Shown here: piece after piece, positions 1 to 64,000 of the stretch
Layout of the letters: each line of letters starts with the position of its first letter
How positions within the stretch are numbered: position 1 is the stretch's first letter
DNA from: Pseudobacteriovorax antillogorgiicola
GTDB lineage: Bacteria; Bdellovibrionota_B; Oligoflexia; Oligoflexales; RGVZ01
Reading direction: 5' to 3'
DNA length: 64,000 bases
Assembly: GCA_945865565.1 (NCBI GenBank)
Contig: CAMBEK010000004.1
Span: 88,714-152,713 of the forward strand
The notes under the pieces: generated by a model
What the model was told of the DNA's origin: nothing
Seen by the model: the letters and a program-made list of their open reading frames with translations, nothing else
Database searches by the model: none
Position numbers and translations under genes: made by a program

Positions 1-1
1 C

Positions 2-526
2 ACCATGGCGGATTATTGGTTTCCAACCTTTGGACTGGCGCTCCTCAACGCACCGCTGCAGTGCAAATCTGATTACCTGAATCCTTTTTCCGAAAAGCGC
101 CAGGATATTTGTGGAACGAAATTCGCAGGAGACTTTGGCAGTCCTGACGCCATGTCGACCATTGATCCTGCAGACATCCGCGCAGGATTCGCGATCACTC
201 CAAGGTTTGGCCGGGATGTCACCACACGTATTTCGCTCGATGTGCATCATTACGCGGTGGCATCCGGCAGTAAATATTACGGCCTTCCCGGAATCGAAAC
301 AGGAAAGCTATTCCACGCCGGCATCGAAATCTTCAAGGGTTCGCCATTGCAACCACCTCCCTATAGCCTTCGCCTGGGAACAAACCAGGGTTTTTTTACC
401 TATGGGGTGGAAGGACGTATTGGCTACATGAGCATTGCGTTTACGTCTTATGGACAGGATATTTCCGCGCGCACCAGCCGGAAAGAAGATCGGCGTTCCT
501 TGTTGTCGTTGTCGGGTGAATTCTAG
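2..526 (+). CDS. C-terminal part of an outer-membrane beta-barrel protein (5' end outside window)
   Basis: The frame is open from the first bases of the window, so only the last ~174 residues of a longer gene are visible. The ATG at base 5 is probably internal. The sequence alternates polar and hydrophobic residues (for example RAGFAITPRFGRDVTTRISL) and ends in phenylalanine (LLSLSGEF), the usual end of an outer-membrane beta-barrel recognised by the Bam machinery. No family-specific motif is recognised. The next gene starts 33 bases downstream on the same strand, so the two may be co-transcribed. Confidence 0.55.
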   Translation, partial: TMADYWFPTFGLALLNAPLQCKSDYLNPFSEKRQDICGTKFAGDFGSPDAMSTIDPADIRAGFAITPRFGRDVTTRISLDVHHYAVASGSKYYGLPGIETGKLFHAGIEIFKGSPLQPPPYSLRLGTNQGFFTYGVEGRIGYMSIAFTSYGQDISARTSRKEDRRSLLSLSGEF

Positions 527-559
527 GTTCAAAGCTCCCTGCTCGGGAAAGGAAATACT

Positions 560-1714
560 GTGCCGAACATGCGGAAATCATTTCAAGCTGCATTGTCGAT
601 CATTGCCGCCAGCGCAACCATGCTCAACACCAGTTGCGTGACCACCGGAAAAGATTCCTTGCGGTCTGTACCGCAAAAAAATCTCATGGCACCAATGGTA
701 GCTCCACCAGCCCCGGCACAAGAAACGAGCCGCCCCGCTGCGGGGCAAGCCCCCCTGGTTTTGGCGGCGGTAGCAGACTCACAGATTGCGGATTTTGCCA
801 GCCGGCACGCCCTGTCCGTCGCACGCCTGAGCGAAACCGATGAACTGCTCCTGAACCGGATGCCGAACCACCCCCAACCCGGTTCGATCCATGAAGCCGC
901 CATGGTCCTGGGTATTGTCAAAACCTTTAGCCCGGTCAACACCGACACCAAAACCTTTAACGAGCAGGAATTGAGTGACGACAAAACCAATCCTGTCGAG
1001 AAATCTCAGGCTCCAGAAAATGAAGTCAGCGGCTTGGAAAAAGCTGCCCTGGCGCGGGGAATCGATTTGCCCGGGGCGGTAGAGGTGAATCCATTCCTGC
1101 AAAGCGCATCGGTAGTCAGATTGATCACCTTTGCCGCCGAGAAGGGCCGAAACTCAGAGGCGTTTAACGCGCGCCTCCGCTCCGCGACGGTGAAGCAGGT
1201 CAGCGAATGGCGAAACTTGTCTGAACGGTACGGCCAAGATTTGGTCGTTGCTCCTGAAATCAAACCGGCACCCGTTGATTCCACCCCGCCCACGGGAGAC
1301 GCGGCACGGGCCATCGTTGAGGGCACAGGCGGTGTCAGTGATTTGCACTCCAGCGACCTGGTCATCAACGATGCTGGACGCCAGGCTGACGAAGGCCAGT
1401 TCGACCAGGCAATCGAAACTTTGAAGCGCGTGGAAACAATCAGCCCTCTTTACAAACTGTCCCAGGAAAAATCCAAGGAGTTTGCAAATTCAGCGGTGCG
1501 CGACATGAGACGCAAGGCAGCTCAGGCCTTCTCCGCCGCAAACCAAGCCAACGATTCAGGGACAAAAAGGTCATATCTGGACAAGGCAAAATCAATTCTG
1601 GAAGAGGCTGTTAAAAAATACCCGGATGCGGATCAGCTTGGAACTGTCCGGGAAAATTTAACTGTTATTATCCGTGATCTGGAACGGCTGCGCGGATCTT
1701 CGAATCGTCCATAG
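560..1714 (+). CDS. Putative lipoprotein with TPR-like C-terminus
   Basis: The start is a GTG with AGGA about seven bases upstream; an ATG three codons later is the alternative. The N-terminus has a basic residue, a hydrophobic stretch and a cysteine at residue 26 (TMLNTSC), which looks like a lipoprotein signal although the lipobox is imperfect. The middle is low in recognisable structure and rich in Ala, Pro and Glu. Residues ~265-375 are helical, with a pattern (GQFDQAIETLKRVETISP, then KAKSILEEAVKKYPDA) typical of tetratricopeptide repeats. It probably acts in the periplasm or on the inner face of the outer membrane. Function unknown. It may form an operon with the preceding barrel gene. 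Confidence 0.6.
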   Translation: MPNMRKSFQAALSIIAASATMLNTSCVTTGKDSLRSVPQKNLMAPMVAPPAPAQETSRPAAGQAPLVLAAVADSQIADFASRHALSVARLSETDELLLNRMPNHPQPGSIHEAAMVLGIVKTFSPVNTDTKTFNEQELSDDKTNPVEKSQAPENEVSGLEKAALARGIDLPGAVEVNPFLQSASVVRLITFAAEKGRNSEAFNARLRSATVKQVSEWRNLSERYGQDLVVAPEIKPAPVDSTPPTGDAARAIVEGTGGVSDLHSSDLVINDAGRQADEGQFDQAIETLKRVETISPLYKLSQEKSKEFANSAVRDMRRKAAQAFSAANQANDSGTKRSYLDKAKSILEEAVKKYPDADQLGTVRENLTVIIRDLERLRGSSNRP

Positions 1715-1757
1715 CCTGCTCCCGTTAACATCGGGTTAACGGGCTGCCGTTTAAGAA

Positions 1758-2297
1758 TTACTCGTCGTCGCCGTCTCCCGCATCAGCGTCAACATCATCG
1801 GCCGGCCCGGCATCTGCCTCGACATCAGAACGACCAGCTGGGCGAAGGCGGCTCATCGGAATCGGCACACCAAATTGGATACCTTCCATTTTCGCAGCCA
1901 CATTCACATTAGCGGGAGCCAGCGAACGAACGGCTTCTTCTGGCGTAATATAGAACGGATAACGTAAATGGTAGTTGTAGCTCTCGATTATCTTGCGGGG
2001 CCGCTCCATCGCACCGGAAAAAAGGAACGGAACTCGCATTCGCTTCCAGAGCTGGAGGACCTCCTCAAGGAAACCGGGGCAAACTTCCTTCTCGTCCTGG
2101 AAGTCCAAAATAAGATAGCGGAACTCATGGGCCACGAGCCAGTTGTGCAGACCTACCGCAAGATCCTGGCAGGCACTGCAATCGGTCGCATTGTGCGGAC
2201 ACGATTTGCCGAGATTAAGGATCACCGCTTCGTTAATTTTCTCAGGTATCAGTTCGAGCATGGCGGTAAAATTACTCCACTTCCGTAAGCTGGACAT
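1758..2297 (-). CDS. STAS-like (anti-anti-sigma-type) domain protein with Asp-rich tail
   Basis: About 180 residues. The core (EAVILNLG, then RYLILDFQDEKEVCPGFLEE, then RVPFLFSGAM) has the strand-helix rhythm of a STAS domain, used in partner-switching regulation. The usual phosphorylatable serine after the third strand is not evident: the sequence there reads EVCPGF. Two cysteine pairs lie near residues 34-45 (SCPHN...CSAC). The last ~25 residues are almost entirely Asp, Ala and Gly. The start is uncertain: I chose the ATG at 2297, a second ATG lies at 2261, and a longer frame begins with TTG at 2339. None has a convincing ribosome site. Its regulatory role is inference from the fold. Confidence 0.55.
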   Translation of the reverse strand: MSSLRKWSNFTAMLELIPEKINEAVILNLGKSCPHNATDCSACQDLAVGLHNWLVAHEFRYLILDFQDEKEVCPGFLEEVLQLWKRMRVPFLFSGAMERPRKIIESYNYHLRYPFYITPEEAVRSLAPANVNVAAKMEGIQFGVPIPMSRLRPAGRSDVEADAGPADDVDADAGDGDDE

Positions 2298-2369
2298 AAG
2301 TAGAAATCGATGTCGCGTCAGACTGATATGGATATGCAAGGAGCGGGAGGGGGGTCAATGCTTTTTCGC

Positions 2370-2768
2370 TCAACTAAAAGAACAAAGGTTCTCGACCTGT
2401 CGGGTGACGGCTCGCGCCTTTATATCCTTAACCACGCAGGATAAAAGGGTTTTTCTTAGTCCAACCACCGCTTCAACCGCACTCCGGGGGATCTGTTTTT
2501 CTTCGATGGCCTCGAACCGTATTTCCCCAGACCTCAAAACAATGGATTCATTCCCTAAAATCTGAAGCAGCCTGGAATCTCCACTTCGACACAAAGTCCC
2601 GCTATCCACCAGTAACGCTCCTGTGACCTTGGCTTCAGCATGCATATGCACCTGCCAGACCAGCTTATCGGCGCGCTGCCGGGCGGGGCCCAGATGTCTG
2701 GTCAAGACAACCTGCCAAACCAGCCCATCCCGATCGGAAATCAAATCAAAGATGGTGGATTCTGTCAT
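2370..2768 (-). CDS. Hypothetical protein
   Basis: A 132-residue frame starting with ATG and no strong Shine-Dalgarno. Not recognised. The composition is unremarkable, with basic and hydrophobic segments (RSAVEAVVGLRKTLLSCVVK) and no signal peptide or membrane segment. It might be a small cytoplasmic regulator (the LLVDSG...LQILGNESIVLRSG part could be beta-rich, PilZ-like), but no motif supports a name. It lies in the same orientation as the STAS-like gene 72 bases further on, so the two may be expressed together. Confidence 0.45.
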   Translation of the reverse strand: MTESTIFDLISDRDGLVWQVVLTRHLGPARQRADKLVWQVHMHAEAKVTGALLVDSGTLCRSGDSRLLQILGNESIVLRSGEIRFEAIEEKQIPRSAVEAVVGLRKTLLSCVVKDIKARAVTRQVENLCSFS

Positions 2769-2894
2769 GATTTTGAGTGCTCGCTGTTTTTAGGGCTTGA
2801 TCCTATTATACCTCAGCTGTGATGCTCCATCGAAGCCCAATGCCAAAAAAATAGACGATCAGGGCAGATAAAACAGGGAATTCAAAAAGGCACG

Positions 2895-3551
2895 ATGCAC
2901 TTTAATCATTCGCAAAAATTAAAAAAACTGCTGGCAATAGCTGTGACGCTTATCGCCTTCATTGGCCTTAGCGGCTGCGTTTATCGTTTTACCAACTTGC
3001 ATGTTTCGGCTCCCGAAGGAATTCGCACGGTATCCGTTGAACCGGTTTACGATACAAGCCGGGAAATTCTGCCTCATGAACTTCTGTGGGAAGAATTGCA
3101 ACGCACGATTGCCGCAGAGGGACACCTGATGCTGGCCTCACGATCGAAGGCTGATGCCATCCTACGGGTGCGGATCAAAAACGCCCGGTTTTCACCAACG
3201 GGAACTGTCGTCAAACCACAATCGATGACAAAAGATCCGGCAACGATATCACCAAGCCAGGAGAGCATGCCGAGTTATCGGGAATTCCGAAACTTGACCG
3301 AAGCCGCGGAACTGATGCCCTCTACTGCAGTATTGATCGAAGTAGATGTCCAGCTATGGCACTTGGAAAAGCGTACCCTCTTGTTTGAAAAAACCTACGT
3401 CCAATCCGAAAGTTTCCTGTCGGTGCGACCTTCAACGTCTCCCCGGAATAATCACCTGCGGGAAAACGAAGCTTTCCGCGCCGATTTCGGACGCATGTCA
3501 AAAGCCATCGCCGAGAAAGTCGTTGCTGACCTTCTCATTAAATCATCTTAA
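2895..3551 (+). CDS. lptE: LptE-like LPS-assembly lipoprotein
   Basis: A 218-residue lipoprotein: basic N-terminus, hydrophobic stretch and a classical lipobox (GLSGC, Cys28). The mature start CVYRF followed by GIRTVSVEPVYDTSREILPH and SRSKADAILRVRI fits the LptE pattern (C-x-Y-x-F, then a strand naming the periplasmic domain, then an ADA-x-L segment). LptE plugs the LptD barrel and helps deliver LPS to the cell surface. The lptD gene lies just beyond an insertion sequence on the opposite strand, which supports the name. The stop codon is the TAA that begins the left inverted repeat of that element, so the natural C-terminus may have been altered. Identity is moderately sure because LptE proteins diverge strongly. 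Confidence 0.62.
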   Translation: MHFNHSQKLKKLLAIAVTLIAFIGLSGCVYRFTNLHVSAPEGIRTVSVEPVYDTSREILPHELLWEELQRTIAAEGHLMLASRSKADAILRVRIKNARFSPTGTVVKPQSMTKDPATISPSQESMPSYREFRNLTEAAELMPSTAVLIEVDVQLWHLEKRTLLFEKTYVQSESFLSVRPSTSPRNNHLRENEAFRADFGRMSKAIAEKVVADLLIKSS

Positions 3552-3576
3552 ACTGCTCTACATCGCTGCGCCTGGC
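3549..3576. repeat. Left terminal inverted repeat of the IS
   Basis: 28 bases beginning TAAACTGCTCTACATCGC, matching the reverse complement of 4555-4582 with two mismatches (positions 16 and 27). It contains the stop codon of the lptE-like gene and the stop of the transposase. Confidence 0.9.
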
Positions 3577-4490
3577 GGGGCCACCGCCAGCACACCAAGC
3601 GGCCAGACCTTCTGCGCTCCTCGACCTTGGTGCTTCAAATCAATCATCGCATTGTGCGCGCCGACGTAAAGATCCAGGCGGCACTGCAGGCGGTCCACAC
3701 GTTTGGTCGTGCACCACGTCCGGCGCGACAGGCATTTCACGTTGTCACGCACCATGGCGCAAGTGTGGTTCAGGGAAAACAGCGGATCCCAGCCGCCGGC
3801 TTTCAGTTCGCCCTGGCCGACGACGCACCCTCTACGCCCCTTGAAGGTCTTGTGTTTCGCGCCGGGCAGGTGCTGTCTCACAAGTTTGGGATAGCGCGGA
3901 CATTGATCGGACTTCACAAGGAGGTCCGCAGAGGCCACGTGCGAGATCGTCGCCAAAGCCATACCCAGAGCATGTTTGCGGTGATCAACTCGTTTGCCAT
4001 AGCGACGCCGCGAGATGGCGGCAAGGCGCCCCTTGGCGGGCATGCTGGCGGCGGTGGCCGACAAGATGATACGGCTGCCCTCTTCGACGGCCACGGCGAT
4101 GGCAACGGGCTTGCACTTGCTGTGTTCGAAAGCCTCCATTTCGTCAAAAACAGCAGTTTTTACTGATTTTCTCATTCCGGCCAGGCGCGCCGCGTGGGCC
4201 GCCTGCGAGAATTTTGCCATGCGCACCAGCTTGCGCGCCACGGTGATTTGCGTTGTCGAACACAGTTTTGCAGCGCGGCGCTGGGAAACTCCCGAAATCA
4301 AAAGCATGAAAATTGGGTGGTGTAAATCGGGCCGTTTTTGGCCCTCGTCGAGGGAGCCAGATTTATGGGAAAACTGGGACTTACAAGACTTGCAGAGGAA
4401 CCTCTGGCGCTTTTCAGTCGGCGTGTTTTTTCGCTGAAAATGTCCCTTTTTGATGACTGAAAGTGATGTCTCGCAACGTGGGCACCGCAT
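3558..4490 (-). CDS. IS transposase (zinc ribbon, HTH, DDE-like core)
   Basis: The start chosen is the ATG at 4490, preceded by AAGGAGG five bases upstream; an in-frame GTG lies eight codons earlier. Residues ~3-41 form a zinc ribbon (RCPRCETSLSV...FLCKSCKSQF), as in IS1 InsA. A helix-turn-helix follows (GVSQRRAAKLCSTTQITVARK). The core has acidic residues in AVFDEMEAFEH and VKSDQCPRYPK, then the conserved basic block RRTWCTTKRVD. The third catalytic acid is not obvious: the LNHTCAMVRDN segment occupies the place where IS1-type enzymes carry Glu. The frame is intact and ends inside the left inverted repeat. Assignment to the IS1 or IS1595-like groups is tentative. Confidence 0.78.
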   Translation of the reverse strand: MRCPRCETSLSVIKKGHFQRKNTPTEKRQRFLCKSCKSQFSHKSGSLDEGQKRPDLHHPIFMLLISGVSQRRAAKLCSTTQITVARKLVRMAKFSQAAHAARLAGMRKSVKTAVFDEMEAFEHSKCKPVAIAVAVEEGSRIILSATAASMPAKGRLAAISRRRYGKRVDHRKHALGMALATISHVASADLLVKSDQCPRYPKLVRQHLPGAKHKTFKGRRGCVVGQGELKAGGWDPLFSLNHTCAMVRDNVKCLSRRTWCTTKRVDRLQCRLDLYVGAHNAMIDLKHQGRGAQKVWPLGVLAVAPPGAAM

Positions 4491-4554
4491 GTGCACCTCC
4501 TTTACGGAGGACACTGTGGATGTGCGGGAGGCGTGGCTTGAAGTGGCATCTGAA

Positions 4555-4582
4555 GTCAGGCGCAGCTATGTAGAGCAGTTTA
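4555..4582. repeat. Right terminal inverted repeat of the IS
   Basis: Its reverse complement begins TAAACTGCTCTACATAGC and pairs with 3549-3576 at 26 of 28 positions. Its outermost TAA is the stop codon of lptD. Confidence 0.9.
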
Positions 4583-7500
4583 CGGCATTCTAGAAAGAAC
4601 TGCACCAGACATGTCGGGAAGGGATCTCGTCTGTCCCAAGAATGTCACTGCAAGTTGTAAAAGGTAGACCGCAGAATCCTCCGGGACGTCAAATTCCTTT
4701 GTTCGCAGGAATCTCACCCCCCAGCAGGCAGACGGCGCGTCGAAGGAAGCTCCGAGCCGCGTTTCATAGGCTTCAACAATAGCAGCGTTGTCCTTGGTCC
4801 GACGTCCGAACGAACCGAAAATATTAAACCAGGGAACGATTGAAGTGGCAAAATTTGCTGTCCGCGTTGTCACCAGACGATAAGAAGCGAAACCTTCTCC
4901 GTCGATGTCGACCTCCTTGTCCAACGAGAAAGCAAACGAGATTGATGTCTTTGCGATCGTCGGGGGCACCAGATTGACCTTAATTTTGGTCGGAACCCGA
5001 TCATAGATATTGTAGTTAGACAGCGATGAAAGGCCCCAGTCGCCAATTTGGGTGCTCAAATCGAGATACGGCTCGCTCCATGGACGTGACTCACGGGTGA
5101 GTTCCTCTTCCGCCTCTCGCTCGCGAGCCTTCCTGAAGTCATAAGTGATTCCGCTGCTCAGCGTCAGCAAGTCATTGTGCCCTGTGTCCACAATGGCGTA
5201 GCGGTTGTAAAAGCGCTTTCCACCGTCGGCACCAAACATGTCGTCGTACCCTTTGAGCGGCCGGTCCAAAGCAAACAATAACTCTCTGCGAGCAAGGTCC
5301 TGAATATCCTTTGAAGATCGAATCGTTTGCTTGATCTGGGACTTCGATCCTTGAGAATCCATTGTGTCGGCTGGAAGCATTCGCCAGCCCCTGCTAAAAA
5401 TCCGCCACCTGTGCGAAGTTGAAAGCCCGACCGTCTGATAAGCACGGAGCTGTTCATCTTCGGGTAAATCTGAATCGGTGCTATCGGTGCGGGGCTCGGA
5501 GCGGTCCGATTGAAAATAGGTCGGGACACCGCCGTTTGCCAGAGGCTCGCTTCCATAAGGCCCAGACCTGGCAACGAACGGGCGCGTGGCGAAGGTCACG
5601 GACCAATTCATAAGATGCTGAATCAGCCGTTGTGACTCAGTAATGGATGCATCCGTCGACGGCAGTATTCCCGACACATCGGCGAGACCATCGAGGGGTA
5701 ATTGAAATCGAACGCCGAGGCGCAAACTGGATTCCTGCGTTGACCGGTCTTCATATGCACGGGCCGAAATGAGCCTTGCCTCTGCATCCAGAAATTGATC
5801 CACCTTCACAGCTGATTGGCTGCTGACCGGAGCCAAGAGGCGCAAATCAACGCTTTGCCAGCGTCCATCCCCCAAAGACTCCGTGGCTGATTCAGCAAAA
5901 CTGTCAGCTTTGCCATAGTCACGAATTTCGTAATGCCGATAACGAACGTTTCCATAAACTGGGAATTTAACTTGGGCGTCAGGGGTCAAGCGGAAAAGAC
6001 GGCTTTGCGCCGACATGCTTACCGGCAATTGCTCACCGTCAAAATGACCGACAGATCGCATATTATCGGCAAAGATACTGCCGGCACCGGCATAATAGTC
6101 AGGGGAATCATAATGAAGCATCACACCAGAATGGTGAAACGCGGGATAAGCCCGGCCACGCAGGACTGCTGACTGAAAATCATCTGGCAAATAAAGGTCA
6201 TAATCATACCGGTGATCGGTCTTGATCGTTCCGGAAGAAACAAGCGAAAGGCGTGAAGACAGAAATTTAATCCCGTTCCAGTTGGCATTTCCACGCCAAA
6301 GGTTGCTTGGCACAGACAACTGCCGTCGCAAGTCCGCATCACAGGCAGCCTGTAACATCGGGTCCGTTGAAAGGCAGTCTTCGTTGACGGAGTTCCAATA
6401 CTGAACTTCCGACAAACGCTCAACCAGCGCATTTTGATCGGCAACTGGTTCGACTGTGACGTATTGGGAGGCCAACGATCCGGTCCCCGACTTTTTGCGA
6501 GCTCCCTCAAGGCCTTTCGCAAAAACTCCAGTCAACATCTGACGGCGGCGAAGGTCGCGCAGCCAAATCTGGTCGCGCATCCCCTCGATGCTCAGTGACC
6601 ATCCTTCGTTCCTGCGGCTCTGCTGCCGGGCGTCCAAGGAAATCCTGGTGCCACGCTGTTCAAAGAACTCAGTTGCGACCGTAACATCAGCATCGGATCC
6701 GAGTTCAAAAAACACAGGTTGCGAGAGAACGGTTCCCGAGACCGCATCGTGACTAAACACGGGGAGCAAAAATCCTGATTGCCTGATGTCTTTGATTGGC
6801 AGACGGAAATACGGAAGGTAAAAAACTGGAATTCCGCCAATCTCAATCACCGCATTTTTGAAATCAGCATAACCTCCAATCTGGGCGTGGCTTTGCTGGG
6901 CTCGAACGGCCCATGCCGGGTCGTCTCCCGGATCGCAACGGCAGGAGGTAAACAGTGCGTCCTGAATTTCAAAATCATTACCGCTCTGGCGCTCAATGAT
7001 CTGGCCGCCCATCCGGAAATAGGCTGATGAAGCACCCGAACCGCCAAACTTGCGAAAAAGCTCCTCGCGGTTCTTGTCCCAATAAAGGCGCCGTCGCTGA
7101 TAAACCATACGGCGATCGTTGCCCAAACGCGCCAGCGCAGGATTTTCTTGCCCTCGTAGCAAGTCCTCCTGTTCAAGGAGCAGGGCATACCGGTCGACAA
7201 GGTCATCGGAGAGTTTCTCTCCAGCAGCCGCCGCCATCCGGGAAGATTCCCTGAGCTGGGCACGGGCACCCCGGATCCCTTGCAGGCGGTTTTGTCTGGC
7301 GAGTTCGAAATCAATCTCGGTTTGTGAAAAACCCAAAATGGACCGCGAAATTTGATTTGCCTGATCAGGATCATTCGCGGTCATCACCGCACCGTCCAAG
7401 CGAAAATCCCCGGTGCTGACAAAAAAACGGAGTCGATCACCGGCAAAAACCTGGCGATCACTGATGATGACAATATGGCCATCGGCTTCAATCGTACCGG

Positions 7501-7816
7501 CGGCCTGGTCAAACGCAATCTTGTCGGCCGAAATCACGTTACCCGAGCCAAGTGCAATGACATCGCCTTCGAATATCTGTTTTTTACCGTCGCCAGTAAA
7601 ACTGGATGACCGGGCATCGAAGAAGATTTCTGGAACACTCTCAAACGGTCCAGTAAATCGGGAAATCTCGTCAGACTTGGCTTGACCCAGCGCCACACCA
7701 GACGCCATCAGCATCAAAATCACGCATGGCAAGGCAACTGCGCAAGGCGCGGTCCATCGCAACTTCACGAGACGTGCAAGAACGGGCTCCGGAATTTGCA
7801 ACCTTGATCCGGCCAA
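4580..7816 (-). CDS. lptD: LPS-assembly outer-membrane protein LptD
   Basis: 1078 residues, larger than the E. coli protein. It starts at a TTG inside folC, with AGGAG six bases upstream. A signal peptide follows (RWTAPCAVALPCVILMLMAS, cleavage near ALGQA). Residues ~65-150 form an OstA/LptA-like periplasmic domain (IFEGDVIALGSGNVISADKI). The rest is the beta-barrel, with typical segments such as GIPVFYLPYFRLPIKD. Cysteine pairs (TSCRCD, and CLST...AACD) may form the disulfides this family needs. With LptE it inserts LPS into the outer leaflet. It overlaps folC by 146 bases and follows accD-folC. Its stop codon is donated by the insertion sequence, giving a short non-barrel tail (SGAVLSRMP). 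Confidence 0.93.
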   Translation of the reverse strand: MAGSRLQIPEPVLARLVKLRWTAPCAVALPCVILMLMASGVALGQAKSDEISRFTGPFESVPEIFFDARSSSFTGDGKKQIFEGDVIALGSGNVISADKIAFDQAAGTIEADGHIVIISDRQVFAGDRLRFFVSTGDFRLDGAVMTANDPDQANQISRSILGFSQTEIDFELARQNRLQGIRGARAQLRESSRMAAAAGEKLSDDLVDRYALLLEQEDLLRGQENPALARLGNDRRMVYQRRRLYWDKNREELFRKFGGSGASSAYFRMGGQIIERQSGNDFEIQDALFTSCRCDPGDDPAWAVRAQQSHAQIGGYADFKNAVIEIGGIPVFYLPYFRLPIKDIRQSGFLLPVFSHDAVSGTVLSQPVFFELGSDADVTVATEFFEQRGTRISLDARQQSRRNEGWSLSIEGMRDQIWLRDLRRRQMLTGVFAKGLEGARKKSGTGSLASQYVTVEPVADQNALVERLSEVQYWNSVNEDCLSTDPMLQAACDADLRRQLSVPSNLWRGNANWNGIKFLSSRLSLVSSGTIKTDHRYDYDLYLPDDFQSAVLRGRAYPAFHHSGVMLHYDSPDYYAGAGSIFADNMRSVGHFDGEQLPVSMSAQSRLFRLTPDAQVKFPVYGNVRYRHYEIRDYGKADSFAESATESLGDGRWQSVDLRLLAPVSSQSAVKVDQFLDAEARLISARAYEDRSTQESSLRLGVRFQLPLDGLADVSGILPSTDASITESQRLIQHLMNWSVTFATRPFVARSGPYGSEPLANGGVPTYFQSDRSEPRTDSTDSDLPEDEQLRAYQTVGLSTSHRWRIFSRGWRMLPADTMDSQGSKSQIKQTIRSSKDIQDLARRELLFALDRPLKGYDDMFGADGGKRFYNRYAIVDTGHNDLLTLSSGITYDFRKAREREAEEELTRESRPWSEPYLDLSTQIGDWGLSSLSNYNIYDRVPTKIKVNLVPPTIAKTSISFAFSLDKEVDIDGEGFASYRLVTTRTANFATSIVPWFNIFGSFGRRTKDNAAIVEAYETRLGASFDAPSACWGVRFLRTKEFDVPEDSAVYLLQLAVTFLGQTRSLPDMSGAVLSRMP

Positions 7817-9164
7817 GAACTTCTCCTACTGCCATGACAGAGCCACACACCGCCCATGGAAATTCGTCCATGGAATTTGTCGCAGCGAGAGTGTCGCGCA
7901 TCATTCCCACCGCCCCCGCGAAATCATCCGCAAGAGGGAGGAGATCACGATAGCCACTGGGAATTGCCTCCCTGTTCAAGCCACGATCATTTGTAATTTT
8001 AAATAGCACAATGGGGTGCAGCTTTCTCGACAAAACATCAAGTATTCCACCAATATCCTTATCCCTTAGAATGGAGACAATTCCAGGAATCTTGGTGTCT
8101 GGCCCAAACTTTTGGACAAGGGCTTCAACGAATTTTGTTGCGCCATGCGGATTATGGCAAACATCAAATAAAATCTCCCGGGACTGCCCGGAACCAGGGA
8201 CAATTGCGCTCACCTGATGGAACCTGCCACACAATGCCGGTGCCCAAGGCCCGTCCGGATGCGAGAAACGGTCAAAAATAGAATCTAGATCACCGGAACC
8301 TCCCCATGGAACGCCCGATTTGCGACCCTTTGACCAGAAAAACCAGCACGCCGTTGCCGCGGCAACGGCAAAGTTATCCACCAGGTAAGGAGCCGCTCCC
8401 CTGAAAAATTCCGGAAGTCTGGCAGTCATACGGACACCGGCCGCAGGGACGAAATAAAATTGCCCGCCTTCAACTCCGAAATCACGCCCGGCAAGGTAAA
8501 GATCAGCAGACCGTGATTCAGCCGCTGACGCAATCACCCGGAGCGCGTCCTTGTCATCGCGATCGATCGCAGAAAAACCAACAAACACGGGGCGTCCGGG
8601 GTGGATAATTCCAGCCTTTTCGAATGCGATCTGGGGAATGCTGCTACCGAGGTATCCGGTGTGATCCAGGCCAATGCTGGTGATGACACTGGCCTCAGGA
8701 CAGACAATATTCGTCGCATCGAGACGACCGCCAAGTCCGACTTCAAGGACGTTTAAATCTGAATTGCGCTTGCGCCAAACCAAAAACCCGAGAAGCAGCG
8801 ATGCCTCAAAAAAGGAGAGTTCTGCCCAAAGCTCCGGGTCGACTTGTGCAACGAGATCCGGGATCGCGGCCTCTAATTCATTTTCCGTCACAGAACGGTC
8901 CGACATCTGAATCCTCTCCGCGAAAGACAAAAGATGCGGAGAGGTAAACAAGCCACAGCGGAGCCCCCCAAGGGTCAGCAAGCGCCAAAGAAATGCCGAT
9001 GTGGTGCCCTTGCCGTTGGTGCCGGCAACCAGGATGGAAGGCGTTCTGCCTGAAATCCATCCCATCTGTTCATTGGCCAGTTGCACCCTGGCCAATCCTG
9101 GCTTTATCCGGGAAAGGCGCTTGGCAAAGAGGTCTTCAAAACGGAGTGGATTTACGAAACTCAA
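7671..9164 (-). CDS. folC: Bifunctional folylpolyglutamate/dihydrofolate synthase FolC
   Basis: 497 residues. The Mur-ligase-type ATP site VAGTNGKGTTS lies near residue 46, followed by GLFTSPHLLSFAERI and VLEVGLGGRLDATNIV, all hallmarks of FolC. A SIGLDHTGYLG segment and DVCHNPHG (C-terminal domain) complete the family pattern. It adds glutamates to folates, and in most bacteria also makes dihydrofolate, in the cytosol. The start is TTG with no clear ribosome site, four bases after the accD stop, so translation is probably coupled to accD. Its 3' end overlaps lptD by 146 bases in another frame. The C-terminus runs ~50 residues beyond the usual end. Confidence 0.94.
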   Translation of the reverse strand: MSFVNPLRFEDLFAKRLSRIKPGLARVQLANEQMGWISGRTPSILVAGTNGKGTTSAFLWRLLTLGGLRCGLFTSPHLLSFAERIQMSDRSVTENELEAAIPDLVAQVDPELWAELSFFEASLLLGFLVWRKRNSDLNVLEVGLGGRLDATNIVCPEASVITSIGLDHTGYLGSSIPQIAFEKAGIIHPGRPVFVGFSAIDRDDKDALRVIASAAESRSADLYLAGRDFGVEGGQFYFVPAAGVRMTARLPEFFRGAAPYLVDNFAVAAATACWFFWSKGRKSGVPWGGSGDLDSIFDRFSHPDGPWAPALCGRFHQVSAIVPGSGQSREILFDVCHNPHGATKFVEALVQKFGPDTKIPGIVSILRDKDIGGILDVLSRKLHPIVLFKITNDRGLNREAIPSGYRDLLPLADDFAGAVGMMRDTLAATNSMDEFPWAVCGSVMAVGEVLGRIKVANSGARSCTSREVAMDRALRSCLAMRDFDADGVWCGAGSSQV

Positions 9165-9168
9165 ATTT

Positions 9169-10026
9169 TTAGTGCCGGTGGGTGGTCGACGGCAGCAGAA
9201 TGTTCAAGAGCTGGGCAATGGTGACCCTTAAAGAGTCCCTGTGGCAGATCATATCCACCATGCCATGCTCCAACAGAAACTCGGACCGTTGGAAACCTTC
9301 AGGCAACTTTGCACGAATGGTTTGCTGAATCACGCGCGGTCCGGCAAATCCAATAAGGGCTTTCGGCTCTGCAATATTGATGTCCCCCAACATTGCAAAA
9401 CTTGCAGCAACACCGCCCGTCGTCGGATGAGTCAAAACAGAAATGAAAGGCACACCGGCATCACGCATCTTGGCCAACGCTGCACAGGTCTTGGCCATCT
9501 GCATCAGGCTCAAAATCCCTTCTTGCATTCTGGCACCACCAGATGAAGTCACAACCACTGCGGGCTCGCGCTTTTCTGCGGAACGAAGAAACAATCGCGC
9601 CAGTTTTTCACCGACGACAGACCCCATGCTGCCACCCATAAACTCAAAATCAAAGACGCCAAGATGAACCGGACGCCCAGCCAGCAGGCCACGCCCGGTA
9701 ATGATTGCATCATACCGGCCGGTCCGGTTGTGCATGTCGCGCAATCGTTGCCGGTAGGGCTTTGAATCTTTGAACTCAAGTGGATCAGGGCTGCAAAGAG
9801 CCTGGTCAGCCTCTTCGAAGGTATCCGGGTCGAGGAATAACAAAACCCGTTCTTCAGCAGGGAGATAAAAGTGATGATTGCATTTTGGGCAGACATTTAA
9901 GTTGGCGAGAAAGTCCTTTCGGAAAACGATCTCTCCACATTCAGAGCACTTCTCCCACAAGCCGCTGGGTGGATCCTTCTTGAGGCTCTTTGCCAACGGT
10001 GCTTTTTCACGATTCAACCAGGCCAT
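9169..10026 (-). CDS. accD: Acetyl-CoA carboxylase, carboxyltransferase subunit beta
   Basis: 285 residues from the ATG at 10026; a longer frame reaching 10137 adds residues atypical for the family. The N-terminal zinc ribbon is clear (WEKCSECGEIV...NVCPKCNHHF). The crotonase-type carboxyltransferase domain shows GGSMGSVVGEK, SSGGARMQEG and HPTTGGVAASFAMLGD, followed by GPRVIQQTI. With AccA it transfers carboxyl from biotin to acetyl-CoA, the first step of fatty-acid synthesis. The accD-folC order is the same as in many proteobacteria. Upstream is a run of eight G residues on the coding strand, which could be prone to slippage but lies outside the gene. Confidence 0.96.
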   Translation of the reverse strand: MAWLNREKAPLAKSLKKDPPSGLWEKCSECGEIVFRKDFLANLNVCPKCNHHFYLPAEERVLLFLDPDTFEEADQALCSPDPLEFKDSKPYRQRLRDMHNRTGRYDAIITGRGLLAGRPVHLGVFDFEFMGGSMGSVVGEKLARLFLRSAEKREPAVVVTSSGGARMQEGILSLMQMAKTCAALAKMRDAGVPFISVLTHPTTGGVAASFAMLGDINIAEPKALIGFAGPRVIQQTIRAKLPEGFQRSEFLLEHGMVDMICHRDSLRVTIAQLLNILLPSTTHRH

Positions 10027-10243
10027 AGACCGATTACCCCCCCCGACTTCCAAAAAGAAGTTGGCACACGCTAGCAAATGGATTGCACCCGGGTCAATCG
10101 GGTAGGGCAAGAGTTTTTGGGGCTTGCACAACTTCAAACAGTTGGTACACTCCCTACTTAAGAAATCAATTAGTTAAAGCTTTTTGGCATGGCCTGTTCA
10201 ATGAAACAGGTGAAATGAACGTATCCAAGGAAAGGATGCTTCG

Positions 10244-10525
10244 ATGCTTTGTAAGCGCTGCCCTCATCATGTCCGCCACGGCAAGGTCGCCGCTGACGGC
10301 AAGTCGATCGAATTTCAGGACCGCTGCGGACTGAAAATGAAAAGTTCGATAGATCAGGTGTGCCAACATTTTCCGTTCCCCAAAGTCTTTGACTACATCG
10401 AATGTGATGTCTACAAGGCGACGTTTAAGAGCACGGGAATCAAGAATGATGTCGTACCCACATCGGACTTTCTTTACTCGGACAGCTTCCACAGCCAACC
10501 GATTACCGATATGGAACTACTGTAA
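10244..10525 (+). CDS. Small conserved-looking Cys-containing hypothetical protein
   Basis: 93 residues starting with ATG, with AAGGAAAGGA ending eight bases upstream, a good ribosome site. The N-terminus MLCKRCPHH has a CxxC pair followed by histidines. A third cysteine is in DRCGLKM and further ones in VCQHF and IECDV, so a metal site is possible. Domain unknown and no signal peptide. It lies upstream of HU on the same strand and divergent from accD. The minus-strand frame across the same bases lacks a ribosome site and looks like a shadow. Confidence 0.62.
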   Translation: MLCKRCPHHVRHGKVAADGKSIEFQDRCGLKMKSSIDQVCQHFPFPKVFDYIECDVYKATFKSTGIKNDVVPTSDFLYSDSFHSQPITDMELL

Positions 10526-10693
10526 CCCCGCATTTGCGTTGTTGCAGAATCTGGTTGATCCCGGACAACCAGATAGATAGATTCCACATCAAGATTGATT
10601 TTAAAAATCATCGTCACGTTTCATCTTGCGGAAAAATTTTTGCACGGATGTCACGTGGCAGTTTTATGAACCAACACTGAGGGGTAGCAGAGA

Positions 10694-10966
10694 ATGAATC
10701 GCGCTGAACTGATCGAATCGATGGCCAACGAGACCAAGATGACCAAAAGCTCCTGCGAAGCATGGTTGAGCGCCTTCGTCGGAACCGTTGAGAAGAACAT
10801 CAAAAAACCGGACGGCGTGAAGCTGATTGGTTTCGGGACTTTTACCGTTTCCAAGCGCAAAGCCCGCACTGGCCGTAATCCCCAGACCGGTGAATCAATC
10901 AAAATTCCAGCACGCACCGTTCCAGTGTTTCGTCCGGGTAGCGATCTTAAACTGAAGGCCAAGTAG
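10694..10966 (+). CDS. hup: HU-family DNA-binding protein
   Basis: 90 residues, the standard length. The N-terminal helices (MNRAELIESMANETKMTKSS) and the signature GFGTFTVSKRKARTGRNPQT, followed by IKIPARTVPVFRPG, are those of HU/IHF. The arm proline is present in the RNPQTG region. It binds and bends DNA as a dimer in the nucleoid. GAGGGGT precedes the ATG. A GTCATCCTGAG-type hairpin lies just downstream, between this gene and the convergent HD-domain gene. Confidence 0.96.
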   Translation: MNRAELIESMANETKMTKSSCEAWLSAFVGTVEKNIKKPDGVKLIGFGTFTVSKRKARTGRNPQTGESIKIPARTVPVFRPGSDLKLKAK

Positions 10967-10989
10967 CTTTCAGTGCAGGATTCTGCGGT

Positions 10990-11080
10990 TTTGCCTCAGG
11001 TTGACGCGATTGCCCGTCATCCTGAGGCAAAGCCAAAGGTTCCGCCTCGTCGTCATCCTGAGGCAAAGCCGAAGGATCCT
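10990..11080. repeat. GTCATCCTGAG-type repeat, hairpin between convergent genes
   Basis: A 17-base arm at 10990-11006 (TTTGCCTCAGGTTGACG) pairs at 16 of 17 positions with 11015-11031, with an eight-base loop. A second copy, CGTCATCCTGAGGCAAAGCC, lies at 11051-11070 and is followed by GAAGGATCC. The same core recurs at 31340 and 43530. Its position between the ends of two convergent genes suggests it may act as a bidirectional terminator; that is inference. Confidence 0.8.
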
Positions 11081-11083
11081 GTC

Positions 11084-12643
11084 TTATGGTAGTTCCGCCC
11101 GCAACCGGGCACGAACCAGCTCAGGCCACGAAGTTCCATCTTTCGACTTCCCAGAAGGCACATAAAGCCTTGTGATTTGCGCCCTGACTGCGCCCCCGTC
11201 ACCAGTATTCAGCGTGAAAAAATCCTCGATCGGATAAACTCGCGGTACCTGGCGGTCGTCTTTTTTGATCAATCGTAGTTTGAAAAGCGAAGGCTCGTCT
11301 TTTGACCCGCGTGGACGGAAGCGCGTCAACGAATTCGCACTGGAAATACGCTCAACGGGACAGCCTGCCCTGGCGATGATGTCTTCTGCCTGCGCCATCA
11401 TCCCCTCACCCGCCGAGCGGTCATCCTGTCCGCTGATTTCGAACACACGCTTCCAGATTCGCCGGTTGAGCAGCAGGTCATCCAAGGTCGCCGTGAAATC
11501 GGCGAGTTGGTCTGGCTTTTTACCCAATCGCGATTTTGCAGCATCAAGCAACGCACCGTAAATGCTGTGCTCGTCAATACGGGCGTAAAGTTCTGGATCT
11601 GCAGGCAAGGTCCACCCGGGAATATGACGAAACAGGTGCTTGATCATCGCCTCGGCTGCAACGGCAGTTTTGTGAAAGTAAAGCTGCAAGTACATCGAGT
11701 GCCGTGCACGCAGATAATCCTCGAAGGCCGCCATCCCGGAAAACTGAATCGCCAAATGCACCGATTGTTCCTTGGGGTCAAAGTACATGCCCAAAGAATT
11801 CAGGATCCGGCTTTCATCAAATATCCCGTACACAACTCCGCACTCACGGGAATCGCGCAGCAAATAGTCCATGCGATCCACGTCGAATTCACCAGAGATC
11901 AGCTCATGGCAGAAACGATAGGCCCCAAATCGCCAAAGGGGCGAACCTTCAACCGGCGGAATGTCGGGGGACATAATCGAAGCAATATCTTGCGGTTCGA
12001 TTTTCATGACTTCAGGATTCTCAGCGTAAACATCGCGAAACAGGCGTTCGAGCATGAGCAGGGTAAAAATCTCATGACGCACCGGCAGTTTAGCTGGATC
12101 CTTGCCAGCCTTGCCAAGGGCCTCGACATTCTGTTTCAACCAGCGGTCCAACCAGACCGGACGTGGGTTGGAAGATTCTTGAACGGTCTTCCAAGAGGGG
12201 AGAAATGCCTCTCCCGAATGGGAAAAAGGTGGATGACCAAGGTCGTGAAGAAGTGCAGCCAGTCGCAAGGCTTGCAGCGTATAAGACGATCCAAAAAATT
12301 CATCAACCATGTCAAATGTCGGCGAAAGCAATCCGTGACCGCCACTGCTGCGGATTTCCCGATCAGGGTAGTCGCTGAATTGACGCGCCCCGGATGCAAG
12401 GCGTTTTTGATTGGCCCAAAGTTTTTCCCACGCAACACCAGCCAGATGCATCACGCCAAGTGAGTGCTCAAATCGCGAATGGGATGCCCCAGGAAAGACA
12501 TACTGCAAGAACGCCAGTTGTTTGATGCGCCGCAAACGCTGCACATACGGGTGGGAAAGCACCCGGTCTTCGAGGTCAGAAACATCAATCGTGCCGTGAA
12601 CGTTTTCCCGGATTCGACGGACAATCGGAAGTTGAATGGACAC
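11084..12643 (-). CDS. HD-superfamily phosphohydrolase (dGTPase-like)
   Basis: 519 residues with a GTG start and GGAGGGT seven bases upstream. The metal-binding pattern is complete: HSRFEHSLGVMHLAG near residue 55, then LAALLHDLGHPPFSHSGE (the HD pair), and later DVDRMDYLLRDSRECGVVYG. This is the COG1078/YwfO type, related to dGTP triphosphohydrolases and SAMHD1, which hydrolyse nucleotides in the cytosol. The exact substrate cannot be read from sequence. The C-terminal ~200 residues are variable, as usual for the family. It lies 15 bases from the DHODH-like gene upstream on the same strand, so the two are probably co-transcribed. Confidence 0.9.
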   Translation of the reverse strand: MSIQLPIVRRIRENVHGTIDVSDLEDRVLSHPYVQRLRRIKQLAFLQYVFPGASHSRFEHSLGVMHLAGVAWEKLWANQKRLASGARQFSDYPDREIRSSGGHGLLSPTFDMVDEFFGSSYTLQALRLAALLHDLGHPPFSHSGEAFLPSWKTVQESSNPRPVWLDRWLKQNVEALGKAGKDPAKLPVRHEIFTLLMLERLFRDVYAENPEVMKIEPQDIASIMSPDIPPVEGSPLWRFGAYRFCHELISGEFDVDRMDYLLRDSRECGVVYGIFDESRILNSLGMYFDPKEQSVHLAIQFSGMAAFEDYLRARHSMYLQLYFHKTAVAAEAMIKHLFRHIPGWTLPADPELYARIDEHSIYGALLDAAKSRLGKKPDQLADFTATLDDLLLNRRIWKRVFEISGQDDRSAGEGMMAQAEDIIARAGCPVERISSANSLTRFRPRGSKDEPSLFKLRLIKKDDRQVPRVYPIEDFFTLNTGDGGAVRAQITRLYVPSGKSKDGTSWPELVRARLRAELP

Positions 12644-12658
12644 TGGCGATACCCTCCA

Positions 12659-13798
12659 TCAGGGACTGTAAAAGGCCCCGACACATTCACTTATATGCGT
12701 CGCCCCAAAACGCCTCATCTCGGCGTGCAGCTCTGTCCGGATTGATTTCGCAGCCGTGGGCCCGCGCAACCACAGGGCCGTCATGATTTCCACTGCCGTT
12801 GCGCCCCTCAGAATCTTCTGAAAGGCCTCTTCGCCGCTGGTGACCCCACCTGATCCAATCATGGGCAACGCCCCCTTGTGAACAGCCCACGCCCATTCGA
12901 GCAATTGATTGGTCGCCGACAAGGCTTGCGATCCTGAAACAACCGCTGGCTCCGGCCACGATACATTACGCGAAGAACCGACGATGATTCCCTGATATCC
13001 CAACTCCGCGATGGTTTCGACCATGTTCTGGAAAACGTGTAGTCCGCAACCTGGGGCCAACTTGACCCAGACCGGAAAACCTTGCAGCAGCGCTGCCTCC
13101 GAGGCCAAAGCCTCCAGAACCGCAAGGATCATTGCCGCCTGAACGGCACTAGCCTGATCGGCACGGGGAAGCCCCCACGACAGGACCACTGGAAGTCGCC
13201 TGCGGGATGTTTGACCGGACAGTTCGGATGACCTGCGCTGAATGAGCCGTTGAAATGCGGCCAGGACTCGGGCCACAGCCCGGACTGGACCCTCGTGCAA
13301 CGGCACTTCGATGTTGATTGCCAACGGACGCGACCCAGAGAACGCCCCAGAAAATGCCGTGACGCGCCCAATCACCTGGTCCAGGGTCGCGCCCCCACAT
13401 GGCCATGATGCTAAATCCGCCTTGCCTGCAGGTATCCGGCCCAAAACAATCCCCCGCCCAGTCCTGTCTCCGATCGCCGGAATGCCGCAGCAATCGTCCG
13501 ACAGTTGGATGGACCCCACTTCCGCAAAGGATAAACCCATTGGACCTAAGGCGCGCAGCCGCGCACCATCTCGCTCAAAGCCGGCCCCAAGACCGACCGG
13601 ATGGGCCAATTTTCCGAAGCCAGGAAGATCTACCGACAGGGCATGATCCAACAACGAAACGGGAGACTCAAAGGAATCAGCAAAGCCGGATGCCGCCACC
13701 ATGGCCGAAAGGCTGGCTTGACGCGACCATTCTGGCGGCAACAACCGGAAAAGTGCCGGGCCGGCAGAACTCCATTGCAGTTTTACGGGATCATTCAT
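12659..13798 (-). CDS. Dihydroorotate-dehydrogenase-like flavoprotein, catalytic motif lost
   Basis: 379 residues from the ATG at 13798, chosen for the GGGGGA site upstream and because it leaves room for the divergent gene. The class 2 DHODH fold is visible: HPVGLGAGFERDGARL, GLSFAEVGSI, VWVKLAPG, and GSGGVTSGEEAFQKILRGA for the FMN phosphate. The substrate loop, usually INISSPNT with the catalytic serine, reads INIEVPLH at ~161-168. The NRMGFNN-type motif is absent, and the TNTT orotate loop reads VGSSRN. It probably keeps a flavin site but not orotate chemistry. The true substrate is unknown. It is not likely to be the cell's PyrD. Confidence 0.75.
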   Translation of the reverse strand: MNDPVKLQWSSAGPALFRLLPPEWSRQASLSAMVAASGFADSFESPVSLLDHALSVDLPGFGKLAHPVGLGAGFERDGARLRALGPMGLSFAEVGSIQLSDDCCGIPAIGDRTGRGIVLGRIPAGKADLASWPCGGATLDQVIGRVTAFSGAFSGSRPLAINIEVPLHEGPVRAVARVLAAFQRLIQRRSSELSGQTSRRRLPVVLSWGLPRADQASAVQAAMILAVLEALASEAALLQGFPVWVKLAPGCGLHVFQNMVETIAELGYQGIIVGSSRNVSWPEPAVVSGSQALSATNQLLEWAWAVHKGALPMIGSGGVTSGEEAFQKILRGATAVEIMTALWLRGPTAAKSIRTELHAEMRRFGATHISECVGAFYSP

Positions 13799-13901
13799 GC
13801 CGGTCCCCCCATCAATCTGCGCAATTGCGCCAAGGAACGTGTATGATGATTCTACGCCGATTATTTTATGAAAGTCACAACCCGACCAGCGGAGATCTAC
13901 A

Positions 13902-16217
13902 ATGATCATCACTGCGATCAAATACCGCTCGAATGGAAATCAAGACCCCGAAGTGTTTCGCTTCACGGGTGGAACTGCAGGCCTGCGCCATGCAGTTTGT
14001 TTCCAAACGGCAAATGACATTTCCAAGGAAAAAGCCAATGCAGCCCTCGCGATGGTGCTTAATGGCATTCCCTCAAACCTGATTTCGGATGCCGCCATCC
14101 AGATCGCTGACAGTGCTGGCGATACTTGGGTGATGACTCGCGGGACCCAGGGCTTCGCGGTTTCCAAAAACGGTGAAAGCCTGACTCGCGAGCAAATCAG
14201 GACATCCCTTATTTCAGCCTTGCTGGACTTGGATCTTGCTGGTGGAAACGGCAGCAATCCAGACGGCGAACACATCGCCGCCATCCTGGACGTGAGGCGC
14301 GGGCCGAATGGCCGCCCAAGCCTTTCTCCATGGTCTGCCGTTGATCATCGCCAGACCCCGGCAATGGACAAGCCAGCGTCCATAAAAGGACTGCCGGACT
14401 TCAAAAATTTTGTCGAAGGCTCAATGAAGGTGGCGAGTTCGAAAATCGCATCGGTTCTTGGGGCGGCAATCATCGACTTGGCCGCAGAAGATCCGGCTGT
14501 GCTTCAGAGGCTGATCGACGATGTGGAACCCCTGACAAGGGAAGCCCGTGCCATTCAAGAACAACTGAAAAACATTGAAACACCGGGTTCATTCTCTCGC
14601 GACGAACAACGCCGCCTTGAACATCTGATCCCGGAGATTGAACTGATCGACAAGATCAAAGCCCTGGCCTTGCCCCTCCTGGACCCAGCGGAAGGCATCA
14701 GCGCAATCCAAGACCGCCTGCGCGCGCTCGACCACGAACTGACCCTGCGTCTATCGAGTTTTGGCGTTCAAAAATCTCCGAACTTGTTGCACTCTCTTTT
14801 AAATCGCGAGTGGCGCAAGGCGCTTGGTTGCCTTGCCCGTTATCAAGCGACCAAAGCCCTGCAGGAACAGTGGGCCGCAATTCTGGGATCGACCCGGGAC
14901 GAATTGGACCCGCTGATCACGGAACACATCCACTCCGTCGATCAATCAATCCGCCGCGACGATGAACTTTCCGCTGAACTCGAGGCCAGCATCCAGATGC
15001 TGCGCCTGAAAATGTCTCCTGCTCCATCTTCTCTGATGCAATATCATTCCCCGGTTCACGCCCAAATCACCCGCGAGCAGTCGCCCCAAACATGGTTCGA
15101 CAAGCTCAAGGACTCCATCCACGGGAGCACCCAGCCTTCACAAACGCAAGCACCGGTCCGGGCCGCGGAATTCCCGCCCCGGATTTTTGTTGAAATGCTT
15201 GAAACCACTCAAGCTACTTTGGAATCAACAACAAAACGCCTCGAAGTCATGCAAAATCACGTTGCTGCGATTCGTTCCGATATAGACAGCCAGCGGGACG
15301 GCCTCGCCGGCGCAATGGCGCGCCTTGAAAAAGAATGCGCAACGGCACATGCAGAGTGGCTTGAAATGGCTCACCTGACAGGACTCGGATCCGAAGGCGC
15401 AGACTTCCGTGTTGAACAGCTCGTTGAACTTCTGTTGAACCGGATTGAACTGATCAAACTCGAAGAGGAAAAAGAAGAACTCCGCGAAAAAATGCGGGAC
15501 CGCCTCGCGCGCTTTGAAACGCTGGAACGGCTGATCATCGAATGGCGTCAACTGACCAACAGCCAGAAGGCAGCAGACCTGTCTCACCCTGGAATAATCC
15601 TGGGCGAGGCCCGCTCGATTATCCGCTACCGCGAGGAAAAGCAGCGCGTGGTAGCCCGTCTTTCCCAAGTCCGTGAACGCAGTAAATCGATGGCCCAGAA
15701 ACTGGCGCACCTCGACGAACGCGCCAAAAACTTGAACACCGCTTGGGAAAAAACCCTGAAAGATTTGCGACTGCCTGCCGTGACCACGACGGATCCGCGA
15801 TGGGACGAAGCCCTGGCGGCCGCGAAAAGGCTGCAAACGATGACCGTGGTGATCGCCGACTTCAACGACTTCAATTCAACGTCCGCGATGTCCCGCAAGG
15901 CTTTGAATGACCGGGCACTGGATGAAGCCGCCCATGAATTCGCCCAGGGAAAGCCGGTGCACATCTACAACTGGCAGATTGCCTCGTCCAATCATGTCGA
16001 ACGCGAAGACTTTATCAAATTTATCCAAGAGCAGGGATCAGGTTCCTTGCTCTTGATCCTTTGTTCAGATCCGGAGCTAGCCCGTGAGATGCATCTTCAT
16101 GGCTCGGGAAGATCCATTGAAGTTCGTCCGACACCAATGCGCTCACCATCAGAGCCAAAACTTCTAAATACAAAAGCTCGTCAGGCACTCGCTGCATTGA
16201 CGAACACACGCAAGTAA
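13902..16217 (+). CDS. Large coiled-coil protein, possibly degenerate AAA/SMC-like
   Basis: 771 residues starting with ATG (MIITAIKYRSNG). Most of residues ~190-660 is charged heptad-like helix (for example RLEVMQNHVAAIRSDIDSQ and EEEKEELREKMRDRLARFE). The N-terminal ~100 residues resemble the head of coiled-coil ATPases of the YhaN/SMC kind in rhythm, but there is no Walker A motif. The C-terminal part (VHIYNWQIASSNHVEREDF, then SGSLLLILCSDPEL) recalls a Walker-B-like region without the acidic pair. It is divergent from the DHODH-like gene with ~100 bases between starts. Cytoplasmic, with no signal or membrane segment. The ATPase ancestry is speculation. Confidence 0.6.
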   Translation: MIITAIKYRSNGNQDPEVFRFTGGTAGLRHAVCFQTANDISKEKANAALAMVLNGIPSNLISDAAIQIADSAGDTWVMTRGTQGFAVSKNGESLTREQIRTSLISALLDLDLAGGNGSNPDGEHIAAILDVRRGPNGRPSLSPWSAVDHRQTPAMDKPASIKGLPDFKNFVEGSMKVASSKIASVLGAAIIDLAAEDPAVLQRLIDDVEPLTREARAIQEQLKNIETPGSFSRDEQRRLEHLIPEIELIDKIKALALPLLDPAEGISAIQDRLRALDHELTLRLSSFGVQKSPNLLHSLLNREWRKALGCLARYQATKALQEQWAAILGSTRDELDPLITEHIHSVDQSIRRDDELSAELEASIQMLRLKMSPAPSSLMQYHSPVHAQITREQSPQTWFDKLKDSIHGSTQPSQTQAPVRAAEFPPRIFVEMLETTQATLESTTKRLEVMQNHVAAIRSDIDSQRDGLAGAMARLEKECATAHAEWLEMAHLTGLGSEGADFRVEQLVELLLNRIELIKLEEEKEELREKMRDRLARFETLERLIIEWRQLTNSQKAADLSHPGIILGEARSIIRYREEKQRVVARLSQVRERSKSMAQKLAHLDERAKNLNTAWEKTLKDLRLPAVTTTDPRWDEALAAAKRLQTMTVVIADFNDFNSTSAMSRKALNDRALDEAAHEFAQGKPVHIYNWQIASSNHVEREDFIKFIQEQGSGSLLLILCSDPELAREMHLHGSGRSIEVRPTPMRSPSEPKLLNTKARQALAALTNTRK

Positions 16218-16223
16218 TGAGTT

Positions 16224-16250
16224 TTGATTTCACGAATCGTGTGATATTAT
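16224..16250 (+). promoter_or_regulatory. Possible sigma-70-type promoter for the lysine-rich gene
   Basis: TTGATT at 16224-16229 and TATTAT at 16245-16250 are separated by 15 bases, slightly short. The spacer holds the near-palindrome CACGAATCGTG. The site lies ~50 bases before the lysine-rich gene. Confidence 0.35.
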
Positions 16251-16300
16251 TTTTTAATCGGTATCTAAAACTGAGCGGATCATTTCAAGGAGGAAGGTCC

Positions 16301-16576
16301 ATGTTAGGTAATCATGACGTTCATCAAGTGGTAGAGGCGGCTGCACCGGCCAAGAAGAAGAAGAAAAAGAAGAAGGCAGCGAAAAAGACTGCCACCAAGA
16401 AGCCTGCTGCCAAAAAAGGCAAGAAGCCTGCTGCTAAAAAAGGCAAAAAGGCTGCTGCAAAGAAGGGCAAGAAGAAGGCTGCCAAAAAAGGCAAGAAAAA
16501 GGCCGCTAAAAAGGCGACCAAGAAAAAAGCCACCAAGAAGAAGGCCAAGAAGGCCGTTCGCCGCAAGAAAAAGTAA
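16301..16576 (+). CDS. Lysine/alanine-rich histone H1-like protein
   Basis: 91 residues from the ATG at 16301, preceded by AAGGAGGAAGG. After a short acidic-neutral head (MLGNHDVHQVVEAAAPA) nearly every residue is Lys or Ala, in repeats such as KKAAKKG and KKPAAKKG. This matches the histone H1-like or AlgP/Hc1 tails that bind DNA without sequence preference. No globular domain is present, so it is all tail. It is probably a nucleoid-condensing protein; binding to RNA or another polyanion is an alternative. It is flanked by its own candidate promoter and a strong terminator, so it is expressed alone. Repeat length is likely to vary between strains. Confidence 0.8.
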   Translation: MLGNHDVHQVVEAAAPAKKKKKKKKAAKKTATKKPAAKKGKKPAAKKGKKAAAKKGKKKAAKKGKKKAAKKATKKKATKKKAKKAVRRKKK

Positions 16577-16614
16577 TTGGGGCGGGCAGTTATCTGCCCA
16601 TCAAGCCGCAATTC

Positions 16615-16649
16615 AAACCACGATCCAGGACGGATCGTGGTTTTTTTTT
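16615..16649 (+). terminator. Rho-independent terminator
   Basis: A perfect stem CCACGATCC / GGATCGTGG with a five-base AGGAC loop (16618-16640) is followed by nine T residues. Three A-T pairs can extend the stem. It ends the lysine-rich gene. Confidence 0.92.
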
Positions 16650-16738
16650 GTCCTTGCCGGCCCCGCCTTCCCGGGGGCATAACCTAGGCTCGCTAAATCG
16701 CCGTAGAACTGTCTTTTTTGGTCAAGGAGATTCGAGCC

Positions 16739-18853
16739 GTGAATGCTGTCTTTGTAATTTATGCCTGCGCCCTACTGGCAATGATCGCCGCAGTGGTTTA
16801 TGCCATGCGGGTTCGCGCCGTGTCTCTCGACGCAGGTGGAACCCCCAAGGAAGTCGCAAGATTCAAAGAAATCGCAGACGCAATTGCGGAAGGTGCGATG
16901 GCTTTCCTGGCCCAGGAATACTTGTACGTTGGATTGTTTAGCCTGGTCTTTACGGGCGTCATATATTTGGCACTCGACAACCCTGCCACCACCGACATCA
17001 ATGAAGGCGCCTACAGCGCAGCCGCATTCGTAATCGGTGCCGCAATTTCAAGCCTGTGCGCTTTTCTCGGAATGAAGATCGCGACGATCGGCAACGTCCG
17101 GACCACCGTCATGGCCCGCAAAAGCATCAGTGCTGCATTCAAAGTCGCCTTTGAGTCCGGAGCCGTCATGGGTTTCGGGCTTGTCGGCCTTGCCGTCTTC
17201 GGACTCCTGACCCTTACCCTCGTTTACACTCGCATGATTGGCAATATTCACCTGACGATGGAAATGGTTGCTGGGTTCGGGCTTGGTGGTTCGACTGTTG
17301 CCCTGTTTGGACGAGTCGGCGGTGGAATTTATACCAAGGCCGCCGACGTGGGCGCGGACCTTGTCGGAAAACTGGAGCAAGGCATTCCGGAAGATGACCC
17401 GCGCAATCCGGCAGTCATCGCAGACAACGTCGGTGACAACGTCGGTGACATTGCTGGCATGGGAGCCGACCTGTTTGGCTCATGCGCTGAGGCCACCTGC
17501 GCAGCCCTGGTTATCGGAGCCACTGCGGCAGGCATCGCTGAAAACGAAACCGCACGCCTCTATCCGATCCTGTTAACGGCTATCGGTATTCCGGTTTGTT
17601 TGATCACGGCACTCTTTGCAAAAATGAAGCCTGATGCGACCTCGGCGGAGCCAGTCTTGAAGCGTCAGCTTTTGCTTTCCACCATCCTCATGACGCTGGC
17701 TATCATTGTCGTGACAAATGTTGCCATGATCGACAGCTTCACCCTTGGAACGATGACGATAACCAGAAACGACGTACTGACGTCGGTGCTCGCTGGTCTT
17801 TGGTCTGGACTGCTCATTGGTTACGTCACAGAATATTACACCTCGCACGCCTACGCGCCTGTGCGCATGGTGGCAGATGCGTCGAAAACCGGCGCCGCAA
17901 CCAACATCATTTATGGACTGAGCCTTGGCTACAAGTCCACTGTGGTTCCGGTCCTCGCCCTGGCGGCCACGACCTACATCTCCTGGACTCTAGCCGGCAT
18001 GTACGGGATCGCCCTTGCTGCCATCGGTATGATCTCGACAATCGCCATAGGCCTTACCATTGATGCCTACGGCCCAGTCAGCGACAACGCTGGTGGAATT
18101 GCTGAAATGGCGGAACTTGGACCTGAAATTCGCCGTCGCACGGACATGCTTGATGCCGCTGGCAACACCACCGCAGCCATCGGCAAAGGGTTTGCCATCG
18201 GTTCTGCCGTATTAACGGCCCTCGCGCTGTTTGCAGCGTTTCTGACCAGATCAGGCGTCGAAACCTTGAACCTGCTTTCACCAAAAGTTTTCGCCGGGGT
18301 TCTGGTCGGTGGCGTCTTGCCGTTCTTGTTCACAGCCCAGACCATGCTCGCTGTTGGCAAGGCCGCATTCGCAATGATTGAAGAAGTTCGCCGTCAGTTT
18401 CGGACCATACCCGGATTGCTCGAAGGAACAGCCCGTCCTGACTACAAAACCTGCGTGGCCATTTCCACCAAAGGCGCACTTCGCGAAATGTTGGCACCAG
18501 CCGCCCTTGTGATCGCGTCTCCTCTGGTCGTTGGAATTCTTTTTGGCATCGAGTCCCTGGCTGGCCTTCTTGCTGGCTCACTGGTTTGTGGCGTGATGAT
18601 GGCATTGTCTGCCTCAAACTCTGGTGGTGGCTGGGACAACGCGAAGAAATATATTGAAAGCGGTGTTCATGGCGGAAAAGGCAGCGATGCCCATAAGGCG
18701 GCTGTCGTCGGTGATACCGTCGGCGATCCATTCAAGGATACGTCTGGCCCGTCACTGAACATCCTGATGAAGCTCATGGCTATTTTGAGCCTGGTTTTCG
18801 CACCATTCATCAAGTCAGCCCATGACGTGGTCGCTGCCTGGTTCGGAATGTAA
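16739..18853 (+). CDS. hppA: Membrane-bound ion-pumping pyrophosphatase
   Basis: 704 residues from the GTG at 16739, with AAGGAG nine bases upstream; a TTG seven codons earlier is less likely. About 15-16 membrane helices. The pyrophosphate site is intact: [13 protein letters not shown] with [20 protein letters not shown], and a second acidic motif, [17 protein letters not shown], near the C-terminus. The [10 protein letters not shown] segment has Ala and Gly at the two positions that are Lys and Thr in K+-independent enzymes, so a K+-dependent type is predicted. It couples PPi hydrolysis to H+ or Na+ export; the ion cannot be decided here. It is convergent with the next gene, only seven bases away. 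Confidence 0.96.
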
Positions 18854-18860
18854 CCTGTCG

Positions 18861-19880
18861 CTATGAGTCTTGGTTGAGGGCTTTTTCGATTCGTGACTTG
18901 ATCGACTTGTGAACATTGAGTCCCGCAAGAACCTGGTCCCTGTAATGAGGGTCCAGGTTTCTTAATATCTCCAAAACCTCCTTTATCCCCATTTGGGCCA
19001 TCGTCGCACGAATGCGCTCCACCTGAGGATCGATCCGGTTGGACTCCACCTCGCGATATCCTGAATTAAACAAGGGGGGTTCACCGGGTGCCGGTAACGC
19101 GGTCCGAACCCGCTGAGGCGGGTACTGGCGATAGCGCATATGTGCTTGTTGCCTCCTGCGTAGAATACGCAAGGGCGCCAGCGCAATCATCACGAGCAGG
19201 ACAAAGGCGATGGCAGCACCAGCTCCAGCCACCATAGAAAATTCTGCAGTCCCCATCCTGCCCATCATCCCAGTGATCTCACCCCAGAATGGTGCCACGA
19301 TGGCTTTGATGCCTTCGAGATCGACCCTGCCGCCAAATATTTGAATCAAGGCTTTTGGTGGTTTTTGAGCTGCAATCAAAGCCGATGTTGCGGTCTCACC
19401 AGTCCAAGGCGGATGAATGCGCCGGACCCGAAAATCGAAAAGAGGTGCTGAAGTGACTGCGGGACCTGGCTCCGGTCCAAAAATGACGAAATAGCCCAGC
19501 TCTTCAAAATGCTTTCTGAAATTTGCCCGGAAATCGATGATCATGCCGTCTGGATAGGACTCTGGAATGTAGGCAGTCATCAGGATCCGCTCTAATTCCT
19601 GAGTCCCGCCAGCACCTTCCTTCAAAAAAACCTCGGAGCGAAAACCAATATCAAGGGGCGACGTCTTCTCGCCCAACTGGATGAAATAGGCACGAGCGAT
19701 GCCATTGGCTTCGCCTTCAATCTCACCCTGAATCGACTGCACCAGTCCTGGCGACTGATTTGTGTCAGCACTTGTTTCGGGACTTGTTTCGGCGGGAGCC
19801 TTGGCCATTGCCACGGATGCTACTGACAACCATAGTCCGGCGCCCAGTCCGTACATCAAATGATTGAGCTTCAGCATCAT
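18861..19880 (-). CDS. Exported single-pass membrane protein, unknown function
   Basis: 339 residues with tandem ATG starts after GGGGAGGGG. The N-terminus ([20 protein letters not shown]) is a signal peptide cleaved near VAMAKA. A periplasmic region of ~200 residues follows, then one hydrophobic segment ([20 protein letters not shown], ~227-248) and a basic stop-transfer (RILRRRQQ). The cytoplasmic tail of ~90 residues is helical. Its end ([20 protein letters not shown]) is loosely reminiscent of FliG middle-domain helices, too weak to name. A role linking the envelope to the cytosol is plausible from topology only. Confidence 0.6.
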
Positions 19881-19917
19881 CGTTCCCCTCCCCTTTCAAA
19901 CATCAATACACGTCGCT

Positions 19918-21204
19918 TCAGTTGAGTCCACCGAAGTGAGCCAGATATGCGAGCCCCAACTTGCCAAAGGCAGCCGTCTGGGAAAACGCATTCGCATTGA
20001 CCGTCGTGTCGTTTGCAGTGTGGATGTGAGGATTGTGATCCTGCGGATGCTCAAACGGAAACGCTGCTGCATAGCCGCGACGCTTCCACGAGGCATGATC
20101 ACTCGATCCAGCCGTCAGTGAACCCTTGGCCCATGCGACTTTTGCATACTTGTCGACCAGTTTGGCGAGCAGGTTGTTGAAACCGTCATCCGTATTCTCC
20201 TGAACAAACCAAATCTTGTCTGGTGTTCCGGGCTCCTTGTAGAGATTCATATCCTGCTGAACCATCGCGATGACGCGCTTGTTGGCGACCTTGTAGTCGT
20301 TTGAAATGTGAAGGCTGCCCACCAGACCGATTTCTTCGGCGGCATAACCGTGAATTTCAATCGTCCGGTCAAATTTTGCACCGTTGGCCATGAGAACGCG
20401 GAAAATTTCCAGATTTGTTGCCGTCCCGCTGGCGTTATCGTCAGAACCCGGAGACCTTTCCTTCGTACCATCTTCCCAGTTTACGCTGTCAATGTGGCTA
20501 CCCAGGATCAAAATGTCGTCTGGATTTTTGGTCCCGCGAATTCTGACAATGACACTGGATTGGCGCGAATTCATTGCCGTGTGATCGTACTTTGAAATTT
20601 CAACGTCACTGCGTCCGGCAGAGAGATCCCGATATTTTCCCGCCAACCAATCCGAAATACTTACCCCGGTGGGGGTCGTGTGATAGCGGGTGGTAATCTT
20701 ACTCATTTCATCGATCGTGGATTTGATGGCATTGGCATCAATCGCGCCGGTCATGGCAGTCACCGCAGCAATTTCACTATCGACCGGGCGCAGAGGCACG
20801 GGCGTCGCGATGGTTTCCAAATTCACCGTCGCGTTGCTGAGGCGGGCCAGGACCCCACAAGCCATACCGGACGCATGTAGTTCCGCAGACAAATGTTCTG
20901 CCGCAGAATCATCAAGCTGCATCACAGCAAACTTGCCCGGGACGTAGTCACTCATCAACCCACTGCCACGGACAAAAGAAGGTAAATCCTTCCACTTGGA
21001 CGTATTCACCACATACCAACCAGTCCCCGGAACTTCTTTCACGACCGGCTGCTGTTTGACCACGGCATGGGTGGCTTCGAGATGGACCACCCGGTCTTTA
21101 ATCTCTCGCATAATCTGGGTCGATTCGGTGCCTTGCCCCAAGTCCACGATGGCAAAGGGAAGGGACAATATAGCGGGAAGAAGTCGAATTCGGTTGATTG
21201 ACAT
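19918..21204 (-). CDS. Secreted M28-family zinc aminopeptidase
   Basis: 428 residues from the ATG at 21204, chosen for its GGAGG eight bases upstream and the signal peptide it begins (INRIRLLPAILSLPFAIVD). A propeptide-like region precedes the catalytic domain. Zinc ligands and catalytic residues are readable: LGSHIDSVN, GSDDNASG, HGYAAEEIGLVGS, MVQQDM and SSDHASWKRRG. This is the pattern of bacterial leucyl aminopeptidases. It would trim N-terminal residues from peptides in the periplasm or outside the cell. The gene stands alone, with 38 bases to the next start. Confidence 0.9.
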   Translation of the reverse strand: MSINRIRLLPAILSLPFAIVDLGQGTESTQIMREIKDRVVHLEATHAVVKQQPVVKEVPGTGWYVVNTSKWKDLPSFVRGSGLMSDYVPGKFAVMQLDDSAAEHLSAELHASGMACGVLARLSNATVNLETIATPVPLRPVDSEIAAVTAMTGAIDANAIKSTIDEMSKITTRYHTTPTGVSISDWLAGKYRDLSAGRSDVEISKYDHTAMNSRQSSVIVRIRGTKNPDDILILGSHIDSVNWEDGTKERSPGSDDNASGTATNLEIFRVLMANGAKFDRTIEIHGYAAEEIGLVGSLHISNDYKVANKRVIAMVQQDMNLYKEPGTPDKIWFVQENTDDGFNNLLAKLVDKYAKVAWAKGSLTAGSSDHASWKRRGYAAAFPFEHPQDHNPHIHTANDTTVNANAFSQTAAFGKLGLAYLAHFGGLN

Positions 21205-21365
21205 AGTTGGGACCTCCGCGGAACGACCTGTGGCGGTCTGGATGGTAACATCCAGACCTTGGCCAGACCCTGGCCAGACTCTAGGACGATATCTTTTCAA
21301 AATATCTTACCACAAAATCGATCGCGGCTGTCGCCTGACGGGCATTAGCGAGCTTTTAAAAAGCT

Positions 21366-22205
21366 CTAGCGAGCCTTTGAAAACGAGAACTGCATGACGT
21401 CAATTGTGCTGTCCTTGACTTCACCAAAAACAACAATCATTGCTTTTGGCGCCTTTTCAAATTCAACGGCAAATTCAATCTGGGCTTTGTTGCCTTTGCT
21501 GCGGGAATTTTTGATCGTGCTCTTTTTAAAAGATCCGAGGCCCTGCGCCTCGCCAATTTTTTTCAAAAGTTTGTCCACGGGCGCCTGAGAGAGCTTGCGA
21601 AGTTCGTCTTCACTCATCTCCTTTATTTTTTCCAAGGCCACCGTCTTGAAGTCACCGATAATCTCGACTTTTTCCATTTTCACAGTCTTTTCCGGGCGGT
21701 CATTGACTGTCTTGACCTTGGAAATGGCGATGACATTTTCAAGGCCCTTGGTAACTTCACCAAACACGGTGTGACGGCCATCCAGGTGAGGGGTTGCCTT
21801 CACCGTGATGAAGAACTGCGAACCGTTGGTGTCCGGTCCAGAATTGGCCATGGACAAAATTCCAGCCTTGTCGTGCTTCAATTCCGGAACGATCTCATCC
21901 GCAAAGTTATAGCCGGGGCCGCCGGTGCCATCGCCCTTGGGGTCACCGGTCTGCAGCATGAAATCTGGAATCACGCGGTGAAAAATAATGCCGTTGTAAA
22001 AGCCCTTGCGCGCCAGCTCGACGAAATTTGAAACGGTTTTTGGAGCCTTAGACGCAAACAACCGCGCCTCAATCACACCCATGTTGGTGGTGATGCGCAC
22101 GGTCGGGTCAGCTGCCTGGGCATTGGCAGCGGCCAACAGACCAAAGGCCAACAAAGCAGAACGTGGGACCGACGCGAAAATCTGGGAAGCAAACTGAAAC
22201 AACAT
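21366..22205 (-). CDS. Periplasmic cyclophilin-type peptidyl-prolyl isomerase
   Basis: 279 residues from the ATG at 22205, with GAGGAGG upstream; the longer frame has no such site. Signal peptide [14 protein letters not shown]. The cyclophilin domain (~33-190) is well conserved: [20 protein letters not shown] holds the catalytic Arg and Phe, followed by [20 protein letters not shown] and [11 protein letters not shown]. The C-terminal ~90 residues ([19 protein letters not shown]) are an added Lys-rich helical extension not found in standard PpiA. It probably assists folding of exported proteins. What the extension does is unknown. Confidence 0.93.
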
Positions 22206-22243
22206 AAAAACCTCCTCAAAGACAAATGCGTTAGACAAATTTT

Positions 22244-23512
22244 TTACTCAGCCCCCCGATGATGGCGCCGCAACAGGCCAACGGCAGGAATCACCAGGGC
22301 AAGCCAGACAAACACTGCACCAAGAGCCAGCGCTGCATAGCGACCGGCGGTGAACACTACCCCTTGGGCAACCGCCGCAGTCACCGCAAGAGACGCGCCA
22401 CCTTTGCCAAAACGATAACCGAAAACATCAATCAATTCCTTCGACCGGTAGCGTGCATCGAAACTTAGCGGAATGTAAAGGATCTCCTTCGCAGCCCGGA
22501 ACAGGGAATAGTCGATCGCCTTGAAGGTCATGAAGGCTGCCCCAGTGCTGACCAGCGATGGCTCCAAGACTGCCCACGTGCAAGTCGCAATTTGGACCGT
22601 GGGAATAGCCAGATTGATCCAATCGTAGCGCAACCAAGACAGCAAAATCGGTGCTGCAATGAATTGCAGAACCAGGGCAACCATGTTCAATCTGGCAAAA
22701 AAGCCTCCCAGATAAGCTGTACGGGCGTCAGTCTCCGGGATGGCGTCCGCCAAAGCACCTTGAAAGGCAAAGTCCGTCATGGCGGCCACGACCTGCGTAG
22801 TCAAAACAATAGTCAAAATCCAGGCCAGAATGGGCTCCCGCCGCATCAAAGACAGGCCGACCACATCCCGCCAATTTGACTTGCCCTTGTGTCCGATCGA
22901 TTGCGGATGAGTGGCTTGGCCACGAGGATTGCCGCCGATATTGAAGGCCCAGACCGAAAAGATCGCAGCAGGGATGCAGGCCACTGCGGCAAATAACAAC
23001 AGACTTTCGGTCCCAAGCTGACCAACGAAGGCCGCAGTGGTCATTCCACCGGCAATGGCACCGAGGGATGAAATGCCACAAATCGGTCCATTTAACTTGC
23101 GGGCATGCTCCGCCGAAACCTTACTGTTAATGTAGGACCAGTACTGTTCGATGATCAGTACGACATACGCTTCCCGCAAAACATAAAGCATGGCCGAAGC
23201 TAATTTGAAACCTGCCTTGTGCATGACAAAGCCGGCCGCGATCAGTGCGCCGGATCCAATGGTGGTAGCAACCAAGGTCCATTTGGCTCCAAAACGCCCC
23301 AGCAAAATTCCATAGACAAAAAGAAAAGCAATCACTGCCACCGGCATGAACAACGTCGCAACGGGAACAGCGTCTTTGCCATAGGCCGTGATGAACAGGG
23401 ATGTGGAGGAACTCCGCATGAATTCGTAGCCGGCTAGCAGAAAAAAAGACGACAACGCCATGCACAGCGACGCCCGGATACCGGATTGTGAGAGGTCAAG
23501 ATAGCGCTTCAT
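22244..23512 (-). CDS. MFS-type transporter related to NTP/NDP translocases
   Basis: 422 residues, about 12 hydrophobic helices, starting with ATG after GGAG. The N-terminal region [20 protein letters not shown] and the following [20 protein letters not shown] resemble the Npt/Tlc (ADP-ATP exchange) branch of the major facilitator superfamily rather than drug or sugar carriers. Standard MFS loop motifs are not obvious. Substrate not assigned. True Tlc proteins are found in intracellular bacteria, but related proteins of unknown substrate occur widely in free-living ones. It is divergent from hsp20 and follows the cyclophilin gene upstream on the same strand. Confidence 0.7.
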
Positions 23513-23581
23513 CAGACTGGGCTCCGCATTGGTTTATGGCAACATTATTGCTTATATGACTAAAAAGAAGGAGGAATTCTT

Positions 23582-24022
23582 ATGAGAAGCTTAATCCCCT
23601 GGCGTGGCACCAATGCTGTAGACCGTATTTTTTCAGATTTCATGGATGACCTGGCTGTCACTGGGCGGCCGCTACTTCGACCTGATGCTGATTTTTCACC
23701 GCGAGTTGACGTCCGCGACCTGAAGAAAGAGATTGAAGTAACGGCAGAACTGCCCGGTCTTGAAGAAAAAGATATTCATGTTGTTTTGAACGACGACCGG
23801 CTGACGATAAAGGGAGAGAAGAAAGTAGAAAAAGAAGGCGGCGATTCGGAACGTTATTATGTGGAGCGTTCATACGGGTCGTTCACCAGGAGCATCCCGC
23901 TGCCCGCCTCGGTTCTGCCGGACAAATGCGAAGCGATCTTTAAAAATGGCGTTTTAAAAGTAACGCTGCAGAAGTCCAAGGAAGCCTTGACCAGCGGACG
24001 TGAGATCCCGATTCGTCACTGA
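23582..24022 (+). CDS. Small heat-shock protein, Hsp20 family
   Basis: 146 residues, with AAGGAGG before the ATG. The alpha-crystallin domain spans ~40-130: PRVDVRDLKKEIEVTAELPG, then LTIKGEKKVEKE, YYVERSYGSFTRSIPLP and FKNGVLKVTLQK (the A-x-x-x-n-GvL signature). It acts as an ATP-independent holdase in the cytosol. No sigma-32 promoter consensus is obvious in the 69 bases separating it from the divergent transporter gene. The C-terminal IPI-like anchor is present as REIPIRH. Confidence 0.95.
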   Translation: MRSLIPWRGTNAVDRIFSDFMDDLAVTGRPLLRPDADFSPRVDVRDLKKEIEVTAELPGLEEKDIHVVLNDDRLTIKGEKKVEKEGGDSERYYVERSYGSFTRSIPLPASVLPDKCEAIFKNGVLKVTLQKSKEALTSGREIPIRH

Positions 24023-24043
24023 ATTTGAAAATCAGAGCGATCA

Positions 24044-24742
24044 CTACTGGCGGGGATGCTGTTTAAGCCAAAGATACCCCGCCACAACCGCCAAAATAAA
24101 AAGCAAAAGCCAGAAACTTCGCATTCCAACGCCCCGGCGCGTGGAGTCCAACTCATCCATTATCTCACCAAGATTTGTTACTGGCATTTGATGTTCCATC
24201 GCTGGCTCTGGATAGTCCGGAAGGCGTTCGATGGGTCCAGGCTGTCCAGCGGAACCAACCGGCACAGCGCCAGGAGGCAACCTGGTCAACAGGTGCTGCC
24301 ATGCGGACGCTAGTGCGGCATCAAACCTGTCGGCATCAAACCCGGTGATTTGTGCCGCAACCTGCGGCGAAAATTTATAGCGTTCGACGAGTAAAATGAC
24401 CTCGCGCAGCTCACCTGGAAGGTGCCGCATGATTTCATCCAGACGGACCAGCGCAAACTCAGCCTGACCAGGCACCAGCCGAGGATTCCGCAAGGCAGCC
24501 GTATCCGCATGCCAGGACTCCCGGGCAAGAACTCGTGCCTCACGAAACAAAAAAGCCCGGATGTCCTCGAATGCGCCCATCCGTCCACCACCCGACTCAA
24601 CCTCAACGAAGGCTGCGCACGCATCTTGGACAACTCCAGAGGCCTTCATGGCATCTCCCGTCATGCGCATGCAGTAATCAAAAAGGCCAGGGCGAAATTC
24701 CTTGAGACGAGCCATCAGGACTTGGGAATTACTGCGAAGCAT
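24044..24742 (-). CDS. ECF-sigma-like protein with a C-terminal membrane anchor
   Basis: About 232 residues. Region-2-like helices are visible (FRPGLFDYCMRMTGDAMKAS, then VVQDACAAFVEVE), followed by AFEDIRAFLFREARVLARES. A region-4-like part follows (LDEIMRHLPGELREVILLV and FSPQVAAQITGF), as in ECF sigma factors. Unusually, the protein ends with a linker and one transmembrane segment (SFWLLLFILAVVAGYLWL). The ATG at 24742 overlaps the end of the upstream DUF4105 gene; 24715 is the alternative start. With the sigma part inside, the tail would tether it to the inner membrane. Whether it binds RNA polymerase is unknown. Confidence 0.65.
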   Translation of the reverse strand: MLRSNSQVLMARLKEFRPGLFDYCMRMTGDAMKASGVVQDACAAFVEVESGGGRMGAFEDIRAFLFREARVLARESWHADTAALRNPRLVPGQAEFALVRLDEIMRHLPGELREVILLVERYKFSPQVAAQITGFDADRFDAALASAWQHLLTRLPPGAVPVGSAGQPGPIERLPDYPEPAMEHQMPVTNLGEIMDELDSTRRGVGMRSFWLLLFILAVVAGYLWLKQHPRQ

Positions 24743-26177
24743 CATCAACCTGCGCCGGTTCGAGTGGATTGCCTCGCTTGAACACAAAGTCCATCATACC
24801 GAACCACGACGCTGCATAGATGAATCCGCCCAATATCCCCATATTGTAGAGGACGCGGTCAACGTCTTGCCCAATAAAATTCAATTTGCGGAGGGCAATC
24901 ATCGTCACCAGCGCCATGACGTGGAGGCCGCTGTAAAACCGCACGCTGTTGCTCAAAATAGGCCGGTGCTTGATGCTGCCGTGCAAGGCATTCCAGATCG
25001 ATTTCCAGCCGACAATAAAAAACAGAAAATCCGTAGGCCAGAACAACCAAAGATTCGCATTGTGATGCAAATCGGTATGAGAGGAAAGCATCCACGACGC
25101 AACTTGAATCGCGCCCAATGAACCGGACAGCAATGCCCAACCACAAAGGCCAAGGCCAAGGCATCCTTGGGCAAGATGAACCAGAAACCTGTGGCTGGCA
25201 TCAAGCGTCGCCCATGCGACCCGCCCAGTCCATTGCTCCGGATGGCTCCGGGCCAACGTACGACGGATGCCGCCGACACCAACCATCGCTGCAAAGAAAA
25301 AAAACACCGGTATACCGAACAACATTTGAGCCAACACAAAACTATTGCGATCGCCACTGGCAGCATCTGGCAATTTGACCAGTTGCACGGTGTCGCCAAG
25401 GAGCATCCTGCCGCCAGCGTCCGGCCGTCCGTTGTCGTCCAAGGCGGGCAGGTTCAGGAGGCCTTCACGCAATTTCGGTGGAAAAAACATTTCGTCCCAC
25501 CGGGATATCTTCCGGTCAACGTCGCCGTTCATCAAGACCTCAAGCCCCAACCCCACGACCGGATTGTCATTCAAATATTCACGCACGTACCAGCGCCATG
25601 ATTTGCCGCTAGGCTCACCGCCATACTTTGCCTTGATTGCACCGCCGACAGCCTCATCCAAGTAATCTCGCGGCTTTGTCGCGCAGTTGTTCGTAAAATA
25701 CTGATACGGATAGCGGACATTTTCTGGACGCATGTTCCAGGAAATGCGATCCAGCAGGATTTTCTTTTGCGCGGGGGTCAAGTTCAGGCGTTCCTGCCAA
25801 AGCGGCCGCATCTCGTAATCTTTATAGTGTTCGATGGTCCTTTCGTACCCCTGGACCCCGACACGGTAAAGCAACACACCCTTGAAAAACTTCCAGGCAA
25901 ATGCCGGATCCGCGAAATCGAACATCCCCCAGTTATAAACCGCGTCTTGTCCTTTTTTAGGATCAACAACCCGAATCATTGTGTGACCAAAACGGGCATA
26001 GATCTGATCGCCGATGCCAACGGTCATCAAATAGATTTGGACGGAGTCGTCTGCATCGGCCACAAAACTTGATCCAAAATCAGGTGCCGCATGCAAAGGA
26101 GCCGGGGAAAAAACCAACGCCGCAACGGTGATTGCCAGCGAAGAGATCATCAAGTTCAGAGATGTAAAAAAGTTCAT
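24729..26177 (-). CDS. DUF4105 (Lnb N-terminal domain) membrane protein
   Basis: 482 residues. A signal peptide (LAITVAALVFSPAPLHAAPD) is followed by the DUF4105 domain, ~45-200: RFGHTMIRVVDP, YNWGMFDF, FKGVLLYRVG and TNNCATKPRDYLD. The paired His and Cys are the likely catalytic residues of this papain-like fold. Four or more C-terminal membrane helices follow. Members have been linked to lipoprotein lipid remodelling (Lnb), but the reaction here is not known. The ATG overlaps the stop of the thioesterase gene (ATGA). The gene overlaps the sigma-like gene at its other end, so all three are one operon. Confidence 0.82.
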   Translation of the reverse strand: MNFFTSLNLMISSLAITVAALVFSPAPLHAAPDFGSSFVADADDSVQIYLMTVGIGDQIYARFGHTMIRVVDPKKGQDAVYNWGMFDFADPAFAWKFFKGVLLYRVGVQGYERTIEHYKDYEMRPLWQERLNLTPAQKKILLDRISWNMRPENVRYPYQYFTNNCATKPRDYLDEAVGGAIKAKYGGEPSGKSWRWYVREYLNDNPVVGLGLEVLMNGDVDRKISRWDEMFFPPKLREGLLNLPALDDNGRPDAGGRMLLGDTVQLVKLPDAASGDRNSFVLAQMLFGIPVFFFFAAMVGVGGIRRTLARSHPEQWTGRVAWATLDASHRFLVHLAQGCLGLGLCGWALLSGSLGAIQVASWMLSSHTDLHHNANLWLFWPTDFLFFIVGWKSIWNALHGSIKHRPILSNSVRFYSGLHVMALVTMIALRKLNFIGQDVDRVLYNMGILGGFIYAASWFGMMDFVFKRGNPLEPAQVDDASQ

Positions 26178-26680
26178 GATTGGCCTTTTTTGCGCTCAAT
26201 CAAACGTTCCCGCAATTCAAGCCGCCCCTTGCGCCGGGCCTTGGCTGCCTCCGCGCGTTCGATCTCCTCGGGCGTTGTCGGCGTGATCTGGGGAATCGGT
26301 GTGGCACGCCCAAAACTATCCAGTGCAACAAACGTTAAATAGGCGCTGGCCGTATGAAATTTTTCCCCAGTCATAGGGTTTTCCGCAGTGACCCTGACGC
26401 CAATTTCGCAACTCGTGGTCGACGTAAAATTCACAGAAGATTTCAAGATTACGATCCAGCCAAGACGGATCGGTGAAATAAAGTGCATGGCATCGATGGA
26501 AGCCGTCACCACTGTCTTGGCGGCATGTCGCATCGCACAGGTGGCGGCAGCAATGTCGACCCACGACATCACCACCCCTCCAAAAACGGTGCCCAATGCG
26601 TTGGTGTGCTGGGGCAGAACAAGCTCGGTCATTTCAACCCAGCTGTCAGACGGTGATTTCGTCAGGGCCTTGTCCGCCAT
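26174..26680 (-). CDS. Hot-dog acyl-CoA thioesterase (YciA/BACH type)
   Basis: 168 residues from the ATG at 26680, chosen because AGGAG lies six bases upstream. The signature ALGTVFGGVVMSWVDIAAAT is the conserved hot-dog helix with its catalytic acid (Asp). MHFISPIRLGWIVILKSSV and FHTASAYLTFVALD complete the fold. It hydrolyses acyl-CoAs to free fatty acid and CoA in the cytosol. A Lys/Arg-rich C-terminal helix (~135-168) extends it. The start overlaps the end of the diguanylate cyclase gene and the stop overlaps the DUF4105 gene, so the three are translationally coupled. Confidence 0.92.
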   Translation of the reverse strand: MADKALTKSPSDSWVEMTELVLPQHTNALGTVFGGVVMSWVDIAAATCAMRHAAKTVVTASIDAMHFISPIRLGWIVILKSSVNFTSTTSCEIGVRVTAENPMTGEKFHTASAYLTFVALDSFGRATPIPQITPTTPEEIERAEAAKARRKGRLELRERLIERKKGQS

Positions 26681-27809
26681 TGCCTTCTCCTGAAAGCTGG
26701 ATGTGATCTGCTTCCGGAACCGCCTCGTAGACCGTAACCCGGTTTTTTCCACTTTTTTTGCTGGAATACATCGTCTCATCGGCCATGCGCAGCAGCTGTT
26801 CCTTCGTTCTTGCGTTCTCTGGAAAGGCTGCAAGACCAATTGAAACCGTTACTTGCACCGTCTCATCACAGTCTTTTGCGCCGTGTTTTTCGCCGCCTTT
26901 TCCGGTATCCGTCCTGAACCGGTGCGCCGCCACGCGTTCTCGAACCCGCTCGGCAATGGTGCGTCCTGTTTCAACATCGGCACCGAGCAGCACCAGAACA
27001 AACTCATCACCGCCGTAGCGAGCGACCACGTCAACCTCACGCACGGCGTCCTTGATGATAACGCCCATTTGACTGAGCATTGAACTGCCCGAAAGGTGTC
27101 CATGGCTATCATTGACCGCCTTGAACGCATCGACATCGACAAACAAGACACAGAACTTGGTCCCGAAACGGCTGCCACGGCGAACTTCCATATCCATGGC
27201 TAGTTCCAGATACCGGCTGTTGTACAGTCCCGTCAAAGAATCGCGGTAAAGTTCAGTCCGCGCATCTTCCAATTCAAACTGACGCCGGGCATGTCCCGCA
27301 AAAGACCCGATGGCCAAAGCTAACATTCCCTCTCGAATTTCGATCGCCAAGGCTTCTGGTATGTTGGCCTCGCGTCCGCGCCTTGCAATCCATCGCGCCT
27401 GCCAGTCCTTGAAGGCGTGGACGGATTCTCGCATGAACACCACCAGCCAGCGTGAGCCTGCCCCCTTCACAATCACATAATGGATTCCGGTTACTTTCCC
27501 GGTCAAAATGTCACTGGGCGGATTAAATTGATGATCTTCAAGTTCGGATTCGACGGTCTTGGCAGCCCCGAGAATTTCGTTGCCATCCAGACCTCGAGCA
27601 CCCGGGATTCGAAATTCACCACGCGCCCAGGCTTCAGATTTGACACCGCGTGCTGGCTTTTGAAACCACCAGACATCAAATACATCGACACCGGATTCGC
27701 GCATCAGATGCTCGCCGAAGTTCCGGATAAGTTCCGAAAGCCTGGTGGACTGGGTCAGCGCTGTCGCCAACGCACTCGCAGGTCCTGTTATAGTCCCATC
27801 GAAATCCAT
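26646..27809 (-). CDS. Diguanylate cyclase (GGDEF) with GAF-like sensor
   Basis: 387 residues. The N-terminal ~165 residues look like a GAF-type sensor (ESGVDVFDVWWFQKPARG, then GIHYVIVKGAGSRWLVVFM). The GGDEF domain begins at the usual DSLTGLYNSRY (~190) and has an intact active site, ARYGGDEF (266-270). RxxD (REVD, 257-260) lies five residues before it, the c-di-GMP inhibition site. No signal peptide or membrane helix, so a cytosolic sensor is expected. It makes cyclic di-GMP. The start overlaps the prepilin peptidase gene by 22 bases and the end overlaps the thioesterase start by 35. Confidence 0.93.
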   Translation of the reverse strand: MDFDGTITGPASALATALTQSTRLSELIRNFGEHLMRESGVDVFDVWWFQKPARGVKSEAWARGEFRIPGARGLDGNEILGAAKTVESELEDHQFNPPSDILTGKVTGIHYVIVKGAGSRWLVVFMRESVHAFKDWQARWIARRGREANIPEALAIEIREGMLALAIGSFAGHARRQFELEDARTELYRDSLTGLYNSRYLELAMDMEVRRGSRFGTKFCVLFVDVDAFKAVNDSHGHLSGSSMLSQMGVIIKDAVREVDVVARYGGDEFVLVLLGADVETGRTIAERVRERVAAHRFRTDTGKGGEKHGAKDCDETVQVTVSIGLAAFPENARTKEQLLRMADETMYSSKKSGKNRVTVYEAVPEADHIQLSGEGNGGQGPDEITV

Positions 27810-28630
27810 AATTCCTTGATTTCCTGATTAAACAGCAAATAAACCACTGCACCGAAAGCCAAAAACGGACCAAACGGCAATGCGGTCTTGCCATGAAATT
27901 TTCGAGTCCAGATCATAACACCGATTCCCACCAGCGAACCACTCACAGAAGCCGTCAAAATAACTGGAAACAGGGCTTCATAGCCGAGCCAGCCGCCAAT
28001 GCCAGCGAGAAGCTTAACGTCGCCAAATCCCATACCGACCTCGTGGCGTAAAAGCCAATACGTCCAGGCCACCGCATAAAGGATGCCTGCCCCAAGCACC
28101 ACCCCAAGAAGGGAACTGCGCCATCCCAGGTCGGGGTGAAGGGCGACCACGACAGGAGTCAAGACGATTAGACCGAGGCTAAGAACATCCGGAATGATCA
28201 TCAAACGCAAGTCGATCACGGAAGCAACGAGCAGGACACAACAAAAAACCATCGCATGCAGGAAACGCCAACCTTCGTTGGAATCGATCGCGATGATCCG
28301 CCCAACGCCCTGAGCGAAATCACCCTGTTTGATCTCAATGAACGGAAAACGCAGGGCGAGGTATGCGAACAAAAGGCCTGTGGCGCACTCGATCAGGGGA
28401 TACTGCCAGGAAATTTTTGCGGAACAGCACCGGGCCCGGCCGCGCAGCACGAAAAAACTAAAAACCGGTAAATTCAAGTACCACGGGATCAGCGCGCCAC
28501 AGGCTGGACAGTGGGATCTTGTGTTTTTAAAGAAGGTGCCTTCCGGGATGCGCAGAATGCAGACATTGAGAAAACTGCCGGTGACCAATCCCAGCAGCAG
28601 AGCGATTCCCAAGGTTGCCACAAGGTTCAC
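27788..28630 (-). CDS. Prepilin peptidase / N-methyltransferase (A24)
   Basis: 280 residues with a GTG start. The order is that of PilD: GLVTGSFLNVCILRIPEG, a zinc site CPAC...RCC (~41-69), and ISWQYPLIECATG. The two catalytic aspartates are in VIDLRLMIIPDVLS and MGFGDVKLLAGIGGW. About seven membrane helices. It cleaves and methylates type IV pilin or type II secretion pseudopilins in the inner membrane. None of these substrates lies in this window. It heads the minus-strand operon that continues with the GGDEF gene. Confidence 0.95.
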   Translation of the reverse strand: MNLVATLGIALLLGLVTGSFLNVCILRIPEGTFFKNTRSHCPACGALIPWYLNLPVFSFFVLRGRARCCSAKISWQYPLIECATGLLFAYLALRFPFIEIKQGDFAQGVGRIIAIDSNEGWRFLHAMVFCCVLLVASVIDLRLMIIPDVLSLGLIVLTPVVVALHPDLGWRSSLLGVVLGAGILYAVAWTYWLLRHEVGMGFGDVKLLAGIGGWLGYEALFPVILTASVSGSLVGIGVMIWTRKFHGKTALPFGPFLAFGAVVYLLFNQEIKELWISMGL

Positions 28631-28726
28631 GTGAAAATTACCTTAAAAATTATCGGTGTTTATCCTGGCAAAGTCATTTATAACCTTATACTGAACTTTC
28701 GCACACGAAAATGAAAAACGCCCCCG

Positions 28727-31327
28727 ATGAAAGGGGCCCTCAACGTCCAGGGATCCGGATTGAAGCCTGTCGATCTTGAAAAATTAGAATGGCCTCTGCT
28801 GGTCGAGACCCTGGCCGCCTTCAGCCAAACAGACGACGGGCAAACGCTTTGCCTTGAACTCGTACCCAACCTTGAGCAACCAGAGATCGAGCATCGTTGG
28901 ACGGACGTTTCTTCAATCAAGGAAATCGTGCGGCAAGGCTACCGTGCGCCTATCGGAGACTTGCCACCAATGCGCCGGATCTTCAAGGCCCTCGGCCTAG
29001 GTCAGATTCTGGGCGGAGTTGAATTACGGCAAGTCTTGCAGTTGCTCCAGGCCATTCAGAAGGTCCACGGCTTCTGCGTAAACTTCTCATCCAAGAGTCA
29101 AACCCTTGCCCGGCTAAAAAATCAGATTTACCCGGTACCGAAACTAATGACCGCCATCGAGAAGGCCATCAGCCCGGACGGGTCCTTGTTGGATGATGCG
29201 TCACCCGAACTCGCATCGATCCGCCGGAAAAAAGTTACCCTGGCAAAACGGATCGAAGACCAGATCAAAAAGGTGCTGCGCGAAGCCAGCGTCGAACAGT
29301 ATTTGCAAGACGATTTCTTTACAGTGCGCAACGAACGTTATGTCGTTCCCATTCGCCTCGATGGCCGTGGTCGCGTTCCAGGAACGATCGTCGATACGTC
29401 CGACAGCGGCCAGACCCTGTTTCTTGAGCCTTCCAGCGTTGCGCCACTCAACGCCGAATGGCTTGAAAACCAGTTGGCAGAAAAATTGGAAATCCTGCGG
29501 ATTTTCAAGACCCTCAGCGGGCAGGCTGCAACGGAACTGGATACCTTGCGCGTCGATTACGAAGAGCTTGTCCAACTTGACTTTTTGACTGCCCAGGCGG
29601 GCCTGTCCATCCAATTGGATGCCAACCCCGTTGAACTTTCCGACATACCCTTGATTGACCTGCGCGCGGCGCGCCACCCATTGATCCGAAAGGCTCCGGA
29701 ACAAATAGCACCTGAAACCGACGAAAGCGGGGAACCGAGAGAGCTGGGCACTGTTTCGCTGACAAAAATGAAGAACACGGCAGTCCCAAACACAATAACC
29801 CTTATGGGCGAGCAACGCTGCTTGATCATCTCGGGACCCAATGCCGGTGGAAAAACCGTCGTCCTCAAAACCGTGGGCATGCTCCACCTCATGGCCAAGG
29901 CAGGACTGTTGATCCCGGCCGACCCGACATCACGCCTGTACCTGTTCCATAATATTTTCCTTGAACTTGGCGACGCACAAAATCTTGCAGCGAGCCTTTC
30001 AACCTTTTCAGGCCACGTTTTTGGTCTGAAGCCGATTCTGGAAAAGGCTGGCCCGAAGGATCTGGCGCTGCTCGATGAACTTGCCGTCGGCACAGAGCCT
30101 CAAACCGGTTCGGCTCTTGCTCAGGCCGTCCTGGAAACTTTAGCCACACGTAAAACGATGACGCTGGCGACAACCCACTATGACAGCCTGAAGGGCCTTG
30201 CGGCTTCGGACGGCGGACAAGGGCAGCACCAGTTCCGCAATGCTTCGATGGAATATTTACTGAAGACAATGCGCCCAACTTACAAGCTGATCCTTGATGT
30301 CCCAGGCCAAAGTTACGGACTCGAGGTCGCGAGCCAGATCGGTTTGCCAGGTTCAGTGATCGAACGGGCAAAGCAATTACGTGGAACAAGCGCGTCAACA
30401 ATGGAGAATGCAGTCAATCAACTTTTGGTTGCCCGCGAGGAAACGGAAAACATCCGCGGAGAATTGCGCCAGAAGGAGCTTGCCGTCGATGAGTCCCGGG
30501 CGCGCCTGGAGGTAGAACGCAAGGCGCTTGAAGAGGCCCGGCGCGAAGCCGCCCGCAAAGCCGCACAGAATCAAGAAGTCGAACTGGACGAAATGCGCCA
30601 GAGCATCCGGGACCTTCAAGATGAACTCAAAGCAGCACTTAAAGCACTGCGACAAGCTGAAGCCGGCGACGCCTCCCATGCCATGGCAGTGGCGGCGAGC
30701 ATAGCGACTTCATCGAGTGACACGATGCGCCAATTTGACCAAAAGTCCCGGGACATCCTGGCCCGCGGGCGCGAGGGCGAAGTCCTTCCGGGGCGGACCA
30801 TCAGTGCTGGAGAAATCCTGCGTACGGGGCAAAGGGTGTTCGTTGTCCCTCTTAGAAAAGAAGGGCAGATCCTGCGACCAGCCGAAGGCGACAATGCTCC
30901 CGCCGAAATTCAGGTCGGCCTGGTGAAGCTGCGGGTCCCGGCCCACGATCTGCGGGTCATGCCAGACGCAGGGTCCAATGAATCGGGCAAGGCAACGACC
31001 CGCGGGAAACCGGTGCCGCTGGTAAAACTGAAACCTCTGAATCCACCGCCTGAAATTCCGGCGTTGGTATTGCAATCACCGACCAATACGTTGGATCTCC
31101 GTGGGCAGGATGCCGATACCGCGGTTTCAAAGACCCTGGACTTTATCGACCACGCACTTTTACGTGGCGAGAGTGCTTTAGTCATTGTCCACGGTCATGG
31201 CACAGACCGACTTAAAAATGCGATTCGCAAATGCCTGCGCAGCGATTGCCCTTACAATATCGCCTTTCGTGCCGGCGAGAACACGGAGGGGGGCGACGGC
31301 GTCACCATCATCGCCCTCAAGGGGTAA
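28727..31327 (+). CDS. mutS2: MutS2 endonuclease-type ATPase with Smr domain
   Basis: 866 residues. The first recognisable block (VDLEKLEWPLLVETLAAF) is the MutS2 core start. The ABC ATPase has Walker A GPNAGGKTVVLKT (~369) and the conserved LSTFSGHV and LDELAVGTEP segments. A long coiled coil follows (~560-660). The C-terminal Smr nuclease domain is intact (LDLRGQDADTA, VIVHGHGTDRLK). It acts in recombination control or on stalled ribosomes. The ATG has only a weak ribosome site and lies 96 bases after the divergent pilD start. The next gene starts three bases after its stop. Confidence 0.95.
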   Translation: MKGALNVQGSGLKPVDLEKLEWPLLVETLAAFSQTDDGQTLCLELVPNLEQPEIEHRWTDVSSIKEIVRQGYRAPIGDLPPMRRIFKALGLGQILGGVELRQVLQLLQAIQKVHGFCVNFSSKSQTLARLKNQIYPVPKLMTAIEKAISPDGSLLDDASPELASIRRKKVTLAKRIEDQIKKVLREASVEQYLQDDFFTVRNERYVVPIRLDGRGRVPGTIVDTSDSGQTLFLEPSSVAPLNAEWLENQLAEKLEILRIFKTLSGQAATELDTLRVDYEELVQLDFLTAQAGLSIQLDANPVELSDIPLIDLRAARHPLIRKAPEQIAPETDESGEPRELGTVSLTKMKNTAVPNTITLMGEQRCLIISGPNAGGKTVVLKTVGMLHLMAKAGLLIPADPTSRLYLFHNIFLELGDAQNLAASLSTFSGHVFGLKPILEKAGPKDLALLDELAVGTEPQTGSALAQAVLETLATRKTMTLATTHYDSLKGLAASDGGQGQHQFRNASMEYLLKTMRPTYKLILDVPGQSYGLEVASQIGLPGSVIERAKQLRGTSASTMENAVNQLLVAREETENIRGELRQKELAVDESRARLEVERKALEEARREAARKAAQNQEVELDEMRQSIRDLQDELKAALKALRQAEAGDASHAMAVAASIATSSSDTMRQFDQKSRDILARGREGEVLPGRTISAGEILRTGQRVFVVPLRKEGQILRPAEGDNAPAEIQVGLVKLRVPAHDLRVMPDAGSNESGKATTRGKPVPLVKLKPLNPPPEIPALVLQSPTNTLDLRGQDADTAVSKTLDFIDHALLRGESALVIVHGHGTDRLKNAIRKCLRSDCPYNIAFRAGENTEGGDGVTIIALKG

Positions 31328-31330
31328 ACG

Positions 31331-32377
31331 ATGCGTTTCGTCATCCTGAGCCGTTCCCTCATCCTGAGCCGTTCCCTCATCCTGAGCCGTTCCGTCATCC
31401 TGAGCCGTTCCGTCATCCTGCGCTGCTCCGTCATCCTGAGCGCAGCGAAGGATCTTTTCTTTTTAATCTTCCTGCCACTAGCCTCAACCGCGGCCCTCGC
31501 CTGCCCCGAAACGCCGAGCGGCCCTGACTTGATCAATCTTTTCATCAATTCCACCGAAGTGACTTCCGTTCAATTTCTCAAGATTGAAAGCGAAGGATCC
31601 TCCGTCAACGCTTGGCGCTTCAAAGTATCCGCCACCCTCAAACCCGCTAACGCTCCATTGACTGGAAAGGTCAGTTTTTTTGCAAAGCCAGGCCATGCTG
31701 TTTTCAATGCACCAAGGTTCAATGACCGGTACCTGGCATTTATCACAAAGAAAACGGTCGATTTACCCTTCGCCCTGAAAAATTACTTTTTTTCCCCGGA
31801 GGATGAGTCGTCCACGAGTTGCATTTACCGGTCTTCAATCTATCTCGAAGATCTCCTCAAGAAGTCAGCATCCGTAGAAGCGGTTCGCGATGGAACATGC
31901 AAAATCCAGCTAAAAAATCTGGAAGCCGCTCCGCTCATCAAGGAAGCCTTGAAATTCCGGTGTGAGAATCCCGATTTGGAAAAAAAGAGGCTCGTGCTTT
32001 TGGCCAATGCTTACGCCAGCGCAAAGCGATACGGCAACGCTGTCACTGCACTCGAGATGTCCAACGGCACCCTGAACGCGTACACCCTTTCCATCACCCT
32101 CGGCTGGGCTGATGAATGGGAAGTCAAAGACGATCGCGCTGCAAAACGTTTCGTTGAACGAATTCTGACTTCTGGCCTGCGCGGGCACATGGAAAAAACA
32201 AGGCAATTGCCTGCCGTCAATGACATTCTAAATGACAAATCGCGTTTTCGACGCCTGCGTGACACCGACTGGTTTACGCCTCTCCTGACCAACTGGATCG
32301 CAAACAATTTTCCGGCTGTGCCAAATCCGCTCGAGCCCCCAAAAAAACTGCCACTAAAATTACGGAAGACCCCATAA
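31331..32377 (+). CDS. Secreted protein whose N-terminus is made of DNA repeats
   Basis: 348 residues. The only plausible start in frame is the ATG at 31331, after AAGGGG. Residues 4-38 come from the repeat array and read VILSRS six times over with variations. Only then come the natural hydrophobic core (DLFFLIFLPLASTAALA) and the cysteine after it (CPETPSGP). The body shows VSATLKPANAPLTGKVSFFA and a later helical part (KKRLVLLANAYASAKRYGNA) that looks TPR-like. Four cysteines may form disulfides. No family recognised. It follows mutS2 by three bases and precedes the ABC-F gene by three. Whether the repeat-extended leader is still exported is unknown. Confidence 0.65.
   Translation: MRFVILSRSLILSRSLILSRSVILSRSVILRCSVILSAAKDLFFLIFLPLASTAALACPETPSGPDLINLFINSTEVTSVQFLKIESEGSSVNAWRFKVSATLKPANAPLTGKVSFFAKPGHAVFNAPRFNDRYLAFITKKTVDLPFALKNYFFSPEDESSTSCIYRSSIYLEDLLKKSASVEAVRDGTCKIQLKNLEAAPLIKEALKFRCENPDLEKKRLVLLANAYASAKRYGNAVTALEMSNGTLNAYTLSITLGWADEWEVKDDRAAKRFVERILTSGLRGHMEKTRQLPAVNDILNDKSRFRRLRDTDWFTPLLTNWIANNFPAVPNPLEPPKKLPLKLRKTP
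31340..31456 (+). repeat. Tandem 18-base GTCATCCTGAGCCGTTCC repeats inside a coding region
   Basis: Five consecutive 18-base units (31340-31429; units 2 and 3 begin C, unit 5 has changes) are followed by the terminal GTCATCCTGAGCGCAGCGAA form. Each unit equals six codons, so the frame of the overlapping gene is preserved. The core is shared with 10990 and 43530. Confidence 0.9.
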
Positions 32378-32380
32378 CCG

Positions 32381-34225
32381 ATGGCTAATGAATCGTCCCG
32401 CAACCTTTTGCAACTGACCGCAGGGACTAAATCCTTCGGAACAAAAATTCTTTTTTCAAATTCCACCTTCAGCATCAATGAAAACGAACGTGTTGGTGTC
32501 ATTGGCCCTAATGGCGCTGGCAAATCAACGCTGTTCCGAATCATCACTGGGGATGATGTTCTCGACGAAGGACGCCTCGTCAAAAAGAGCAACCTGCGCA
32601 TGGCGATCCTGCGTCAGGACCAGCAACTTCCCCTGGAACTTGACGGTCTGACCTACATTCAGGAACAATCCGGTGCTCAGATTTGGGAAATCACTGACCT
32701 TCTGGATCGCCTTGCCTTGCCCGAGGCGATTGTCCAACGCCCCCTCGGGGAATTATCGGGCGGTTACCGGATGCGCATCCAACTGTGCGCTCTTGTTGCC
32801 GCAAAACCAGACCTGCTTCTACTTGACGAGCCGACAAACTATCTGGATATCCAGACGCTGATCGTCCTGGAAGACCTTTTGATCAATTTGGATTGTACGT
32901 TTCTGTTGATTTCACACGACCGGGAATTCCTGAGGCGGACGACAGATCACATCCTGGAAGTCGAGCAGGGCGATATCATCAAGTATCCAGGAACGATTGA
33001 CGATTACTTTGAACAAAAGTCCTTGCTGCGCGACCAACTTGAAAAGACATCGCGCGGCGTCGAGGCCCGCAAACAAACAATTCGCGATTTCGCCGCCCGT
33101 TTTGGCGCGAAAGCCAGTAAAGCCCGGGCGGCACAAAGTCGCTTGAAACAGCTCGACAAGATGGAGTCGATCGACATTAAGCCCCTGCCGGCCATGGCAC
33201 GGATCAGCATCCCCCAACCCAACACTCCAGGACGGATTGACGTGATCGCCCGCGACATCGTTCTTGGTTATGGTGAGCGAACGATCCTTCGCAACGCATC
33301 CTTTGAGATCACATCGGGCGACAAGGTTGCCATCGTCGGTGAAAACGGCGCCGGAAAATCCACCCTGGTCAAATCCATCGCCGGGCGACTCGATCCAAAA
33401 TCTGGAAGCCTGCAGCAAAGTGCTGCTGTGCGCTGCGCCTATTATGCCCAACACGTCGCGGCGGAACTCCCCGCCAACTCCACCGTCATCGACGTCCTGA
33501 CGGATGCCGCTCCCCACACTGCACCGAATCAACAAATCCTTGACCTGGCCGGCAGCCTGCTTTTTTCTGGCAACGACGTCAAAAAGCGGATCGGAAATTT
33601 ATCTGGGGGCGAAAAGGCCCGTGTTGCCTTGGGGAAGATTCTGCTCAGTGGCAGCAACCTTTTGATCCTTGATGAGCCCACCAACCACTTAGACTTTTAC
33701 ACGGTCGAGGCCTTGGCCCACAGCCTGCATACTTTCAAAGGCAACGTAATTTTTGTCAGTCACGACCAGACTTTCGTCAAAACCGTCGCAACCAAGATCA
33801 TTGAAGTACACGACGGTACCGCTACCATCTTTCACGGATCTTACGACGACTACATCTGGAGCCTCCGCCGCGGCAGTATGCGCCGGGACTCCAATGATGA
33901 GTCAAATACATCGCAGGCATCTCGCGCCCATTCAAAAAAATCTGATGCAGCAAATTCCAACAACGCCGCCAATCCGCCTCTACCCGGCCACCGCGAGGAA
34001 CGGGAACGCCAAAAGCAAATCGCCACCCAACGTCGCCGCATGGAAAAACGCAGCGGCGAAATCGAAACGCGCCTGGCTAAACTTCAAATAGAACAAGAAA
34101 AAATGGCTGCTGATCTTGATTTCGCGCCGTCCAACCAGGAACTCATGGCGAAACTGGGGGCGGTTGCAATTGAAATACAGGCCCTCGAATCTGAATGGAT
34201 CGAAGTCTTGTCTGAACTTTCCTAA
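32381..34225 (+). CDS. ABC-F family ATPase (Uup/EttA-like)
   Basis: 614 residues with two ABC domains and no membrane part, as in ABC-F ribosome-associated factors. Walker A GPNGAGKST at ~42 and GENGAGKST at ~319. Signatures LSGGYRMRIQLC and LSGGEKARVALG, each followed by LLLLDEPTNYLD or LLILDEPTNHLD. A linker of ~80 residues between domains holds the P-site-contacting helices. The C-terminus is a charged coiled coil (REERERQKQIATQRRRMEKR), as in Uup. It is likely a translation or Holliday-junction-related factor. A decayed copy of its 3' end lies 0.9 kb downstream. Confidence 0.94.
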   Translation: MANESSRNLLQLTAGTKSFGTKILFSNSTFSINENERVGVIGPNGAGKSTLFRIITGDDVLDEGRLVKKSNLRMAILRQDQQLPLELDGLTYIQEQSGAQIWEITDLLDRLALPEAIVQRPLGELSGGYRMRIQLCALVAAKPDLLLLDEPTNYLDIQTLIVLEDLLINLDCTFLLISHDREFLRRTTDHILEVEQGDIIKYPGTIDDYFEQKSLLRDQLEKTSRGVEARKQTIRDFAARFGAKASKARAAQSRLKQLDKMESIDIKPLPAMARISIPQPNTPGRIDVIARDIVLGYGERTILRNASFEITSGDKVAIVGENGAGKSTLVKSIAGRLDPKSGSLQQSAAVRCAYYAQHVAAELPANSTVIDVLTDAAPHTAPNQQILDLAGSLLFSGNDVKKRIGNLSGGEKARVALGKILLSGSNLLILDEPTNHLDFYTVEALAHSLHTFKGNVIFVSHDQTFVKTVATKIIEVHDGTATIFHGSYDDYIWSLRRGSMRRDSNDESNTSQASRAHSKKSDAANSNNAANPPLPGHREERERQKQIATQRRRMEKRSGEIETRLAKLQIEQEKMAADLDFAPSNQELMAKLGAVAIEIQALESEWIEVLSELS

Positions 34226-34235
34226 ACTGCCACCG

Positions 34236-34309
34236 TTAACTGCATTTCTCTTAAACTCAACGCCCCGCTGGGGTTAGCGGGGCCGAAAGAATACTTTAAA
34301 TGCAGTTAA
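34236..34309. terminator. Nested inverted repeat downstream of the ABC-F gene
   Basis: An outer perfect 12-base pair of arms (TTAACTGCATTT at 34236-34247, its complement at 34298-34309) encloses a GC-rich hairpin GCCCCGCT / AGCGGGGC (34262-34283, six-base loop). Position and structure suit a terminator, though no T-run follows. A small palindromic element is the alternative. Confidence 0.6.
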
Positions 34310-34330
34310 GGGAAGCTGTTTGCAAGATTT

Positions 34331-34457
34331 TTAATCGCCCCTGATAGCCACCAACGGTTTCCATTGATCATCCTCGGGCGAACACCAAACAAACCCTTCT
34401 CCAAAAGTAATAGATTCAAGGTTTTCTGAACTGGAAGAAAAAATCCACGGTGGTTCA
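34331..34457 (-). pseudogene. Probable out-of-frame remainder of the lipoprotein gene
   Basis: A frame running through 34331-34555 on the minus strand has protein-like composition with Trp, Cys and Gly in plausible spacing (PPWIFSSSSENLESITFGEG, then FVWCSPEDDQWKPLV) and no start or ribosome site of its own. It fits as the lost C-terminus of the preceding gene after a single-base shift. Confidence 0.45.
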
Positions 34458-34913
34458 TCACGGAATTGGCAAACCATCGTCCGGTGGGGCCGAAGGACTT
34501 GACGTGGGAATTGGAATACATTCGCAAAAGCAGTCAAAGCCCACGTCTTCAGCAAATTTTGTAAATTGGGGATTCCATTCAGCGACTGTCACCCTTGGCA
34601 AATACCCGGCATTGCAGCTAGTTAATTCTAAATCCTCACTAGGCGTGCAATTAATGCTATTTGAATTATTAAATTGGTCGTGGAACGGTTGATACGTCGC
34701 TGTACACCTTCCCCCGTCGGTAACGGTTGCGTTCCGGGGTATATAACTATCTGGCCAGAATCGCTGTGATTCTGAAGCCTTGTCCCTTACGGAACGGTTT
34801 TCTGAATCGGACCAATACGGAGCCTCAGTCTTAACTAGTGAACCATTAGTTTTCTGTTTACAAGATATCGCCAATGAACTGATCATCATAAGAACGACTA
34901 AATAAATTTTCAT
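34458..34913 (-). CDS. Small Cys-rich lipoprotein, probably frameshifted at its 3' end
   Basis: 151 residues from the ATG at 34913, which has GGAGG upstream. The lipoprotein signal is good (MKIYLVVLMMISSLAISC). The mature part holds several cysteines (GGRCTATY, NCTPSEDL, TSCNAGY, FDCFCECIP). The frame ends at a TGA after SAPPDDGLPIP. The other frame directly downstream continues with protein-like sequence (VCQFRDEPPWIFSSSSENLE ... WKPLVAIRGD) to 34331, so a one-base indel near 34465-34480 may have truncated it. The segment is more AT-rich than its neighbours. Function unknown. Confidence 0.55.
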   Translation of the reverse strand: MKIYLVVLMMISSLAISCKQKTNGSLVKTEAPYWSDSENRSVRDKASESQRFWPDSYIPRNATVTDGGRCTATYQPFHDQFNNSNSINCTPSEDLELTSCNAGYLPRVTVAEWNPQFTKFAEDVGFDCFCECIPIPTSSPSAPPDDGLPIP

Positions 34914-35103
34914 TTCGCCTCCAGTAAGGGTCATATCGGCGTTATTAGAAAAAAGTTTAAAAATTATTTAATCGGATAGCTAAACACCCGATTTGCATGT
35001 TTAATCTTCTCGCAGGTCGTGACGTCATTCTTCATCCGGTGTTAAAGCGCCCGGTGTCTGGGCGTACCGACAGGCCAACGCTGATTGGCAATATGCGATT
35101 CAC

Positions 35104-35244
35104 ATGCAGCAAATTACTACAACGCCGCCGCATTGAAAAACCAGCGGCGAAATCGGAACGCGTCTGGCAAAACTTGGGATCATCTCCGTTGAAATACAGG
35201 CCCTCGAATCTAAATGGATCGAAGTCTTGTCTGAACTTTCCTGA
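35104..35244 (+). pseudogene. Decayed duplicate of the ABC-F 3' end
   Basis: These 141 bases match 33944-34225 of the ABC-F gene with two in-frame deletions of about 69 and 72 bases. The second deletion lies between short repeats (TGGCTAAACT and TGGCGAAACT in the parent). The last stretch is nearly identical: 54 bases with one change, ending just before the stop. No start codon or ribosome site is present, so it is a relic. The rest of the 34914-35307 gap (34914-35103 and 35245-35307) shows no gene; it holds the promoter region of the divergent lipoproteins. Confidence 0.85.
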
Positions 35245-35307
35245 CGGGCCTACGGCTTATGCTAAATTAAAATGATAGAATGATTGAAAACAAACTGGAG
35301 TCATTTC

Positions 35308-35991
35308 ATGCTGGGGCGAACGATTCTTAATTCACTTGTTTGTCTGATCGCATTGTTTGCAATTTCCGCCACGATTTCCTGCAAGGCGCGCGGACGCCAG
35401 TCTCAGGTCCGGAGCGGCCTCCCCGGAAACCTGCAAAACCAAATGGGCCAAGAAAATGACGACCCTTCCACGTTTGAATGCGAGGCGCCTCCAACTGACG
35501 TTCAACCTGAATCAGATCCAGGCCGCAACGAACCGATGGCCCTGGCGGCAGACGGCAACTACCCCTACGATCGCGGAAGTTGCACCGTCGAAAACGAAAG
35601 GCAGGAAGCCGAATTTGAAGCAGTCACAAGCTGTTACCTCAATGCGCTAAAACCTGCTGGCGCAGGACAAGGCTATTTCGGCAACATCATCGGAAAACCA
35701 AAATGCACAAACGTCGAAGCCTTCGTCACTCCGCAGGTGCGGAAATGCATGTCCAAAAAAATTCAAGCTGCCGGATGGGAATACCGTTTCGTCCGATTTT
35801 TGCCGTGCAGTGTCATGCAAACCGGGCTCGTCAGCGATCACATATACATGGGAGTTTGCAAGACGGGCGAAGAGAAGCTCCCCAGCGCAAACCTTTGCCT
35901 TTGGACGGATCCTTGGGATGGACTTGGGGATTTTTATATTCCCGGAACAGGGCGCAATCGCCCCAGTCACCAAGTCAACTTCAGCATGTAA
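35308..35991 (+). CDS. Cys-rich lipoprotein, unknown function
   Basis: 227 residues from the ATG at 35308 (GGAG eight bases upstream); a TTG at 35284 is less likely. Signal peptide SLVCLIALFAISATISC with the lipid-modified Cys at residue ~25. The mature protein has about ten cysteines spread evenly (FECEAP, GSCTVE, TSCYLN, PKCTN, RKCMS, LPCSV, GVCKT, NLCLW), consistent with an extracytoplasmic disulfide-bonded fold. The C-terminus is rich in Gly, Trp and Pro (LWTDPWDGLGDFYIPG). Convergent with the next gene with no gap. Not recognised; possibly a lineage-specific surface protein. Confidence 0.6.
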   Translation: MLGRTILNSLVCLIALFAISATISCKARGRQSQVRSGLPGNLQNQMGQENDDPSTFECEAPPTDVQPESDPGRNEPMALAADGNYPYDRGSCTVENERQEAEFEAVTSCYLNALKPAGAGQGYFGNIIGKPKCTNVEAFVTPQVRKCMSKKIQAAGWEYRFVRFLPCSVMQTGLVSDHIYMGVCKTGEEKLPSANLCLWTDPWDGLGDFYIPGTGRNRPSHQVNFSM

Positions 35992-36630
35992 TCAAAAATC
36001 ACAGGCACGGCTTGGGTAAGTCCACGACGGCGAGAAAAACGGAGTGAACGTACTCTCGTCGCCGTCAACAACCATGACTGCACCGAGCAGGGAAAAGCCA
36101 GTGATCGATACGCCAGATATGGAACAAAATTCGATCGTCTTGTCGTCGTTCATATGGCGAAACTTCATTTCAAATTCATCGGCAATCTTGACCTGTGGGT
36201 AACCGACGAGGGGCAGCCAGACTTCCTTTGATGCCGGAACGGAAACTGCCGTGCCGGTGGCACGCAGGCGGCAAACCCATCCGTTGCAGACGACGTGGGC
36301 GGGCGTCAGCCAATTTCCGCGGACAACATCGAGCTGCTCATCGGACATCCTGAAAAGCTTCAGAATCTCCGGCATCGGAATATCGGCTTCGCCATGGGCA
36401 CCGGCATCAACAAGAATTTTTTGAAACGCCGCCAAGACTTCTGGACGCAGGCCACGACTCTTATTGAGCGTAATACTGGATTGCAAGTGGGAGGCGTCTG
36501 CCGGCTCTGCGTGCCTGCCGCAAGACACAAGAGCCCCGATGGCCGAAAAGCCAGCAACCAATAACACCAACGACATCGCTACCAGCTGGGACCGAAATCC
36601 TGATGTTTTGGAACGATGGACAGGCTTCAC
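35992..36630 (-). CDS. Lipoprotein, unknown function
   Basis: 212 residues from a GTG with AGGA six bases upstream. Basic N-terminus, hydrophobic core (LVAMSLVLLVAGFSAIGALV) and lipobox LVSC. A helical part (LRPEVLAAFQKILVDAGAHG, then ILKLFRMSDEQLDVVRGNWL) is followed by a beta-rich part with paired cysteines (VVCNGWVCRLRATG). Not recognised. One more Cys-bearing lipoprotein of the local cluster. Its stop abuts the convergent neighbour. Confidence 0.58.
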   Translation of the reverse strand: MKPVHRSKTSGFRSQLVAMSLVLLVAGFSAIGALVSCGRHAEPADASHLQSSITLNKSRGLRPEVLAAFQKILVDAGAHGEADIPMPEILKLFRMSDEQLDVVRGNWLTPAHVVCNGWVCRLRATGTAVSVPASKEVWLPLVGYPQVKIADEFEMKFRHMNDDKTIEFCSISGVSITGFSLLGAVMVVDGDESTFTPFFSPSWTYPSRACDF

Positions 36631-36726
36631 GGCAATTCCTGAGTTGTGGGTTCTGATCGTTTATCTGCAAGTTCACAGCCAAGCCAAAGGCTGATTTAGC
36701 GTAGGTATTTCGGGGTATTAGACATT

Positions 36727-36755
36727 GCCCCCCGGTTCCCTGGCGACCGGGGGGC
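36727..36755. terminator. GC-rich hairpin after the repeat lipoprotein gene
   Basis: A perfect 10-base stem GCCCCCCGGT / ACCGGGGGGC with a nine-base loop, placed 21 bases after the minus-strand stop at 36776. No T-run follows, so it is a terminator candidate only. Confidence 0.5.
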
Positions 36756-36775
36756 TGATCCTTGAACAGAACGTC

Positions 36776-38314
36776 TTATCTTTCGTCAAAGTACATAAAA
36801 CAAGAATTGTACTTCTCCACCCCGAACTGAGGACGACGCTCCCGGATCTCCCCAAAGTCCTTGTGGTTGCACTCGGCGTAAAGTTCAACGCCGTTTGATT
36901 CGTGACGGCACGCTTTGTAAGTCCCAGCACCGAAACGTTCGGCCTCGCAAGTTTGGGGACGCCCGGGCTCTTCGCACGCATAGGTTCCGGTCTCGCGATT
37001 CCGCACGACTGGAACGTGGGCAGACACGCAAACACCACCAACGCAGGTTTTTTGCAATTCCATCTTGCTGCATAGGGATTTTTCAATGCTCGCGCTGCCA
37101 GTCCGGACATGCGAGTCCTGATTACAATGCAAGTTAGACTCCTCTATGTGGCCTCCACAAGTGCTCTCGACATTTAGGTAGTAGCGCTTTGGCGGCGTCG
37201 ATCCGGGACAATTCATATCAGATCCCTTGCGCCAGGATTCCACGCCACAGGCAGCCGTCCGGCCCACCTTGTGCAATTCAACACCGCACTGGGGCCCACG
37301 ACCCTTCTTGGTTTCAATGACCCCCTCGTTGTAAAGCGAAACACCGCAATTCTTGTGTTCGATCCGTGATCCCTTGCGAACTGCAGGTATGCCCCGTGAA
37401 CACGCGAAATTCACGTTGTTCCCCGAGTCCATTGCAACAACCTGCAGGGCTGCAGGTCTGGTTTCGTCCTTGCGGCGAAATGTTATGGGCAACCCAGTAC
37501 CGGCACCCATGTGACCGGGCAAATCACGACTGGCAAGTTCCAGATTGTCCATGGTTTGCCAATTCAATTTAACGGCGGGCAACACGGTGCGCGCCAAATC
37601 AGAGGGATCCCACTTCAGGGTTACCAGAATCTGATCGTCCGACTCTTCGGCATGGCAAAAGAATCCACCCTGATCCTTGGTAATGCAGGATTGCCACGCG
37701 CTGACCACGCCTGGATCAACAATCTGTTCCATCATGTCATAGGTTTTTTCAACGTGACTTGACTGATCTGACTCGGAACAATATTTCGCGATGAAACTGG
37801 AAGCATGAGACTTGGCGTCTTCCTTCGTATAGTCACGGGAACTCGAGTTTCCATCTTGCGAGCTTGCGTCAAACTTGAAACCAACCGGAAGGCTTTCTTC
37901 CACCAGGTCCATCCCGAATTTTGCGTTCGCCGAATTATTTGATGCTCGCGTCGATTTGTCAGCCATGTAGCGATAGAGAAAATCAGAAAGTGACTGCTCG
38001 GTGTGAGAGCAAAGGAAACCTCGTTGCTTCGCGATGGCAACCTCATCGTTTCCGACCTTGCGCGTATTAAACATGCCTTGGGATAGGATCTGAGAGCAGT
38101 GCTCGTAGGCTTTCGCGCTTGCATCGCCACTGACCGATTGCGCAGTCAATGCCAGCAGGGATTCATTGATATCTCCCCGATACCCTTCGGGATGATTCGA
38201 TGGTTTCTCCCCGTGAATACCAATTTTGCGAGCAATGCCCTGAAGGGAAGTGCCGCAACCCCCAAGACAGGCAACGATGGACAGCGCAATAATGCTTTGA
38301 CTTCGATGAAACAT
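36776..38314 (-). CDS. Lipoprotein with Cys-rich C-terminal repeats
   Basis: 512 residues from the ATG at 38314. The longer frame upstream has no signal peptide, while this start gives MFHRSQSIIALSIVACLGGC with a clear lipobox. The first ~330 residues are helical and low in cysteine, apart from scattered pairs. The last ~190 have over 20 cysteines and a loose ~9-residue repeat: CGVSLYNEG, CGVELHKVG, CGVESWRKG, NGVELYAEC, FGVEKYNSC. Such spacing suggests disulfide-stabilised beta turns at the cell surface. No family recognised. It may be an adhesin or a metal-binding protein; that is speculation. Confidence 0.6.
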   Translation of the reverse strand: MFHRSQSIIALSIVACLGGCGTSLQGIARKIGIHGEKPSNHPEGYRGDINESLLALTAQSVSGDASAKAYEHCSQILSQGMFNTRKVGNDEVAIAKQRGFLCSHTEQSLSDFLYRYMADKSTRASNNSANAKFGMDLVEESLPVGFKFDASSQDGNSSSRDYTKEDAKSHASSFIAKYCSESDQSSHVEKTYDMMEQIVDPGVVSAWQSCITKDQGGFFCHAEESDDQILVTLKWDPSDLARTVLPAVKLNWQTMDNLELASRDLPGHMGAGTGLPITFRRKDETRPAALQVVAMDSGNNVNFACSRGIPAVRKGSRIEHKNCGVSLYNEGVIETKKGRGPQCGVELHKVGRTAACGVESWRKGSDMNCPGSTPPKRYYLNVESTCGGHIEESNLHCNQDSHVRTGSASIEKSLCSKMELQKTCVGGVCVSAHVPVVRNRETGTYACEEPGRPQTCEAERFGAGTYKACRHESNGVELYAECNHKDFGEIRERRPQFGVEKYNSCFMYFDER

Positions 38315-38596
38315 GAATGGACCCCAAATGATTGTGACTCGGCCCGCCGGGGATCGCCCGCGGGACAAAGGGTCATGATCACGGACTGTGCCGGATTCGA
38401 GTGTTTTTTTCGTGAATGGATACGGGGGCTTGAAGCCCCCACACCAGAACAGGATCGGAGCGTGGCTCAATCTTGGAGCCACCATGACATGAAATTTCCG
38501 CCAGCCTCCGGTCAATTTTCCGCCCGGGGGGAATTTATGTGAATTCGGGTAAGATCGTGTTAACTGGACAGGTGACCAGAAAAATCGATTAAAAAA
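38315..38596. other. Divergent intergenic region with a small hairpin
   Basis: 282 bases between the repeat lipoprotein and the YheU gene. It holds an almost perfect GGGGGCTTGAAGCCCCC palindrome at 38424-38440 and presumably both promoters, but no boxes stand out. The frame of the lipoprotein stays open through it without a ribosome site. Confidence 0.5.
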
Positions 38597-38824
38597 ATGC
38601 AATCCGGGACCTCCGAACCCATGGAAATTCCGCATGACAAACTTGATCCAGAAACCCTCAATCGCGTCATTGAAGAAATCGTGACGCGTGAGGGAACGGA
38701 TTACGGTGGCCGCGTCTTTGACTTGCATGAAAAAGTGGCTCAAGTCTCAGAAATGCTCCGGTCCCGGAAAGCCGTTCTTTTATTCGATCCCGATACCGAG
38801 AGCTTGAATATTGTCACCAGATAA
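38597..38824 (+). CDS. yheU: YheU-family (UPF0270) small protein
   Basis: 75 residues. IPHDKLDPETLNRVIEEIVT, followed by REGTDYGG and KAVLLFDPDTESLNIV, aligns with YheU (IPWQDLSPETL ... REGTDYG ... VNI). The function of the family is unknown. The family normally starts at the Met of MEIPHDKL, here ATG 38621, so the eight residues before it may not be real; neither start has a clear ribosome site. The last codons overlap the start of the Gre-like gene, so the pair is coupled. Confidence 0.85.
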   Translation: MQSGTSEPMEIPHDKLDPETLNRVIEEIVTREGTDYGGRVFDLHEKVAQVSEMLRSRKAVLLFDPDTESLNIVTR

Positions 38825-39344
38825 AACCGGTAAAAAATCACAACTGATGGCCCAACTTCTTGCCGCAATCGATGCGGAATGCATGGTGTTGAGTGCATCT
38901 GTAAAAGCCGTGGTGGATGCTGCTACCAACGAAGAAAGCAAGGCCGAGAATCAATACGACACCCGGGGGCTTGAGGCGTCTTATCTTGCCGGCGCACAAA
39001 GCGAACGGCTGGCGGAACTCCATGGCATGCGCCTGATTTTGGCTGCGATGCCGCTGCGGGAATTTACGAACCTTGATGCGATCGCCACTGGGGCTGTCAT
39101 TGAAATGGATTGTGACGGAACAAGGTCACGATGCTTTTTACTTCACCATGCCGCCGGCTATACCTTGCAAATTCCTGGCGATGGCCAACCCGGAAAAACG
39201 ATCAGCACGAGCCTCACGAGCATCACAAGCATCACAACCCTGTCACCTCTGGGACGGGCTCTGCTCGGGAAAACTGCCGGTGACTTCATCGAAGTGACCA
39301 TTGCAGGACGAACCAAAGAATACGAAATCCTGTCCGTCTCCTGA
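38811..39344 (+). CDS. Gre-like transcription factor (GreA/GreB or Rnk family)
   Basis: 177 residues. An N-terminal helical pair (~10-70) contains the acidic segment NEESKAENQYDTRGLEASYL, similar to the coiled-coil tip of GreA. The C-terminal FKBP-like domain shows AVIEMDCDGTRSRCFLL and ends with the conserved LSPLGRALLGKTAGDFIEVT. Gre factors rescue stalled RNA polymerase; Rnk-type relatives use a shorter coiled coil. The start chosen is a TTG overlapping yheU; ATG 38847 is possible. Members of this type often sit near small housekeeping genes, as here. Confidence 0.8.
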   Translation: MSPDKTGKKSQLMAQLLAAIDAECMVLSASVKAVVDAATNEESKAENQYDTRGLEASYLAGAQSERLAELHGMRLILAAMPLREFTNLDAIATGAVIEMDCDGTRSRCFLLHHAAGYTLQIPGDGQPGKTISTSLTSITSITTLSPLGRALLGKTAGDFIEVTIAGRTKEYEILSVS

Positions 39345-39363
39345 GCGTTGAGATGCCGGTGAA

Positions 39364-40245
39364 ATGTCGGTGAAATTTACGGCCCCATCGGGTAGATTCG
39401 GTGGGCATTTTCCGGGATTCACCGACGGGACGGGTGGTTTGACCAAAAATCTAATTAAAATAGTTACTTGGAACGTTAATTCGGTCGGCCAACGCTTGGA
39501 CCGGATGCTAGCTTTTTTGGAGCGTGAGGCCCCCGACTTCTTGTGCCTTCAAGAACTCAAGGGTGCGGACGAGAAATTTCCCATGGAGGCCGTGGTCGCG
39601 GCTGGTTACCAGGCAGAGGTTTTTGGCCAAAAGGCCTATAACGGCGTGGCGATCCTGAGCAAGATCAAGCCGGTTTCTGTGAGCCGCAATTTCGGTGACG
39701 GGGTCGATGATCCGGCAGCCCGCTTTATTTCTGCAACCTACGAAATGGGTGTCGGCATCAAGCCGCTCACGGTCATGTGCGGCTATTTTCCGAATGGGCA
39801 ATCCATCGGATCGGAAAAGTACATCTACAAACTCGAATGGTTTCAACGCCTGCGCAAATACCTCGACACCCATCACAAGCCCGATGACCTCTTGGCCCTG
39901 GTTGGCGACTTCAACGTCGCACCCGCCGACATCGACGTTTACGACCCCGTGGTCTGGCGCGAACACATCCATACTTCAATTCGTGAGCGCCAGGCACTGC
40001 ATCAAGTTGTGGGTTTTGGCCTGATCGATACCTTCCGCCATTTGTATCCGGACGATCCGGGGTACTCGTGGTGGGACTACCGGCAGATGAGTTTTCTGCA
40101 GAACAAGGGCCTTCGCATCGATTTAATTTACGCCACAGCATCCCTTGCGGAATTGTGCCGCGATGTTCGCGTCGACCGCAACGAACGCAAAGGCGAGAAA
40201 CCGTCAGATCACGCGCCGGTCATCGCCGCGTTTGAATTACCTTGA
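39364..40245 (+). CDS. xthA: Exodeoxyribonuclease III
   Basis: 293 residues from the ATG at 39364. The family normally begins near IKIVTWNVNS, so the TTG at 39439 (giving ~268 residues) is a real alternative. The catalytic pattern is complete: TWNVNSVGQRLDRML, LCLQELKGADEKF, YNGVAILSK, GDFNVAPADIDV, WWDYRQMSF and SDHAPVIAAFEL. It cleaves at abasic sites and degrades 3' ends in base-excision repair. The end lies 10 bases before the dehydrogenase start, with which it is probably co-transcribed. Confidence 0.95.
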   Translation: MSVKFTAPSGRFGGHFPGFTDGTGGLTKNLIKIVTWNVNSVGQRLDRMLAFLEREAPDFLCLQELKGADEKFPMEAVVAAGYQAEVFGQKAYNGVAILSKIKPVSVSRNFGDGVDDPAARFISATYEMGVGIKPLTVMCGYFPNGQSIGSEKYIYKLEWFQRLRKYLDTHHKPDDLLALVGDFNVAPADIDVYDPVVWREHIHTSIRERQALHQVVGFGLIDTFRHLYPDDPGYSWWDYRQMSFLQNKGLRIDLIYATASLAELCRDVRVDRNERKGEKPSDHAPVIAAFELP

Positions 40246-40255
40246 GGAAACCTCA

Positions 40256-42649
40256 ATGCCAGCAAACTTGAACGACCGGCTCAATGCTGAGGAAATAAAA
40301 AGAGACTACCGCATCGGCTATTTGAGCCGTCAGGCAAGCCTGATTGGCCGCAAAGAAGTGCTGACCGGCAAGGCCAAGTTCGGAATCTTTGGCGATGGCA
40401 AGGAAGTGGCCCAACTGGCAATGGCACGTGCCTTCAAAAAAGGCGACTGGCGCAGTGGCTACTACCGCGACCAGACATTCATGTTTGCCACAGGCGCCTG
40501 CACCATCAAGCAATACTTCGCCCAGCTTTTTGCGGACACTAACCTGGACCACGAGCCCGCCTCGGGTGGTCGTCAGATGAACAATCACTTCGCAACCCGT
40601 TATGTCTCGGCAGACGGCGAATGGACGTCACAGAAGGACGCCTTCAACACGTCCTCTGACATTTCGCCAACCGGGGGCCAAATGGCACGCCTGCTCGGTC
40701 TGGCCTATGCCTCAAAAATATACCGCGAAAATTCTGACCTTGGCGGCAACGTAAAATTTTCTGTCAACGGCGATGAAGTTGCCTTTGGCACGATCGGCAA
40801 CGCAAGCACCAGCGAAGGCCTGTTCTGGGAAACCATGAATGCGGCTGGAGTTCTGCAGGTTCCCCTGTTGATGTCGGTGTGGGATGACGAATACGGCATC
40901 TCGGTGCCGGCCCGCTACCAGACGACCAAACAATCCATCTCCAAGGTCATGGATGGCTTCAAGAGTGAGCCCGGGCTGGCGGCGTTTCACATCCAGGTCG
41001 TCAAGGGCTGGGATTACCCTGCCCTCGTCAAGGCCTATGAAGAGGCGGCAAAAATCTGTCGCGAAAAACACATGCCGGTCTTGTTTCATGTTGTCGAGAT
41101 GACGCAGCCTCAAGGCCATTCGACCAGCGGCAGCCACGAGCGTTACAAAACCAAGGAACGCCTTGCTTACGAAGATTCGATCGACTGCTTGAAAAAAATG
41201 CGAGAGTGGATGACAGCCGAGGGTATCTCCACTGAAGCCGAACTGGAAAAAATGGAGGCCGAATCCCGTAAGCAAGTCGATGTCTGGCGCGACGAAGCCT
41301 GGCATGAATATCTGGCACCGCTTGAAGCGGAACGGAACGAGGTCATCGCGCTTTACGATCGCTTGAAGGCTGAATCCGGACACGCGGACCTTGTGGCCAG
41401 TGCAGCGCAGGAATTGCTTCGCACACCTGCCCTGATGCGACGCACGATCCAAGGTTCAATGAAGCGGACGATGCTGGCCTTGCGCGATGAGGCAACGGGG
41501 GCCAAGGAAGAATTACGCAATTTACTCGCTAATTATGCGCAGGAAAACCAGCGGCGCTACTCCTCTCATCTTTTAAGTGAGACGGCACGTTCGCCACTAG
41601 CCATCGCTGAAGTTAAACCTGTCTATGATGCGACCCCGGAAAAAGTGGACGGCCGTCAAGTCATTCAGAAATTTTTCGACATCCAACTGGCACGTGATCC
41701 CCGTGTTTTTATTGTTGGCGAAGACATTGGAAAACTTGGCGGAGTGAACCTCGAATTCGACGGCCTGCAGGCAAAATTCGGTGAGACCCGAGTCACCGAT
41801 ACCGGGATTCGTGAGGCCACGATCTTTGGCCAAGGGTTGGGAGCTGCGATGCGCGGACTTCGCCCGGTGGTGGACATCCAATATCTAGACTACCTCCTGT
41901 ATTGCTTTCAGGGCATGAGCGACGACCTCGCCACCCTGCATTACCGGACCGTCGGGGGCCAGGGCGCGCCAGTCATCATCCGGACCAAGGGGCACCGGCT
42001 GGAAGGGATCTGGCACACGGGTTCGCCAATGGGCATGATCATCAATGGCATCCGGGGCATTCACGTCTGCGTCCCGCGCAACATGGTCCAGGCTGCCGGC
42101 ATGTACAACACGCTCTTCCAGGGCGACGACCCAGCTTTGGTCATTGAAGTCTTGAACGGTTACCGAATCAAAGAGGACATGCCGGCCAATATTGGCACCT
42201 ATTCCGTTCCACTTGGCGTGCCAGAGGTCCTGACCGAGGGCACAGATGTCACCCTGGTCACCTATGGAGCCTGTGTCCGCGTTGCCCAAGAGGCGGCAAA
42301 ACTATTGGCTGATTTTGGCATCAGCGTTGAACTGATCGACGTCCAGACCCTGTTGCCGTTTGACCGCTACGGCCGGATCGGCGAATCCATAAGAAAAACA
42401 AATGCGGTCGTATTTTTGGATGAGGACGTCCCAGGTGGTGCAAGCGCCTTTATGATGCAGGAAGTGCTTGAAAAACAGGCCGCTTACGAATATCTGGACT
42501 CTGCACCGCGGACTATCGCGGCGCGAGAGCATCGATCGGCCTATGCTTCTGATGGCGACTACTACTCCAAACCGAACGCCGAGCAAATTTTTGATGTAAT
42601 TTACGGCATGATGCACGAACGCAGTCCAGAACAGTTCCCAGCCTATTGA
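40256..42649 (+). CDS. 2-oxoacid dehydrogenase E1, alpha and beta fused
   Basis: 797 residues from the ATG at 40256 (GAGGAA seven bases upstream). Residues ~1-410 are E1 alpha: YYRDQTFMFATG, HFATRYVSAD and the thiamine-diphosphate motif VNGDEVAFGTIGNASTSEGL with MSVWDDEYGIS. Residues ~470-797 are E1 beta: RVFIVGEDIGKLGGV, TDTGIREATIFGQGLGAAM, GMIINGIRGIHVCVPRNM and ELIDVQTLLPFD. It would decarboxylate pyruvate or branched-chain 2-oxoacids in a complex with E2 and E3. No E2 or E3 gene lies in this window. The substrate cannot be decided; similar fusions are often called branched-chain or acetoin-type. Confidence 0.93.
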   Translation: MPANLNDRLNAEEIKRDYRIGYLSRQASLIGRKEVLTGKAKFGIFGDGKEVAQLAMARAFKKGDWRSGYYRDQTFMFATGACTIKQYFAQLFADTNLDHEPASGGRQMNNHFATRYVSADGEWTSQKDAFNTSSDISPTGGQMARLLGLAYASKIYRENSDLGGNVKFSVNGDEVAFGTIGNASTSEGLFWETMNAAGVLQVPLLMSVWDDEYGISVPARYQTTKQSISKVMDGFKSEPGLAAFHIQVVKGWDYPALVKAYEEAAKICREKHMPVLFHVVEMTQPQGHSTSGSHERYKTKERLAYEDSIDCLKKMREWMTAEGISTEAELEKMEAESRKQVDVWRDEAWHEYLAPLEAERNEVIALYDRLKAESGHADLVASAAQELLRTPALMRRTIQGSMKRTMLALRDEATGAKEELRNLLANYAQENQRRYSSHLLSETARSPLAIAEVKPVYDATPEKVDGRQVIQKFFDIQLARDPRVFIVGEDIGKLGGVNLEFDGLQAKFGETRVTDTGIREATIFGQGLGAAMRGLRPVVDIQYLDYLLYCFQGMSDDLATLHYRTVGGQGAPVIIRTKGHRLEGIWHTGSPMGMIINGIRGIHVCVPRNMVQAAGMYNTLFQGDDPALVIEVLNGYRIKEDMPANIGTYSVPLGVPEVLTEGTDVTLVTYGACVRVAQEAAKLLADFGISVELIDVQTLLPFDRYGRIGESIRKTNAVVFLDEDVPGGASAFMMQEVLEKQAAYEYLDSAPRTIAAREHRSAYASDGDYYSKPNAEQIFDVIYGMMHERSPEQFPAY

Positions 42650-42666
42650 AAATGAGGAAGTCAAAA

Positions 42667-43512
42667 ATGATGAGCAAACAAAAGATTTTTGGATTTGTCG
42701 CAGCTTCGACCGTTGCCACGATCATCTCAACAGCTGGTGAAGCGCGTGCCGAGCTTGCATACCGCCAGATCGCCAGGACCGCTGGAATCGTGGTTGAAGG
42801 CGGCCGTGTTGTGATGAGCCCAAATTACTCCTTTGCGCCAAACGTCATGGTAACCAGCCGCGTTGTGGGTCAACTTTCCGGACCGAACTGCCGGGCCTAT
42901 ATTCAAAATGCGCAGTATACCGGCAATCCTCGCCCGATTTTTGCGCAGCGAATGAACCGCTTCCCTGATGGTTCGTTTGAAGTTGCCTATGGCACCCTCA
43001 ACTGGGTTGCCTTTGAAATCACTCAGCCCTACGGGACTGCGCCGTCGTTTTGCGACCTGAACTTCTTTGCCCTTCTTGAGACAGGAGCTGTACCGGCCCC
43101 AGTGAATCCCGCGCCAAATCCAGCGCCAAATCCACAAGACCCGAACCATCCGTCCGATCCAGGGCAGCCCGGAACGCCAGTTGATGCTCCGGAGCAACTC
43201 ATCGGTGTGGTGAACTATAGCGGCGGCTTTGGCCGGGACCTTCCCGTGGTTCAAAGCGGTCGCAGTCCCTTGGACGGAATTGTGATCGGCATTCGCGTGG
43301 CGATTCCTGATTTCTGCAAGCAGACCGAAGTCCTTGGTGCAGGCACCGTTTCAGAGGGCAAGTATGACCCTGCAACGCCGTCAGACAATGTCCACGGAGC
43401 TTTCATCGTCAATGGTGGCCAAGGCCTGCGTGCCAGTGACATTCTCGTCACACTGAACGGCCCGTTTGATGCCCAGTGCTCCGTGCCGGTTTATGTGAAG
43501 GTTAAGAAGTAA
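42667..43512 (+). CDS. Secreted protein with two beta domains and Pro-rich linker
   Basis: 281 residues. The start is the first of two ATGs after AGGAAG; the nearby TTG overlapping the dehydrogenase stop is unlikely. Signal peptide (FGFVAASTVATIISTAGEARA). Two domains with one or two cysteines each (SGPNCRAYIQNA, PSFCDLNFF; DFCKQTEVL, DAQCSVPVYVKV) flank a Pro/Asn repeat linker (PAPNPAPNPQDPNHPSDPGQ). The ends of both domains look like beta strands. Not recognised; an extracellular or surface role is likely. It is followed by the repeat hairpin. Confidence 0.62.
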   Translation: MMSKQKIFGFVAASTVATIISTAGEARAELAYRQIARTAGIVVEGGRVVMSPNYSFAPNVMVTSRVVGQLSGPNCRAYIQNAQYTGNPRPIFAQRMNRFPDGSFEVAYGTLNWVAFEITQPYGTAPSFCDLNFFALLETGAVPAPVNPAPNPAPNPQDPNHPSDPGQPGTPVDAPEQLIGVVNYSGGFGRDLPVVQSGRSPLDGIVIGIRVAIPDFCKQTEVLGAGTVSEGKYDPATPSDNVHGAFIVNGGQGLRASDILVTLNGPFDAQCSVPVYVKVKK

Positions 43513-43529
43513 GAAAAGATTCTTCGGCC

Positions 43530-43625
43530 TGCGGCCTCAGAATGACGGGGCACCCCCGTCATTCTGAGGCCGCACCCCCGTCATCCTGAGCCGCACCCCC
43601 GTCATCCTGAGCCGCAGGCGAAGGA
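43530..43625. repeat. GTCATTCTGAGG-type repeat array with perfect 21-bp hairpin
   Basis: 43530-43550 (TGCGGCCTCAGAATGACGGGG) pairs perfectly with 43554-43574, leaving a three-base loop. Two more 21-base units (CCCCCGTCATCCTGAGCCGCA) follow at 43575-43595 and 43596-43616, then the GGCGAAGGATCC tail. It sits between convergent genes, like the copy at 10990. Confidence 0.92.
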
Positions 43626-43632
43626 TCCTTTC

Positions 43633-45699
43633 TTAGAACCCAGCGCCAACGGACAGCATCCAGGCTCTGCCGGGCAACGGAATACCCCAAATATCAGAAT
43701 AACCCGTCTTTCCATCCTGCCCCGATGTAGTCCGGTAGCTCGTTGCCACCGCATCAGCGACATTGGTGACCATAAATCCAATTTCCAAATCCAATGGACG
43801 AGAAATGATGCTCCCACCATCGCTACGCCATTTCACGTCCAATGCAGCATCATGAACCCACCACGGCGGAAGTAAAATATCATTAGCAACATCCCGGTAT
43901 AAAAGTCCCCTTCGACGCGATGTCCAACGGGCCACAGCCGATCGCCAGGGCCGACGGAACAAGGGTTGGGAAAGGCTAATCGCTCCTTGGTCTACTGGCA
44001 CCCCAGGAATTAAAAGGTTTTTCCCATCACCACTTTTCGAACGAAACCAAACCCACGACGCACTAGACCGCAAGGCACCCGCCAGGAATAAATCCCAGGA
44101 CCTTTCAAAATTAAATTCAATTCCCGTAACGGAGCTTGCTTCGCCCAGGTTGATCGCGCGGTAGCTTGAAATGCTCGACGGAACAATCACGATCGCATTT
44201 TGACGATCATCGTGAAACATGGCCAGGTGCAGAGAAGCCCACCCAGACTCGTCGTCACGATCTACCCCAACTTCAAAATGGCTCATTTCTTCGGGCCGGA
44301 CGTCGCTCGAAGGAATGATCTGGGCACCATCACCCTCTGACTCCAGTAAACTCGGAGGCCGCATCTCCGACGCAATCTGAACGTACGCGCGAAAATCAAG
44401 TGGCAGTGGAGCCTGCCATCCGGCAGACCAGGCGGGGCGTGTCTCAGCGAACTCACCACCGGAAAATCTGGCGGCATCTGCCTTTAGCTCGATGCTGCCA
44501 AGGGTTGACTGGTCCTCTGCGATCCGGATCGCCGCCATGGTGTGGCGAGTGCCGCGAGAAAGTTTCTGTGAGGGCAACTTAGATTCGTCGGCGCGAAATA
44601 ATATTCGACACTGCCCGAGCGTCCCGATGCAGTCACCGCGCCAACCGGCATCGCCCGATCGCGTCATGATGACCCGCTCGTCATGATCACGCACGATCAA
44701 AATGTCACCACCGGGATCGTCAACAGTACGCCGGTCGGAAATCAATCCGAGAGCTGCATCAAACGAGTCTGATGGTCCAGCATCCTGCTGAATGGAAATG
44801 CGTCCGATTCCCAGGTTGTGATTTTGCCGCGCTAAATTTGTCCCCGACTGTTGCAGCAAAGATGGCAGGCCTTGTCGCGCCTGGCTCCAAACGCCAAACC
44901 CCCTCAAAATCGTAGTTTGATTTCGCACCAAAAAAGCGGGCATGGCAAATCGCGATACCCGGTCGTTGTTCCGGCGCCGGATCACCGAATCATCCTCATG
45001 ATTCAACGGGGTACCGTTGTCATCGTAATAGCGGAAGTTTCCCCGGCTGTTCAGTTGACGAAGGTACAGGCGTGACCGAAAGTTTTCGCCGCTGGATTCG
45101 GCCCGAACTGAAGTTGTTGTTGCCATGGGTTCTGCGATGCGCAAACCAAATTTTTGACCTGCAAAATTTTGACCCGACAGCGCCTGATCCTGATCGCCCT
45201 CAAACAAACGAAACCGCAAGGCTCCACGGGAAGCCACGGCCGGCAAATCAAACGGAGCCGCGCCTGACGTTGCCTCGACAGAATCAAAGGCGGGAAGGTC
45301 CATCTCTTCAACGAGGGGTAGAGCGGCATAGGGATCGACAAGGGGCAAGTCATCCACAAACAACTGGGTGAACCTGGCATCTTGCCCGCGCACCCGTGGC
45401 AGAGTGAAACCGAAGGGCGACGGGCGTTCTGAGGGGGCTGCGTCAAAGGCCCCCTGGCGTTTCAAGTGTGACGTCAGATCGTCCTGGGATGACCCATTGG
45501 GAAAGAACTTCAGACCAGAGCCAGGATATTCAATCCGAGTTTGATCTGGTCTGCGGCCGCGAACAACCACCCTGTTGTCCTGAGCCTGGACTGTCGATCC
45601 CCAAAGAAAAGAATTTGCAATCAGAGTCGCTGATATCCGGGTCCACATCCCCGTGTCCGTTAAAAAAAATTTTTGATTTCTCCGAAGCTTTCCCGTCAT
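43633..45699 (-). CDS. TonB-dependent outer-membrane receptor
   Basis: 688 residues. A signal peptide (ISATLIANSFLWGSTVQAQD) is followed by a plug-like region (DNRVVVRGRRPDQTRI, FVDDLPLVDPYAALPLVEEM, DSVEATSGAAPFDLPA) and then a barrel that ends with the terminal Phe (WMLSVGAGF). Plug and barrel fit a TonB-dependent receptor, but a classic TonB box is only weakly visible. It overlaps no other gene, and the upstream lipoprotein stops immediately before its ATG, so the two are one operon. Substrate unknown (siderophore, vitamin or glycan). The ATG at 45648 is an alternative start. Confidence 0.85.
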   Translation of the reverse strand: MTGKLRRNQKFFLTDTGMWTRISATLIANSFLWGSTVQAQDNRVVVRGRRPDQTRIEYPGSGLKFFPNGSSQDDLTSHLKRQGAFDAAPSERPSPFGFTLPRVRGQDARFTQLFVDDLPLVDPYAALPLVEEMDLPAFDSVEATSGAAPFDLPAVASRGALRFRLFEGDQDQALSGQNFAGQKFGLRIAEPMATTTSVRAESSGENFRSRLYLRQLNSRGNFRYYDDNGTPLNHEDDSVIRRRNNDRVSRFAMPAFLVRNQTTILRGFGVWSQARQGLPSLLQQSGTNLARQNHNLGIGRISIQQDAGPSDSFDAALGLISDRRTVDDPGGDILIVRDHDERVIMTRSGDAGWRGDCIGTLGQCRILFRADESKLPSQKLSRGTRHTMAAIRIAEDQSTLGSIELKADAARFSGGEFAETRPAWSAGWQAPLPLDFRAYVQIASEMRPPSLLESEGDGAQIIPSSDVRPEEMSHFEVGVDRDDESGWASLHLAMFHDDRQNAIVIVPSSISSYRAINLGEASSVTGIEFNFERSWDLFLAGALRSSASWVWFRSKSGDGKNLLIPGVPVDQGAISLSQPLFRRPWRSAVARWTSRRRGLLYRDVANDILLPPWWVHDAALDVKWRSDGGSIISRPLDLEIGFMVTNVADAVATSYRTTSGQDGKTGYSDIWGIPLPGRAWMLSVGAGF

Positions 45700-47076
45700 T
45701 TAATTCTTGTTCAACAACGTAAATTGCATTGGATAAGGCTGCCCCGGACTCGCCAGGGTGTAACGGGCAGGTTTCCCGGATGCCTTGCCGTTGGTGCCAA
45801 TTGGATACACCCACATCAATGATTGCTTGCCATCGCTGTCACCAACCAGAAGGTTGGAAGACGCCTGATCAAATGCCATTCCGTAAAAACCGCTACTCGC
45901 AGCGTCGAATGTGTGAATGGTCTGAACGACGCCCGAGGCCAGATTGATCGAAGCGATTTTTTTTCCAGAAGATGTCTGTACCGAAGAAAATGCCATGGCA
46001 ACGGGCTTGTCGTTGCTGCTGGAATTGGCTTTTTCCGGCCTGCCTCCAACCGTTGCTCCGTTGGTGAAAATCGTCGTTGCAGCAAAATCAGTCGCAACTC
46101 TGGTTTCGGCAGTATACCCGAACTCAATCACGTCCAAATATTCGATGCCTTTTTTACAGTTCGGATCGGCACTGAAACAAAGGCTGACCATCGAGACCCG
46201 GTCACCATTGCGCAGGAATCCAGAGGGATTGGTAAACCGCAGTGGCAGGCCGTTTACGCCGGGCTTCGATCCATTCAAATCAATTTCGAAGTATTGCCCG
46301 GGACCAATCCGGCGCCATCCGTAAATGGCTTGAGAGTTGTTGCCGCGGTAGTAGGCATCGAGGCCTTGATGCAGTGCAAAAACATAATCATCGTCGGCCT
46401 TGCCACCCGACGCCTTGACCAGTGATTCGAGCAGTTCTTCGCCCTTGACGACCATCAGATCCACAGGCCGGAATGAACTCCCGACCGACGTTTGGATGAA
46501 GTCTGCCGGCACCAGGGCCACACCTTCCCGGGGGGCCGAAGGATCAAACTCCACGAGCTTTCCCGCAGTATTTAGAGCGATAAGCCAACGCACAAATGGG
46601 CCATCGCGGAAAACGCGCAACGCGTGTGGATCGCCGTTGCCAGCAAACGGTGTTGCCTGCTGAGTCGTGCGTCCAACCGATGTAAAGACTGAATAATTCA
46701 GTTCGGGAGCATGACGCGAAAAAAGGGCCAAACCGTCGCCTGCAGAAGTCAGGAGCAGGTCCCCGGCCTCGCCATTCGCCACCGGGCACAGGCGATCGTT
46801 AGCAACATCCAAGGCCCACAGGGCACTGGATGAGTACGAGGCATCCGTCGTCACGGCCGCGACGATGCCGTCAAGGCCACCGTTGCCGAGCGTGGCTGCT
46901 AGGGGGCCAGAATGCTCGACCGCCTCGCAAGACTTGGCATCATCCACCAAGAAAGTACCATTGCCATCCGGGGCAGCGCCGCCTTGGGGAATCTGCGTGC
47001 AAGATGCAGCGGCAAAAGTCATAATTGAGGCCATGACCCAGGACATCGAAATTTTTCTGCATTTGATCTTGATCAT
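45700..47076 (-). CDS. Lipoprotein partner of the TonB receptor
   Basis: 458 residues from the ATG at 47076, with GGAGG twelve bases upstream. Signal peptide with lipobox FAAASC. The body is beta-rich with repeated Trp/Asp-type blades (SSSALWALDVANDRLCPVAN, GYTAETRVATDFAA, ASSGFYGMAFDQASSNLLVG), suggesting a beta-propeller. It is translated directly before the receptor, so it may be its surface-exposed binding lipoprotein. It is divergent from the aminotransferase gene, with ~70 bases between starts. No catalytic motif is visible. Confidence 0.7.
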   Translation of the reverse strand: MIKIKCRKISMSWVMASIMTFAAASCTQIPQGGAAPDGNGTFLVDDAKSCEAVEHSGPLAATLGNGGLDGIVAAVTTDASYSSSALWALDVANDRLCPVANGEAGDLLLTSAGDGLALFSRHAPELNYSVFTSVGRTTQQATPFAGNGDPHALRVFRDGPFVRWLIALNTAGKLVEFDPSAPREGVALVPADFIQTSVGSSFRPVDLMVVKGEELLESLVKASGGKADDDYVFALHQGLDAYYRGNNSQAIYGWRRIGPGQYFEIDLNGSKPGVNGLPLRFTNPSGFLRNGDRVSMVSLCFSADPNCKKGIEYLDVIEFGYTAETRVATDFAATTIFTNGATVGGRPEKANSSSNDKPVAMAFSSVQTSSGKKIASINLASGVVQTIHTFDAASSGFYGMAFDQASSNLLVGDSDGKQSLMWVYPIGTNGKASGKPARYTLASPGQPYPMQFTLLNKN

Positions 47077-47145
47077 AGGGCTGGGAATCCTCCGGCCGAA
47101 ACTTAATTTTGCTCGCACAATACCTGATATGACAGGACTGCCAAC

Positions 47146-48318
47146 ATGATACCGCAACACCGGTGGCAAACTTACCCGACCTCAATTTTCAGCGTCATGT
47201 CGGCAGAGGCCAATGCCGCTGGCGCCGTGAATTTGGCCCAAGGATTTCCGGACTTTAACGGCCCTGAGGCCGTCATTGAAGCCGCCTGCGACGCCATGAA
47301 AAAGGGGTTGAATCAATACGCACCGGCCACGGGAATCAAATCGCTGCGCGATGCGATCAGCCGCCGCTATCAAACGGCCTACGATCTGAAATATGATTCA
47401 GAACTGGAGGTTACCGTTCACAGCGGAGCCACCGAGGCCATTTGGTGTGCCGTCCAGGCTTTTTGCGGGCCGGGAGACGAGGCCATTGGAATCGCACCTT
47501 TTTATGATTCATACCCAGCCGCCTGCCATGCGGGCGGAGCCACCCTGAAAACCGTTGCCCTGAAGCCGCCCCACTGGAAGGTGGACGCCAACGAGATCGA
47601 ACGTCTGGTAACCCCAAAAACCAAAATGATCCTGATCAATACGCCCCATAATCCCACTGGCCGCGTACTGACCCGTGCCGAAATGGAAGGCATCGCCGCC
47701 GTCGCCCGCAAGCACGATCTTATCGTCATTTCCGATGAAGTTTATGAAGAGATCGTCTTTGAACCAGCCGTGCACATTCCAATGGCATCAATGCCGGGAA
47801 TGCGGGACCGGACGATCACCATTTCTTCGACATCGAAGACATTCAGTTTCACCGGCTGGAAGATCGGCTACGCCTGCGCACCAGCAGCGTTGACCGAAGG
47901 CATCCGTCGCGTGCACCAGTTTACGGTATTCTGTTCGGCGACGCCTTTGCAGCACGCCATGGTACGGGCTTTTGAACTCGGCGACGAATACTACAAACAG
48001 TTTCGTTCCGATTATCTTCTGCGTCGAAATTCACTATTGGCCTCGATCAGGGCCGCCGGTTTTGACGCTCCAGCGCCCGAGGGAACCTACTTTATTTCAG
48101 CTGGATATGAACGCCTTGCGCCGCACGTAAACGACTTGGAGTTCAGCTTGAATCTCGTTCGACATCAAAAATTGGCGACGATTCCACTCTCGCCGTTTTA
48201 TCTCCCAGGCGACCCCGTATGCAAGGAACTGCGGCAAGTCCGTTTCGCCTTCTGCAAAACGCCAGAAACTTTAAAAAAAGCTGAACAAATTTTGGCAGCG
48301 ATCGGTCCTGCAACTTGA
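47146..48318 (+). CDS. Class I/II PLP aminotransferase (YbdL/KAT-like)
   Basis: 390 residues starting with ATG. The PLP lysine lies in STSKTFSFTGWKIGYA. The substrate and cofactor segments NLAQGFPDFNGPE, NQYAPATGIKSLRDAI and NTPHNPTGRVL, and the cofactor Asp in VISDEVYEEIV, match the methionine/kynurenine/glutamine aminotransferase group (YbdL, Bna3, KAT). It transfers an amino group between amino acids and 2-oxoacids in the cytosol; substrate preference cannot be read. Its stop codon overlaps the start of the glycosyltransferase gene (TTGA). Confidence 0.92.
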   Translation: MIPQHRWQTYPTSIFSVMSAEANAAGAVNLAQGFPDFNGPEAVIEAACDAMKKGLNQYAPATGIKSLRDAISRRYQTAYDLKYDSELEVTVHSGATEAIWCAVQAFCGPGDEAIGIAPFYDSYPAACHAGGATLKTVALKPPHWKVDANEIERLVTPKTKMILINTPHNPTGRVLTRAEMEGIAAVARKHDLIVISDEVYEEIVFEPAVHIPMASMPGMRDRTITISSTSKTFSFTGWKIGYACAPAALTEGIRRVHQFTVFCSATPLQHAMVRAFELGDEYYKQFRSDYLLRRNSLLASIRAAGFDAPAPEGTYFISAGYERLAPHVNDLEFSLNLVRHQKLATIPLSPFYLPGDPVCKELRQVRFAFCKTPETLKKAEQILAAIGPAT

Positions 48319-49505
48319 TTACCACAGCCGCCATCGTTTTTGCGCAACTGGTGATCTTGGGCGTTTGGCTGCGAACCGCAATCCACGCATCTGCATTACA
48401 GGTCTTGCCTTGCGCGAAATCACTCGCCATCCGCCACAGAAAAAAATGGCCGCGGCTTTCCATTCTTGTTCCCGCCCTGAACGAAGGAAAAACCATACGT
48501 GCCGCACTGACGACGCTTCTTGCAGTTGACTACCCGGACCTTGAAATCATTTGCGTCAACGACCGTTCCAGCGACGATACCGGGGCTGTCATTGCGCAAT
48601 TGGCGGCGCAGGACATGCGAATCAAGGCCATCAATGTCAGTGAACTACCCAATGGATGGCTGGGCAAAGTCCACGCCCTGGACCAGGCCTTGAATGCTGC
48701 GACCGGCGAATTCGTCCTCTGCACCGATGCAGACGTTCATTTTTCGCAAGACGCCCTGAAGCGCGCCGTCATGATGATGGAGCATCGCCACATCGATCAT
48801 TTATCGCTACTGCCAGAGATCACTTCTGCAGGATTTTTATTTGACACAGCTCTGGCCCAAGCGGGCTGGGTCCTTTTCTATTTCATCAATCCAGCCAGCA
48901 TCGGGACCGACTCTTGCCGCGCTCCAATGGGCGTCGGAGCCTTCAATCTTGTCCGTGGCGATCTGATGCGCAGGATTCAACCATTCAAGACTTTGCGTAT
49001 GGAAGTTATTGATGACATCGGTCTTGCAATCGTGTGCCATCAGGCGGGTGGAAAAGGCGCCCTTATGGGCGGTGGACCTGCCATTTCCCTTGAGTATTAC
49101 GCAGGCTACGGTGAAATGCTGAAGGGACTCGAAAAAAACGCTTTTGCATTATCACGCTACTCTCTGGTACGCGCCAGCGCGGAGAACATGTTCGTCATCG
49201 CTACACCTTTGCTCGCATTCGTCTGGCCATTTTTCAGATCCGACTGGACCATCGCGTCAGGAATCGCGGTCTACTTGATTTCCTGTCTGTTGGAGTTCAG
49301 GTCCCTGCAAAATCACGGCGTGAACCCGGCTTTGATACCAGCCTTTCCAATGGGCATGATGCTCTGTGGAATTGCCGGAGTAAGATCCATGGTTCAAACC
49401 TTGCGGCGAGGGGGAATCAACTGGCGTGGCACGACTTATCCTCTGGACGAACTGCGCCGGATGCAGATCACCAAACTCCCCATTCCAAAAAGAAATGTGA
49501 AGTGA
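48315..49505 (+). CDS. Family 2 glycosyltransferase, membrane-bound
   Basis: 396 residues with a TTG start overlapping the aminotransferase stop; no other start keeps the first membrane helix. After the N-terminal helix comes the GT-A fold: RLSILVPALNEGKTIRAALT, IICVNDRSSDDTGAV, the DxD-type metal site in CTDADVHF, and GAFNLVRGDLMRRI. Two to three C-terminal helices (VIATPLLAFVWPFF, then VYLISCLLEF) end in GGINWRGTTYPLDELR. This resembles hopene- or carotenoid-associated glycosyltransferases (HpnB/CrtQ-like). It transfers sugar to a lipid acceptor; which one is unknown. Confidence 0.87.
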   Translation: MITTAAIVFAQLVILGVWLRTAIHASALQVLPCAKSLAIRHRKKWPRLSILVPALNEGKTIRAALTTLLAVDYPDLEIICVNDRSSDDTGAVIAQLAAQDMRIKAINVSELPNGWLGKVHALDQALNAATGEFVLCTDADVHFSQDALKRAVMMMEHRHIDHLSLLPEITSAGFLFDTALAQAGWVLFYFINPASIGTDSCRAPMGVGAFNLVRGDLMRRIQPFKTLRMEVIDDIGLAIVCHQAGGKGALMGGGPAISLEYYAGYGEMLKGLEKNAFALSRYSLVRASAENMFVIATPLLAFVWPFFRSDWTIASGIAVYLISCLLEFRSLQNHGVNPALIPAFPMGMMLCGIAGVRSMVQTLRRGGINWRGTTYPLDELRRMQITKLPIPKRNVK

Positions 49506-49511
49506 AAAGGC

Positions 49512-50663
49512 TCAGCGGGGCCGCAGGGAGTTGATCTTAAGCCAGTTCGCCCGCTCGCGAACTGCACGGATCAAGATCGCATTGAAGTCCTGCTGAATTG
49601 ACTTTTTTGGAACCCAACCAAGTCGCGTTCGAACGGAGGTCAAATCAAATGAAAAATGCTCACCGGCAAATTTGATCATCCACGGCTTGATAAAACGTGG
49701 CTTTTTCCTGATCCGCGCGACCAGTTCCATGACCCAGGCACCAATCGTCACCAATTCAGGCGGCAACTGCATCAACGTGATGGCTTTTCCCCGAAACGCC
49801 GTGCATGCCCGGGCATGAATCTCGCGGTAGGTCATTGGCTGAGGCTGGCCGATCAGAAATTTTTCCCGAACTCCACCCTCCATGGAAACTTCAACGGACT
49901 TTTTGGCTCGCTTGGCAGCCAAATCAGCCTCTGCCTGCAGAACCAATTCGCCACCTGGACCAAACTTTTCAATTGTCACCGCAAACGCCCGGACGACGTC
50001 CTCTATGTGGCAGTAGGTCAACCCCCGGGTCGGAGGCCCCGGATAAAAGTATTTTTCCAAACCGTCCGAGGCACATATTTCTATCCAGTTGTAGAGGGGC
50101 ACGAGCTCACACCAATCAGTGTACACAGCAGCTAAAATCAATTGGACGATCGGCTGCCGGATCGTCGACTGGTCCAGCAACCTCTCGGCCTGTACCTTGC
50201 TGTGGGGGTACTCCCAAAGTCCTGCTCGCGGACTCGTCTCACTTTGTCGTTGCCCGGGCAGCACAGGCGCAAGAGCAGCCATGCTACCGGCCGAGATCAT
50301 CAGGCAATCGCCTGGTGCGTCCTTTGACATCAACATCAGCAAGCGTTCAAGCCCGTCATTGACGCGTTGGTAGCCCGGATTCGGTTCGTTGGAAAAATCA
50401 TAGTACGCGGCAAGGTGGATGACGGCGTGCAAGTTTGCAGTGATTTCAGGATGGCTTTCCCAAGCATCGGTGAACGTCGCAAGGCTACCAATGTCCAGAA
50501 CATCGACAACGTCACCGATATACATGTCATTCACTGGACGCTTGTCGATGCACCAGAAGCGAAACTGATCGTTGAGAGAAAAACGGAGATGCCGGCCAAT
50601 CAGACCACCTGCGCCAGTCATCAATATCCATTTTTTTGATTCGATCGGAGAGTTCAAGAGCAA
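49512..50663 (-). CDS. NAD-dependent epimerase/dehydratase, extended SDR (3beta-HSD-like)
   Basis: 383 residues starting with TTG (two candidates: 50663, or 50657 with GAGG eight bases upstream). Rossmann motif GAGGLIGRHL near residue 17, then VIHLAAYYDF and the catalytic pattern with SAGS and an active-site YPHSKVQAE (Tyr and Lys), followed by a proline-rich middle. The C-terminal ~150 residues are longer than in sugar epimerases, as in 3-beta-hydroxysteroid dehydrogenase-like enzymes acting on lipids. It is the last gene of a minus-strand set with an SDR, a FabH-like synthase and FabG. Confidence 0.85.
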   Translation of the reverse strand: MLLNSPIESKKWILMTGAGGLIGRHLRFSLNDQFRFWCIDKRPVNDMYIGDVVDVLDIGSLATFTDAWESHPEITANLHAVIHLAAYYDFSNEPNPGYQRVNDGLERLLMLMSKDAPGDCLMISAGSMAALAPVLPGQRQSETSPRAGLWEYPHSKVQAERLLDQSTIRQPIVQLILAAVYTDWCELVPLYNWIEICASDGLEKYFYPGPPTRGLTYCHIEDVVRAFAVTIEKFGPGGELVLQAEADLAAKRAKKSVEVSMEGGVREKFLIGQPQPMTYREIHARACTAFRGKAITLMQLPPELVTIGAWVMELVARIRKKPRFIKPWMIKFAGEHFSFDLTSVRTRLGWVPKKSIQQDFNAILIRAVRERANWLKINSLRPR

Positions 50664-50690
50664 GCCCTCAATTTGATCTCTTTTTCTGAT

Positions 50691-51491
50691 CTATTTTTTT
50701 TTGCGAGGAACCAGAACAGAAGCCGACAATTGAAGAAGTTTATCAGACAAGGCTGGAAAAAACCGGAACATGCCGGCAACCAACTTGTTGTCGAGCCCCG
50801 CTATTGATTCCAGAATCTCCTGATTAAAAGAATCCCAAACCGTCTCAGCAATAAATTCTGGCGCGCTGCCAGGTAGCACGGACTCAAGGTTCGCCGTCAT
50901 CGCTGTCTCGGTGTATCCGGGCATGACAATTCCAACATGGATATTGTTGGCTGAAGCGATTTCAAACCTCATGTTTCGCAGCATTTGATTCAATGCCGCT
51001 TTGGAAGCGCCATAATTGGCGTGCCCGGGAAACGGGACCGTAGAGGTCACAGATGACACTGCAATAATGGATCCCTGGTTTTTGTTACGCATCCAATGAA
51101 GTGCCAATTCATGAGCGATCGCAATCGGCGCAAAGTAATTGACCTGAAATTCGTCAAGAAAAGATTCAGGATCACGATCAGTGAAAGCCCCTTCGACGGC
51201 CACACCTGCATTCAAAACCGCAGCGCCTAAATCTGGATGACGTCGAAGGACGTTCTGGATAAATTCTTTCGCTTTTTTTGAACCCGACAAATCAGCGGGA
51301 ATGACGTGGGCTGTACCACCGTTTGCCTTGATCTCGGCGGCTACAGAATCAAGCGCTGGCTTTCCGTATGCCGTCAAAATGACCGGGTGACCCTGTTGTG
51401 CGAACTTTCGGGCCGTTGCTGCTCCTATCCCACGGGAAGCCCCCGTCACCAGGACCAATCTTTTTTTTAAATCTGGTGAAGATCGAATCAT
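50691..51491 (-). CDS. Short-chain dehydrogenase/reductase
   Basis: 266 residues. Classical SDR: cofactor motif TGASRGIGAATA, NAG (VLNAGVAV), and catalytic Ser...Tyr-x-x-x-Lys (VSSVTSTVPFPGHANYGASK). The C-terminus carries a hydrophobic amphipathic stretch (MFRFFPALSDKLLQLSASVL) that may touch the membrane, as in lipid-modifying SDRs. It sits between the epimerase and the FabH-like gene, 25 and 28 bases away, so all are one operon. Confidence 0.9.
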   Translation of the reverse strand: MIRSSPDLKKRLVLVTGASRGIGAATARKFAQQGHPVILTAYGKPALDSVAAEIKANGGTAHVIPADLSGSKKAKEFIQNVLRRHPDLGAAVLNAGVAVEGAFTDRDPESFLDEFQVNYFAPIAIAHELALHWMRNKNQGSIIAVSSVTSTVPFPGHANYGASKAALNQMLRNMRFEIASANNIHVGIVMPGYTETAMTANLESVLPGSAPEFIAETVWDSFNQEILESIAGLDNKLVAGMFRFFPALSDKLLQLSASVLVPRKKK

Positions 51492-51515
51492 GGCGAATTG
51501 GATCCCCCAAAAACG

Positions 51516-52562
51516 TCAGCGGTTGCCGTCGTGAACTTTGAAAACAACAGAACCCCAAGTCAAACCGGAACCAACAACCGACATGACAATAATCTCGCCG
51601 TGCCGATACCGGTCCCAATTTTGAGACATCGTTACTGGCGCACCAGCGCCGCCCTGGTTGCCATGGAAAGCCACATTATGGAGGTGTTTTTCAGGAGCGA
51701 TACCAATCCGCTGGGAGGCTGACATGAGCATGCGAAGATTGGCCTGATGTCCGATAAACCAGTTCACGTCGTCTACCGCCAGGCCATTGCGCTCCATGAT
51801 GGCTTGGGCAGCACTGACAGTTTTCAGAATCGCAAATTTTTGAACAGCCTGCCCATCCTGCTCAAAAGATTTTCCATCCAGCATCCGGATCGTATCAGCG
51901 CCCTCCGGCGAGGACTCGATCATGGTATCGATGACCTCGAGGCATTTTCCCCTCGGAGCATCCTCGACATAGGTCGCATAGGAACTGTCACCAAAAAGGA
52001 TACACCCCTTGCGATCGGAGTAGTCCACACGGGTCGTGTACCGTTCGGCGCCAAAAATTGCACCTGTCGTTGCGGCACCGATGGCGAACGCACCGCGCAT
52101 GGTTTGAATCTGGACGGCGAACGTGCTGCACGCCGAATTCGTGTCGTACGCATAGCCCGTCTTCAAGTTCGAATCACGGGCTGCATAACAAGCGTGGGAC
52201 GGAATGTCGCTGTCTGGCACTGACGTCCCGCCGATGACAGCACCAGCTTTGAGGGTTCCCCCCTCCAACCCGGAACGCTTCATGGCAAGTTCCCAAGACT
52301 TTGCGCCCATCTGACCAAAGGTCATCACTCGCCCAGCTTGAATGAGATCCTCACGAGTTGTTTCGCCGAAACGAAGGGCACGAATTTCTTCTGGGCGAAG
52401 GACACTTCGACGTTCTTGAATTCCAACCCGGTCCACAATCCACTGAGCGTCCGAACCGATATCCAAACTGTCGAAAAAATTGTTGTCTAAGACATTGTCG
52501 GGCACATAGTGCCCCATCGCAGTCAGAAATATTCCGGATTTTCTTTTTTGGTCGGCTGACAT
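51516..52562 (-). CDS. FabH-like beta-ketoacyl-ACP synthase III
   Basis: 348 residues. The thiolase-fold catalytic triad is intact: Cys in TNSACSTFAVQ, His in IGHQANLRML, and Asn in NVAFHGNQGGAGAPV. The last block normally reads GNTSAASIP; here QGGAGAP replaces it, a mark of specialised KASIII or OleA-like enzymes. The N-terminus GIFLTAMGHYVPDNVLDN is standard. It condenses an acyl-CoA or acyl-ACP with malonyl-ACP, or two acyl chains. FabG follows 11 bases upstream in the operon, so a beta-ketoacyl product is probably reduced at once. Confidence 0.88.
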   Translation of the reverse strand: MSADQKRKSGIFLTAMGHYVPDNVLDNNFFDSLDIGSDAQWIVDRVGIQERRSVLRPEEIRALRFGETTREDLIQAGRVMTFGQMGAKSWELAMKRSGLEGGTLKAGAVIGGTSVPDSDIPSHACYAARDSNLKTGYAYDTNSACSTFAVQIQTMRGAFAIGAATTGAIFGAERYTTRVDYSDRKGCILFGDSSYATYVEDAPRGKCLEVIDTMIESSPEGADTIRMLDGKSFEQDGQAVQKFAILKTVSAAQAIMERNGLAVDDVNWFIGHQANLRMLMSASQRIGIAPEKHLHNVAFHGNQGGAGAPVTMSQNWDRYRHGEIIVMSVVGSGLTWGSVVFKVHDGNR

Positions 52563-52572
52563 GAAATTCCCG

Positions 52573-53301
52573 TCAATTGGTGAACATTCCGCCGTTCACA
52601 TGGATGGTGGAACCTGTGATGTAAGATGATTTCTCGGAAGCAAGGAACTCAACGGCTCCTGCAATGTCTTCCACGGCACCAAAGCGCTTCAACGGAATCC
52701 GGCCCAACATGGCCTCTTTGACCGGCTCGGGTAAAGCCCCCGTCATGTCCGTTTCAATAAAACCGGGGGCTACGCAGTTGGCAAGAATTCCAAATGGTGC
52801 CAGTTCAGCCGCAATGGACTTGGTAAAACCAACGATCCCGGCCTTGGTCGCCGCATACATGCTCTGACCCGGGTTACCCGTGAACCCGACCACCGAGGCT
52901 AGGTTGATGATCCGTCCCCATTTTTGGCGAATCATCGGACGCGCTGCAAATTTGGAAAGAAGAAAAACCGACTTCAAGTTGGTGTTGATCAAAGTGTCGA
53001 AATCGTCTGGCTTGGCCATCGGCAATATTTGATCGATGGCAACACCCGCGTTGTTTACCAGAACGTGAAGTCCGCCCATTTCGGCGGCAACTGTCTTGAT
53101 CAAGCCCTGGCAGGCTGCAGCATCCGATAGGTCAGCACGAAACGCACGCGCGCCTGGGATTGCGGCACACACAGCAAGTGCCTTGTCCTCGTTGCCGCGA
53201 TAATGAACCGCCACTTTGAAACCGGCATTGCCCAACGCAATTGCGCAAGCAGCTCCAATCCCGCGAGACGCCCCCGTGACCAAAGCCACCTTGCCAGTCA
53301 T
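52573..53301 (-). CDS. fabG: 3-oxoacyl-ACP reductase FabG
   Basis: 242 residues with ATG after GGGGTGA. Textbook FabG: TGASRGIGAACAIAL, NNAGVAIDQIL, catalytic NLASVVGFTGNPGQSMYAATK and the C-terminal FLASEKSSYITGSTIHVNGG. It reduces 3-oxoacyl-ACP with NADPH in fatty-acid synthesis. It is the first gene of the lipid operon that continues with the FabH-like synthase, SDR and epimerase. It may serve the housekeeping cycle, or be dedicated to this cluster if another fabG exists elsewhere. Confidence 0.95.
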   Translation of the reverse strand: MTGKVALVTGASRGIGAACAIALGNAGFKVAVHYRGNEDKALAVCAAIPGARAFRADLSDAAACQGLIKTVAAEMGGLHVLVNNAGVAIDQILPMAKPDDFDTLINTNLKSVFLLSKFAARPMIRQKWGRIINLASVVGFTGNPGQSMYAATKAGIVGFTKSIAAELAPFGILANCVAPGFIETDMTGALPEPVKEAMLGRIPLKRFGAVEDIAGAVEFLASEKSSYITGSTIHVNGGMFTN

Positions 53302-53371
53302 GAATCACCCCAACCCACCAAAAGTATTAGTTAATCCCATGAAATCACGGGATGGAACAGGTGGCAGGTTA

Positions 53372-55450
53372 TCAGCTGGCGCGGCCCCGGACAAGGCCGG
53401 GTTCGACCGGGGATTGAGCCAAAACACGCTTCATGGCGTGGGCAAGTTGCACGATTTCAGCCGTATTTCGCCAAATTCCATTGATGTCGGCGGCGGCATC
53501 CGGGTGGAACCCCTCATGGGCGGCCCGATTGCGGAAATCCTGGAAAACGTGCAGCAGCCGGCAAAACTCGGCAAGGACCGACTGATCCTTGAAGGCGGCT
53601 GGCACAACGGGAAGGATTCCAGCCAGTCCAAAACGGCACTCACTGCGTCCAAAAATAAAGAAAAATAGGCCAAAGGCTTTCAAACCGTCCAACGTAAACC
53701 GCCGACCCGGTTTGAACTGGCACAGGGCCAACAGCAATTTACGCATCTTGAACTTACTAAAAAATGGAATCGCCTTGATGACAGGCATCGCGGCAATGTA
53801 ATTCTCGAACTCATCCATTTTTTCCTGAATGGGACGGGAATATCCGATCAAATCCAGTTTTCTTTGAATGGTCCCCTGTTGAACCAGACGAAGGCAAGCG
53901 TCCTCAAAATACTCACGAAATAAAAGCTCCATTGCCTTGTATTGCATGTCGATCACGGGGCTGAGATCTATCGATGCTGCCGCGGATCCAGTCTCAATCT
54001 GACGGTGGAAATACCACGCAGTCCTCAAAGCCCTCTTCACTTCGGCCGAGAGCTGCTCGTAATGCGGAATCGACTTGCCAAGAGCATCGTCCATCACCCT
54101 TGCGTCCATCGCCGGTACGGCAACGGACACAGGGCTTCCAGCCAAGTCTGTCAGCGCCTCCCAAACCTCCACCAATGCGTCGTTTGATTCGCCATTGCGA
54201 CGCGAAGCCTTAATACGACCGGCCATATGAGCCACGGCGGCAGCCAGTGCATCACGATGTCCGTCCAGTTTCTGATTTTTAAGAATTCCCGCAATCTCGA
54301 TTTGCAAATCCACGGCAGCATTGTCCCGCGAAATCATGGAAATCAATTCCTGAACTGCACGCGGAGACGCTATGGCACCAAGGGCACGGGCCACCTCGGT
54401 CAATTCACGGACATCACCAGAACGGACAAAATCAAGAAGCTTCAACACGGCAAGATCGCTTTGACGGCGCTTGCCCAATGCGCGGATGGAAATGATCCGG
54501 TAGATACCCGTCTTTGTCCGCATTGCATTGGTCGCTGCTACCCATGAATCATCGGATGCAGCTGGATCACCGATGACAAGCAACTGCTGCCATACGCCAG
54601 AAACAATCTTCTTGACGTGTACAGGTGAAACATCCTTCGTCAAAATCCAGCCGAGGCAAGCCCCAGCTCCATCGTCATTGGTTGAACCCTGTAATCCCGG
54701 AGCACGCTTGATCAAGGGCTCCTTGATTTCTTTGACCGTGAGTCCTCCATTCAACCAGTCAAGATTTTGGTCCACCGGCAGCAAGCGCAGTAGAGATTGA
54801 GGTGATCCGTTGCTGATTCCAGTCTGCAAAACTTGAAACTCAGGATAATGGAAGGACCACAGGTAGAGCCACCCCGCCAAGGCAGACTTGTCTTCCGGCA
54901 CAAACTCGTGAACGGACTTCTCGCAAATCTTCCTGGCAAGAGCCGCCACGCGCTCGTCCTGAATTCGCCTTTGGAGCATCCGGACAAACATGAGGGCATT
55001 GAACGCCGGAGACCATGCGTCCCCTGTTGCGCGCATGGCCACATCCACACAGGCCTTGGTAAGGCCATCGTCCGGGGCACGGATCGAAACATCCAGAATG
55101 GTATAAAGGATTCGTTGAGGTATCCCGGGAAGGCTCGCCAAAGTCACGAGTTCATTCCAGCGGGAGCATGACGGCGTCCCCGCCCAAAGACGCAAAGCCT
55201 TGGCGGCAACATCTTGAGGCCAGTGGATCATGTGATCAAAAACAAAATCCTCGAAGGCAGCAGGATCCCCGGTGGAAACCGCCTCAAGAAGCGCCATCTT
55301 TTCCGCTGGAGGTAACTCAAGCCGGAGCAGGGCAACGACAATGTCAGATGGCAGGCCGACTCCAGAGGAAACGAATCCAGCCAGAAGATTCATCCGGACT
55401 TCATGGGACTCACCGGCAAGGTACGAGTCCAAGGCATTCACATGTTTCAA
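53372..55450 (-). CDS. HEAT-repeat-like protein with C-terminal HEPN-type RxxxxH motif
   Basis: 692 residues. The start is a TTG with AGGAG six bases upstream; a GTG three codons later is possible. The sequence is almost entirely alpha-helical, with repeating helix pairs such as LKLLDFVRSGDVRELTEVAR and ALGAIASPRAVQELISMISR, typical of HEAT/ARM scaffolds. The C-terminal ~60 residues hold FRNRAAHEGFH: an Arg-Asn followed by His four residues after the first Arg, the motif used by HEPN domains, many of which are RNases. No signal peptide. It lies 15 bases from the BamA/TamA-like gene, pointing the same way, so the two may share a transcript. Function unknown. Confidence 0.65.
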   Translation of the reverse strand: MKHVNALDSYLAGESHEVRMNLLAGFVSSGVGLPSDIVVALLRLELPPAEKMALLEAVSTGDPAAFEDFVFDHMIHWPQDVAAKALRLWAGTPSCSRWNELVTLASLPGIPQRILYTILDVSIRAPDDGLTKACVDVAMRATGDAWSPAFNALMFVRMLQRRIQDERVAALARKICEKSVHEFVPEDKSALAGWLYLWSFHYPEFQVLQTGISNGSPQSLLRLLPVDQNLDWLNGGLTVKEIKEPLIKRAPGLQGSTNDDGAGACLGWILTKDVSPVHVKKIVSGVWQQLLVIGDPAASDDSWVAATNAMRTKTGIYRIISIRALGKRRQSDLAVLKLLDFVRSGDVRELTEVARALGAIASPRAVQELISMISRDNAAVDLQIEIAGILKNQKLDGHRDALAAAVAHMAGRIKASRRNGESNDALVEVWEALTDLAGSPVSVAVPAMDARVMDDALGKSIPHYEQLSAEVKRALRTAWYFHRQIETGSAAASIDLSPVIDMQYKAMELLFREYFEDACLRLVQQGTIQRKLDLIGYSRPIQEKMDEFENYIAAMPVIKAIPFFSKFKMRKLLLALCQFKPGRRFTLDGLKAFGLFFFIFGRSECRFGLAGILPVVPAAFKDQSVLAEFCRLLHVFQDFRNRAAHEGFHPDAAADINGIWRNTAEIVQLAHAMKRVLAQSPVEPGLVRGRAS

Positions 55451-55465
55451 AATAAACTCCTCGTA

Positions 55466-58400
55466 TTAAAATCGCGCGCCAACGTTTAGATGAAACTCAC
55501 CGCGCCCCAGCCAAAATCCGGATTGTTTTCCGCGGGGATAGCACAACGAATCATTCCCCTCGCAGGCATCGGTCTTGGGTTCATGAAGGGGCAGACCATA
55601 CGCCAGATTGACTGATCCAATGGCAGTGAGAAAGTTCAGACTGGTCCCGTAACTGGAGTAATGATCGCTCCATAAACGCCGAGGCCGTCGCTCTAGATCC
55701 GTGATGCTATAGCCATTGTTGTCTTCTATGGATCGCAAAGCCGATCCCGCTGGACATCCAGGGTCGCTACCACTGACTTCAACTGGATCAGAAAATGCCC
55801 TGGTAAACCGGTCTGATTCTTCTTTGCTGAAGAACACATTGCCGTTGTCAAAAAAAGCCGTCGCAGCAAGAGTCTCGCTGAGGCGATAGCGTCCCTCGGT
55901 CTTGAGCACGACCCTTCGGGAACCACCCGATCTAGTGTTCTGATAGGAACAATCCCAAAAACCGTCTTGGTTCAAATGGGGGCTACGCACAATTGGCCCA
56001 AGGGAACGTTCCCTGAACCCACGCACCGTATCGGCACCACCCACATACAATCGCTCTGACGGGGGCAAAAGGTCGAGTGAACGGTCTTCACCCCTGCGTT
56101 CCACATCGTGAAATGTTGTCAGGGACGCACCGAGCGCAAGAACAAACCGGGAACCAAAACCAAAGTATCTGGCGTAGCCAATGTCTGAACGTAAATAACG
56201 CAGTTCCCCACCAAGATCAAAACGCGCAAGGCTGAATTCTGGAATCAAGGTATAGCCGCTGGTTGGCCACGTCGGATCGTTTCTTTTGTCGATATTCGCG
56301 CGAATTCCAACAAACCCGACACGAACATCGTCCGAGAGCAGAGGTGTCTTCTGGATCTCACCACTTTCCTGCCGTGTTAACTTTTGTCCATAGAACAACG
56401 ATGCATGGGACGAAGCCCCCAACCAACGTAATTTTCTGGTCAGTGCCACTTCTCCTGCGCGGCTGATTTCCCATGCGCTCTCAGTAGATCTGGCCTGGTT
56501 GTTCGCAGAAATTGTAAAATCAAAAGGTTGGTCAAATATGTAAGGCTCAACGTAACCAGCACCGATATTTCGCCCGACCAAGGTGGAGCTGCCTATGGCA
56601 ACCTGACGAAGCTCTTGGGTGAATCCAGCTCGAACAGAAACCTGACGACCGACTCCACCGATGTTTGAATAAGTGGCTTCGGTGTTAAACCGGTAACCAT
56701 CTCCAAGACTCCAGCCAGGTCCGAAAGAAACAGTGCCCGCCTTGCCTTCGCGCACGTCCACCAAAATATCCAGCTCAGGATCCTCGTCAGCCAAGGCATT
56801 TCGATCCAGCGGCAAAATCTGCACGGAACGAAAAAGCCCGAGGCCCACCAAAGCCCGCCGTGAATCTGTGATCTTGCCGGGATCGTACCAGTCGCCGGTC
56901 TCAAACCGCAGCTCCCGCATCACCACCTTGGACTTGGTGCGCGCCAAACCAGTCACAGAAATATTGCCGATCTTGACCCGTTTTCCCTCAAAAACCTCGA
57001 CCACAACATCGACTAGGATTTTCTTCCGTTCAGTCCGGAAGGACATGTCCAGTTTCACGTCTGCATAAAGAAATCCGGCCTCGAAATATTTGGTCTTGAT
57101 CGACTGCTGCAACTTGAACAGGGCTGACCGGTCTAATGGAATGTCAATCGACAAGGCGCCATCTTCTTCCGGCAAACGGAGCAGCTCTTCCGGATCCAGA
57201 AATTTCGCACCGTGAACCTGGATGGAACCAAGAACCCTCTGCCCCCCCTCGGTGATGGCGATGGTGAGCTGTGCGCTTCCCGTGTCACGGTCGCGGGAAG
57301 GCGGACGATCACGGACCACAACATCCCAAAACCCAGCTGCCTGATATTTTGCCTTAATCGAGTCCACGCCAGTCCTGATGACATCCGGATCGAGGGGAGC
57401 AGAGGTGTTCTGCCAAAATCCCTTGATGTTCATCAGACCGATCAGTTCCCGGTAAGAAAACCGTTGGCCTCCCTCGAAATTGATTCCCCGGAGGATGTAC
57501 TGAACGCCAGGATCCACATCGAAAACATAAACAACCTCATCGTCACTTGGGCGCTCTTGCTTTGGTCCCGTCACTGCCACATCACTAAATCCCCTGGAAC
57601 GGTAACGTCGGGTCAATTCAGCCGCCATGGCATCCGGACCGACAATGGTTGGGTCGATTCCAGAAAGTTCATCCTGCGCGAAAAGATCGTCGATTCTTAG
57701 GGTCGTGGACCGATCGCGAACCTGGTAGCGAATTCGCTTGCCCAGCACGCCACCGATATGAACCGTCGCGGTGTTCCTCTGGGGATGACGAGTCAACCCG
57801 GCCAGTTCAATACGCGCCTGATTGTAACCACGAGCCCGCATTGCCTCAAGCAGTCGGTCCACCGACTGCCGAATGGCCTCTTGATCACAGATATCCCCGA
57901 CCGCAACTCCGGCCGAAACACCTGCCGGCAGTTTGAGTCCCCTATCCACTTTCTCAATGATGCAGGGTTCGCCCTCTGTAACAACCGCCCGGTAAACAAC
58001 GTAAGATCCCTCATCAACGGGCTTGATAGAAACCTTCGCCTCGAAATATCCACGACTTTTCAAATACCCGACAAAGTTGGCTTCAATTTTTGTGCGCATT
58101 TCAGGAGTATCGACCTGGCCTTCCACATTTTGTGCCATGATTTTCAGCTGGGCCCTCAAATCACGCAACGATGATTCAACTTCCACCTCGCCAACCACTT
58201 GCGCATGACGGCCACCAATCAGAAAAGATCCACCACTACCCGACGCCACAAATTTTGCATCGAGCTCAAGAAAGTCTGTCTTGCGCCCAACATCCTCAAG
58301 CAGCTGCATGAGGTCCCCTGGACTCGCAATATCAGGATGACGCTCACGCAGATTACGAAGTGAAGTATCCGACAACAAACCTGGCGCAAGCTCCCAAGGC

Positions 58401-58489
58401 GATGCCACGGCACTGCCCGCAGCCGCGAGGAATCCAAGGCTCAGAACTGTGCCCGGAATTCTTTGTAAAATTTTTCGTAAAAAAGTCAC
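55466..58489 (-). CDS. tamA: BamA/TamA-family outer-membrane assembly protein
   Basis: 1007 residues with a GTG start. Signal peptide (GTVLSLGFLAAAGSAVASPW). About five POTRA domains span ~100-580 (RGYFEAKVSIKPVDEGSYVV, RSRGFSDVAVTGP, KYFEAGFLYADVKLD are their helix-strand turns). A 16-strand barrel follows (~600-1007), with the conserved lid motif GADTVRGFRERSLGP and terminal Phe (LNVGARF). It precedes tamB in the opposite transcription order, so the gene pair forms a TamA/TamB module that places outer-membrane proteins or moves lipids. The POTRA count is higher than in E. coli TamA (three), nearer BamA. A BamA paralogue is the alternative name. Confidence 0.88.
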   Translation of the reverse strand: MTFLRKILQRIPGTVLSLGFLAAAGSAVASPWELAPGLLSDTSLRNLRERHPDIASPGDLMQLLEDVGRKTDFLELDAKFVASGSGGSFLIGGRHAQVVGEVEVESSLRDLRAQLKIMAQNVEGQVDTPEMRTKIEANFVGYLKSRGYFEAKVSIKPVDEGSYVVYRAVVTEGEPCIIEKVDRGLKLPAGVSAGVAVGDICDQEAIRQSVDRLLEAMRARGYNQARIELAGLTRHPQRNTATVHIGGVLGKRIRYQVRDRSTTLRIDDLFAQDELSGIDPTIVGPDAMAAELTRRYRSRGFSDVAVTGPKQERPSDDEVVYVFDVDPGVQYILRGINFEGGQRFSYRELIGLMNIKGFWQNTSAPLDPDVIRTGVDSIKAKYQAAGFWDVVVRDRPPSRDRDTGSAQLTIAITEGGQRVLGSIQVHGAKFLDPEELLRLPEEDGALSIDIPLDRSALFKLQQSIKTKYFEAGFLYADVKLDMSFRTERKKILVDVVVEVFEGKRVKIGNISVTGLARTKSKVVMRELRFETGDWYDPGKITDSRRALVGLGLFRSVQILPLDRNALADEDPELDILVDVREGKAGTVSFGPGWSLGDGYRFNTEATYSNIGGVGRQVSVRAGFTQELRQVAIGSSTLVGRNIGAGYVEPYIFDQPFDFTISANNQARSTESAWEISRAGEVALTRKLRWLGASSHASLFYGQKLTRQESGEIQKTPLLSDDVRVGFVGIRANIDKRNDPTWPTSGYTLIPEFSLARFDLGGELRYLRSDIGYARYFGFGSRFVLALGASLTTFHDVERRGEDRSLDLLPPSERLYVGGADTVRGFRERSLGPIVRSPHLNQDGFWDCSYQNTRSGGSRRVVLKTEGRYRLSETLAATAFFDNGNVFFSKEESDRFTRAFSDPVEVSGSDPGCPAGSALRSIEDNNGYSITDLERRPRRLWSDHYSSYGTSLNFLTAIGSVNLAYGLPLHEPKTDACEGNDSLCYPRGKQSGFWLGRGEFHLNVGARF

Positions 58490-58522
58490 TATTCAATCAC
58501 ATCCTTGCGATGGCTTTCACAA

Positions 58523-61500
58523 TCAGGGAAATGCAAAACGAAACTTCAAGTCCGCACCTGTGTCCGCTGGAATCGTGCTCTTTGTTTCGGTCGTCGAAGA
58601 GCTCTGACTTTGGCGTTCGACGCCCAAGCCAAACGAAATGTTGTCAGACACTGAAATTTCACTCGACAACTTCATGGATTGTTCCTGATCAACCCTGAGC
58701 ACTACATCTAGATCATTACCTAAGTTTAGCGGCAAATTGACCCGGAGCAGCGGCTTGCCCTCTGGAGAGGCGTAGGTGTCAAAATAAACCTGTTTCACAA
58801 TTTTCTGACCAGACAAGTCGAAAAGTTTCTCCACGGGCTCGTCCAATTGTCCCCAAATAAAACCAAGAGCCTCGGTTGCTGCTACGTTCTGGGTTTCGCC
58901 AAGCGCCTGCTGCTCCTCTGGCAGAGAGCCGCGACCAAGAAGGACCAAAATGTCGACCTTGCTGATGGCATTACCATTCTGGCGCGTTGGCGGGTCAATC
59001 GAGAAGTCCACTCTAGGATTCGACGCCCGCCCAGACATGTTGATGTAAACGCGATAGTTCTGGACTTCACTGACGGCAGTAATCTCAATGGTTGGGTCGA
59101 CACGGAGCGGATCGTCAAATGAGATGATGCCACGGGTTATCGAGAAATCACGCTTGTAAACGAATTTTCCCCGGACGACGTCAATTTGCCCAAGAACTGA
59201 AGGCTGCTGATCGGATCCGCCAATCTGCAAATTCGTACTGAGCAAGGCCTGGATCAACCGGTTATTGACGTTCACAGTTTGATCTGCACGGATCGTCAAA
59301 TCAAATTGGAGCACAGGATCGGTCGCCACAGTCGGGATGGAAATCGCCTGTTTGCGGATTGAGTTAAGAATTTCCGCACCGAGGTCCACTTCCCGTGTCG
59401 AGCGTGCACGAGTAACCTGAAGGTCCCCAGAAAGGCGGTAGGGACGCCCTTTTCCAGTCAACGACAGGTTGCCACTGACATTAGATTCAAAGCTCTTTAA
59501 AAATGTCACCGGATAAACGACGGCGGCATCCTCAAGACGAACGTCCAGACTCGAATCACTTTGTTCCTCTGAGGCGCTAAGAACAAAGGTTCCGGCCCCA
59601 TCAAGACGCCCGCTTCCCTTGGCGGCGGTGAACGATTCAACCTGAACCTGCCCGTTCAACACGTTGGCCTTTAAGCGAATGTTCCGGAGGGGTGGGCGGA
59701 AGTCAGCCAGACCAATTGAGACCGGCTCCCACGACCCAGCAGTAAATGGATTTGCTCGGACATCATTGACCTCGAATCCATAGGATGGATCATCGACCTT
59801 GCCCGTGACCTGACCTTTGAATGACAGCTTGCCGGTGGCGCTTTCTATCTGCGGAATCATGTCACGCAGCAAGGATAGGTCCACTGAACCATCCATTCCA
59901 ATATTCAAATGATGCGGCAGGGTATTACCGTCACGAATGCTCGCGCGAAAGCGCGCCTGCCGCGATGAGAGGATCAGATCTTTAGAACCAGATGCCGTCA
60001 GTGAGCCGCCGGAAAAGCTCGCTTCAAATGGAGCCTCTGATTTGAAATCAATAACACGCTGTTCACCCGTTACCTCGCGCAACATTCTGCCCTTGATTGT
60101 CGCTATGTTGAGTTTCCCGCTGGAACGCCAAAAGTCGGCCAACTGACCCTTCATGCTCCAGGCGCCGTTGAGGTAACAATAATTTCGGGGATCCGATGCA
60201 AACCACGGCGTCGCAAGAAACCGTAAATCCATCCGGTTTGCAGTGAAAAACCACTCAAATGGTGTGCCGGCCTTGCTAGCATCAAGTGTCATCCTTCCTT
60301 CCAAGGCGCTGCCTCCCTGGTTGACGATGAGTTGGAAGCGCTGCCCGGCTACGACACCCTTGACCTGCAACGGCGCGATCACGCTTCCAAGAAGTTTAGG
60401 ACGCATGACAGACATGTCAAAGGCCCCTTCGAGATTCTCAATGCGCCCACCGAACTTGAACTCTCCCGTTAGAAAACCACTTATTCCAAGCTTTTCGAAT
60501 TGTTTCTCGAGATAAGGAAACTGGGACAGGTGGTCTACTTCTGATTTCAGGTTCGAAATCGAATACAATTTCGCATCAAGCTCCAGCATGTCGTTTCCTG
60601 AAATTCCAGGTCCAGTTGATCTGACCTTGCCGCGGATTTTTTCGCGAACATGGCGAACCCTGGAATCAATCGACAGGTCACCCCTTAAAAAATTAACTTC
60701 GGAAAACCGCCAACCCTCTGCGTTGGAGTTGATCTTGGCAGTGGCGTGATCTGCCATCCGATGGCCGTCGTAATTGAAATCAAAAAGCGCTACCGTTGCG
60801 TCAATATCCCACCAAAGGGGAGCATCCAATTTTCCATTGATAGAACCCTGTACCGACTCGATGCCAAATGCGATGGGATTACCAACGTTTGCTGTAAGCA
60901 AGAAACCATTTACAAGTTCGGGAGGCACATTCGCCGCCTGGATTTTTGATTTGATCAACATGTCGTGACCAACATCGAGAGAACCCTTTTCCAAAATCAG
61001 ATCGGATCCCTCTTCTGGAACAATCCGGAGGTTTTCCCAACCGACCATCTTGCCGTCAACGGACCAGTTGGTAGATACGCGGCCAAGGTTCATTTTTCCG
61101 ATTTTAAAGTCCGTAAATTTTGCGTCCCCGGAAACCACAACATGATCGTATGGACCGTGAATCCTTGCCGAAAACGCCCCAGTTCCGCGAACGGGGATCT
61201 GGGCAAAATACTCAGCAACCCTGGCATCAGCCTGTTTTGCTTCAACAAGAAAGTTGATTCCTGACTTGTCGTCAAACGTAATCGGACCAGAAAGGTTCAA
61301 TGACGTCGCAGAACCTGAACTGTTGCACTGCCCCCCTGTGCCATCAAAAACGATCCGGTCCGAATCAATATCAAGCCGTAAGTTTAGATCGCAAATTGGG
61401 CTCTCCGGGAACGCCGAACGATTCTCTGGCATCCCTGGCACTGTGACATTCTTTACCGCAACTGCAGCGGACGCCTTCATCTTGAAGGGCGTCGAGGTTC

Positions 61501-62764
61501 CGGACAGGTCAAGGTCCGGCGCAGTCATATCCAGGTCGAAGGCATCGAAACTGACATTGAAGACGTCAAGTAGTTTTCCAAGAGGGAGCCCATCAGGCCT
61601 GATCTGAAATGAATAACGCCCGGGTCCGTCAAGCCTGAGAACGCCACGTCCGGTTCCATAGCGATTTGATCCGATAATAAGTTGGACGTCCTCAAAGTTG
61701 ATGCGGTCGGCACCAATGTCCAGACGACTTTTGAAATTATGAAGTTTGAATCCACCAAAAACGGCCCCCGATGACTCTGCGTCTGCAACGACAGAGAATT
61801 CAGGACTTCCCGCACCATTCGCCAGTGGAATCGAAAATTTGGTCACCACGGTTGCTTTAGCCGGTCCAAAAGTTTCTGGAATATCCAAAATCGACCCAAC
61901 GAGACCTATGTCTCCTGCAACCTTCAGGGTGGCTTCTCCTGAAACCGTGCGAAGGTTTGCCTGGGGCATCAACTGGTCAAAGTTTATTCTGACCGAGCCA
62001 TCGCCACTTAACCCGGAACTTTCCAGCTGCGATATTTTCACATCAACGGTGTTCGTATTGTACGTCGCGTCGGCTGCCATCCTGGCACCGGCGAGGTAAC
62101 TCGTTCCACCAGCACGCAACACCACATCGGCTGCCGAAAGACTCACGTCCGCACTATCCCAACCCTGTATGGTCAGCGCCAGATCAATGCTCTCCCCCCG
62201 GAATAAAAAAGACTCCGGAAGCAATGGAACTGGCCTCAACTCGCCCAACTGATAAAGACTGACATAGGCATTGCGCAAAATAATTTTTCGTACGGGAACT
62301 TGAAAATCCGGTGGCCAAGTATTTTTTTTGGCCACTGCGTCAGGGGATTTTTTTTGTTTGATTAAGTTAGGCAGACTTTCCAGGTCATCGATCTCAAGGC
62401 GCGTGTTGTTGGCTTCGAAGGAAGCAAGTTGAGGTCGCCCGATCAAGATGGACCAGATCGACAATGTGACACGAATGTGCGCCGCAGCAAGCATCTTCCT
62501 GTTGGCTACACTGAGGTCATCACGCGAAACATCGGTTCGCGCAACCTCCAGTCCGTATAGATCCAGGGCAGGCGGAAACAAATGGACCCGCATCACCCGG
62601 TAGTCAACAGACAGATTGGTTGATTCACTTAAAATTTTGGCGACGGTGTTCCGTATCAGGCGGTGGCTGTATGGATTATCAACCACCAGGTTAATCAGAT
62701 ACATCGCAGACAAAAGCATGACTGCAAGGATGAAAACTTTCTGCTGGCGCCTGCTGACAATCAC
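58523..62764 (-). CDS. tamB: Translocation/assembly module subunit TamB
   Basis: 1413 residues with a GTG start; the typical size for the family. One N-terminal membrane helix (VFILAVMLLSAMYLINLVVD) anchors it in the inner membrane. The remainder is repetitive beta strand, as in bridge-like AsmA/TamB lipid-transfer proteins. The C-terminal DUF490 domain is clear (QIDVVRGKFVYKRDFSITRG, then FDDPLRVDPTIEITA and KVDILVLLGRGSLPEEQQ) and ends in a barrel-docking segment. It pairs with the BamA/TamA protein 33 bases downstream. It probably spans the periplasm and moves phospholipid or helps assemble outer-membrane proteins. Confidence 0.93.
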   Translation of the reverse strand: MIVSRRQQKVFILAVMLLSAMYLINLVVDNPYSHRLIRNTVAKILSESTNLSVDYRVMRVHLFPPALDLYGLEVARTDVSRDDLSVANRKMLAAAHIRVTLSIWSILIGRPQLASFEANNTRLEIDDLESLPNLIKQKKSPDAVAKKNTWPPDFQVPVRKIILRNAYVSLYQLGELRPVPLLPESFLFRGESIDLALTIQGWDSADVSLSAADVVLRAGGTSYLAGARMAADATYNTNTVDVKISQLESSGLSGDGSVRINFDQLMPQANLRTVSGEATLKVAGDIGLVGSILDIPETFGPAKATVVTKFSIPLANGAGSPEFSVVADAESSGAVFGGFKLHNFKSRLDIGADRINFEDVQLIIGSNRYGTGRGVLRLDGPGRYSFQIRPDGLPLGKLLDVFNVSFDAFDLDMTAPDLDLSGTSTPFKMKASAAVAVKNVTVPGMPENRSAFPESPICDLNLRLDIDSDRIVFDGTGGQCNSSGSATSLNLSGPITFDDKSGINFLVEAKQADARVAEYFAQIPVRGTGAFSARIHGPYDHVVVSGDAKFTDFKIGKMNLGRVSTNWSVDGKMVGWENLRIVPEEGSDLILEKGSLDVGHDMLIKSKIQAANVPPELVNGFLLTANVGNPIAFGIESVQGSINGKLDAPLWWDIDATVALFDFNYDGHRMADHATAKINSNAEGWRFSEVNFLRGDLSIDSRVRHVREKIRGKVRSTGPGISGNDMLELDAKLYSISNLKSEVDHLSQFPYLEKQFEKLGISGFLTGEFKFGGRIENLEGAFDMSVMRPKLLGSVIAPLQVKGVVAGQRFQLIVNQGGSALEGRMTLDASKAGTPFEWFFTANRMDLRFLATPWFASDPRNYCYLNGAWSMKGQLADFWRSSGKLNIATIKGRMLREVTGEQRVIDFKSEAPFEASFSGGSLTASGSKDLILSSRQARFRASIRDGNTLPHHLNIGMDGSVDLSLLRDMIPQIESATGKLSFKGQVTGKVDDPSYGFEVNDVRANPFTAGSWEPVSIGLADFRPPLRNIRLKANVLNGQVQVESFTAAKGSGRLDGAGTFVLSASEEQSDSSLDVRLEDAAVVYPVTFLKSFESNVSGNLSLTGKGRPYRLSGDLQVTRARSTREVDLGAEILNSIRKQAISIPTVATDPVLQFDLTIRADQTVNVNNRLIQALLSTNLQIGGSDQQPSVLGQIDVVRGKFVYKRDFSITRGIISFDDPLRVDPTIEITAVSEVQNYRVYINMSGRASNPRVDFSIDPPTRQNGNAISKVDILVLLGRGSLPEEQQALGETQNVAATEALGFIWGQLDEPVEKLFDLSGQKIVKQVYFDTYASPEGKPLLRVNLPLNLGNDLDVVLRVDQEQSMKLSSEISVSDNISFGLGVERQSQSSSTTETKSTIPADTGADLKFRFAFP

Positions 62765-62782
62765 CGCTGTACATAATCCTGT

Positions 62783-63760
62783 TCAGATTGGTTTTAAAAG
62801 ATCCATCAATCCTGGCATTCCTTTTTGTGTATTCGGTACGGCAGCCGATGCAGCCTTGGCGCTTTCTTGCCCCAAGGCTGAAGCAACATGTTGTACCTCC
62901 ACTTGACGGGAGCCAGCCATGAACGCCTCGATCATTGCTCTTTCAGCCAACTTACCGAGTCTGGTTAAATTTTGTCCTGAGGCCGATATCGCACGCTGGA
63001 TTGCAGCACGGGAAAAAAATGATCTGGCCAGGTTTTCATTACACCCGGCAAGAATCAGCCGGTTTTCGATCCATCGGGCCTGATCTGCCTCAGAAGGTGC
63101 GGACAAGGGTATCCGCATCGCCCTTGCCTCGAGAGATTTTGGCCACGACGAAACAATCTGGTGCAGTCCGTCTTCATGACCGAAGAGAAAAAATTGAACG
63201 ACGCCATCGATTAACTCTCCCTGCCTGATGACAGCCAGGATATACGCAGCCCATGGTTCGCCAGACAATAAACCGGCATTGTCGAAAATTAGTGCCAGAC
63301 GCTTTTGCTGGTTCCTCAGGACGTCGAAGACGGGAGCCAGCGCGATCAATTGGCCTCGCACAGGACCGTTAAGAGCAGCCGGGTCTGCCATGGCAACACC
63401 CAGTTTCGATCTACCAAAATCGGCGATGCGAGAGGTCAGGGCTGACGGATCTGTTCCTGCCGCACCGGGCGCAAGGAGCATTGCATGGTGGGTCGATTCC
63501 GGAAGGCTGTCATATAACCATCTTGCCAGCAGTGTTGACCCGGCGCCGTCACGCCCGCCGACGCTTACCACCGGCGCGCCCTCTTGCGCTGCAATTAGCA
63601 CACGGGTGGCTGTGGATCGCTGGTTCTCAAGCAGCAAGTGAGCCGGCACATCAACGCGACCAAAAAAAGGCGAATGCCGCACTCCCCAAAATGTGGCGAA
63701 CCCAGACGGTGAATGGTCAGGAATTTGGGCATCTGGCTCAGAAAAATGGTTGTCTATCAT
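62783..63760 (-). CDS. ExeA/MshM-like AAA ATPase with degenerate P-loop
   Basis: 325 residues, ATG after GGAGGCGAA. The opening ATFWGVRHSPFFGRVDVPAH resembles the FGL-x-x-x-PF start of ExeA/GspA ATPases. The Walker A place reads GGRDGAGST (68-76): the lysine is replaced by serine. Walker B reads LALIFDNAG rather than an Asp-Glu pair. The lid and helical part (APSEADQARWIENRLILAG, then RAISASGQNLTRLGKLAER) is otherwise typical. It may bind but not hydrolyse ATP. ExeA-type ATPases help assemble secretion or pilus machines; the role here is unknown. Its ATG overlaps the stop of the TPR gene (ATGA), and tamB follows 18 bases on. Confidence 0.75.
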   Translation of the reverse strand: MIDNHFSEPDAQIPDHSPSGFATFWGVRHSPFFGRVDVPAHLLLENQRSTATRVLIAAQEGAPVVSVGGRDGAGSTLLARWLYDSLPESTHHAMLLAPGAAGTDPSALTSRIADFGRSKLGVAMADPAALNGPVRGQLIALAPVFDVLRNQQKRLALIFDNAGLLSGEPWAAYILAVIRQGELIDGVVQFFLFGHEDGLHQIVSSWPKSLEARAMRIPLSAPSEADQARWIENRLILAGCNENLARSFFSRAAIQRAISASGQNLTRLGKLAERAMIEAFMAGSRQVEVQHVASALGQESAKAASAAVPNTQKGMPGLMDLLKPI

Positions 63761-64000
63761 TTCGCCTCCACCCAGGCAGCCTTCAATGCATTAAATCGGC
63801 CTGACTGTTTCGCGAGAAGTTTATCGGCCTGATCAAGGCGTCCGACAGAGCAGTATAATTTGGCCAGACAAAAACTGGTCTGCTCGGGCATGTAATTGAG
63901 ACGCATCAACTGGTTGAGAACAACGATGGCGTCTTCCATCTCGCCCAGCAGAAGATGCAGCTGGGCCAAAAAGACTTGAGGCAAAGAGAATCGCGGCACG
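63757..64000 (-). CDS. TPR-repeat protein, 3' end only
   Basis: Only the last ~80 residues lie in the window; the frame is open to the edge, so the GTG near 63999 is probably internal. Helix pairs (VFLAQLHLLLGEMEDAIVVL, SFCLAKLYCSVGRLDQADKL) follow the tetratricopeptide spacing, which makes protein-protein scaffolds. It overlaps the ExeA-like gene by four bases, hence one operon: TPR protein, ATPase, tamB, barrel protein. Confidence 0.6.
   Translation of the reverse strand, partial: VPRFSLPQVFLAQLHLLLGEMEDAIVVLNQLMRLNYMPEQTSFCLAKLYCSVGRLDQADKLLAKQSGRFNALKAAWVEAK

Follow-up and report, generated by a model that had tools for sequence, protein, structure and literature searches.

A REP-like element, amplified in place, as the probable leader n-region of a predicted exported protein in Pseudobacteriovorax antillogorgiicola

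A tandem array of 18-bp units derived from a dispersed REP-like element occupies, in an open frame, the 5' end of a gene for a predicted exported protein in Pseudobacteriovorax antillogorgiicola (assembly GCA_945865565.1). We consider it likely, at a probability of about 75%, that a REP-like insertion was amplified in place here and is translated as a removable, probably near-neutral n-region of the leader. All coordinates are positions in the window, the 64,000-nt stretch of contig CAMBEK010000004.1 that was analysed. The genome it comes from (G000) is a 2.5-Mb draft and was compared with three further genomes of the genus, the sister species G001 and the species G002 and G003, all four being drafts of about 90% completeness.

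The array and the dispersed element

A period-18 array was found by TRF at 31334-31441 (6.0 copies, 92% matches), and the core GTCATCCTGAGC, allowing at most one mismatch, starts at 31340, 31358, 31376, 31394, 31412 and 31430. Ten such matches occur in the window against 0.32 expected, a number reached in none of 100 shuffles. On the forward strand, the array comprises five 18-bp half-units (31340-31429), each consisting of the core and the spacer CGTTCC, which is also used in G001, and a terminal complete REP-like unit, GTCATCCTGAGCGCAGCGAAGGATCTTTTCTT (31430-31461). The half-units read (V/L)ILSRS and the terminal unit reads VILSAAKDLFF, giving in frame 1 M-RF-VILSRS-LILSRS-LILSRS-VILSRS-VILRCS-VILSAAKDLFF. 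The original prediction of five 18-base units plus a terminal unit encoding ILSRSL/VILSRS repeats directly after the ATG is thus confirmed by TRF, the pattern search and the reading frame. Unit numbers were read from the assemblies; an array of about 110 bp is short enough for ordinary reads to span.

All 32 positions of the terminal unit agree with the dispersed element, and identical copies lie elsewhere in G000 at C3:185078, C20:1588 and C25:11094. The consensus of the element is GTCATCCTGAGCG(N)AGCGAAGGATC(C/T)TTTCTT, and its exact 13-mer GTCATCCTGAGCG occurs 88 times in G000, 123 times in G001 and three times each in G002 and G003, with a patchy distribution elsewhere in the order Oligoflexales. 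Its head is C-GTCATCC (CCTC in two units) with an AT pair opening the stem, and its tail is CCTTTCTT or CTTTTCTT, not CCA. A full unit folds into a small hairpin of 5 + 2 pairs around two G.A mismatches, and longer head-to-head pairs of the element form strong palindromes (z −4.9). As judged from these sequences, the 18-mer is not a stand-alone unit but half of a longer palindrome, its head, joined to a six-base spacer.

The 32/32 match and the open frame also uphold the claim that a dispersed repeat has become coding sequence at the N-terminus of a protein predicted to be exported. The array had further been placed ahead of an 'original' hydrophobic signal core. Its position is as described, but the element extends to 31461 (GGATCTTTTCTT) and so encodes D41-L-F-F, which makes the first core residues, DLFF, a product of the repeat tail and the word 'original' only partly right. 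The mobility implied by calling the repeat selfish found no backing, as no match to the Y1 transposase (PF01797) was present in G000-G003 at their completeness of about 90%; a RAYT/Y1 transposase as the mover of the element was accordingly rejected for the four congeners.

We surveyed G000 and G001 for arrays of this element by pattern searches and inspection of sequence stretches, and classified 57 distinct arrays, a count that leaves out the window copy on account of its mismatches. Periods ranged from 17 to 24 and were mostly 20 or 18, and the spacer was usually constant within a locus and different between loci. Half-unit arrays preceding a full unit were common at intergenic sites of G000, and the frequency of such arrays with locus-specific spacers indicates that the element generally tends to be amplified in place. 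The only clear N-terminal coding case among the 57 arrays was the G001 ortholog of the host gene; the remaining arrays lay between genes, in ORFs of doubtful status or at a C-terminal end. Literature searches with the repeat DNA GTCATCCTGAGC or the peptides HPERSEGS and ILSAAKDL returned no paper on the repeat, only unrelated titles in which the letters were probably those of primers.

It had been pointed out that a unit length divisible by three allows copy number to change in frame. Such a change did occur, as shown below, yet the number 18 appears to carry no special meaning. Periods divisible by three (18, 21 or 24) were found in 18 of the 57 arrays, with no sign of selection favouring them. 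The core contains a TGA that is brought into frame in a longer array of non-divisible period, so a coding array must have a period divisible by three. Divisibility, on this evidence, is a filter rather than an adaptation, and no further assumption about 18 is needed.

Several other repeats were seen along the way. At 43513-43636 of the window, the same repeat occurs as an inverted pair, its tandem head having a 21-bp unit (GCACCCCCGTCATCCTGAGCC), in the space separating a 288-aa ORF from a convergent 688-aa ORF on the opposite strand. Variant copies (GTCATCCTGAGG...) at 11016-11085 lie directly 3' of a 90-aa ORF that resembles, by eye, an HU-type DNA-binding protein, and tandem repeats of 24-27 bp (CAAGAAGCCTGCTGCCAAAAAAGG) at 16352-16551 possibly encode a lysine/alanine-rich histone H1-like tail. 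In G001 (contig C8; locus L049, 1501-1607), an array with a 19-bp period encodes the final residues and stop (HPEQNPSS*) of a 398-codon ORF. A REP pair with period 23 (loci L042 and L065, about 1500-1570) is nearly identical between both sister species and ends just before the likely ATG of a gene resembling, by eye, cytochrome c peroxidase. G008, from another genus of the family, carries a long 18-bp array of about ten copies of a related unit (GTCATATTGAGCAAAGCC; locus L014, 1506-1690) directly 3' of a gene resembling, by eye, that for prolyl-tRNA synthetase.

The host gene and its predicted leader

The host gene (31331-32377, forward strand, 348 codons) has orthologs in the three congeners and encodes a predicted exported protein not assigned to a known family. 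On the same strand it is flanked by mutS2 upstream (28727-31327; MutS_V and Smr domains by Pfam) and by a gene for an ABC-F type ATPase downstream (32381-34225; Pfam). Searches of Pfam, NCBIfam and PDB with the mature domain (31502-32374) gave zero matches, and the AlphaFold model of the host protein was too poor for use (pLDDT 41). Between G000 and G001, the mature part shows a dN of 0.10 and a dS of 0.81 (dN/dS about 0.12), indicating strong purifying selection and hence that the gene is alive. Matches in G008 and G040 were rejected as orthologs, being unrelated arrays of similar repeats. Two ORFs that overlap the array, one of 98 aa through it (31231-31527, reading HPEPF) and an antisense one of 100 aa (31252-31554, reading RLRMTE), were dismissed: a repeat without stops yields such frames as a by-product.

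The ATG at 31331 is the sole in-frame ATG, GTG or TTG before codon 67, a TTG that lies beyond the signal core, in agreement with the claim that the only usable ATG precedes the array. A Shine-Dalgarno-like AAGGGG (31319-31324) sits within the final mutS2 codons, 6 nt 5' of this ATG. The gene begins only a few bases from the mutS2 stop in each of the four congeners (with a GTG start in G002), preceded by AAGGGG or AAGGGA in the closing part of mutS2, and this shared position and AAGGGR motif support a start upstream of the array. Since the start and ribosome site lie upstream, and no other usable start intervenes before the mature protein is reached, translation should run through the array as the n-region of the leader. 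We regard this as well supported by the sequence comparison, by the purifying selection on the mature part and by the leader layout described next.

The leader, as translated from the sequence, is organised like a Sec signal peptide. Its n-region carries a net charge of +6, its core LFFLIFLPLASTA has a mean hydropathy of 2.2 over 13 residues, and small residues occupy positions −3 and −1 in the ALA before Cys58. The hydrophobic core and c-region, LFFLIFLPLASTAALA (31454-31501, forward strand), were delimited by hydropathy, with predicted cleavage at ALA|C; A-L-A or T-L-A precedes the Cys in G000, G001 and G002. Export and cleavage are therefore predicted from this layout. The n-region is 41 residues long in the window compared with 23 in G003. 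No report of tandem repeats in signal peptide n-regions came up in a literature search.

Comparison across congeners and competing readings

The original prediction proposed comparing unit number in close strains; here the comparison was made between species. G000 has five half-units and G001 two with the same spacer, and the in-frame gap between them is exactly 54 nt, or three units. The terminal unit is identical at 38 of 39 positions between these two species, whereas identity is about 78-86% across the bulk of the gene and 91% where mutS2 ends. This high conservation could reflect constraint on the DNA or RNA, or conversion from other copies of the element.

As an alternative to the leader reading, the array might act as RNA or DNA, with the terminal REP hairpin affecting mRNA stability or the coupling of mutS2 to the host gene and with translation being incidental. 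The array does sit between two genes that probably form an operon, beginning 12 nt after the mutS2 stop, while REPs typically lie just past gene 3' ends (PMC3733652); the conserved terminal unit and the hairpin formed by a complete unit would also fit such a role. However, the tandem half-units are not built to pair with themselves, the 200-nt start region folds no better than shuffled sequences (z −0.66), and the frame is open across all units in both array-bearing species. We therefore think it unlikely that the array acts chiefly as a nucleic acid.

The difference in unit number bears on the suggestion that the repeats provide a variable-length leader. Length indeed varies between species (5 versus 2 units), but no sign was found that it has a functional effect. 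In an adaptive version of this idea, unit number would tune synthesis or export of the protein and slippage would make the array a contingency-type locus; if true, repeat slippage would serve as a heritable rheostat for synthesis or export. The in-frame difference between the sister species speaks for it. Against it, steps of 18 nt are unable to switch the frame, equal array growth occurs at intergenic loci without any protein, and the substitutions among units (V to L, SR to RC and V to D) all change amino acids. These changes are too few to be tested statistically, but they give no sign of purifying selection on the array peptide. Adaptive tuning thus seems improbable. Initiation downstream of the array, for example at the TTG of codon 67 or at a non-canonical codon, is more doubtful still: although mis-annotation is common where REPs lie at annotated N-termini (PMC3733652), beginning at codon 67 would lose the entire hydrophobic core, codons 2-66 include no ATG, GTG or TTG, and the start beside mutS2 is retained even by species that lack a clear array.

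G003, which has no recognisable array, may retain a trace of the insertion. The sequence GATCTTTTCTT begins 66 nt past the A of the ATG in both G001 and G003, and the G003 leader matches the element in register at 25 of 32 positions, a score reached in none of 20000 dinucleotide shuffles. When the shared DLFF codons are excluded, 14 of 21 positions still match in register (p 0.0004). In G002, nothing similar to the element was detected (p 0.10). The G003 leader is probably a decayed, still in-frame copy of the element, although part of the resemblance could be coincidental. On the simplest reading, the match in register indicates that the insertion predates the G003 split.

Taken in order, amplification in place with translation as a leader would have proceeded as follows. 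In an ancestor shared by G000 and G001 at the least, and probably by G003 as well, a REP-like palindrome would have entered an exported protein's gene at the 5' end of its coding region. Replication slippage or unequal recombination would then have multiplied the palindrome's head half at this site, 18 bp at a time, with units later lost or regained in each lineage. The ribosome would initiate beside mutS2 and read through the array, which would simply give a Sec signal peptide a long n-region carrying positive charge. The hydrophobic core would engage the Sec machinery and, as the layout suggests, signal peptidase would remove everything before Cys58. The array peptide itself would be near-neutral filler in which only the open frame, the positive charge and the hydrophobic core are kept. 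The congener comparison revealed no sign of selection on array length or peptide sequence, and our best bet is that the array is a neutral passenger.

Related systems and significance

The closest known systems are REPs within ORFs and the Rickettsia palindromic elements. CGTC-tagged REPs occur inside ORFs, including at N-termini, and their clusters encode 43 to 82 residues, though the authors caution that many of those at N-termini may lie outside genes (Di Nocera et al. 2013, PMC3733652). Our element, likened to these REPs by description rather than by a family consensus, shares with them a CGTC head (here CCTC too), an AT pair opening the stem, a stem of about 9 positions, many dispersed copies, an occasional location at ORF N-termini and the lack of any dedicated transposase found (PMC3733652). 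It differs in the two adjacent G.A mismatches of its stem, in its non-CCA tail, most CGTC REP tails fitting CCA, and in the tandem amplification of the head half alone, grouped elements being rare among CGTC REPs (PMC3733652).

Rickettsia palindromic elements are about 150 bp long and lie in frame in many genes (reviewed in PMC10969869), and N-terminal examples are reported to be expressed (PMC3733652). Like ours, they are dispersed palindromes retained in frame inside coding genes (PMC10969869). In-frame insertion in several unrelated proteins, a trait of the Rickettsia elements, was not seen among the 57 arrays of G000 and G001 in a survey that covered arrays; here a single orthologous gene carries an N-terminal 18-bp array, whereas the Rickettsia elements are not tandem half-units. 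In-frame insertions of the Coxiella QMITE supply protein ends (PMC5896051), as does the mobile-type repeat described here, but QMITE is a MITE with a different structure and no tandem units. Coding minisatellites have in common with our array a unit length divisible by three and in-frame changes in copy number; in contrast to them, the unit here is one part of an element dispersed across the genome, and it lies in a leader expected to be removed.

The event described here is thus of a known kind, and what this case adds is good comparative evidence of coding. N-terminal REPs in ORFs are often blamed on annotation error, and the comparison of four congeners provides good evidence that the coding is real in this instance. 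In G003, the repeat has probably decayed into an ordinary-looking leader. Together, these leaders offer a worked example of how dispersed repeats may provide the sequence from which a tolerant part of a protein is built.
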